Position numbers and translations under genes: made by a program. From Gammaproteobacteria bacterium (GTDB taxonomy: Bacteria; Pseudomonadota; Gammaproteobacteria; SZUA-229): DNA of 34,773 bases. The stretch is taken from assembly GCA_029882215.1 (NCBI GenBank), contig JAOULC010000032.1:1-34773 (forward strand). Reading direction: 5' to 3'. Positions 1-34,773 of this stretch are shown here, piece by piece (within the stretch, counting starts at the first letter, position 1; the number at the start of each line of letters is the position of its first letter). The notes beneath the pieces were generated by a model, which was not told the DNA's origin, searched no databases, and saw only the letters and a program-made list of their open reading frames with translations.

Positions 1-27
1 TTTTATCATAAGCTTATAACATTTAAG

Positions 28-69
28 TATACGACCGTGGTCGTAATATATTACGACCACGGTCGTATA
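28..69. repeat. Perfect 42-nt palindrome made of two operator-like sites
   Basis: Positions 28-69 equal their own reverse complement over all 42 bases. The palindrome contains two near-palindromic sub-sites, ACGACCGTGGTCGT (31-44) and ACGACCACGGTCGT (53-66), whose centres are 22 bp apart, about two helical turns. That spacing would put two regulator dimers on the same face of the DNA. It could also form a cruciform or a strong RNA hairpin, but there is no T-run after it. No target gene is visible: the next clear gene on the right points the other way, and the sequence to the left lies outside the window. Confidence 0.8.
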
Positions 70-169
70 TCCTTTTTATTTTTCTTTACTCAGTTATATT
101 GAAAATCTATATAAATATCAACGTGTTACTTCCATAATTCACACATATATGATCACTGCTCTGAGATAT

Positions 170-213
170 GCGACCATGGTCGTATTTGCTTTCGCGATGA
201 GCGGTATGGTCGT
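170..213. promoter_or_regulatory. Further copies of the CGACC-N2-GGTCG motif
   Basis: GCGACCATGGTCGT at 170-183 matches the sub-sites of the 28-69 palindrome; its core 171-182 is a perfect palindrome. A half-site ATGGTCGT follows at 206-213. Repeated copies upstream of nothing recognisable suggest a cluster of operator sites. A 68-codon hydrophobic reading frame (149-355) runs through the sites but has no ribosome binding site and no recognised family, so I do not call it a gene. Confidence 0.5.
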
Positions 214-355
214 TTTTTTATTATTACTATTAGTATCAATAACTTATGATTATTGCAATGTATTTTATTTTTTTCCTCTTTTTCTTGTTTATATAGTCGT
301 ATCGGTTTTGACTTACCTATCTCGTCTCAGTGTTTACCGGGCATTGTTTCCCTAA

Positions 356-810
356 AGGGTAAATACGCCATGGACGGCGTATTTAGTTTTCTTGAGCACA
401 ACTGCATGGGTGCAGGAGGTAGAGTAACGCAGGAGCAATTACCGAGTGATGCGATAAATTTGTATGGAACAAATTTAAACATGCGCTTTTTGCATGGCCC
501 GAAGGGTGAATCACAGGGATGTGATTCATAATGAAAACGACCAGTTAGCGAGGCTCGTCCAGTCAACTACTTAAGTAAGTTGTAAGCTGTCTTTACAATG
601 CACGGGAACCCGCAGGGCGAACAGTGTTAGGGCGGCTTTTTTGGTTACTTTTTTTGCCTACATGGATGTAGGTAAGGCGAGAGCATTAGGGCAGGACGCC
701 CGTAAGTAGAACAACGCAGGAGCAGTTGTCGAGGACGCGGAAGCTTTGCTGTAGTCAGAAAAGTGAGTTGCTGTCAGTCAACCACTGACGCCTTTGACTT
801 TGATCTTGTC
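356..810. repeat. Gene-free, repeat-like stretch with GGATG-type hairpins
   Basis: No convincing gene is present. A 21-nt segment at 426-446 recurs at 713-733 with 18 of 21 identities (AACGCAGGAGCARTT core). Two hairpins are visible: 507-514 with 521-528 (8 bp, loop AGGGAT) and 657-662 with 667-672 (6 bp, loop TGGA), both with GGATG at the loop-stem border. The composition and mosaic look are those of the interspersed intergenic repeats seen in many gammaproteobacterial genomes. Short open frames here (for example 253-531) look like chance products of the repeat. Confidence 0.45.
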
Positions 811-846
811 TTTAAAAACGGTTGGGTTTCATGCTTTAACCCAACC
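811..846 (-). terminator. Rho-independent terminator of the IMPase-family gene
   Basis: A 9-bp stem pairs 820-828 (GGTTGGGTT) with 838-846 (AACCCAACC) around a 9-nt loop. Read on the minus strand it begins five bases after the stop codon at 851-853 and is followed by GTTTTTAAAG, a typical U-tract. Confidence 0.85.
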
Positions 847-850
847 TACC

Positions 851-1636
851 TTATTCCTTAATCCACGCCCTCCAGCTCTCAAACAATGTTTTATTAACCC
901 CCGCAACAACAGACCGCCCTTCCAGTCGATTAACAAATATAGCCTCTCCATCCAGCGTACAGCAATGCCCGCCAGCTTTCTCAAAAATAAACTGCCCTGC
1001 CGAATAATCCCAGATGTTTTGTTTACCATGACAATAAACATGACCACGATTGGCTGCCAGCCAGCACCAGTCGAGTGCGGAGGCACCAAAGTTTCTTTGT
1101 GAGGCAAACGGTTGTTGTTGTACCAGTCGCACAGACAGGTCACTCTCAAGCCGTTTGAAATCAATAATGGCGACCGCACGTGTTATGTCTGTTATTTTCT
1201 GGTTGCATTTCAATTCTTCATTATTAATTAACGCCGGTTCATTTTCGGTTGCGCTAAAAAACTCATCCCGAATTGGATCGTAGACCAGTCCCATGATGAC
1301 GTTGCCATGCTGGAGTAATGCTAATGAAATAGCAAAATAAGGAATGCCGGCGGCAAAGTTACTGGTGCCATCGAGCGGGTCAAGACACCATACGGGGGAG
1401 TCTGAGTTCAGCGCGTGTTGTTGTTCCTGCTCTGTCATTTCTTCGGATAACAAAATTGAATCAGGGTAGTGTGCTAACAGTTCTGTTTGAAGTCTGTTTT
1501 GCATTGCAAGATCGGCTTCGGTGACAACGCTGCCATCGGCTTTTAACTGACTGTTCACTTGTGTAAAGCGTGGCAGAAGTTCTTCTTTAGCGGCTTTGCG
1601 GATGATGTTTTTTATTGATGTCAGGTTTGTATGCAT
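851..1636 (-). CDS. Inositol monophosphatase family phosphatase
   Basis: This 261-residue protein has the full metal-binding signature of the Mg-dependent inositol monophosphatase/FBPase superfamily: SEE at residues 64-66, DPLDGTSNF at 86-94 and WDYSAG at 209-214. Length is normal for the family. It lies 102 nt downstream of cbbR on the same strand and is probably co-transcribed with it. Family members hydrolyse inositol-1-phosphate, PAP (CysQ) or, in some lineages, fructose-1,6-bisphosphate. Its position beside the Calvin-cycle genes makes a sugar-bisphosphatase role tempting, but that is inference; the motifs do not settle the substrate. No clear Shine-Dalgarno sequence precedes the ATG. 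Confidence 0.85.
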   Translation of the reverse strand: MHTNLTSIKNIIRKAAKEELLPRFTQVNSQLKADGSVVTEADLAMQNRLQTELLAHYPDSILLSEEMTEQEQQHALNSDSPVWCLDPLDGTSNFAAGIPYFAISLALLQHGNVIMGLVYDPIRDEFFSATENEPALINNEELKCNQKITDITRAVAIIDFKRLESDLSVRLVQQQPFASQRNFGASALDWCWLAANRGHVYCHGKQNIWDYSAGQFIFEKAGGHCCTLDGEAIFVNRLEGRSVVAGVNKTLFESWRAWIKE

Positions 1637-1678
1637 AAGAAGTAGGCCGCTTATATTGTCAGTGGCGGTGAGTTTAAG

Positions 1679-1710
1679 CCAGGCAAACTTTTGTTGTCAA
1701 AGTGGCCTGG
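1679..1710. other. Intercistronic hairpin between cbbR and the IMPase gene
   Basis: CCAGGC (1679-1684) pairs with GCCTGG (1705-1710), and inside it ACTTT (1687-1691) pairs with AAAGT (1699-1703). No T-run follows on either strand, so this is more likely an RNA processing or stability element, or a weak attenuator, than a full terminator. Confidence 0.5.
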
Positions 1711-1738
1711 AGTTTAGCGGGGTTTTATTGACGGCTTA

Positions 1739-2662
1739 TCAGGTATTGTAATCTTTAAAGTCGAAATCCAGTATGTGTTTGCTTTGTTCAAGAATGTAAT
1801 CAAGAAAGGTGCGTGATACTAAAGAGAGTTGTTTTCCTTTTAGGTGCACAGCGAACCAGCGGCGTTTGATAGGGAAGCCTTCGACATCAAGAACCACCAG
1901 CTTATTAGCGGCCAGCTCCAGACGCAGGCTGTGTAGTGATAATATGGCCAGCCCCAGTCCTGCCATGACGGCTTGCTTGAGTGCTTCACTGCTACCCAGC
2001 TGCATATACGGTTCGATGACCAGTTCATTTTTTTTCAGTAAGCGGTCAAATACCAGACGGGTACCTGAGCCTTCTTCGCGCACAAGAAAACGATGCTCGG
2101 CCAGTTGTTTCAGGCTGATGTTCTTTTTACCGGCTAGCGGATGATTGGGGTGTGCCACCGGAACCAGAATATTTTCCAGAAAAGGGTAGGTTTCAAGTTT
2201 GTCATCTTCGGGGATCTGACCCATCACCACAAAATCATCCTCATTATTCTGCAGTCGCTGGATGACCTTGGAGCGGTTGGTAAACACCAGCTTGGGTTCA
2301 ACATCGGGGTATTTGTTCAAAAAACTGCCCAGCAGGTGCGGCATAAAGTACTTGGAGGTGGTTACCACGGACAGACGCAACGGGCCTTTTACGTCGCCTT
2401 TGATGCTTTCGATGGTGTTTTTTACTTCTTCAATGCTTTTGAGAATGTCGCAGGAGGCTTTATAGATGGTTTTTCCTGCCTCGGTGGGGAAAATCTTTTT
2501 ACCCATGAGTTCAAACAACGGTAAGCCGGCCTGTTCCTCAAGCCGTTTAATCTGGATGGATACAGCGGGCTGGCTAAGGTGTAGTTCTTCCGCAGCACGG
2601 GTGTAGCTGCCGTTGCGGAACACGGATTCAAAGAGTTTTAGCTGCTGAAGAGTAAAGTGCAT
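1739..2662 (-). CDS. cbbR: LysR-type regulator CbbR
   Basis: An N-terminal winged helix-turn-helix (about residues 1-60, with AAEELHLSQPAVSIQIKRLE) is followed by a LysR substrate-binding domain to the C terminus; the 307 residues are the usual length. It is transcribed divergently from cbbL, the classic arrangement for CbbR, which activates RuBisCO operons in response to metabolites such as RuBP or NADPH. I prefer the ATG at 2662, giving MHFTLQQLKLFE, because CbbR proteins characteristically start this way. An in-frame ATG at 2674 and TTG at 2680 are possible, but they lie inside the palindrome at 2672-2689. Ribosome binding sites are weak for all three. Confidence 0.9.
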   Translation of the reverse strand: MHFTLQQLKLFESVFRNGSYTRAAEELHLSQPAVSIQIKRLEEQAGLPLFELMGKKIFPTEAGKTIYKASCDILKSIEEVKNTIESIKGDVKGPLRLSVVTTSKYFMPHLLGSFLNKYPDVEPKLVFTNRSKVIQRLQNNEDDFVVMGQIPEDDKLETYPFLENILVPVAHPNHPLAGKKNISLKQLAEHRFLVREEGSGTRLVFDRLLKKNELVIEPYMQLGSSEALKQAVMAGLGLAILSLHSLRLELAANKLVVLDVEGFPIKRRWFAVHLKGKQLSLVSRTFLDYILEQSKHILDFDFKDYNT

Positions 2663-2671
2663 CTCGATTAC

Positions 2672-2689
2672 CATATACAAATGTATATG
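2672..2689. promoter_or_regulatory. Palindrome at the cbbR start, possible CbbR autoregulatory site
   Basis: CATATAC (2672-2678) and GTATATG (2683-2689) form a perfect 7-bp inverted repeat with a 4-nt spacer, ten bases upstream of the preferred cbbR start. LysR regulators commonly bind such imperfect dyads near their own start in the divergent promoter region. In the same gap TTA-N7-TTA at 2716-2728 fits the loose TNA-N7-TNA pattern described for CbbR, but in AT-rich DNA this has little weight. Confidence 0.45.
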
Positions 2690-2857
2690 TATTTTATAAC
2701 AAATTTTAATTTTTATTAATGGTTTTTAGTCTTTATAGTTCGTTCACGTTAAGAAATTGGCGAATCCCGATGATCCAGAGTCGGGTCAACAAACAAGTTT
2801 TTTGGGTTGAGGGGCTTGCTCCATCAGCTAATAAAAGCACAAAAGAGGATGCTAGAA

Positions 2858-4276
2858 ATGGCTAAAGCTTATAACGCAGGTGTTAAAGAATACCGCGAAA
2901 CATATTGGATGCCGGATTACACGCCAAAAGATACTGATATATTGGCATGTTTCAAAATCACTCCACAAGAAGGTGTACCCCGTGAAGAAGTTGCAGCGGC
3001 TGTTGCTGCCGAGTCTTCTACCGGTACATGGACTACTGTATGGACTGACCTGTTAACTGACCTTGATTACTACAAAGGTCGTGCATACGCGATCGAAGAT
3101 GTACCAGGTGATGACACTTGCTTCTACGCTTTTGTTGCTTACCCAATTGACCTTTTCGAAGAAGGTTCTGTTGTAAACGTACTGACTTCTTTAGTGGGTA
3201 ACGTATTCGGCTTTAAAGCATTGCGTGCACTGCGTTTAGAAGATATCCGCTTCCCGGTTGCTTATGTTATGACTTGTAATGGACCACCACAAGGTATCCA
3301 GGTAGAGCGTGACATTCTGAATAAATACGGTCGTCCACTGTTAGGTTGTACTATCAAGCCTAAACTGGGTCTGTCTGCTAAGAACTACGGCCGTGCTTGC
3401 TACGAAGGTTTACGCGGTGGTCTTGACTTCACTAAAGATGACGAGAACGTTAACTCACAGCCATTCATGCGCTGGAGACATCGTTTTGATTTCGTAATGG
3501 AAGCTATCCATAAAGCAGAAGCTGAGACTGGTGAGCGTAAAGGTCACTACCTGAACGTTACGGCTCCTACTTCTGACGAAATGATGAAACGTGCTGAGTA
3601 CGCTAAAGAAATCGGCGCACCTATCATCATGCATGACTACCTGACTGGTGGCTTATCTGCTAACACTCAGCTGGCTCAATGGTGTCAGGATAACGGTATG
3701 CTGTTACACATTCACCGTGCAATGCACGCTGTACTTGACCGTAACCCGCACCACGGTATTCACTTCCGCGTATTAACTAAAGTATTACGTCTGTCTGGTG
3801 GTGATCACCTGCACTCAGGTACTGTTGTTGGTAAACTGGAAGGCGATCGTGACGCGACTCTGGGTTGGATCGACATCATGCGTGATTCATACATCAAAGA
3901 AGATCGTTCACGCGGTATCTTCTTTGATCAGGATTGGGGCGCAATGCCTGGTGTTATCCCGGTTGCATCGGGTGGTATCCACGTATGGCACATGCCAGCA
4001 TTAGTTAGCATCTTTGGTGATGACTCTTGCTTACAGTTCGGTGGCGGTACATTAGGTCACCCATGGGGCAACGCTGCCGGTGCAGCGGCTAACCGTGTTG
4101 CGGTTGAAGCCTGTGTTGAAGCACGTAACCAGGGTGTTGAGCTGGAGAAAGAAGGTAAGGATATCCTTACTAAAGCTGCCAAGCACAGTCCAGAGCTTAA
4201 GATCGCTATGGAAACCTGGAAAGAAATCAAATTTGAATTTGATACGGTTGACAAAATCGACGTTGCTCATAAGTAA
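2858..4276 (+). CDS. cbbL: RuBisCO large subunit, form IA
   Basis: Catalyses carboxylation of ribulose-1,5-bisphosphate. The 472 residues match form I proteobacterial large subunits. All key residues are present, offset by eight from spinach: K167 (TIKPKLG, spinach K175), carbamylated K193 in FTKDDEN (K201), H286 (H294) and loop-6 K326 in GKLEGD (K334). The ATG at 2858 has a good AGAGGA (2844-2849) and gives the expected N terminus MAKAYNAG; an upstream in-frame start at 2807 would add 17 residues with no family support. No carboxysome genes follow; cbbQ/cbbO downstream indicate the non-carboxysomal form IAq type. The stop codon lies inside the inverted repeat described next. Confidence 0.98.
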
Positions 4277-4379
4277 AAGCGTCATCTAGCGCGCTCTGGC
4301 TGCGCTGCTGAAAAGGATCGTGTATTTTAATACACTCACCTTTCGCGCCTTGCCAGATCGCACTACCTAACACTTTTAC
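4273..4379. repeat. Long imperfect inverted repeat between cbbL and cbbS
   Basis: The 107-nt stretch folds back on itself almost end to end. GTAAAAG at 4273-4279 faces CTTTTAC at 4373-4379, TCTGGC at 4295-4300 faces GCCAGA at 4352-4357, and the apex GTGTATT (4320-4326) / AATACAC (4329-4335) is perfect with a 2-nt loop. Roughly 70 percent of the arm bases pair. The left end overlaps the cbbL stop codon (4274-4276). It may be a MITE-like insertion, or a structure that stabilises or attenuates the transcript so that cbbL and cbbS levels differ. No target-site duplication is evident. Confidence 0.75.
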
Positions 4380-4421
4380 ACGTGCTATTGAATTCAATTT
4401 AATAAATTAGGAGTAAATCAC

Positions 4422-4781
4422 ATGAGTGATGTACAAGATTACAATTCAAGCTTGAGCGATGCTGCTACAAGTCGTAAATATGAAACTTTTTCATACCTGC
4501 CACCTCTGAGCAAAGAGTCTACTCGCGCTCAGATTCAGTTCATTGTTGATAAAGGCTGGAACCCTGGTATTGAGCACACTGAGCCAGAAAATGCGATCAG
4601 CAACTACTGGTATATGTGGAAACTGCCAATGTTTGGTGAAACTAATGTGGATGTGATTCTGGCTGAGATCGAAAACTGCCATAAAGCGCACCCTAAAAAC
4701 CACGTTAGACTGTTAGGTTTTGATAACTTTGCTCAGTCTGCTGGTGCGGCAATGGTTGTTCACCGTGGCGTTTCTGTTTAA
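4422..4781 (+). CDS. cbbS: RuBisCO small subunit
   Basis: The 119-residue product carries the small-subunit core: ETFSYLPPL near residue 21, [12 protein letters not shown] around 44-55, [11 protein letters not shown] around 62-72 and VRLLGFDN around 95-102. Eight small subunits cap the octameric CbbL core. TAGGAG at 4408-4413 is a strong ribosome binding site nine bases before the ATG. It lies 145 nt after cbbL, an unusually long gap for this pair because of the intervening inverted repeat, and a terminator follows it. Confidence 0.97.
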
Positions 4782-4815
4782 GAGCGACAAGGTAATACCA
4801 TAAAGCAAGACTAAG

Positions 4816-4852
4816 AGCCTCTGCCGGACTTATGTCTGTCAGAGGCTTTTTT
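4816..4852 (+). terminator. Terminator after cbbS
   Basis: AGCCTCTG (4816-4823) pairs with CAGAGGCT (4840-4847) and runs into TTTTTT. It should end most cbbLS transcripts before the accessory genes, which fits the need for far more RuBisCO than activase. Confidence 0.9.
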
Positions 4853-4893
4853 GCCTATAATGCACAAGTTAATTAACTACAAACGAGTTTTAT

Positions 4894-5205
4894 ATGGCAC
4901 GTCCTGATGTATATGTTGGTCTGAATAACGAAGTAAATGGTGGAATGACCACGATTGGCAAGATTATCCGTGATGCCTGGGTATTCGGCTTAATTGAAGA
5001 GTCTGAAACTTGCCAAGGCTGGAACTTTGCAGGCGTTGATGCCTTACTGGATAAGGTCAACAAAGAATGGGACAAATATGGTTGTCTGGTGAGTAATTTA
5101 CCGCCAGAACTGTTTGAGAAGCATCAGAGAATTCATGATCAGGCAGTGGAAAAAGCAAAAGCTGCTGGCTGGTGTGGAGAAGCAGAAACCGATGATGAAA
5201 AGTAG
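4894..5205 (+). CDS. Uncharacterised 103-residue protein between cbbS and cbbQ
   Basis: I do not recognise a named family. The protein is soluble and acidic, with no signal peptide or membrane span. The first 45 residues look globular (WVFGLIEE, then CQGWNFAGVD), and residues 46-95 look helical, with LLDKVNKEWDKYG, PPELFEKHQRIHD and AVEKAKAAGW. Two cysteines (C39 and C94) lie near WxF/WC motifs. It is flanked by terminators on both sides (4816-4852 and 5228-5250), so it appears to form its own transcription unit inside the RuBisCO block. The ribosome binding site is poor. Coding-like sequence and location support a real gene, plausibly a RuBisCO accessory or assembly factor; that role is inference. 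Confidence 0.75.
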   Translation: MARPDVYVGLNNEVNGGMTTIGKIIRDAWVFGLIEESETCQGWNFAGVDALLDKVNKEWDKYGCLVSNLPPELFEKHQRIHDQAVEKAKAAGWCGEAETDDEK

Positions 5206-5227
5206 CATGGCAAAATGAGGATAATAA

Positions 5228-5250
5228 GCAGTCAGTTTTTGACTGTTTTA
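5228..5250 (+). terminator. Short terminator after the 103-residue gene
   Basis: CAGTCA (5229-5234) pairs with TGACTG (5240-5245) around GTTTT and is followed by TTTTATTTG. It is weaker than the cbbS terminator. Confidence 0.6.
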
Positions 5251-5322
5251 TTTGCGCGGTGCTGTAGTACAAAAGTAAAAAATATTTTAAAACAAAGTTA
5301 ATCGAATCAGAGAGAGCAGGTC

Positions 5323-6144
5323 ATGTCCATTACTGAAAACGTTGTAGATGCTGAGCAGTATTTAGTTAAAGATGAGCCTTATTACGAGCCGGTGGGTTCT
5401 GAAATAGAGTTATATGAATCTGCTTATGACGTTCGTATGCCTATGATGATCAAAGGCCCTACAGGCTGTGGTAAATCACGCTTTGTAGAGCACATGGCAT
5501 GGAAACTGGGTAAACCGTTAATCACCGTTGCCTGTAATGAAGACATGACGGCATCTGATCTGGTTGGTCGTTTTCTGTTAGATAAAGACGGTACCAAATG
5601 GCAGGACGGACCGTTAACAACAGCGGCACGTATGGGCGCTATTTGCTATCTGGACGAAATCGTTGAAGCCCGTCAGGATACAACGGTTGTTATTCACCCG
5701 TTAACCGATCACCGTCGCAGTTTACCGCTTGATAAAAAAGGTGAGCTGATTCAGGCGCATCCGGATTTCCAGCTGGTTATCTCTTATAACCCCGGTTATC
5801 AAAGTTTAATGAAAGACTTAAAGCAATCGACTAAACAACGTTTTGGCGCGATGGACTTTGATTACCCGGTTGAAGTAACCGAAATCGCGATTGTTTCAAA
5901 AGAGTCTGGTGTTGATAAAGACACAGCAGAAAAGTTAGTACACATTGCGCAGCGAGCCCGTAACCTCAAGGGTCATGGCTTAGATGAAGGTATTTCAACG
6001 CGTTTATTGGTTTACGCAGGACAACTGATCGCCAAAGGTGTTGCACCGTTAGCTGCGTGTAGCATGACCATGGTGACACCGTTAACGGATGATCCTGATA
6101 TGCGTGATACCTTAAATGCAGCAGTTGAAACATTTTTTGGCTAA
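5323..6144 (+). CDS. cbbQ: RuBisCO activase AAA+ subunit CbbQ
   Basis: This 273-residue MoxR-type AAA+ ATPase has Walker A GPTGCGKS at 45-52, Walker B ICYLDEIVEA at 107-116, sensor ISYNP at 153-157 and an arginine-finger region KQRFGA around 171-176. CbbQ forms hexamers that bind one CbbO and use ATP to strip inhibitory sugar phosphates from form I RuBisCO. Length is normal (about 265-275). Its place next to cbbO and downstream of a non-carboxysomal cbbLS marks it as the Q1/O1 type. Confidence 0.96.
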   Translation: MSITENVVDAEQYLVKDEPYYEPVGSEIELYESAYDVRMPMMIKGPTGCGKSRFVEHMAWKLGKPLITVACNEDMTASDLVGRFLLDKDGTKWQDGPLTTAARMGAICYLDEIVEARQDTTVVIHPLTDHRRSLPLDKKGELIQAHPDFQLVISYNPGYQSLMKDLKQSTKQRFGAMDFDYPVEVTEIAIVSKESGVDKDTAEKLVHIAQRARNLKGHGLDEGISTRLLVYAGQLIAKGVAPLAACSMTMVTPLTDDPDMRDTLNAAVETFFG

Positions 6145-6169
6145 CACAAGTTCAACGTAACTGTGCGCG

Positions 6170-6193
6170 GAAGAATCGTTACGCTAATTCTTC
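6170..6193 (+). other. Intercistronic hairpin between cbbQ and cbbO
   Basis: GAAGAAT (6170-6176) pairs with ATTCTTC (6187-6193) around a 10-nt loop. No U-tract follows. It may set the cbbQ:cbbO ratio, which in the active complex is six to one, by protecting the upstream message; this is inference. Confidence 0.5.
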
Positions 6194-6229
6194 TGTCGTG
6201 TGTTGTTCTGATAACGATAGAAATTTATT

Positions 6230-8572
6230 ATGTCGATGAAGCTAGAAGATTACGAAGAGATACTTGTAGACGTTGCGCCTGAAATTCGTGATGTAATGGA
6301 ATCTACTTTTCAGGAAGCGTCACGTGTGATGTCGCCGCCAGGTTTGCAGGTGTATATGGACGGCGCGAAGACGTTATCAAATCTTGGCCGCGGTTCGGGT
6401 GTGGTCATTTCTTATCTGCAGGAAATGCCACTGGTGGCAAAAGAGTGTGGCGAAGATGTTATTGGTGACTGCTTAACAGCAGCGATGAAGCTTTCGTCAA
6501 TGACCTCAGGTGAAGTGGTGGCATTATTATTTTCCAGTATGCCGACGGCAGCACGCAATCTGGGTGATGCGGAGCTCTTTCGCGGTTACCTGACTTTAAT
6601 ACATCAGCTGGCATCAACCGCATCGCGCGGTGTGCGACCGATGTTAAATCACATTGATGAGCTGTTATCGAAATTAACACTCAGCGGTTTACGTCGCTGG
6701 GCAACTTTCGGTGCTCAGGCTTACCGCCGTGATTTTAATAATCTTACTTCTTATTTTAATCTTGAGTCAGCAGACAGTCGCGCGGTTTTGCAAAAAGAAC
6801 GCCGTGGCATTTTATTTATAAAAACCCAGCGTAAATTAAACTTTTATTTGCGTGCGCTCTGGGGGCGTGATTTCTTCCTGCGACCAACCGGCGCAGATTT
6901 TGCAGATTTTCGCCCGTTTATTGAACACCGTGTTTTACACCTGCCTGATGCGCTGGATGATTACGGTGATGTTGCCGGTTTAGAAGTTTACCGTGCAACG
7001 TCAGCGCATATGGCCGCGCACATGGCTTATTCAACAGCACCGATCTCGGCTGAGGGTCTGAGCCCCGCGCAAATGTTTTTTATCGGTCTGGTTGAAGATG
7101 CACGGATTGAATATAAAGCGATTTGTGACTTCCCCGGGCTGAAGAAACTCTGGCGTTCACTGATGGATGTGCCCGGCGAAGAGAAGGTTGAGCACCCGAG
7201 TATGCCACTGCTGGAAAAGTTTGCGATTATGCTGCTTGATAGCAGTGTCAGTTCAGATGATAACGAACTGAATGAAATCGCGGCAAAATTCCATGCTGAA
7301 ATTGCTGAAAGACAGGATGATAATAATTTTTGCTGGCATCTGGGACTCGACGTTTTTAATTTGTTTTCCACGCGTAAAGAAGTACCCAGCCTGCGAATTC
7401 TCGAGCGTATTGATATTCCCTACCGCGATGACAATCGTTACGTCTGGGAGTTTGAAGAATTCGACATGAATGCCGAGTTTGAGTACGTACCGGCCAGTCA
7501 GCGTCAGGTTCGTCGTCAGGTTAGTGTGATTGAAATGGCGAATGAAGTGGACTGTGAACTGGCAGGCGATGATGCGCAGGAAATCTGGACCTGTTCAACT
7601 AACATGCGTCCGTATGAAGATGACCTGACCGATGAGCAAGTCAGTTTTAATGACATGTGGGGCAAAGAACCGGTTTCTGATCCGTTCCATTATCAGGAAT
7701 GGGATTATCAGATTCAGTTGCACCGCCCTGACTGGACAACCGTTTATGAACGTCGTCAGCCACGAGGTCATGTCGAAGATATTCAGGCCATTATTGATGA
7801 ATACAAGCCGGTCGCTCACCGCATTAAACAGATTATTGATTTACTGACACCGGAGGGTGTGCAGCGCGTGCGCAACATGGAAGACGGTGATGAAGTCGAT
7901 ATCAATGCGGCGATCGATGCGATGATTGCAATACGTATGGGCGAGCAGCCTAATACCCGCATTACCATGCGTAATGTATTAAAAAATCGTGACCTGTCGG
8001 TGGTTGTTTTACTGGATTTGTCCGAGTCAACCAATGAGCCTATGAACGGTTCAGACAAAACCGTTTTACAGCTGACGCGTGAAGCGGCCACTTTAGTGGG
8101 TACAGCAATAGAAGGTATTGGTGATCCGTTTGCTATTCATGGTTTTGCCTCAGATGGTCGCCATGATGTTCAGTACTACCGCTTTAAAGATTTTCATCAG
8201 CACTTTGATGATGAAGCAAAGTCGCGGCTTGCCGGTATGAAAGGTGGTTTATCAACCAGAATGGGCGGTGCATTACGTCACGCCGGTCAGCACTTATTAA
8301 AGCAGCAGGAAAAGCGCAAATTAGTCCTGCTGGTGACCGATGGTGAACCGGCTGATATTGATGAGCGCGACCCACAGCATTTAAGGCATGATGCCAAAAA
8401 AGCGGTTGAAGAACTTTATAGTACCGGAGTGCTGACTTACTGTTTAACGCTTGATCCGAATGCTGATGATTACGTGAAAAGAATCTTTGGTGCTAATAAC
8501 TACACGGTCATCGACCATGTCGATAAGCTGCCTGAACAGCTGCCAACATTATTTGCGAGCTTAACCAGTTAA
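6230..8572 (+). CDS. cbbO: RuBisCO activase adaptor CbbO (vWA domain)
   Basis: The 780-residue protein has a long helical N-terminal part and a C-terminal von Willebrand A domain whose metal-ion-dependent adhesion site reads DLSES at 596-600, followed by the TDGEP motif near residue 704. CbbO bridges the CbbQ ring and RuBisCO, the vWA domain recognising an acidic surface on the large subunit. Size and position are as expected. Two in-frame ATGs (6230 and 6236) are possible starts; neither has a strong ribosome binding site. Local GC content is somewhat higher than in cbbL but there is no sign of recent transfer. Confidence 0.95.
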   Translation: MSMKLEDYEEILVDVAPEIRDVMESTFQEASRVMSPPGLQVYMDGAKTLSNLGRGSGVVISYLQEMPLVAKECGEDVIGDCLTAAMKLSSMTSGEVVALLFSSMPTAARNLGDAELFRGYLTLIHQLASTASRGVRPMLNHIDELLSKLTLSGLRRWATFGAQAYRRDFNNLTSYFNLESADSRAVLQKERRGILFIKTQRKLNFYLRALWGRDFFLRPTGADFADFRPFIEHRVLHLPDALDDYGDVAGLEVYRATSAHMAAHMAYSTAPISAEGLSPAQMFFIGLVEDARIEYKAICDFPGLKKLWRSLMDVPGEEKVEHPSMPLLEKFAIMLLDSSVSSDDNELNEIAAKFHAEIAERQDDNNFCWHLGLDVFNLFSTRKEVPSLRILERIDIPYRDDNRYVWEFEEFDMNAEFEYVPASQRQVRRQVSVIEMANEVDCELAGDDAQEIWTCSTNMRPYEDDLTDEQVSFNDMWGKEPVSDPFHYQEWDYQIQLHRPDWTTVYERRQPRGHVEDIQAIIDEYKPVAHRIKQIIDLLTPEGVQRVRNMEDGDEVDINAAIDAMIAIRMGEQPNTRITMRNVLKNRDLSVVVLLDLSESTNEPMNGSDKTVLQLTREAATLVGTAIEGIGDPFAIHGFASDGRHDVQYYRFKDFHQHFDDEAKSRLAGMKGGLSTRMGGALRHAGQHLLKQQEKRKLVLLVTDGEPADIDERDPQHLRHDAKKAVEELYSTGVLTYCLTLDPNADDYVKRIFGANNYTVIDHVDKLPEQLPTLFASLTS

Positions 8573-8581
8573 GGAATAAAC

Positions 8582-8932
8582 GTGAGCAGATTAGAAGGCG
8601 TGCCTTGCTACTCACGAGAGGACGCCGAAGTAGACGCAAAACTCTATAATCTGTGGCGCCGCGCAAAGCTGCATTTTAGCCTGCCAATGCGTCTGCCTTT
8701 GACGGGTTATCAGGGACTGGTTATGTTAGTTGAAGAGCATGCATGGGTTTGTGTAGACGAAACACAAAATGATATTCCGGTTCTGGCCTGGCTGGCGTTT
8801 GCAGATCAGAATCGTGATACGCTGCATCTGCCGGTAAAATGTCAGCTCAATTATTATCATCACGCCGCTTCCATAATACGTCAGCATACGCTTGAACTAA
8901 TGCAGCAAGAGCTGGAAAAGTGTTTTCACTAA
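8582..8932 (+). CDS. Uncharacterised 116-residue protein in the cbb operon
   Basis: I do not recognise the family. It starts with GTG nine bases after the cbbO stop, with AAGGA (8572-8576) as ribosome binding site, and so is almost certainly translated together with cbbO. The protein is soluble, with C9 near the N terminus, WVCVDE near residues 55-60 forming a likely beta strand, and a C-terminal helix rich in H, Q and E ending in CFH. The tight coupling suggests work linked to RuBisCO activation or to the aldolase that follows, but nothing in the sequence names a function. Confidence 0.8.
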   Translation: MSRLEGVPCYSREDAEVDAKLYNLWRRAKLHFSLPMRLPLTGYQGLVMLVEEHAWVCVDETQNDIPVLAWLAFADQNRDTLHLPVKCQLNYYHHAASIIRQHTLELMQQELEKCFH

Positions 8933-8981
8933 AAATTTAGTCTGAAAATAACGGACGTTAAACAGTCACGGGGATGTCAAA

Positions 8982-10226
8982 ATGGCACAAGTCAGCATGC
9001 GGGATATGCTTTATCACGCCTATGAAAATAATTATGCGGTCGGTGCATTTGATCTGGTCAGTCTTGATTTTCTCGAAGCTGTTATCGATGCGGCCGAGCG
9101 CTGCCGTGCGCCGGTTATTCTCAGTATCGCAGAACCTCATTTCACGCATTATGATTATGAACTGATGCTGCCAGCAGTCGAAGCAGCAGCCAGACGCGCC
9201 AGTGTACCGGTGGCGGTTCAGCTTGATCATGGTCACAGTATGCAGACCGCCATCAAAGCAATTGGCTTGGGCTGTAACGGTATCATGCTGGATGCATCTA
9301 ATCTTGAACTGCCGGATAATATAAAGCAAACCCGTAACGTGGTTGAAATGGCTAACAGTTGTGGCGTGCCGGTAACCGGAGAACTGGGTTATATTGCAGG
9401 TATTGAAGGTGAAGATGCCGAGCTACACCCCGGCGAGTCGGAGTACACCGTGCCTGCGGAAGCGAAAGCTTATGTTGAGCGTACCGGTGTGGATTGTTTA
9501 TCGGTTTCAATCGGTACCGTACAAGGGCGCATGCAGGGCCGGGCGAAACTGGATTTTCAGCGCCTTAAATTACTCAGGCAAGCCGTCAATATACCCTTAG
9601 TGATTCACGGTGGCAGTGGTTTGAATGAAGATCAGTTCCGCCGGCTGACGTCACTGGGTGTGGCACAAATCAACTATTTTACCGCCTTGTCTGATATCGC
9701 TGCAAAGAGCATGAGCGTGCAGATAAAGCAGAACCCTAAAGGCAGTTTTACCGAATTAAAAGCCGGTGTAAAAGAAGCGATCGGCACAGAAGTTGAGCGT
9801 TGTCTGCGCATGTGGGGCAGTGCCGGCCGTGCGGCTGAGGTCATTGCGCAGTGTGAGCCATGGTTGCCGGTTGAGCAGATTATTAGTTTCAACGCCGAGC
9901 ATGTCAGTGAACGGCAGGTCCATGCGATGATGGAAGAAGCGCGAAGAGTTCTTGCCGAAATTCCAGGTGTGCGGGAAGTCTTTAGCGGTGAAGCACTAAG
10001 AGAGGGTGCACCCTCTCAGTTTTGTCTGCGGCTGCGGTTTAGCAATAAAGCCGTCATCAGTTCCTGTCATCAGCATCCTGATTATCAGTCCTTTCTTAAC
10101 AATGTATTGCAACCGCTTACCGATGTGCAGTCCAGTATTGATTATCAGGACAGCCAAAATGCCTCACCAGTTGTGGTATTTGGCGGTGCACAAAAACCAC
10201 TGAAAATGACCGGCGGGATGGTTTGA
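8982..10226 (+). CDS. Class II (type B) aldolase fused to a C-terminal Dabb domain
   Basis: Residues 1 to about 290 are a class II ketose-bisphosphate aldolase of the fructose/tagatose type: LDHGHS (81-86), VTGELGYIAG (131-140), IGTVQGRMQG (177-186), VIHGGSG (207-213). Residues about 300-390 resemble a Dabb (dimeric alpha-beta barrel) domain, with IPGVREV and HPDYQSFLNNVLQPL as its typical signatures. By alignment to E. coli tagatose-bisphosphate aldolase (zinc ligands H83, H180, H208), H83 and H209 are kept but the middle ligand is Q181 (codon CAA at 9522-9524). The place at the end of the cbb operon fits cbbA, which makes FBP and SBP in the Calvin cycle. Whether it still binds zinc normally is open. 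GGGG at 8970-8973 gives a good ribosome binding site. Confidence 0.85.
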   Translation: MAQVSMRDMLYHAYENNYAVGAFDLVSLDFLEAVIDAAERCRAPVILSIAEPHFTHYDYELMLPAVEAAARRASVPVAVQLDHGHSMQTAIKAIGLGCNGIMLDASNLELPDNIKQTRNVVEMANSCGVPVTGELGYIAGIEGEDAELHPGESEYTVPAEAKAYVERTGVDCLSVSIGTVQGRMQGRAKLDFQRLKLLRQAVNIPLVIHGGSGLNEDQFRRLTSLGVAQINYFTALSDIAAKSMSVQIKQNPKGSFTELKAGVKEAIGTEVERCLRMWGSAGRAAEVIAQCEPWLPVEQIISFNAEHVSERQVHAMMEEARRVLAEIPGVREVFSGEALREGAPSQFCLRLRFSNKAVISSCHQHPDYQSFLNNVLQPLTDVQSSIDYQDSQNASPVVVFGGAQKPLKMTGGMV

Positions 10227-10285
10227 AAAGGCCCGTGCTTAAATAGCGGCTTATTACTGCAGTGATGAGCTGTTTGTAATATGAA

Positions 10286-10505
10286 TTAATGGGCATTTAT
10301 CCATGACGTTACCGCCTGCAACATTTCCTGTTCCTGCTCGTGTTCTGTAAAGCGGTGGTTAGCTCCGGAAATTAAAACCTGTGTGTAATTATCTGAAACC
10401 AGCTCAACTCTTGAGCTGGCGTGCTGTGCGTCTTTAGCATTGCCACCGTCTCCAAATAAATCCAGTACCGGACTGCTTGCGTTCTTAAGATTGTATTTTT
10501 CATTC
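10286..10505 (-). pseudogene. C-terminal remnant of an alpha/beta-hydrolase-like gene (DUF3530-like)
   Basis: Read on the minus strand, about 70 codons ending at the stop 10286-10288 resemble the tail of an alpha/beta hydrolase: SSPVLDLFGDGG (strand plus acid loop), then ISGANHRF with the usual catalytic His region, then a final helix ending SWINAH. Nothing upstream continues the family; past about 10505 the frame runs antisense through another gene remnant. I therefore call it a truncated gene. The exact family (DUF3530 or another hydrolase) is uncertain. Confidence 0.55.
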
Positions 10506-10506
10506 A

Positions 10507-10767
10507 GTATATGGCCGCTGTCCGGCTGGTATATCCACTCAGGATGAAGAGTTATCGAAACGGCTTGATCCGGTTGAAGCAGGTCATCGGCTGGCAAACT
10601 ATCTGCGGGTCCTTACCATGGAAGCACAAACACTGGCACGTGCTTGTGGCAAATCACATTTACATAATCTGGAGCCTGAGGATCTGGTGGCGCTAAATGT
10701 GGAAGCCGCTGCGATGGCACGAGTGCCTTTAGCCGGTACTCAGTGGATACCCGGTCAGGGTTATTGA
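10507..10767 (+). pseudogene. C-terminal remnant of a glutamate-synthase-like FMN protein
   Basis: In the frame ending at the TGA 10765-10767 the sequence reads CPAGISTQDEELSKRLDP, then ANYLRVLTMEAQTLARACGK, then LEPEDLVAL and a terminal GTQWIPGQGY. This is the conserved end of the glutamate synthase/FMN-binding family (COG0069), including its CP-G-TQ motif. The frame hits a stop at 10486-10488 and lacks the roughly 400 upstream residues of a complete protein, so the gene is broken. Its 5' edge abuts the remnant on the opposite strand. Confidence 0.8.
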
Positions 10768-10823
10768 TCATGAAAAATTGATAACTGGATATTTTTGTTA
10801 AGGGTTTAAAGTGTGCTGAAAAC

Positions 10824-11510
10824 CTATGGTGTTTGCCATACTTTGCCCTGCTGACTCTTGCAGTATTTTTTCATTAATTCGCTGACCTGCTGCGCAGCAC
10901 TGTGCAACATTTCATCGCTGGTGTCTTGATGGCCTTGCACAATGAACAGCGCGTCCAGATGCTTGCGAGTTAAGCAGGTGTGAGCGGACTGTCTGAATTC
11001 CATGCGGCAAAGTACCTGGTTTTTATCATCCAGATAAGCGTATTCACCCGCCGGTAATATACGCTCTTCTTTGCTGCCTAAAGGGTGAAAACATTCGTTA
11101 CCCTGCGTGATATCCAGACGGATGTCACCGCTTAAAGTTGAGAGGTCATGTGCGCCTATTGATAGTCCTGTGGTGAGAGAAACAAGGTTGTAGATATCAA
11201 CTGCTGTGCTGACAGAAGATATTTCATTTTTACGTAAGAACTGATCACGTAGCGCTAGCGGAGAGGGCGGGAAGCGGCGAACAGAGCGTCCCACTGCTTC
11301 GCGTAAAGTATAATAACCTGAAATACACTGATCAATGGTTGTCTTATTGTTGTTAGCTTGTGTGTAATATTGATTACGAAGTGAATTGATGTGCTGCGGG
11401 TCGCTAGTGTTATCCAGTCCGTGCTCGATCCAGCTTACTGTTCTAACACCCAGTTTAGTGATGTTATCAGATTGATAAAAATTTATATCCGAATGCCTCG
11501 TTAGTTGCAT
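10824..11510 (-). CDS. B3/B4 tRNA-binding domain protein
   Basis: The 228-residue protein matches free-standing B3/B4 domain proteins (COG3382), which resemble the editing region of the phenylalanyl-tRNA synthetase beta chain. Key stretches are LREAVGRSVRRFPPSP near residue 69, VDIYNLVSLTTGLSIGAHDL near 104 and RRK-like HTCLTRKHLDALFIVQGH near 176. Such proteins may clear mischarged tRNA or act in amino-acid metabolism; the substrate is unknown. It is convergent with the remnant at 10507-10767. The ribosome binding site is weak. Confidence 0.8.
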   Translation of the reverse strand: MQLTRHSDINFYQSDNITKLGVRTVSWIEHGLDNTSDPQHINSLRNQYYTQANNNKTTIDQCISGYYTLREAVGRSVRRFPPSPLALRDQFLRKNEISSVSTAVDIYNLVSLTTGLSIGAHDLSTLSGDIRLDITQGNECFHPLGSKEERILPAGEYAYLDDKNQVLCRMEFRQSAHTCLTRKHLDALFIVQGHQDTSDEMLHSAAQQVSELMKKYCKSQQGKVWQTP

Positions 11511-11647
11511 ATTTATTTCTGTGCAGGTAATTATAAATATTTATAGTATGAAGCTTTCATACAGGTAACTCAATCAAATAAGAAAGATAAAATGCTGACG
11601 ATAGTGAAAATTACAGATCTTAAATTGAAAAACTTTAAGAGTTAAGT

Positions 11648-12064
11648 ATGGAAATAGAATATAAAGTAAATGCAGTGATATCAGTCGGGCAGTTTATTGA
11701 TCTGTTATCAGTTTCTGGTCTGGGAATGCGCCGGCCAATTGACGACTTAAAGTGTATGAAAGGTATGCTGGATAATAGCAATCTGATAGTTACAGCTTGG
11801 TGTGGCGGGGCGCTGATAGGCATTGCCCGTTCGGTGACAGATTTCAATTTCGCCTGTTACCTTTCAGATCTCGCGGTGGATAAATATTATCAGAAATGCG
11901 GAGTCGGAAAAAAATTGCTAACAATTACAAAAGAACAGCTGGGAAATAAATGCAAATTAATACTGCTGGCTGCTCCGGCAGCAAAATCATATTATGAATA
12001 CATTGGTTTTAAAAACAATGAATGTTGCTGGGTGCTTAGTGGTGATCAATTTATTGGAAAGTAA
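11648..12064 (+). CDS. GNAT family N-acetyltransferase
   Basis: A 138-residue single-domain protein with the GNAT fold signatures: LIVTAWCGGALIGIARSVTD (strands 2-4), SDLAVDKYYQKCGVGKKLL with the acetyl-CoA binding Q-K-C-G-V-G motif, and SYYEYIGFK near the end. The acceptor substrate cannot be read from sequence. TAAGAG (11636-11641) precedes the ATG at a suitable distance. Confidence 0.85.
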   Translation: MEIEYKVNAVISVGQFIDLLSVSGLGMRRPIDDLKCMKGMLDNSNLIVTAWCGGALIGIARSVTDFNFACYLSDLAVDKYYQKCGVGKKLLTITKEQLGNKCKLILLAAPAAKSYYEYIGFKNNECCWVLSGDQFIGK

Positions 12065-12106
12065 AATGATGGTTGTGCATAAATTTTGATGATCAGCGCG
12101 GGGTTA

Positions 12107-12736
12107 TTAATTTTCTTTCTGAAAACGGTAATAGGTGAATACCTGCTCAGTGTTGCCGGGTGTTATGTGAGTTTCATTCTTTTCATCAATAAAACGAAAT
12201 GGCTTACCGAGTTCATTTTGTAATTTACTTCTGTCATATTGCACAATTTCAAGGCCGCTACACATGGTAGGGCCGCCAATGGAAAAGGCAGCCAGAATCA
12301 GATAGCCACCTGGTTTTAATGAAGTGGTTAGGTTGTCGATGTATTTTTTTCGATCAGAAGCCGCGGTTAAAAAGTGAAAGACTGCCCGGTCATGCCACAA
12401 AGAAAACTGCTGAGCCGGTGAAAACTCGGTGATGTCGGCCGTTATCCATTCAATCTCGCCTGCTTTGTTAGTCAGACGATCTCTGGCATGCTGTAAGGCG
12501 TTGTCGGAAATATCCAGTACGCTGATCTGTTGGTAACCCAGCTCGCAGAGCTTGTCGACGAGCAATGAGGCACCACCGCCGATATCGATAATTGCGTCAT
12601 TTTTATTCAGGCTGCAGTTTTTAATCAGCTTTAACGACAAGCCCGGTTCAGACTGATACCAGCTGACTTCAAGCGGCGATTTAGCCTGATAGATTTTTTC
12701 CCAGTGATCTTTTGATTTTGTCATGATCTGAATCAT
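12107..12736 (-). CDS. Class I SAM-dependent methyltransferase
   Basis: The N terminus DHWEKIYQAKSPLEVSWYQ is typical of small methyltransferases of the UbiE/thiopurine-like group; motif I is IIDIGGGAS around residues 49-57, followed by VLDIS (motif II) and LKPGGYLILAAF. The 209-residue length fits. The first ATG (12736) and one four codons later (12724) are both possible starts, and the shorter form matches the usual start of the family better; neither has a clear ribosome binding site. Members methylate small molecules, including thiols and chalcogen compounds; the substrate here is unknown, though the neighbour diverging from it is sqr. Confidence 0.85.
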   Translation of the reverse strand: MIQIMTKSKDHWEKIYQAKSPLEVSWYQSEPGLSLKLIKNCSLNKNDAIIDIGGGASLLVDKLCELGYQQISVLDISDNALQHARDRLTNKAGEIEWITADITEFSPAQQFSLWHDRAVFHFLTAASDRKKYIDNLTTSLKPGGYLILAAFSIGGPTMCSGLEIVQYDRSKLQNELGKPFRFIDEKNETHITPGNTEQVFTYYRFQKEN

Positions 12737-12759
12737 GCAATGTTTTGAGTAATCGAGTG

Positions 12760-12773
12760 ATGATAAGTATCAA
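12760..12773. promoter_or_regulatory. FNR/ANR-like box upstream of sqr
   Basis: ATGAT-AAGT-ATCAA matches the FNR consensus TTGAT-N4-ATCAA at 9 of 10 bases. Its centre lies about 75 bp upstream of the predicted sigma54 start of sqr. It is placed too close to the methyltransferase start to activate that gene. The region is AT-rich, so chance is a real possibility. Confidence 0.35.
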
Positions 12774-12815
12774 TTAAATCAATTAAAGTATCATTCATTA
12801 ATGATTAATTAATAC

Positions 12816-12831
12816 TGGCATGAATTGTGAT
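12816..12831 (+). promoter_or_regulatory. Sigma54-type promoter of sqr
   Basis: TGGCATGAATTGTGAT fits the -24/-12 consensus TGGCACG-N4-TTGCW: six of seven bases in the -24 element, the invariant GG, and exact spacing, but GA in place of the -12 GC. The start would be near 12841, giving a leader of about 39 nt. The copy before the peptide gene (15721-15736) shares TGGCATGAA and matches better. Confidence 0.6.
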
Positions 12832-12879
12832 GATAAATATGGACGAAGTCAAAATCATTAATCAAAAGAGGAAAATATA

Positions 12880-14151
12880 ATGGCTCATGTTGTGATTATC
12901 GGTGCCAGTACGGGGGGTATGCCGGCCGCATATGAAATTAAAGAAGTGCTGGGTAAAGGTCATGAAGTAACTGTGATTTCGAATACGGATACGTTTCATT
13001 TTGTGCCGTCTAATCCCTGGGTAGCGGTTGGCTGGCGTGAGCGTAAAGACGTTGCCTTTGAAATTGCACCGCGGCTAGAGAAAAAGAAAATAAATTTTAT
13101 CTGTAAGGCTGCTGAGACGATTCTGCCGGATGAGAGCAAAGTAATTCTGGCTGGCGGTGAAGAAGTGAATTACGACTATCTGGTGATCGCAACCGGTCCA
13201 CGACTGGCTTTTGAAGAGGTGGAAGGTCTGGGGCCTGACGGCTATACACATTCGGTGTGTTCACTGGAGCATGCCGAGAGCGCTTATGGTGCATGGCAGA
13301 ATTTTATAGAAAACCCGGGTCCTATTGTTGTTGGCGCGGCGCCTTTTGCATCGTGTTTTGGGCCGGCTTATGAGTTTGCCTTTATTATGGATACAGACCT
13401 GAGACGTCGTAAAATTCGTAACAAAGTGCCAATAACATTTGTCTCAGCAGAACCGTATATCGGTCATCTTGGTCTGGGTGGTGTGGGTGACTCTAAAGGA
13501 TTATTAGAGTCTGAAATGCGCAATCATGATATTAAGTGGATCACTAACGCCAAAATTACTAAATGTGAAGAAGGCAAAATGATGGTCGACGAGCTGGATG
13601 ATAAAGGTGAGCTTTATAAGCAGCATGAACTGGAGCATAAATACGCGATGATTTTACCTGCTTTTAAAGGGGTGGACGTGGTTATGAAGGTTGGAGAAGA
13701 CCTGGTGAATCCGCGTGGTTTTGTGAAGGTTGACGAGTTCCAGCGTAATCCGAAATGGAAAAATATTTACGCACTGGGGGTTTGTATTGCGATACCGCCT
13801 GTTGAGGCGACACCGGTGCCTACCGGTGCACCTAAGACCGGCTATATGATTGAGTCAATGGTGGAAGCGGTTAAATTTAATATCAAAAATGACATGATGG
13901 GCTATGCACCTGAGCATCGCCCCACCTGGAATGCGATTTGTCTGGCAGATATGGGTGATACCGGTGCTGCTTTTGTGGCAATGCCGCAAATTCCGCCGCG
14001 TAATACGGCCTGGATGAAAAAAGGGAAATGGGTGCATCTGGCAAAAATTGCCTTTGAAAAATACTTTATCCGCAAGATGAAGAGCGGAAACTCAGAGCCA
14101 GTTTATGAAAAGTATATTCTTAAAGCACTGGGAATCGGCAAAATAAAATAA
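12880..14151 (+). CDS. sqr: Sulfide:quinone oxidoreductase
   Basis: A 423-residue flavoprotein closely resembling the Acidithiobacillus ferrooxidans SQR. It oxidises sulfide to sulfane sulfur/polysulfide and reduces membrane quinone. The N-terminal FAD-binding motif reads VVIIGASTGG, followed by FVPSNPWVAVGW around 41-52. All three redox cysteines are present: C127 (SVCSLEH), C159 (ASCFGPAYEF) and C354 (AICLADMG). VPTGAPKTGYMIESM around 313-327 is the second FAD/quinone region, and the C terminus VHLAKIAFEKYFIRKMK is amphipathic, as expected for monotopic membrane attachment. AGAGGA precedes the ATG. It is followed by its probable activator gene. Confidence 0.95.
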   Translation: MAHVVIIGASTGGMPAAYEIKEVLGKGHEVTVISNTDTFHFVPSNPWVAVGWRERKDVAFEIAPRLEKKKINFICKAAETILPDESKVILAGGEEVNYDYLVIATGPRLAFEEVEGLGPDGYTHSVCSLEHAESAYGAWQNFIENPGPIVVGAAPFASCFGPAYEFAFIMDTDLRRRKIRNKVPITFVSAEPYIGHLGLGGVGDSKGLLESEMRNHDIKWITNAKITKCEEGKMMVDELDDKGELYKQHELEHKYAMILPAFKGVDVVMKVGEDLVNPRGFVKVDEFQRNPKWKNIYALGVCIAIPPVEATPVPTGAPKTGYMIESMVEAVKFNIKNDMMGYAPEHRPTWNAICLADMGDTGAAFVAMPQIPPRNTAWMKKGKWVHLAKIAFEKYFIRKMKSGNSEPVYEKYILKALGIGKIK

Positions 14152-14184
14152 TCAGTCTTGTTATGACAGAAATAACCTGACATT

Positions 14185-14218
14185 ATGACATGACTGACGC
14201 CGATGTCAGTTATGTCAT
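14185..14218. promoter_or_regulatory. Inverted repeat between sqr and the activator gene
   Basis: ATGACATGACTGAC (14185-14198) faces GTCAGTTATGTCAT (14205-14218), 13 of 14 Watson-Crick pairs plus one wobble, around a 6-nt loop. TTATGACA also occurs directly upstream at 14161-14168 and 14183-14190, so the motif is repeated. There is no U-tract, which argues for a protein-binding site, perhaps for autoregulation, over a simple terminator; it could still act as an RNA stabiliser for sqr. Confidence 0.55.
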
Positions 14219-14235
14219 GTTAGGCGGGGCGTTTT

Positions 14236-15564
14236 ATGAATAAAGAAAATAAACCCAGCTGTGAGCAGATCATGAATCTGTTTCCCAGTCCCTTCGTTGT
14301 TATTGATTCAAATTATACGATCGTGGCTTCAAACCAGCATTATGTAGAGCACTTTGGTGAGGCCAATGTGATTGGTCAGAAGTGTTATAAAATCTCGCAT
14401 CACTCCGATGTGCCCTGCAGCCAGAATGGAGAAATATGTCCTTTGGAAGCGGTATTTTCTAAAGGAGAGGCGACTGAGGTCATGCACGTGCATTATGATA
14501 AGGACGGTCAGCAGGAGTACGTGCAATTAAAAGCCATGCCGATTTATGATGCCAGTGGCGAGCTCAAGTATATGGGAGAGCTGGCGCAGCCGGTTGATGA
14601 TTATGAAGATAGCGGGGCGCTGCTGATCGGCCGTAGCCGAAGCATTATGCGCATGATCAGCTTATTACAACGCGTGGCACCAACCCAGAGTATTGTGTTG
14701 CTACAGGGTGAAAGTGGCGTTGGTAAAGAGTGTGTTGCGCAGTATGTTCATCAGTATTCAAATAACCCGAAAGGGCCTTTTGTGGTTATCGACTGCAGTA
14801 ATCTGGGTGAAACCTTAATTGAAAGTGAATTATTTGGTTATGAAAAAGGCGCGTTTACCGGTGCCAATAGTCGCAAGCTTGGGCTGTTTGAATCGGCACA
14901 GGGTGGTACCTTATTTATTGATGAAATTGGCGAACTACCACTGCCGTTGCAAAGTAAATTACTGCGCGTGCTAGAGACCGGTACACTGCGCCGGGTGGGC
15001 GGAACAGAGTATATTAATGTTGGCGTGCGGGTGATTGCCGCTACTCATAGAAACCTGAAGCAAATGGTTGAAGACGGTAGCTTTCGTCGTGATTTGTATT
15101 ATCGTCTGGCCGCTTTTCCGGTGCATATTCCCAGTTTGCGGGAGCGTACCGATGATATCTTTTTATTATCACAGCACTTTCTCAATCAGTTTGAAGATGG
15201 CCGGCAATATTTACCCCTGTCAGCTGAAGTGATTGAAAAATTGATGAGTTATGACTACCCCGGTAATGTGCGCGAACTGAGAAATATTCTCGAGCGGGCG
15301 GTTATTCTGGCTGCAGGCACAACGATTACCGTTGATTATGTGATTATTGAGAATGAAAGCGGTAGCGAAGAGCTGGTGTTAAATCAGCCGCAGGAAAAAA
15401 AGTCAGATGATCATTTATTGTTACGCCGGCGTCATCAGCTGAATACTGATCAGGTCATTGAAGCGTTAAGACTTAATAACGGGCATCGTAAAAAAGCGGC
15501 AGAGATGCTGGGTGTCAGTGAAAGAACATTATATCGTTATGTGCAGGAGATTAATAAAGCGTAA
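14236..15564 (+). CDS. fisR: FisR-like sigma54-dependent activator, probable sulfane-sulfur sensor
   Basis: Three parts are visible in 442 residues: a PAS-like sensor (about 10-120), a sigma54-interacting AAA+ domain (about 128-365) with Walker A GESGVGKE (157-164), GAFTGA (204-209) and Walker B TLFIDEI (224-230), and a Fis-type helix-turn-helix at about 400-440 (RKKAAEMLGVSERTLYRYV). Sensor cysteines C50, C61 and C68 have the spacing 11 and 7, the same as C53, C64 and C71 of Cupriavidus FisR, which responds to sulfane sulfur and switches on sqr. Position directly after sqr supports the same role. A conserved-looking C9 is extra. GGCGGGG before the ATG serves as ribosome binding site. Confidence 0.88.
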   Translation: MNKENKPSCEQIMNLFPSPFVVIDSNYTIVASNQHYVEHFGEANVIGQKCYKISHHSDVPCSQNGEICPLEAVFSKGEATEVMHVHYDKDGQQEYVQLKAMPIYDASGELKYMGELAQPVDDYEDSGALLIGRSRSIMRMISLLQRVAPTQSIVLLQGESGVGKECVAQYVHQYSNNPKGPFVVIDCSNLGETLIESELFGYEKGAFTGANSRKLGLFESAQGGTLFIDEIGELPLPLQSKLLRVLETGTLRRVGGTEYINVGVRVIAATHRNLKQMVEDGSFRRDLYYRLAAFPVHIPSLRERTDDIFLLSQHFLNQFEDGRQYLPLSAEVIEKLMSYDYPGNVRELRNILERAVILAAGTTITVDYVIIENESGSEELVLNQPQEKKSDDHLLLRRRHQLNTDQVIEALRLNNGHRKKAAEMLGVSERTLYRYVQEINKA

Positions 15565-15720
15565 AGTTAACACTCTGGGTGTTCAGATAATATGACTGTG
15601 TGATGAGGGAAAAATCATTGGTTTTAATAAAAGCCGGTTAAAAATGACAGAGCTAACCATAGGGAGTGGGTGAGGCAAATTACGGCATAAAGTTTTTTTC
15701 GTTTAAAAATCGGCTGTGGT

Positions 15721-15736
15721 TGGCATGAAGTATGCT
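15721..15736 (+). promoter_or_regulatory. Sigma54-type promoter of the peptide-rhodanese operon
   Basis: TGGCATGAAGTATGCT matches TGGCACG-N4-TTGCW with GG and GC exactly ten bases apart and only two mismatches in the two elements. The start would be near 15747, 26 nt before the peptide ATG. It shares TGGCATGAA with the sqr promoter. Confidence 0.8.
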
Positions 15737-15772
15737 GCGTTTTATCCGAGTATTTAATTTTGGAGTATCTTT

Positions 15773-15937
15773 ATGAAGTTATTGGTTAAGTTATTACTGT
15801 TACTGTGGATGACAGCTTTACCACTATCTGTTGTTGCTGGCGAATCATCAGGCACAGATTCCACTGCTACAAAAGTAACAGACGGTAATGTGAATAACCC
15901 CGATGCAACTGAAGAAGCTGAACCAGAATGCGAATAA
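15773..15937 (+). CDS. 54-residue secreted peptide in the sulfide module
   Basis: The frame starts at ATG 15773 behind TGGAG (15761-15765), an excellent ribosome binding site. The first 23 residues are a textbook signal peptide: MKLLVK, a run of leucines, then LSVVAG. The predicted mature peptide of about 31 residues is hydrophilic, rich in S, T, N, D and E, and ends E-A-E-P-E-C-E with a single cysteine at residue 53. No family is recognised. It lies 33 nt before the rhodanese gene and shares the sigma54 promoter, so it is probably exported to the periplasm with it. A role as sulfur carrier or as ligand via the C-terminal cysteine is speculation. Confidence 0.75.
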   Translation: MKLLVKLLLLLWMTALPLSVVAGESSGTDSTATKVTDGNVNNPDATEEAEPECE

Positions 15938-15970
15938 ATAAAATAATATGATCACCGGAGATAATTACAT

Positions 15971-16624
15971 ATGAAAATGAAAAACCTAGTTTCATCTGCC
16001 GTGTTACTGATGAGCCTTTCTGCTATGGCGGTTAATGCCAGTGAGTTAAAGGTAAAAATAACCAAAGAGCTTGCCAGTATAGATGTAATGCATAATGGAA
16101 AAAGTGTGACCATTATGCGTAATCAGGATAATAAAAATAAGGTGAACCCTGCGTTCGCAAACACCTCAAGAAACTGTCCGCCATTCTGCATTAACCCGAT
16201 GGAACTGGCACCGGGGGTAGAAACACTGGGTGAGATTGAGGTTATTAACTACCTTAAGAAAGTGAGTGACGGTGATAAGTCGACTCTGGTCATCGACTCA
16301 CGCACACCGGACTGGGTTAAGCGCGGTACGATCCCGGGCTCTGTCAATATTCCGTGGACAAAGCTAAGTGTAAGAAAAGGTGCAGATCCGATAACGATTG
16401 CAGAAATAGTGGTTAATAGATTCGGTGCCAAAGAAATAGATGATGATAAGTTTGATTATTCAAATGCCAAAACACTGGTGATGTTCTGTAACGGCATGTG
16501 GTGTGGTCAGTCGCCAAATAACATTCGTACGTTATTAAAAATGGGATATCCGGCCAGCAAAATAAAATGGTATCGCGGTGGTATGCAAAACTGGGAAAAC
16601 CTGGGCTTAACAACCATTAAATAG
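15971..16624 (+). CDS. Periplasmic rhodanese-like sulfurtransferase
   Basis: A 217-residue secreted protein with a signal peptide (cleavage likely after residue 23, VNA). A rhodanese domain covers about 85-215: VIDSRTPDWVKRGTIPGSVN near 107-126 and the active loop CNGMWCGQS starting at C173, with a second cysteine at C178. Ahead of it sits RNCPPFCINPM with C69 and C73, a cysteine pair that could form a disulfide or take part in sulfur relay. Rhodanese domains move sulfane sulfur; beside sqr and a sulfane-sulfur sensor it likely handles the polysulfide made by SQR. GGAG (15957-15960) precedes the ATG. Confidence 0.9.
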   Translation: MKMKNLVSSAVLLMSLSAMAVNASELKVKITKELASIDVMHNGKSVTIMRNQDNKNKVNPAFANTSRNCPPFCINPMELAPGVETLGEIEVINYLKKVSDGDKSTLVIDSRTPDWVKRGTIPGSVNIPWTKLSVRKGADPITIAEIVVNRFGAKEIDDDKFDYSNAKTLVMFCNGMWCGQSPNNIRTLLKMGYPASKIKWYRGGMQNWENLGLTTIK

Positions 16625-16643
16625 ATCTGACTGAAAGACTAAA

Positions 16644-16672
16644 AGGCTCTGCTAGATGCAGGGCCTTTTTTA
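16644..16672 (+). terminator. Terminator of the peptide-rhodanese operon
   Basis: AGGCTCTGC (16644-16652) pairs with GCAGGGCCT (16658-16666), one wobble, followed by TTTTTTA. Confidence 0.88.
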
Positions 16673-16788
16673 GTTTGGGTTCTTTATTTTATAGTTTTAT
16701 TTTGTGTACCAAAACGAAAGCTATTCATCAGAAGTTGCTATTAGAAAGTGACATACCGCTTAGCGAATGATAATCGTCAACTGGCTTC

Positions 16789-18918
16789 TTAATCTATTTT
16801 TTCAGGGTAATCCTCAATTGAAGCCGGGATCTCAATAATAAACTCAGAGCCTTCACCATAGACACTTTCAAAGCGTATCTGAGAATGCAGTAGCTCGAGA
16901 ATTTTTTTGGTAACGGTCAGGCCTATACCTGTGCCTTCACTTGAGTGGGAGCTGTCATCAACACGAGTAAATGGCTCAAAAATAAGCGCCTGATCTTCTG
17001 CTTTAATGCCGATACCGGTATCTTTGATATGTATCTGGCAGTTGCAGCAATCCGTTAACGTGGTCTTGATGAAGACGCTGCCATTATCACGATTGTATTT
17101 GATAGCGTTCGAGATGATATTGATTAAAACTTGCTTGACCCGTGTTTTGTCGGTGATAAGCACAATCTCACTTTCTGAAGGAGTGTATTCGACAGAAATA
17201 TTCTTATTTGCTGTTAATGGTGCAACCAAGGAGAGTATTTCAGACACTAGCGACTGAATATTGATTGATTCCAATTTCAATGTCATCTCTCCGGCATCAA
17301 TTCTTGAAATATCCAGCACTTCATTAATAAGGTTAAGCAAGTGTGTGCCGCCGTCTACAATATGCGCTACCTTCTCTGTCTGTGACGGGTTGAGTGACTG
17401 ACTGTTCATCTGTAAAAGCTGGCCAAAACCAAGAATGGCATTCAGTGGTGTACGAAGTTCATGACTCATACGTGATAAAAACTCGCTTTTTGCATTATTG
17501 GCATGTTCAGCTTCTTCCTTGGCATTTAAGATTTCGGCAACAGCCAGTTTGCGATCTGTAATATCATGGTAGGTCCCTAATACGCCGTAGATATGCCCGT
17601 GAATATCTTTCAGTGGTATCTTGCTGGTTTCAACCCAGATAGTTTGGCCGTTAGATTGTGTCTGCTGTTCTTCGTAGGCAATGCGTGATACGTCATTTTG
17701 CATGACGATATTATCATCTGCCTGGTATTGATTGGCCTGCTCTTTCCATGGCATTTCATAATCATTATGACCGATAATTTCTTCCGCTGATATCAGTCCT
17801 GCATCTGCGGCAAACTGATTATTACAGCCAAGGTAAATGTTCTCAGTGTTTTTCCAGAAAACGCGGACAGGAATGGTGTTTAATATCAGCTGTAACATAT
17901 TTTTTGTTTCTGTCAGTTCACGCTCTGACTGTGTTCGAGCAGAAATATCCTGCGCGGTAGAGGCAACACCAATGACCTCATTGTTCTGGTTGATCAGCGG
18001 TGTATTGTGCCATTCGCAGGTAATGAGTCTGCCATCAGATGTTATGTTCTGATTAGTTGACTCCATACCGCCAGTCTGTGACAACAGCTGTTGCCAGATA
18101 GTATTGATTTGCGGATGCAACTCTTCAGGGATGATTAAATCCGGTCCATAAGCACCGATAACCTGATCGCGGCTATAACCAAAAATTCTTTCGGCAGAGG
18201 GATTCCATTCAACCACTCTAAAATCGACCGACCATTCGATGATAGCCAGTGGCGTACTGAGCAGATGTAGTTTTTGTTTTTGCTGCGTATTGAGTAGTTC
18301 CTGTTCTCTCACTGTGGCTTGAATGCGCAGCTCAATATTTTGAATAGTATTACGATACATTATCCGGCTGCTTTTAAGTACAAAAATATAGGCCAGAATG
18401 AGCATGGCTGCCAGAATTAAAGAGAACTGGCTGCCTTCGGCGAAAGCACTGAATATAAGTGGTATTAGCGCTAACGAAATGTACAACGGAAAGGTATATT
18501 TACCGACTGAGAGGCTTGCAACTGCGCCTGCGCTCATGCCGACAAGCACAAAAGCGGTCAACAGCTGGTGAAATTCATTATTGGGCGGAAAAAAGATGAT
18601 ACCGGCAATACCCAGCATGATAGCGGATAGAGACGAGCCGAGGTCGAACAGTCTACCCCAAAAATATACATTTTTATCAGCTATCGGGGTGTTATTGTAA
18701 TTGATTAAAAGTATCAGCCGGAAAGTAACAATTAAGACAGAGGCAGCAAACCAGGCTGACAGTGTGAAGTGATCAAGAGTGGACCAGTGGACAGCTATGA
18801 GTAACAGCGAGGCAATAACATTAGCTGCTAAAGCCGAGAGCATTGACGAATATAGTAATTGAGTCTGTTCTATGTAAGCAGAGTAAGAACGGGCTGTATT
18901 GGAAGCTGACTGCTGCAT
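16789..18918 (-). CDS. Membrane PAS-domain sensor histidine kinase
   Basis: A 709-residue kinase. About six hydrophobic segments fill residues 25-190, followed by a short coiled linker, two PAS domains (about 215-335 and 345-460, each ending in a PAC-like stretch such as GVASTAQDIS and GVLGTYHDITDRK), a HisKA dimerisation domain with phospho-accepting H486 in SRMSHELRTPLN, and a HATPase domain with N-box NIISNAIKYN, G1 DTGIGI and G2 GTGIGL. There is no receiver domain, and no response regulator lies beside it, so it is an orphan here. The signal is unknown. It is convergent with the rhodanese operon. Confidence 0.92.
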   Translation of the reverse strand: MQQSASNTARSYSAYIEQTQLLYSSMLSALAANVIASLLLIAVHWSTLDHFTLSAWFAASVLIVTFRLILLINYNNTPIADKNVYFWGRLFDLGSSLSAIMLGIAGIIFFPPNNEFHQLLTAFVLVGMSAGAVASLSVGKYTFPLYISLALIPLIFSAFAEGSQFSLILAAMLILAYIFVLKSSRIMYRNTIQNIELRIQATVREQELLNTQQKQKLHLLSTPLAIIEWSVDFRVVEWNPSAERIFGYSRDQVIGAYGPDLIIPEELHPQINTIWQQLLSQTGGMESTNQNITSDGRLITCEWHNTPLINQNNEVIGVASTAQDISARTQSERELTETKNMLQLILNTIPVRVFWKNTENIYLGCNNQFAADAGLISAEEIIGHNDYEMPWKEQANQYQADDNIVMQNDVSRIAYEEQQTQSNGQTIWVETSKIPLKDIHGHIYGVLGTYHDITDRKLAVAEILNAKEEAEHANNAKSEFLSRMSHELRTPLNAILGFGQLLQMNSQSLNPSQTEKVAHIVDGGTHLLNLINEVLDISRIDAGEMTLKLESINIQSLVSEILSLVAPLTANKNISVEYTPSESEIVLITDKTRVKQVLINIISNAIKYNRDNGSVFIKTTLTDCCNCQIHIKDTGIGIKAEDQALIFEPFTRVDDSSHSSEGTGIGLTVTKKILELLHSQIRFESVYGEGSEFIIEIPASIEDYPEKID

Positions 18919-19254
18919 AGTGATGTGCTCAAATAAAAAAAGTAAAGCTGTTACTGAAGGGCAAATTTTTCAGGCTGTTGTTTTTGTTTATAATGATCAT
19001 TAAGCAGAGCTATAAATTGCATATTCAGGTTGCAGGGTTTGTATCTAATAGTAGCAGATAGTATCTGTAAATCCAGCGCAGCAGAATTGATCTGCTATTT
19101 GTGTATTTGTAAGCAGCCTGAGTTGTAAGGTTGTTGCAAGCAGCAGACTTAGACTGATAACTGAGCCAGCACGGTGTACGTTTAGTATGAAAAATTACCG
19201 GCTGCAACTTAAGGTTGTCGTCAGTTAACTGGTGATCGCAATGAAGAAGGTGGT
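18919..19254. other. Gene-free gap between cytochrome c gene and sensor kinase
   Basis: No coding sequence is supported. The palindrome AATGATCATT lies near 18991-19000, and a hairpin pairs AGCAGA (19080-19085) with TCTGCT (19091-19096). The kinase promoter must lie at the left end; I see no convincing -35/-10 pair. Confidence 0.4.
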
Positions 19255-19689
19255 TTATCTGTCAGCATGCTTGCCATGCATTTTTTCGATATGTTCTTTC
19301 ATTCCAGCGGGTGTTTCGATGTCTCCATTGAAAATATAACTGGCTATACTTTCAACTTCTGCTCTACTGACAGTGATTTTTGGCATTAGCGAAAATTTTC
19401 GGATGGCACCCGGCATAAGACTTTTACTGATATCAGGTGATTCAACCCAGTCTGCAACGGCAGTTACAAATGACAGTTCATCAGAATAAGGTCCGATATA
19501 GTGATGACGAACGCCGGCAATAGGCGGTGCACTACGCTTGTTCATATTCATGCCGCCTTGAGCGTCGTGGCAGCTGGAACAGTGTTGCTGGAATAGTTTT
19601 TTGCCATATGCTGGTTCTGCATAGTCTGCAAGAGTTGTGGCTGAAAAAAGACTAAGGCCAAGTAGTAGAGTATTTGTGACTGATTTCAT
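19255..19689 (-). CDS. Periplasmic monohaem cytochrome c
   Basis: The 144-residue product has a signal peptide (cleavage likely after A21) and one haem-binding motif, CSSCH at 37-41. Methionine candidates for the sixth ligand lie in KSLMPGAIRKFSLMPKI. The fold looks like a class I soluble cytochrome c with a histidine-rich C-terminal tail (HIEKMHGKH). It may carry electrons from sulfur oxidation to the cbb3 oxidase. The gene ends 56 nt after the GGDEF-EAL gene on the same strand and may share its transcript. Confidence 0.9.
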   Translation of the reverse strand: MKSVTNTLLLGLSLFSATTLADYAEPAYGKKLFQQHCSSCHDAQGGMNMNKRSAPPIAGVRHHYIGPYSDELSFVTAVADWVESPDISKSLMPGAIRKFSLMPKITVSRAEVESIASYIFNGDIETPAGMKEHIEKMHGKHADR

Positions 19690-19745
19690 GTGTAATTCCT
19701 GATGCTAGAGACTAATTATTATCGATCAAATGCTGACAGAGTATT

Positions 19746-22322
19746 TTATTGACTTACCTGATGCAAAGGAAAGAAAAGTTTATTCAACTTATTGTTTTTT
19801 TCACTGCTATCATTATTGGTGAACTCACTGAACCACTTCATAATGTCATCAGAGTTAACGGGTTTCAATATCCAGTGTCCCTGACCATAGTCGCAGCCCA
19901 TGGTTTTAAGCTGGTTACTGGTTGATATTGATTCAATGCCTTCTGCTATAACAAGAAGACCGAGGTTGTGCCCGAGATCGATGGTGGACTGCACGATAGT
20001 TTGGTCACTTCTGTTGTTTTCCATATCAAAGACAAAAGATTTATCTATTTTAACTTCATGTACTGGCAGGTTCTTCAAATAGGAGAGCGATGAAAAACCG
20101 GTACCAAAATCATCGATAGAAAGCAGCAGGCCGATACTGCTCAGCTGGTTCAGGGTCTCAATAGCGCGGCCAGGATTTGCCATCATGCTGTTTTCAGTAA
20201 TCTCAAGTGTGACGTAGCGGCTGTCGAGGTTATATTGCTGCAACAGTTCAGAAATTCGATATAAAAGATTGTTGTCATTTAAGTTTTGTGCAGAAAGATT
20301 GACAGATACTCTGATATCGTAACCGGTCGTATGCCATTTACGGCACTGTTTTATAGACTGTTCGATAATCCAGTAGGTCAGTTTATTCATCAGACCAAAT
20401 TGTTCAGCAAGCTGAATAATTTCTTCTGACGGTATATATCCGTGAGTTCTGTGTTTCCAGCGCAGCAGCGCTTCGCAGCTTGTGATTTCACCGTCGTGTA
20501 GATTAATTTGAGGCTGGTAGTGTAATTCCAGGTCATTCTGAGAGATAGCATCATGCAGATCATCGACGATGGCGACTCTGTTTGTAATCTGATAATTCAT
20601 TGCTGAATGATATAGTGTAAATATCGTCTTATTTTGTTTGGAGTTATACATCGCGATATCAGCAAGCTGCATCAGTGTTGTATTATCAGGGGCATCTTCA
20701 GGGTAGCCAACAATGCCGATGCTGGTGCTGATGTGTATTGTGTGTTCGTTGATAGTAAAGGTATTGGATATTAGCTCTGATAGTTTGCTGGCAAGGCTTG
20801 TTGAGTCTGCCTTGCTGGTATCCGGCATAAGGATAGCAAACTCATCACCACCGAGTCTGGCAAGTGTATCTGTTTCACGGATGCACTGTGAAATTCTTTC
20901 GCTGACCTTGATAAGAAGCAGGTCGCCAATATGGTGTCCCAGAGAGTCGTTAACTTGCTTGAAGTGATTCAGGTCGAGCAGCAGTAGTGAAAACATCCCT
21001 TTGTTTCTTTTTGATGAGGCAATATGGTACTTGAGTCTTTCATCGAGCATCCCGCGGTTGGGTAAAGATGTAAGCGAATCATGTAATGTCTGGTGTTCAA
21101 GTTCACTCTGTCTTTTGTTTATTTGCAGGCTCATTTCATTAAAGGCATCCAGCAGGTTTTTGGTCTCGCGTGAGACAATGTTGCCAACTTCAGGATAAGC
21201 GTGGCCAAAGGCCCTCATTTTCATCGCATGTGCGACATGCATTATTGGTTTGAAGACAATCAGGTCAATCACAAACAGAAGCACTAAAATGTAAAGCAGA
21301 GTAATGATAATGACGGTTGTTAAAGCAATAAAAAGCGTCTGATTATTTTGTTTGAAAAATACCGTGATTTCATCGGCTTCATCGGTCAGATGTTGTTTAT
21401 ATTCGACAAGAGATTTTGTAAGTGATTTGAAAAGTGGAATGACAAAAGTTTTTTTATGAAAAGTATCCTGCCTCCAGTTGTCGCTTTCCATTAAGCCGCG
21501 GGCGTTAAGGAATAATTTATACCACTGCAGCTCATTTTCAAGTGCTGTGTTAATAGCGAGCGGCGCTGCAAAGCTGTCCTTCTCGTTGGCATATAGATCT
21601 TCCAGTTCCTTGAGGTTTGTATGTAAGCTAAGATGGATCTGGCTAATTGATTCAGCCTGACTGGTGAGTATATCGGTGGTGAAGGATGCCAGTCGATTGG
21701 CGAGATAAATTCTGAACTGAGAGATTAATTTTTCGACAAGAAGCTGGGTTTTAAGTAGCTTCGGATAAATATCCGGGTTCTTGATAGTGTTGTCTGTTTC
21801 CACTTCATGAAGAAGAATATCAAGCTGGGTTCTAATAGTATCCTGAGGTATAGCCATTACATTGGCTGACAGTGAGAGACCGGGGTATTGTCTGTTGATG
21901 TCTGTTCTTAAGCTGAGTAGTTCGGTTATATGTGAGGACAGGTGAGACAGATTGTCTGCCATTTTTATTTTTTGCAGAAGAGTATCTTCCTTTTCATGAT
22001 GATCATTCTCATGTAGCTTGTTGCTGTATGTACTGGCCTCTTTCAGGTGCTGCTTGATGGTCTCTAACCCGGAATCAGTGCCAGGATCAAGCAGAAAGGA
22101 GTCTATGGACTGGTAAAGCTTTGTCATGCTCGACAGAAACTTATCAGTTAGCAGCCGCTGTTTTGATAGTCGTTCAAGCTCCATTGTGATGCTGTCATTT
22201 TTTGTTTTTATATCGTTGTAGATGTAAAACGAGAATAAAGTAAATACAGTACCAAGAAAGAGTGTGATGCTAAAGTAAATAGTCCTTATGCTGGGTATTT
22301 TGGTATCGCTGTTTATGCTCAT
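19746..22322 (-). CDS. Membrane GGDEF-EAL bifunctional c-di-GMP protein
   Basis: 858 residues: one N-terminal membrane span (about 13-32), a periplasmic helical sensor region of about 300 residues, a second span (about 327-350), a HAMP-like linker, a GGDEF domain with intact GGDEF at about 490-494, and an EAL domain with EAL at 617-619 plus the metal and catalytic motifs EITE, DDFGTGFSSL, KIDKSFV and AEGIE. Both catalytic centres look complete, so it could make or degrade c-di-GMP depending on the signal. Two PilZ-type proteins lie farther along. A structured leader precedes the start. Confidence 0.93.
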   Translation of the reverse strand: MSINSDTKIPSIRTIYFSITLFLGTVFTLFSFYIYNDIKTKNDSITMELERLSKQRLLTDKFLSSMTKLYQSIDSFLLDPGTDSGLETIKQHLKEASTYSNKLHENDHHEKEDTLLQKIKMADNLSHLSSHITELLSLRTDINRQYPGLSLSANVMAIPQDTIRTQLDILLHEVETDNTIKNPDIYPKLLKTQLLVEKLISQFRIYLANRLASFTTDILTSQAESISQIHLSLHTNLKELEDLYANEKDSFAAPLAINTALENELQWYKLFLNARGLMESDNWRQDTFHKKTFVIPLFKSLTKSLVEYKQHLTDEADEITVFFKQNNQTLFIALTTVIIITLLYILVLLFVIDLIVFKPIMHVAHAMKMRAFGHAYPEVGNIVSRETKNLLDAFNEMSLQINKRQSELEHQTLHDSLTSLPNRGMLDERLKYHIASSKRNKGMFSLLLLDLNHFKQVNDSLGHHIGDLLLIKVSERISQCIRETDTLARLGGDEFAILMPDTSKADSTSLASKLSELISNTFTINEHTIHISTSIGIVGYPEDAPDNTTLMQLADIAMYNSKQNKTIFTLYHSAMNYQITNRVAIVDDLHDAISQNDLELHYQPQINLHDGEITSCEALLRWKHRTHGYIPSEEIIQLAEQFGLMNKLTYWIIEQSIKQCRKWHTTGYDIRVSVNLSAQNLNDNNLLYRISELLQQYNLDSRYVTLEITENSMMANPGRAIETLNQLSSIGLLLSIDDFGTGFSSLSYLKNLPVHEVKIDKSFVFDMENNRSDQTIVQSTIDLGHNLGLLVIAEGIESISTSNQLKTMGCDYGQGHWILKPVNSDDIMKWFSEFTNNDSSEKNNKLNKLFFPLHQVSQ

Positions 22323-22333
22323 AAAGCGGGTCT

Positions 22334-22438
22334 TTCGGTGCAGTCAGTATCTCAGTTTAATACCGGTAAATGATAGGTGCTGAGAGCAGATACATAAAGT
22401 ATAAGTTCTGCCGGCTGAAGTCCTGAGATTGCACCGAA
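22334..22438 (-). other. Structured leader or RNA upstream of the GGDEF-EAL gene
   Basis: TTCGGTGCA (22334-22342) pairs perfectly with TGCACCGAA (22430-22438), and inside this ATCTCAG (22349-22355) pairs with CTGAGAT (22423-22429). The enclosed loop holds smaller helices, TGCT/AGCA (22377-22387) and CAGATAC with GTAT and TCTG (22387-22410). The element fills almost the whole gap between hemN and the GGDEF-EAL start, and on the minus strand its 3' arm ends 11 bases before the ATG. It could control translation. On the plus strand it runs into TTTTTAAAAA, so a separate plus-strand RNA is also possible. I recognise no known riboswitch class. Confidence 0.5.
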
Positions 22439-22459
22439 TTTTTAAAAATCATGAGTTAT

Positions 22460-23842
22460 TTAAATAACTTTGGAAAATCGCTGGCCATTGGCTTGTGCAT
22501 TTTGTAAATAAGTGTCGAAGACCATACAGATATTTCTGATCAGTAAGCGGCCGAGCAGATTTATTTCCAGGCTGTTTTCTTGAAGCTCCAGTAAATTGTC
22601 TGTGTGCATGTTATTTAGCGCTGCTAGCTCCTTACTAAAGTAAGTGCTGAATTCGATATTGAACTGCTGACTAATTTCAGCATAATCAAGTCTGAAGTTA
22701 CACATCAGTTGTTCGATGATGTGTTTGCGTAACATGTCATCCTGAGTCAGGGTGATACCTTTTTGAATCGGCAGATGTTGAGCTTGTATCGCCGCATAGT
22801 ACTCGTCCAGTGTTTTTACATTCTGGCTGTACACATTATTGACTTCGCTAATAGATGAAACACCCATTGCGACCATGTCGCACTGTGCATGCGTCGAATA
22901 ACCCTGAAAATTTCTGTGTAGCTGACCATTTTTTTGTGCTGCATTCATCGGGTCATCGGCTCTGGCAAAATGATCCATGCCAATATATACATAGCCTGCA
23001 TCGGTAAGTTGCTGGATGCTCTGATTGAAAATAATGAGTTTGTCTTCGCTCGCCGGTAACTCATTTTCATTTATGCGTCGCTGTGGTTTAAATACATGAG
23101 GCAGGTGGGCGTAGTTAAATAAAGAAATACGATCCGGAGCAGCAGTAATCATTTTATCAAGCGTGCTGGCAAAACTGTCGACAGTCTGTAAAGGCAGGCC
23201 ATAGATCAGGTCAACACTGACGGAATGAAAGTTGTTTTCTCGTGCCGCATTAATGGTTCTGAAGGTCAGTTCATCAGGCTGTATGCGGTTGACTGCTTTT
23301 TGTACATTAATATCAAAATCCTGAACACCGAGGCTTAAACGGTTAAAACCAATCTCGCGTAATCCGGCAATCATTTCCGGGCTGCACTCGCGCGGATCAA
23401 TCTCGATTGAGTATTCGCCTTTGTCATCGTTGCGCAAGTTAAAGTGCTCGGCAGTTTTAGCAAACAGGCTTTGCATTTGTTTCAGAGAGATAAAGGTAGG
23501 CGTGCCGCCGCCAAGATGTAACTGATCAACAATGCGTTCATTATTGTAAAGCCTGCCTTGCATTTCTATTTCTTTAAACAGTGCTGCCAGATAGGTTCCG
23601 GCTTTTGAGCGGTCTTTAGTTGCAATCTTGTTACAGGCGCAATAAAAACAAATCGTGTCACAAAATGGAATATGGTAATAAAGTGATATGGGTTTATTGC
23701 TTTGATCATTGCTACGCTGGCTTGCAGCCTCATAATCGGACTGGCTGAATTTTTCGTGAAATTCAATGGCCGTTGGGTAAGAGGTGTATCTTGGGCCGCT
23801 GGTATTATAGCGTTCAAATTGTTCTTTACTGAGGGTGTTCAT
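22460..23842 (-). CDS. hemN: Oxygen-independent coproporphyrinogen III oxidase
   Basis: A radical-SAM enzyme of haem synthesis that works without oxygen. With the ATG at 23842 the protein has 460 residues and its iron-sulfur cluster cysteines are C61, C65, C68 plus C70 (CDTICFYCAC), aligned one residue from E. coli HemN. HLGGGTPTF, EIDPRE and SLGVQDF are further family motifs; the presence of the N-terminal RYTSYPTA marks true HemN over HemW. A GTG eight codons upstream (23866) falls at the predicted transcription start and is rejected. It diverges from ccoN and appears to share FNR control, as in many proteobacteria. Confidence 0.95.
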   Translation of the reverse strand: MNTLSKEQFERYNTSGPRYTSYPTAIEFHEKFSQSDYEAASQRSNDQSNKPISLYYHIPFCDTICFYCACNKIATKDRSKAGTYLAALFKEIEMQGRLYNNERIVDQLHLGGGTPTFISLKQMQSLFAKTAEHFNLRNDDKGEYSIEIDPRECSPEMIAGLREIGFNRLSLGVQDFDINVQKAVNRIQPDELTFRTINAARENNFHSVSVDLIYGLPLQTVDSFASTLDKMITAAPDRISLFNYAHLPHVFKPQRRINENELPASEDKLIIFNQSIQQLTDAGYVYIGMDHFARADDPMNAAQKNGQLHRNFQGYSTHAQCDMVAMGVSSISEVNNVYSQNVKTLDEYYAAIQAQHLPIQKGITLTQDDMLRKHIIEQLMCNFRLDYAEISQQFNIEFSTYFSKELAALNNMHTDNLLELQENSLEINLLGRLLIRNICMVFDTYLQNAQANGQRFSKVI

Positions 23843-23871
23843 GTGTTTTTGGGCCTTATTATGCACAATAT

Positions 23872-23913
23872 ATAATAACTGAGCTAAAATGATAGCATAA
23901 TGATATATATCAA
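23872..23913 (-). promoter_or_regulatory. FNR/ANR-dependent class II promoter of hemN
   Basis: ATGAT-ATAT-ATCAA at 23900-23913 matches 9 of 10 bases of the FNR consensus. On the minus strand TATTAT at 23872-23877 serves as -10, placing the start near 23865, so the box centre sits at about -41.5, the standard class II activating position. Confidence 0.7.
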
Positions 23914-23921
23914 TTTAATGC

Positions 23922-23935
23922 GTGATTAATATCAT
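23922..23935. promoter_or_regulatory. Possible additional FNR/ANR box
   Basis: GTGAT-TAAT-ATCAT keeps the symmetric TGAT-N4-ATCA core (8 of 10 consensus bases) and lies between the two better boxes. Confidence 0.35.
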
Positions 23936-23989
23936 TGATCTGATCATTAATAAATAAGGGAATGTTGAATACGGCTTATGCGCAGGTTC

Positions 23990-24029
23990 TTGATAAATAT
24001 CATTGTTTGCATTAGCGACTTTTTATATT
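23990..24029 (+). promoter_or_regulatory. FNR/ANR-dependent class II promoter of ccoNOQP
   Basis: TTGAT-AAAT-ATCAT at 23990-24003 matches 9 of 10 consensus bases. TATATT at 24024-24029 is a good -10, giving a start near 24036 and a box centre at about -40. Low-oxygen induction of the cbb3 operon by FNR/ANR is well established in proteobacteria. Confidence 0.75.
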
Positions 24030-24112
24030 CTCAAAATACGCCGAGATAGTGTGTATGCACTGTTTTGACTATTGTATTCATTAACACGCTAATAAGCAGA
24101 GAAAACAAGAAT

Positions 24113-25525
24113 ATGGAAAACGAAACTACTTATAATTATCGCGTAGTGCGTCAGTTCTCGGTCATGACCGTGGTCTGGGGTATTGTCGGCATGTTGGTGG
24201 GTGTGATCATTGCGGCAGAGCTTATTTGGCCTGCGATTAGCTTTGACTTGCCCTGGTTGCATTTCGGTCGCTTACGTCCGTTGCACACGAATGCCGTTAT
24301 ATTTGCATTTGGTGGCTCGGCTTTATTTGCCACCTCTTACTATGTCGTGCAAAGAACCTGTCAGGCCCGGCTGTTTGGTGGCCGGCTGGCTGAATTCACT
24401 TTCTGGGGCTGGACGCTGGTTATTTTATTAGCGGCAATCACATTACCTTTAGGTTACACCAGCGGTAAAGAATATGCGGAGCTTGAATGGCCGATTGACA
24501 TACTCATTGCTGTTGTCTGGGTCAGTTATGCTGTCGTTTTCTTTGGCACGATCATGAAGCGAAAAACACCGCATATTTATGTCGCTAACTGGTTTTATGG
24601 TGCATTTATTATCACCGTGGCTATTTTGCATATCGTTAACTCAGCAGCGATGCCGGCCAGCATGATGAAGTCATACTCAGCTTATGCCGGTACGATCGAT
24701 GCAATGGTGCAATGGTGGTATGGACATAATGCCGTGGGCTTTTTCCTGACGGCTGGTTTTCTTGGGATAATGTATTACTTCGTGCCCAAGCAAGCAGGCC
24801 GTCCGGTTTTCTCGTATCGTTTATCGGTTGTGCATTTCTGGGCGCTGATCTCCACTTATATGTGGGCGGGTCCACATCACCTGCATTACAGTACTTTGCC
24901 TGACTGGGCTCAGTCTGTGGGTATGGCCTTTTCGCTGATTCTGCTGGCGCCATCCTGGGGCGGTATGATCAACGGTATTATGACCTTATCAGGTGCATGG
25001 CATAAATTGCGCACTGATCCTATTCTGCGTTTTTTAATTGTTTCACTGTCTTTCTACGGGATGTCGACTTTTGAAGGGCCGATGATGTCGATCAAAACAG
25101 TAAATGCCTTGTCGCATTTTACTGACTGGACAATTGGTCACGTGCATTCGGGTGCATTAGGCTGGGTTGCGCTGGTATCAATTGGTGCTATTTATATGTT
25201 GATTCCAAAAGTATTTGGTAAGGAAAGCATGTACAGCACGCGTTTGATTGAGCACCATTTCTGGATTGCAACAATTGGTATTGTACTTTATATCGCTTCA
25301 ATGTGGGTATCTGGCATCATGCAGGGTTTGATGTGGCGCGCTGTTAATAGCGATGGCACATTAACCTACAGCTTTGTCGAATCTCTGGCGCGTATGTATC
25401 CTTATTACACTATCAGGTTTGTAGGTGGTTTGTTGTTCTTCGCCGGTATGCTGATCATGGCATACAACGTATACAGAACCATTGCAGGGCACAAATCAAA
25501 TGAACCTGCTGTGCAAACAGCCTAA
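24113..25525 (+). CDS. ccoN: cbb3 cytochrome c oxidase subunit I
   Basis: The catalytic haem-copper subunit with 470 residues and about 12 membrane spans. Family signatures include [14 protein letters not shown] (haem ligand region), [18 protein letters not shown] (copper-B ligand), [15 protein letters not shown] and [13 protein letters not shown] near the C-terminal haem histidines. It reduces oxygen with high affinity in the inner membrane. I chose the ATG at 24113 ([12 protein letters not shown]), matching the family; the in-frame ATG at 24065 would add 16 residues that look like untranslated leader. Confidence 0.97.
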
Positions 25526-25536
25526 GGAGATCAGAC

Positions 25537-26145
25537 ATGAGTCATGAAGTAGTTGAAAAAAATATAGGTCTGATGGCGATCCTGATTGTAATCGTTATCA
25601 GTTTTGGCGGACTGGCTGAAATCGTGCCGTTATTCTTCTTGCAGGAAACCACTGAGCCGGTTGAGGGCTTGAAGCCGTATTCGGCACTGCGTGTTGAAGG
25701 TCGTGATATCTACATTCGTGAGGGTTGTTATAACTGCCATTCACAAATGATCCGTCCTTTCCGTGCTGAAACGGAACGTTATGGTCATTACTCGGTAGCC
25801 GGTGAATATGTTTACGATCACCCGTTTCAGTGGGGATCAAAACGTACCGGTCCGGATTTACATCGAGTGGGTGGTCGTTATAGTGATGACTGGCATCGTG
25901 CGCACTTAATGAATCCGCGTGATGTGGTGCCTGAATCAAATATGCCATCCTTCCCCTGGTTAGCAACAGCGATGGTAGATGCTGACGGTACGGCTGCAAA
26001 AATGAGAGCCCTGCGTACAGTAGGTTTACCTTATACCGATGAAGAAATTGCTAACGCAAAATCAGAAGTCGAAGGCAAAACTGAAATGGATGCGCTGATT
26101 GCTTACCTGCAAGAACTGGGTACAGCGCTGAAGACACGGAGATAA
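25537..26145 (+). CDS. ccoO: cbb3 oxidase monohaem cytochrome c subunit II
   Basis: 202 residues with one N-terminal membrane anchor (about 11-35) and haem motif CYNCH at 64-68 in the conserved [14 protein letters not shown] context. SNMPSFPWL further on supplies the methionine ligand. It passes electrons from CcoP to CcoN. It starts 11 nt after ccoN behind AAGGAG, a strong ribosome binding site. Confidence 0.97.
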
Positions 26146-26150
26146 CTGAG

Positions 26151-26360
26151 ATGGATATGGCAGATTTCAGATCATTTTATACAGTACTGCTGCTGATTAT
26201 ATTTGTCGGCATCTGGGCCTGGGCATGGAGTCGAAACAATAAGTCGAAATTTAGTAATGCGGCTAACTCGCTATTCGATCAAAAAGAAGAGCAAATCCAT
26301 GCATCATCCCTGCAACAAGAAGGTGCTGATAATAAACAGGGCGCGGAGAATAAATCATGA
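26151..26360 (+). CDS. ccoQ: cbb3 oxidase small subunit CcoQ
   Basis: A 69-residue protein with one membrane span (about 10-25, LLLIIFVGIWAWAW) followed by SRNNKSKF and a polar tail, the normal CcoQ layout. CcoQ stabilises the complex. GGAG lies nine bases upstream, and its stop overlaps the ccoP start (ATGA). Confidence 0.92.
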   Translation: MDMADFRSFYTVLLLIIFVGIWAWAWSRNNKSKFSNAANSLFDQKEEQIHASSLQQEGADNKQGAENKS

Positions 26361-27241
26361 GTAATTTTTGGAGTGGATGGGTAATTGTCATAGCGCTGGC
26401 CAATATATTTGGCTGTGTGTGGCTTATCTGGTGGGCCTCAAAGCCTAAACAAGGTGAGGCGGCTAAAGGGGATGTAACAGGGCATACCTGGGACGATGAT
26501 TTGCAGGAATTAAATAACCCGATGCCTCGCTGGTGGTTATGGTTATTCTATATCACCATCGTGTTTGGTCTGGCTTATATTATCATCTACCCGGGACTGG
26601 GTTCATATAAAGGTACTGCGGGCTGGTCTCAGACAGGCCAATATGAAGAGGAAATGAAAGCGGCAAATGAAACCTATGGGCCGATCTTTTCAGGTTATGC
26701 CAAACAGGATGCAGACAGTCTGGTCAGTAATAAAATGGCAATGGACAGCGGTCGTCGTTTGTTCATGACATACTGTTCAACCTGTCATGGTTCTGATGCG
26801 CGTGGATCACAAGGTTTTCCAAATCTGTCAGACAACGACTGGATTTATGGCGGTCAGCCTGAACAAATCAAGGCCAGTATTCTTGACGGACGACGTGGTG
26901 TAATGCCGAGCTTTGCTCACCTTGGAGAGAAAGGTATCGAAGAAGTAACCAATCATGTGATGACACTCAGTGGTCGTAAAGCGGATGAGGTGAAAGCTGC
27001 AGCAGGTAAAGCGACGTTTGATGCTCAGTGTGTGGCATGTCATGGTGCCGATGCGAAAGGTAATATCTATATCGGTGCGCCTAATCTGACTGACAAAACC
27101 TGGCTTTATGGTTCGACTAAAGGTCATATAGTGCAATCTATTACTAAAGGTCGTAATGGTGTAATGCCAGCACACCGGGATTTCCTTGGCGAAGACAAGG
27201 TTCATCTGCTATCAGCTTATATTTACAGTCTGTCTAAATAA
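26357..27241 (+). CDS. ccoP: cbb3 oxidase dihaem cytochrome c subunit III
   Basis: 294 residues with two N-terminal spans (about 7-27 and 58-78) and two haem motifs, CSTCH at 140-144 and CVACH at 225-229. The conserved HTWDDDLQELNNPMPRWW between the spans is diagnostic of CcoP. It takes electrons from soluble cytochromes or the bc1 complex. Translation is coupled to ccoQ by a 4-nt overlap. Confidence 0.97.
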   Translation: MSNFWSGWVIVIALANIFGCVWLIWWASKPKQGEAAKGDVTGHTWDDDLQELNNPMPRWWLWLFYITIVFGLAYIIIYPGLGSYKGTAGWSQTGQYEEEMKAANETYGPIFSGYAKQDADSLVSNKMAMDSGRRLFMTYCSTCHGSDARGSQGFPNLSDNDWIYGGQPEQIKASILDGRRGVMPSFAHLGEKGIEEVTNHVMTLSGRKADEVKAAAGKATFDAQCVACHGADAKGNIYIGAPNLTDKTWLYGSTKGHIVQSITKGRNGVMPAHRDFLGEDKVHLLSAYIYSLSK

Positions 27242-27259
27242 AGCTGTGTTTGTTGTTCG

Positions 27260-27275
27260 CTCCCCGGCCGGGGAG
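27260..27275. other. GC-rich palindrome after ccoP
   Basis: CTCCCCGGCCGGGGAG is a perfect 16-base palindrome 18 nt after the ccoP stop. No U-tract follows, so it may limit 3' decay or cause partial termination between ccoP and the next gene. Confidence 0.5.
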
Positions 27276-27335
27276 TGAGCACAAGTTAATAAAATACATT
27301 CCCCCCTTTTTACTAAGATGCTATATGGAGATATC

Positions 27336-27590
27336 ATGCCTGGAAAAAATAATAGCGTTCCGAAAGTGCAGCGGTTTGTGGCTATCCTTTGGCCATCGTT
27401 TGTGGTGTCAGGAATTGCAACTGTCCTGTTTTTTACCGCGTTCGATCCGGATGAAGTGATAGGTTGTGTTGGTGGCTGGGATATCAGCCGTATGGGTTAT
27501 TATTCAGTTGGTTTCTTTTTGTTCTGGCTGCTGACATCACTCAATAGTGTATTGACCTGTTATTTTTTGAAGCCCTGTAGTAAGTCGTAG
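27336..27590 (+). CDS. Small two-span membrane protein in the cco cluster
   Basis: The ATG at 27336 has a clear GGAG six bases upstream, giving 84 residues; an in-frame ATG at 27318 has no such site. Two membrane spans are evident (about 17-40 and 55-77), separated by a periplasm-sized loop with a cysteine (GCVGGWD). Residue pattern P-S-F near the first span and FFLFWLLTSLNS in the second are striking. I know similar short proteins in proteobacterial cbb3 neighbourhoods but not by a named function. The place between ccoP and ccoG suggests a part in oxidase assembly or regulation. Confidence 0.75.
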   Translation: MPGKNNSVPKVQRFVAILWPSFVVSGIATVLFFTAFDPDEVIGCVGGWDISRMGYYSVGFFLFWLLTSLNSVLTCYFLKPCSKS

Positions 27591-27634
27591 ATAAAAAATG
27601 ATAGGCAAAAAAATACTTTAATCCTGAGAAAATA

Positions 27635-29038
27635 ATGACAGAGAAAAATACGCAACAAATTGAAATGACGCCGGTAGAAGAAGTATATGCCAAGCGTAAG
27701 AAAATTTACCCGCGTCAGGTCACCGGACTTTTTGCCAGTTTTCGGTTTACCGGGGTGCTGGTACTACTGGGTATTTATTATCTCGGGCCTTTTTTACAAT
27801 GGAATGGCAGGCAAGCCATTCTTTTTGATTTACCTGCGCGTAAATTTTATATCTTTGAATGGATATTCTGGCCGCAGGATTTTATTTATCTGGCCGCACT
27901 GTTAATCATTGCGGCGATTGCATTGTTTTTAGTGACCGCTCTGGCGGGCAGAGTATGGTGTGGTTATGCCTGCCCGCAAACCGTCTGGACAGAAGCGTTT
28001 CTGTGGATTGAAAGAAAAGTAGAAGGTTCGCGCTCAAGTCAGATGAAGCTGGATAAAGCCGGCTGGAGCTGGGCTAAGTTTCGCCTGAAATTTACCAAAC
28101 ATTTTCTCTGGCTCGCCTTCTCTTTACTGACAGGATTTGTTTTTGTCGGCTGGTTTACCCCGATCACAGAACTGACCGAGAGAACACTCAGTTTTGAGCT
28201 TGGACCGTGGGAATTTTTCTGGATTATCTTCTATGGTTTCGCAACGTACGGTAACGCTGGCTGGATGCGTGAACAGGTATGTATGTACATGTGCCCGTAT
28301 GCGCGTTTTCAGAGTGCGATGTTTGATAAAAACACGCTGGTTATTTCATACGATGAGAAGCGTGGGGAGCCACGCGGCTCACGTAAAAAAGGTGCTGATT
28401 ATGAAGCAGAAGGTAAGGGTGCCTGCGTAGACTGTTCCCTGTGTGTGCAGGTCTGCCCGACGGGTATAGATATCCGGGATGGATTACAGTATCAGTGCAT
28501 AGGTTGTGCAGCCTGTGTTGATGTGTGTAATGAAGTCATGGATAAAATGGGCTATGAGAAAAACCTGGTCAGCTACACAACAGAAAATGCATTAAGTGGC
28601 AAGAAGGAGAGTTTTTTCAGGCCGCGCGTTACTATATATATAGTATTGTTGTCGGTTATTACAATTGCTCTGCTTGGCTCTATCGCTCAGCGTGTACCGC
28701 TGGGGCTGGATATCATCCGCGACCGCAGTTCCCTGTATCGTGAAACAGATGAAGGGCTGATTGAAAATGTCTATACATTAAAAGTAATGAATATGGATCT
28801 GAAAGATCACCGTTATTCACTGGCAGTCGGTGGCATAGAAGACCTGCGTATAAAAAAACCTAAGAAAGGTATACTGGTTGAAGCCGGTACTGTAGTTACT
28901 TACCCGATCAGAATCCAGGTGAACCCTGATAATTTAAAAACCGCGAGCACAGAATTAATTTTTTATCTGAATGCTCTCGACGATGATGCCATATCCATAG
29001 AAGTGGATGGCCGTTTTCTTGGGCCCGTTTTTAAATAA
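27635..29038 (+). CDS. ccoG: cbb3 oxidase accessory protein CcoG (RdxA/FixG)
   Basis: A 467-residue membrane ferredoxin-like protein: spans near 35-52, 85-108, 160-180 and 195-215, then two four-cysteine clusters, C264/C267/C270/C274 (CVDCSLCVQVCP) and C288/C291/C294/C298 (CIGCAACVDVC), a span near 330-350 and a C-terminal immunoglobulin-like FixG domain. The WCGYACPQTVW motif near residue 109 is typical. CcoG reduces copper for insertion into the oxidase. Its place after ccoNOQP and before ccoH is the standard order. Confidence 0.96.
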   Translation: MTEKNTQQIEMTPVEEVYAKRKKIYPRQVTGLFASFRFTGVLVLLGIYYLGPFLQWNGRQAILFDLPARKFYIFEWIFWPQDFIYLAALLIIAAIALFLVTALAGRVWCGYACPQTVWTEAFLWIERKVEGSRSSQMKLDKAGWSWAKFRLKFTKHFLWLAFSLLTGFVFVGWFTPITELTERTLSFELGPWEFFWIIFYGFATYGNAGWMREQVCMYMCPYARFQSAMFDKNTLVISYDEKRGEPRGSRKKGADYEAEGKGACVDCSLCVQVCPTGIDIRDGLQYQCIGCAACVDVCNEVMDKMGYEKNLVSYTTENALSGKKESFFRPRVTIYIVLLSVITIALLGSIAQRVPLGLDIIRDRSSLYRETDEGLIENVYTLKVMNMDLKDHRYSLAVGGIEDLRIKKPKKGILVEAGTVVTYPIRIQVNPDNLKTASTELIFYLNALDDDAISIEVDGRFLGPVFK

Positions 29039-29061
29039 CACAAAGTATTAGAGTAAATGAT

Positions 29062-29574
29062 ATGATCACGAGTATGAATAAAGAGATAAATGAAAATACA
29101 CCCTGGTATAAACAGTGGATGGTGTGGATGGTAATTACACCACCAGTGACAGCCGTTATAGCGGGTATTATAACGATTAATCTGGCAATTAGTAGTGACG
29201 ATGGTCTGGTGGTCGATGACTATTACAAACAAGGTCTTGGTATCAATCAAACATTACAGCGGGATCAGCTTGCACGTGATATGAATCTTGATGCTGAACT
29301 GTCGATAGAATCTAATACGATTAAAGTGCAGTTTGTCAGTAATATGAATGATCCGGCGTTATCGCTAAGTTTTATCCATCCAACACAAAGCCAGCGCGAT
29401 ATTATCGTACTGCTTGTTCGTTCGGCAGAAGGGCTTTATCAGAGTGATATACCGGATGTACCAAAAGGTAACCGGAATCTTTTGCTTGAACCTTCCGATA
29501 AAAGCTGGCGTATTAGCGGGCGTATTAATTTGTCGGAAGAAAAACTAGCAGTATTGCAACCTAATCTAAAATAG
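29062..29574 (+). CDS. ccoH: cbb3 oxidase assembly protein CcoH (FixH)
   Basis: 170 residues: PWYKQWMVWMVITPPVTAVIAG near the N terminus is the diagnostic FixH entry into its single membrane span (about 17-41), followed by VVDDYYKQGLGINQ, also characteristic, and a periplasmic beta-rich domain. CcoH binds and stabilises the oxidase. A second in-frame ATG at 29074 (MNKEINEN) is an alternative start. No ccoI/ccoS follows here. Confidence 0.92.
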   Translation: MITSMNKEINENTPWYKQWMVWMVITPPVTAVIAGIITINLAISSDDGLVVDDYYKQGLGINQTLQRDQLARDMNLDAELSIESNTIKVQFVSNMNDPALSLSFIHPTQSQRDIIVLLVRSAEGLYQSDIPDVPKGNRNLLLEPSDKSWRISGRINLSEEKLAVLQPNLK

Positions 29575-29585
29575 CTGTCGCAGGT

Positions 29586-29915
29586 TCAGCTCATTGATAG
29601 CAGATAGGGCACCCAGAAAATCAGCAATAAGCTGGCCATTAATAAATCAATTCTTGATATGTTTTTGAATTTTTGTCTGATTTCAGCAGGCTGTTCGGAA
29701 GCATAGATGCGCGACATCAGCATATCGAGGAAAAATCCGGTAATAAGTAATGGTGCAATTACCGGCAACACCAGGGTAGGAATAAACTGCAGTCCCTCGA
29801 GATTAAGGCCAGAGCTATTATCGGGTTTTAGGACGATAGTGATGATACCAAGTATGTAAAGTATGTTTCGTATAGGGCCTGCTTGGATAATAAAATTATT
29901 GATTTTGTTTTTCAT
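29586..29915 (-). CDS. Uncharacterised membrane protein
   Basis: A 109-residue protein with three membrane segments (about 14-30, 44-65 and 88-106) and a charged loop SRIYASEQPAEIRQKFKN between the second and third. No family recognised. It is convergent with ccoH, leaving an 11-nt gap, and no terminator separates them. Coding is supported by the clean alternation of hydrophobic and loop segments only. Confidence 0.6.
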   Translation of the reverse strand: MKNKINNFIIQAGPIRNILYILGIITIVLKPDNSSGLNLEGLQFIPTLVLPVIAPLLITGFFLDMLMSRIYASEQPAEIRQKFKNISRIDLLMASLLLIFWVPYLLSMS

Positions 29916-29975
29916 TATTATGTGGCGTATTTGTTGGCTAAATCGAGGCCTATTATTAGCAGAGTGGGAGATTAT

Positions 29976-30731
29976 TTACAACAGATGAATTGCCCTCGTT
30001 TTGCACTGTTCACGTTGTCGCTGATTGACGAACTTACTCAGCAGATTGCTATCGATTAACTGAATACCTGTAATTTCGGCACCTATCTGAATAAAGCGAT
30101 AAGGCCGGTTAAATTGTTGTTTGCTACGTACGGTTAGCTGGCAGTCAACGGTCTGTTTGTTTTCAAGCTCTATTCTGCAGTCTTTTATAACGCTGCCTTT
30201 CTTAAGTGAGAGGCTGTTGTTGCCCTGAATATTAATGCGTATGCCTTGCAATGAAATATCCTTTACGATGCCTGTTAATCGCGGATGATAATCTGTGTGC
30301 AATTTTGCTGAAAGAAGCTTGCCCGGTTCCAGTGCTAATCTGTAGCTGTTTCTTCGCTGTCTACAGTTAACAGAAGAAGGGTATGACAATAAAAGAGCGG
30401 GTGAATTCTGGTATTCGGTTGTTTTAATCACTTCTGCAGAGAAGGAAGTGACTTCTCCGTTTTCATGTAACTCACAATTCAGCACAGATTTCCCCATACT
30501 GGCAATGTCAGTATGGGGAAATAATTCATCCATGATCAGTATGTTGTTTAATCGACTGTTTGAAAGAATAATGCTCTGAAATAGCTGAGGGTGATCATCT
30601 ACTTTTATAAGCAGCCGGCTCTTGTTCTTTTGTAATTTATCAAGCGTGCCGGATGCAAAATCATGTACAGAAGGTTCGGTTGGCTCGCAAGTGGCATTAT
30701 GAATGAATATGTCTGCTATTTTCTTTAGCAT
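29976..30731 (-). CDS. YcgR-like PilZ domain protein
   Basis: With the ATG at 30731 the product has 251 residues. An N-terminal YcgR-type domain (about 20-120) is followed by a PilZ domain with both c-di-GMP binding motifs: RQRRNSYR at about 124-131 and DISLQG at about 158-163. YcgR proteins bind c-di-GMP and slow the flagellar motor. A GTG ten codons upstream (30761) is less likely as start. Together with the GGDEF-EAL protein this suggests c-di-GMP control of motility or attachment. Confidence 0.85.
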   Translation of the reverse strand: MLKKIADIFIHNATCEPTEPSVHDFASGTLDKLQKNKSRLLIKVDDHPQLFQSIILSNSRLNNILIMDELFPHTDIASMGKSVLNCELHENGEVTSFSAEVIKTTEYQNSPALLLSYPSSVNCRQRRNSYRLALEPGKLLSAKLHTDYHPRLTGIVKDISLQGIRINIQGNNSLSLKKGSVIKDCRIELENKQTVDCQLTVRSKQQFNRPYRFIQIGAEITGIQLIDSNLLSKFVNQRQREQCKTRAIHLL

Positions 30732-30919
30732 AGTTATCACTATAGTGGTCGGGTAACACACAATATAGCGGTAGAAAGTTAAAAATCTTTAGCAACGAGT
30801 AAATAGTCTGGGAAATTAATATCAGTCTTTTGTTGTTTATAGTTTATGCGGAAAAGTGAACGAGAAACTATCAGCTACAATAGTAAATATCAATCAATAC
30901 CATGTAAACAATAAGGTTA

Positions 30920-30961
30920 TTGATTTGTGTCAAGTTAATGGTGGTTTGCCGGGGATAAAAT
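30920..30961 (+). promoter_or_regulatory. FNR/ANR-type class II promoter of a 34-residue peptide gene
   Basis: TTGAT-TTGT-GTCAA at 30920-30933 matches 9 of 10 FNR bases; TAAAAT at 30956-30961 is a fair -10. The start would be near 30968, placing the box at -41.5, and leaving a 23-nt leader with a strong ribosome binding site. The geometry equals that of the hemN and ccoN promoters. Confidence 0.6.
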
Positions 30962-30990
30962 TTATTCCTATTATCAAGAGGAGTATTGGT

Positions 30991-31095
30991 ATGGAAATGA
31001 GTGATCTAAATACAGTAAAGAATCTAGGTCTCACGGCCGCAGTGTTTGTAGGTATTACAGTGGTACTCATCGTGATTGCAAATTTGGTAGGTTAG
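30991..31095 (+). CDS. 34-residue single-span membrane peptide
   Basis: The ATG at 30991 stands eight bases after AAGAGGAG (30975-30982), one of the best ribosome binding sites in the window. A short N-terminal segment (MEMSDLNTVKNLG) leads into one membrane span (about 15-33) rich in V, I, A and T. A longer reading frame from 30856 exists, but its first codons lie upstream of the predicted promoter. The gene has its own FNR-type promoter and a strong terminator 14 nt after the stop, so it is a complete one-gene unit. By analogy with CcoQ and CcoM, small peptides of cbb3 oxidases, it may join a respiratory complex; that is inference. Confidence 0.75.
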   Translation: MEMSDLNTVKNLGLTAAVFVGITVVLIVIANLVG

Positions 31096-31108
31096 ATTTA
31101 TTTTCAGC

Positions 31109-31137
31109 AAAAAAAACCGGGTTGCCCCGGTTTTTTT
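31109..31137. terminator. Bidirectional terminator after the 34-residue gene
   Basis: AAAAACCGGG pairs with CCCGGTTTTTTT (stem CCGGG 31117-31121 with CCCGG 31126-31130, extended by A-T pairs). Five bases separate it from the stop of the convergent PilZ-like gene at 31142, so it can serve both genes. Confidence 0.9.
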
Positions 31138-31141
31138 AGTT

Positions 31142-31522
31142 TTATTTAATGTTCTTTAGCAGTGTTTTCCAGTTTTCAAGATCGGTAGGGGTGCCCGACC
31201 TGTTTTTTAACTGAATGCCGATAGTATGCGCTACACCTGAACCAGGCTTGCATGAGTTAATGTCGCCGGTAACAAAAAATTTCTGCCTGCTGTCTTTAAG
31301 CGAAATACTCAAGTCTAGTACGCTTTTTACTGTCAAAGGCTGCTCAGAGCTAATTTGAATGGCTGATTTGGAAAGATCTTGTAAAGAGCACGAGAATGTT
31401 TTACCTAATGCTTTAGGGTCGTCGGAAGAAAAAAGTATTTTAACCTGAAATGTATCATCAGCCAGGAACCTTGCGTCTGCTCCTGATGGCTGATGGTCTG
31501 TAAGCTGGCTTTGTATTTCCAT
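31142..31522 (-). CDS. PilZ-like domain protein
   Basis: The ATG at 31522 has ACAGGA upstream and gives 126 residues. The pattern FQVKILFSSDDPKALGKTFSC, then LQDLSKSAIQISSE, then LDLSISLKDSRQKFFVTGDI resembles a PilZ beta-barrel, with DLSKSAIQI standing where DxSxxG would be. The glycine of that motif and the RxxxR motif are absent, so it probably does not bind c-di-GMP in the usual way. A 16-codon longer form starting at 31570 is possible. Confidence 0.6.
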   Translation of the reverse strand: MEIQSQLTDHQPSGADARFLADDTFQVKILFSSDDPKALGKTFSCSLQDLSKSAIQISSEQPLTVKSVLDLSISLKDSRQKFFVTGDINSCKPGSGVAHTIGIQLKNRSGTPTDLENWKTLLKNIK

Positions 31523-31892
31523 TATTGAATCCTGTTTATTGTTTGTAACTTTTATTAATAGGCTGATCAATAATGTAGCCCGTCATGGGCAGAAAAATTG
31601 TGAGTCAGGCTTGTTTTAACAAAATAGTAACTTTCGCTGACCGCTTGTCAGGTTTTTCTTTAACATGGGGCTTAGTGGCGTATCTGCGTCGTAAGTAACT
31701 CAGAGATATCGCAAAGATACAGTCAAATTTAAGATTTTATTGTCCGTGTCTGGCATAAATTTCAGGAGAGGATAATCAAACAATAACCGAACTGGTGCAG
31801 AATAGTTTTAGAGGGCTTTGTTGTGAGCACGGAGACGGCATAACGGGCTTGATTGCTTGTCGTCGTGATTATTGAGGGGGTGTATACTTCTG
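31523..31892. other. Gene-free gap
   Basis: No gene is supported in this 370-nt stretch. A short hairpin (GCCC 31578-31581 with GGGC 31587-31590) is the only structure I see. A GGAGAGGA near 31764-31771 looks like a ribosome binding site but no start codon follows at a suitable distance. Confidence 0.4.
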
Positions 31893-32438
31893 TCAGACGC
31901 CTGTGTCAGCAAAGCGAAAAGGTTCTATGCTCCAGTGACCGGATAGATTAGTGGTCAGTACAAGGCAGGCCGGGCCGCCACGGGTACGGGTGGCACCTGC
32001 AGCGCCAGGATTAATAACCCAGGGTGACTGGTCGGTATCGCAAACCTGAGAGTGCGTATGTCCATAAACAATGGCTTTGGCTTGTGGGTGGGCTTTACGA
32101 AGAGACTCATGGCTGGGCCGGTGGTGGCCATGAACATGGCCGTGTTCTATTGCCAGTAAGCCGCCGGGAAGATGAATTTCTGCGATATCTGGCAGCGCTT
32201 CAACGATCTCCTTTTGTTCGGCAGGCCAGATAGTGTGGTGGTCATTATTACCAGAGACCGCAAAAACATAGCCCAGCTTTGGATGCATTTTTTCAAGTAC
32301 CGAAGCGCAGCAAATATCACCGGCATGGACTGCGATGTCGGTTTGTTTAATAACCTTGGCAATACGCTCATCCAGCACTGTATGGGTGTCTGAAATTATG
32401 GCAATAGTTAACGAATCATGCTGACTAAAATCATTCAT
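31893..32438 (-). CDS. MJ0936/YfcE-type metallophosphoesterase
   Basis: With the ATG at 32438 the protein has 181 residues and all metal-binding motifs of the calcineurin-like phosphodiesterases: D17-T-H19, D41 in HAGDI, N65 in GNND, H99 in EHGH and GHTH at 126-129. Members cleave phosphodiesters, including cyclic nucleotides in some cases. A TTG 14 codons upstream could start a longer form, but AGAAAGAAG lies before the chosen ATG. The natural substrate is unknown. Confidence 0.9.
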   Translation of the reverse strand: MNDFSQHDSLTIAIISDTHTVLDERIAKVIKQTDIAVHAGDICCASVLEKMHPKLGYVFAVSGNNDHHTIWPAEQKEIVEALPDIAEIHLPGGLLAIEHGHVHGHHRPSHESLRKAHPQAKAIVYGHTHSQVCDTDQSPWVINPGAAGATRTRGGPACLVLTTNLSGHWSIEPFRFADTGV

Positions 32439-32955
32439 TACTGCTGGTCTTCTTTCTCTATGTGCTTGGTTATTTAACAATGAATTGTACCATGCTCTGC
32501 TGGTTGCCGTGTTTTAATAAAGCAGCTGCACTGCTAAATCAACTAGATTTAAGCTTATGGAAATAACAAGCTGATAAAAAAATCATTTACTGTTGAGCGT
32601 GAAATAATTTTTATAGTGTCACTGGCAAGGCTTAAAGATGACAGCATGTTTTTATTGTGAACATAGGTTTATTAGTTGTCAGAGAGTCTTCAATAGATAT
32701 GATTACTTAATGAATAGTTGTATGGCTCGTTTGCTGGAAAGCAGGCTATGAGCAGGTGCGTGATATACAGCGGCGTATATTATCTGTGATGGATCTAAGG
32801 AATAGAAAAAACTTCAGTTGAACTGTTGTAGGCTTATTTAGTTGCACGCATTAAAGCGTAATGCGCTAACATGGGGCGAGGTCAGTGACTCATAAAGTGC
32901 TAACCAAAAGATCAGAAGCAGACAGTATTTTTAATAATTTATGAGGTTTTTTGTA
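32439..32955. other. Gene-free gap before the YCII-family gene
   Basis: No gene is supported. A 7-bp hairpin (CGCATTA 32847-32853 with TAATGCG 32859-32865) stands about 90 nt before the next start codon and may be an operator or leader structure. Confidence 0.4.
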
Positions 32956-33282
32956 ATGCCGCAATATATTTTCATTTATCTGGGGGGTGAGTACCCGGCA
33001 AACCCGGAAGAAGGGCAGAAACATTTCAGTAAGTATCAACAGTGGCTTGCTTCATTGGGTGATGCTGTCGTCAGCCCAGCGATTCCGTTTAAGGATACGC
33101 ATACTGTGCATACAGACAGCACAATTGAGCCCGGCACCACATCAGCAATGTCGGGAATGAGTATTATTAAAATGCCGTCGATGGATGAGGCATTAAAGGT
33201 GGCACAATCCTGTCCCTTCCTGGAGATCAATGGCACACTTGAAGTTTCTGAGATGATAGAAATGACGGGTAAAGCAAGTTAG
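32956..33282 (+). CDS. YCII-related domain protein
   Basis: A 108-residue single-domain protein. MPQYIFIYLGG, KHFSKYQQWLASLGDAVVSP, GMSIIKMPSMDEALKVAQSCPF and GTLEVSEMIEM follow the order seen in YCII/DGPF-type ferredoxin-like proteins. Function in this family is poorly known. The ATG at 32956 has GAGG (32943-32946) nine bases upstream; the in-frame ATG at 32941 overlaps this site and is less likely. Confidence 0.8.
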   Translation: MPQYIFIYLGGEYPANPEEGQKHFSKYQQWLASLGDAVVSPAIPFKDTHTVHTDSTIEPGTTSAMSGMSIIKMPSMDEALKVAQSCPFLEINGTLEVSEMIEMTGKAS

Positions 33283-33830
33283 TGTCGTATTTAAAATGCG
33301 TGGCTAATAAATATATACAGACTTATGGATAGCGCTAATTTTTTAGACTGTGGCGGGAGAGTGCTGGCCTTAGCATACTATAAAAATAGAATACTGCGAA
33401 AAGATAAGAGCCTCATAAAATATGATGCTGTTTTAGCAGACTGTAACAATAATGAAGGGGTAAATGAAATGTGTGTCGGTAATAAGTCACTCAATGCCCT
33501 GTTGGGTTAAATTTTTTATTACAACCTTGTATATACAATCTACATTAGCTAATAATAATATTATTAAATTAATTCATTCTTGATGTGCGTCGATAGATTA
33601 AAATCTTTTTATATTGGACAAGTTATTTCGTTGCCAATGATCAATAATTGTGGTTATATTCGATGCCCGGTTGCAACGAGCTATCTCAATATTTCGGGGC
33701 CTGATTTTAAAGACTAGAAGTGAATTTGCGAGGCGTGGAATTAATATATAGGGTGATAAATTTTCTATATTCGACGGCTAATAAATTTAGCGTATATAAT
33801 CTTATAACAAAAATATTTTAGGGGAATCAA
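33283..33830. other. Gene-free gap upstream of aprM
   Basis: A 61-codon frame at 33325-33510 has no ribosome binding site and no recognised family, so I do not call it. The stretch is AT-rich, with a TAATAATATTATTA palindrome near 33550-33564 and a distant inverted pair, CGTTGC (33630-33635) with GCAACG (33675-33680). The aprMBA promoter should lie in the right half. Confidence 0.4.
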
Positions 33831-34679
33831 ATGTTCACGAACAATCCTTTTGCTGAACTTTCGGCATTAATTTCAACAGATGTAATGCAGATATATATCA
33901 TCTTAATGGCACTATTGGTCGCTGGCGGCACAATACTCGATATGATGCATAAGAAAAGTGCGAAGTACTTTTTCATGGATTCTGCAAAAAATGCAAAAAA
34001 CGCAAAGCGTACAGTAAGCAGTGGTGAAAAAGCCGGGCTTGCAGTTGCCACTCTAGCAAACGAAGTATTAACTTCAGGTGAGTTTGCCAATCCAAAGCGT
34101 AGAATATCTCATCTGCTAAGCATGTATGGTTTCATTCTTTTTGTGGCGACAACCGTACTTATGATCTTTGAAGTTTCAACAAGTGCTTTAACTGCTCAAA
34201 TTTGGCACATCGGTGCGCTGATGCTGGCTGTAGGTGGTTACTGGTTCTGGTTCTTCATTCGTGTTGATGTGAATTCAGAAGGTGTCAGATGGTATCAGCT
34301 GCGTAAAGCGGACATGTTCATTGTTTCTTTGCTGTTAATGGTAACGTTTGGTCTGATCTGGTCTTACCTGCAGTCTAAAGGCGGTAAAGTAAGTGATATG
34401 GGTTCAACAACTCTGTTTTTCGGCCTGTTTATTCTTTCAACTACATTCCTTTTTTCAACGGTTCTGTGGTCTAAGTTTGCACATATGTTCTTTAAGCCTG
34501 CTGCAGCATTCCAAAAACGTGTTGCACATGCAGACGGTGGCGCATTGAACTTGCCAAAAGACTGGGACTTGTCTTCAGCTGAAGTACATGCAAAATTCCC
34601 TGATATCCCAGAATACATGGGTAAAAACCCAGAAAATATGGGTGCTGGTATCAGACGTGAAGCACCAAACCATTACTAA
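33831..34679 (+). CDS. aprM: Membrane anchor of adenylylsulfate reductase, AprM
   Basis: A 282-residue protein with five membrane spans (about 16-38, 94-116, 125-147, 160-180 and 192-215) and an extended polar C terminus rich in P and G. Sequence and the aprB gene 42 nt downstream identify it as AprM, the membrane partner of APS reductase found in many sulfur-oxidising gammaproteobacteria, where AprBA oxidises sulfite plus AMP to APS in the cytoplasm and AprM links it to quinone. AGGGGAA precedes the ATG. Strong codon bias and this site suggest high expression. Confidence 0.88.
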   Translation: MFTNNPFAELSALISTDVMQIYIILMALLVAGGTILDMMHKKSAKYFFMDSAKNAKNAKRTVSSGEKAGLAVATLANEVLTSGEFANPKRRISHLLSMYGFILFVATTVLMIFEVSTSALTAQIWHIGALMLAVGGYWFWFFIRVDVNSEGVRWYQLRKADMFIVSLLLMVTFGLIWSYLQSKGGKVSDMGSTTLFFGLFILSTTFLFSTVLWSKFAHMFFKPAAAFQKRVAHADGGALNLPKDWDLSSAEVHAKFPDIPEYMGKNPENMGAGIRREAPNHY

Positions 34680-34721
34680 TATTAATCTAATAACAATTAT
34701 TTAAGAAAGAGAGAATATATT

Positions 34722-34773
34722 ATGCCTACTTTTGTATATATGACTCGATGTGATGGTTGTGGACAGTGCGTTG
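34722..34773 (+). CDS. aprB: Adenylylsulfate reductase beta subunit, 5' end only
   Basis: The first 17 codons before the window ends. MPTFVYMTRCDGCGQCV is the start of AprB, with the first three cysteines (C10, C13, C16) of an iron-sulfur cluster. AAGAAAGAGAG serves as ribosome binding site. aprA is expected next. Confidence 0.85.
   Translation, partial: MPTFVYMTRCDGCGQCV

Follow-up and report, generated by a model that had tools for sequence, protein, structure and literature searches.

A conserved 34-residue membrane peptide of Gammaproteobacteria with a predicted FNR promoter and a cytochrome c5 anchor-like sequence

We analyzed a window of 34,773 nucleotides of gammaproteobacterial DNA (the whole stretch under study), in which the 34-codon open reading frame at positions 30991–31095, judged by comparison with its relatives, is a genuine conserved gene encoding a one-span membrane peptide. 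Transcription of this gene from a conserved class II FNR promoter is strongly supported by the comparative data, and the peptide gene should therefore be switched on as oxygen falls. Unexpectedly, the nearest relative found for the peptide is the helix that anchors membrane-bound cytochrome c5 by its N-terminus, with a similarity that goes beyond amino acid composition. We tentatively propose (with a probability of about 0.4) that the peptide is a low-oxygen accessory helix of a putative partner, the cbb3 oxidase or a bc1-cbb3 assembly, to which it would dock in a manner similar to the c5 anchor.

Structure and conservation of the peptide gene

The gene content of the window named in our analysis includes hemN, ccoN, ccoO, ccoQ, ccoP, ccoG, and ccoH, where ccoO and ccoP were identified through their translations and ccoQ (26151–26360) encodes a normal CcoQ protein. 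The interval between ccoP and ccoG contains a 90-aa frame (27318–27590) without a match in Pfam or NCBIfam; a similar frame is present in another fetched locus (L166). The start codon of the peptide gene (ATG at 30991) is located approximately 1.4 kb past the end of ccoH (29574), as given in the original prediction, and two PilZ-domain genes flank the peptide gene (29976–30761 and 31142–31570). PilZ-domain genes adjoin the peptide gene within its own genus, and small PilZ-like genes on either side of it were observed in Ectothiorhodospiraceae-like MAGs (loci L063, L082, L097, L106, L130, L140, and L147; one was checked with Pfam).

The peptide gene unit, which is encoded on the forward strand, comprises the FNR box TTGATTTGTGTCAA (30920–30933) with one mismatch to TTGATN4ATCAA, the −10 element TAAAAT (30956–30961) at the class II FNR spacing of 22 nt after the box, the ribosome binding site GAGGAG (30978–30983) as read from the sequence, the peptide frame (30991–31095) that ends with the stop codon at 31093–31095, and an intrinsic terminator (31110–31137; one found vs. 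0.1 expected in shuffled sequences). Thus, all elements that the original prediction had combined into a single unit, from box to terminator, are in place. The encoded 34-aa peptide, MEMSDLNTVKNLGLTAAVFVGITVVLIVIANLVG, is a single helix with its N-terminus predicted to be inside; the AlphaFold2 model has a helix at residues 3–33 with a mean pLDDT of 95. A purine-rich ribosome binding site upstream of the start is visible in most relatives of the gene, and in both same-genus relatives the gene is followed by a GC-rich stem and then a T-rich run.

A search with the single sequence identified the peptide in two of three same-genus relatives at 53–59% identity, and the family was extended by a series of profiles built from four, 15, and finally 31 sequences. 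Conservation of the peptide, on which the original prediction had made its reading depend, is borne out at two taxonomic levels: relatives are encoded in 16 of 369 genomes of the class sample, all at E ≤ 1.6e-7 and with the same 16 genomes recovered by the 15- and 31-sequence profiles (the next match below them is at 5e-3 or 5e-4), and in 17 of 54 genomes of the family (profile, E ≤ 1e-4). Two further genomes with weak scores in the 15-sequence profile search, G280 (0.08) and G375 (0.018), were accepted as carriers because of their FNR boxes and genus; they are counted among the 18 class-sample carriers and the 33 carriers overall, outside the 16. In addition, the genome contigs were scanned for the combination of box, spacing, and first codons, which gave 88 stretches. 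Profile scoring of these stretches revealed nine strong matches, all of 34 aa and all from gammaproteobacterial MAGs, including two Ectothiorhodospiraceae, as well as two weaker matches (L144 and L126) and one ended by a contig edge (L115); the rest were chance-like. A search of plasmids gave no match to the peptide.

The peptide is under purifying selection, as judged from the aligned genes, with amino acids conserved and silent sites near saturation: the pN/pS ratio is 0.37 in its own genus and 0.21–0.44 in four other groups. One Asp residue is invariant in all 31 aligned members, and the length of the peptide is nearly constant among relatives. Two loci (L020 and L021) have perfect FNR boxes, yet carry ATA and ATT, respectively, at the expected position of the start codon; these loci, which may be decayed or misassembled, are included in the FNR box, −10, and pN/pS tallies.

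Predicted FNR-dependent promoter and gene neighbourhoods

The window contains seven FNR box matches with at most one mismatch (2.65 expected), and a single box is weak evidence alone; it is the recurrence among relatives that takes the box of the peptide gene far beyond chance. The comparison covers 30 relatives that were found without use of the box, with the finds of the box scan left out and with three carriers (G415, G015, and G016) outside the set, as no locus was fetched for them. Within 130 bp of the peptide gene, 22 of these relatives carry a box with one mismatch or none (0.37 expected under the Markov null), at a distance to the start codon of 56–72 bp and once of 84 bp. A usable box, i.e., one with up to two mismatches, is present in 24 relatives, and 23 of them have a TAnnnT element 21–24 nt downstream of it (2.2 expected). 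Conservation of the promoter and of the peptide strongly supports the earlier claims of FNR control, of a stand-alone unit, and of a one-span product. No recognizable FNR box was found within 130 bp of the gene in six of the 30 relatives. Genomes of this kind had been predicted to lack Fnr, and this prediction failed: an Fnr protein at E ≤ 1e-20 is encoded in all six of them and in 31 of the 33 carriers overall, while 28 of the 33, the own genome among them, have a match to NF008365 (Fnr) over its cut-off. The ccoN promoter in the window consists of the box TTGATAAATATCAT (23990–24003) and TATATT 20 nt later. The equality of promoter geometry between ccoN and the peptide gene proposed in the original prediction is therefore approximate; the exact spacings are 20 and 22 nt, respectively, and they coincide at 20 nt if GATAAA is read as the −10 element of the peptide promoter.

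The neighbourhood of the peptide gene varies between genomes. Proximity to ccoH is restricted to its own genus, outside which a conserved linkage to the cco genes was rejected by neighbourhood comparison; thus, the closeness to ccoH, to which the original prediction had appealed, fails as an argument for a respiratory role. In two distant relatives, the peptide gene is directly preceded by fnr (L144, 2561–3301; L126, 3033–5741); the fnr gene of L126 was read as a single frame with a DUF1631 protein. In three genera of the family (g12, g13, and g8; loci L168–L178), the peptide gene is located directly upstream of slyD. According to the slyD passages of a study of the Anr regulon in Pseudomonas (PMC6588701), an Anr box precedes slyD in all five species studied and belongs to the core regulon; these passages describe no peptide. 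Because the peptide gene precedes slyD in three genera, we suggest that the Anr box before Pseudomonas slyD may serve a hidden, unannotated peptide.

Known small subunits and the cytochrome c5 anchor

The peptide family is absent from the public family databases searched: Pfam, NCBIfam, PHROGs, and PDB contain no match above noise or curated cut-off. The best of the weak matches obtained with the 31 members are at 0.0015–0.0063 and involve one or two members each; those to PF02038, NF040912, YoaI (NF041475; one member, 0.0035), and DUF7186 (two members, 0.0015) were taken as membrane-helix noise. We found no title or abstract in the open-licence literature searched that describes this peptide. 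Two small subunits of cbb3 oxidases were compared with it directly. CcoM of the Pseudomonas stutzeri enzyme (PDB 5djq, chain N), described in the relevant passages of two papers as a one-span cbb3 subunit of about 36 aa (PMC10433244; PMC8267372), resembles the peptide in its small size and single span; however, it has a basic C-terminal tail that the peptide does not have. The two sequences are unrelated (1.4 bits, with 107 of 500 shuffles equally good), so that identity with CcoM was rejected, and the search of PDB with the peptide profile gave no match, CcoM included. The CcoM gene is located apart from the cco operon; a search for the Pseudomonas CcoM locus in plasmids and viral contigs found nothing. 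CcoQ/FixQ is likewise a small one-span cbb3 subunit similar to the peptide in size and topology, but differs in being operon-encoded and in having a basic region after the span. Identity with CcoQ was also rejected, as CcoQ scores 1.7 bits against the peptide profile; Pfam FixQ gives no match for the window peptide and matches one of the 31 family members at E 0.039.

A different relationship emerged from the sub-threshold matches of the 31-sequence profile, since 10 of 17 places lie in the anchor at the N-terminus of membrane-bound c5 cytochromes, encoded by a gene that we take to be CycB-like. Alignment of 15 c5 anchors from carrier genomes with the peptide family by hhalign gave P 3.9e-9 without gaps over 34 columns, from M to M. 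These anchors were collected with a whole-c5 query (L184), which contains the anchor and was itself a find of the peptide profile. The score was reached in none of 150 shuffles of the membrane columns and once in 100 shuffles of the N-terminal columns. N-terminal-helix proteins of the fetched loci served as a control, with 20 clusters that had at least two members and could be scored; the c5 cluster reached 38.3 and the runner-up 16.5. This control is weak, as the majority of the clusters consist of two sequences. Of five c5 anchors scored singly, three obtained 22–25 bits and one 5.6 bits; the anchor from the own genome (−1.4 bits) does not match the peptide profile. Common to the c5 anchor and the peptide are the predicted orientation, an Asp close to the N-terminus, and, where the helix ends, an Ala followed by a polar residue. 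Cytochrome c5 differs by its CxxCH haem domain, whereas the peptide frames end after the helix. Furthermore, the peptide gene has its own FNR promoter, whereas none of 20 c5 genes has an FNR box with one mismatch or fewer in the 200 bp searched. An apparent GTG start was observed for 18 of 20 membrane-bound c5 genes (L058, L060, and L179–L210). With 34 residues, shared descent and a shared binding constraint are inseparable, and either may account for the similarity.

Matches to c5 at E ≤ 1e-6 were identified in 22 of the 33 peptide carriers; four of the 11 carriers without such a match (G403, G014, G157, and G271) are at least 97% complete. Cytochrome c5 is a chain in the PDB entries 8smr and 8snh, the former of which also contains a CcoN-like chain. 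This c5 chain, presumably from P. aeruginosa, was matched from residue 16 only, without a matching anchor helix; we take both entries to represent the bc1-cbb3 supercomplex.

Putative respiratory partner and proposed role

In the class sample, ccoN over cut-off is present in 16 of 18 carriers vs. 173 of 351 other genomes (P = 0.001, kinship ignored). Within the family the respective fractions are 13 of 17 and 28 of 37 (P = 1, no association), and many ccoN-bearing relatives do not have the peptide. Among all 33 carriers, 27 have ccoN over cut-off, two have fragments, and in four genomes with a completeness of 77–94% (G037, G015, G367, and G415) ccoN is absent or weak. The own genome encodes a second, more distant ccoN-type gene (G000:C66:38273-39673), and second types of this kind, with lower scores, are frequent across the class sample. 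Two non-cbb3 complexes, bd (cydA) and bc1 (cytochrome c1), were included in the comparison. Cytochrome c1 was detected in 26 of 33 carriers and in 15 of 37 other genomes, the latter having been picked largely for their absence from the ccoN list, which makes this comparison uninformative.

The respiratory link of the peptide is argued from its FNR promoter and from its similarity to the c5 anchor. On these grounds, the suggestion of the original prediction that the peptide is a small subunit of, or regulates, a respiratory complex used at low oxygen is still our best guess, although two possible supports for it, a linkage to the cco genes beyond the genus and a within-family association with ccoN, are absent. 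Under low oxygen, FNR would turn on the monocistronic peptide gene. The N-terminus of the product, with the invariant Asp and Lys/Arg, would be located in the cytoplasm, and the helix would run to near the periplasmic side, where a conserved Ala-Asn marks its end, in the same orientation as the c5 anchor. The peptide would then pack against a respiratory complex used at low oxygen, with the cbb3 oxidase or a bc1-cbb3 assembly as the likeliest candidates, at a site like that of the c5 anchor, and would aid assembly, stability, or carrier docking. In this respect it would act similarly to CcoM without being CcoM. A bolder version, which we regard as rather unlikely, makes the peptide a relative of the c5 anchor without haem, a free anchor produced only at low oxygen that would fill or complete the anchor site of the bc1-cbb3 assembly; FNR would thereby control carrier docking on the high-affinity oxidase.

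Another reading that we consider a real possibility is that the peptide serves a different FNR-controlled membrane complex, such as one for denitrification or a formate- or NADH-linked one, or that it is a general low-oxygen binder of multiple proteins. The variable gene context, the four carriers with absent or weak ccoN, and the missing tie to ccoN within the family are consistent with this reading; the likeness to c5 anchors, however, is specific and hence points to the cytochrome c branch. The same likeness could also mean that the peptide regulates c5 or mimics its anchor as a decoy, so that competition for one site would alter the choice of carrier that delivers electrons to the oxidase when oxygen is low. 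The missing FNR boxes of the c5 genes fit this idea, since c5 and the peptide would then differ in their response to oxygen, but it is unlikely in view of the one third of carriers without a c5 match, the four nearly complete genomes among them.

The remaining alternatives concern the nature of the gene product. The predicted transcript is short, has a promoter and a terminator to itself, and folds with a z-score of −2.4, which is reminiscent of FnrS-type regulatory RNAs induced by FNR; in that case the peptide would be incidental. The retained amino acids against nearly saturated silent sites, the nearly constant length, and a search of Rfam that gave no family at cut-off for the transcript, FnrS type included, make this very improbable. 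In size and topology the peptide would also fit a small cytochrome bd subunit of the CydX/CydH type, and CydH/YnhF of Escherichia coli cytochrome bd-I (PDB 6rko, chain H) resembles it in being a one-span protein of 29 aa with a short charged N-terminus. However, CydH has no sequence similarity to the peptide (1.1 bits), which led us to reject their identity, and unlike in the E. coli bd-I setting, the partner oxidase is absent from the peptide carriers of the family: cydA was found in three of 54 family genomes and in none of the 17 carriers. We thus rejected a bd subunit, a reading contradicted for this bacterial family and hardly credible. Equally hard to credit is translation of a longer 79-aa frame from GTG at 30856, which the original prediction had named as the competing product. 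This frame is open, but the FNR promoter is located inside it, downstream of the GTG, and the corresponding stop-to-stop frames in two same-genus relatives have 39 and 54 aa, so that the extension is not conserved.

Very small subunits that annotation had overlooked are still being discovered in respiratory complexes. For the peptide family described here, which is missing from the libraries searched, the comparative evidence is strong, the oxygen switch is clear, and there is a specific hint at the partner. Other puzzling FNR or Anr boxes, the Pseudomonas box upstream of slyD among them, may serve further unannotated peptides. If docking follows the mode of the c5 anchor, the peptide would represent a new way of tuning electron delivery to an oxidase active at very low oxygen.
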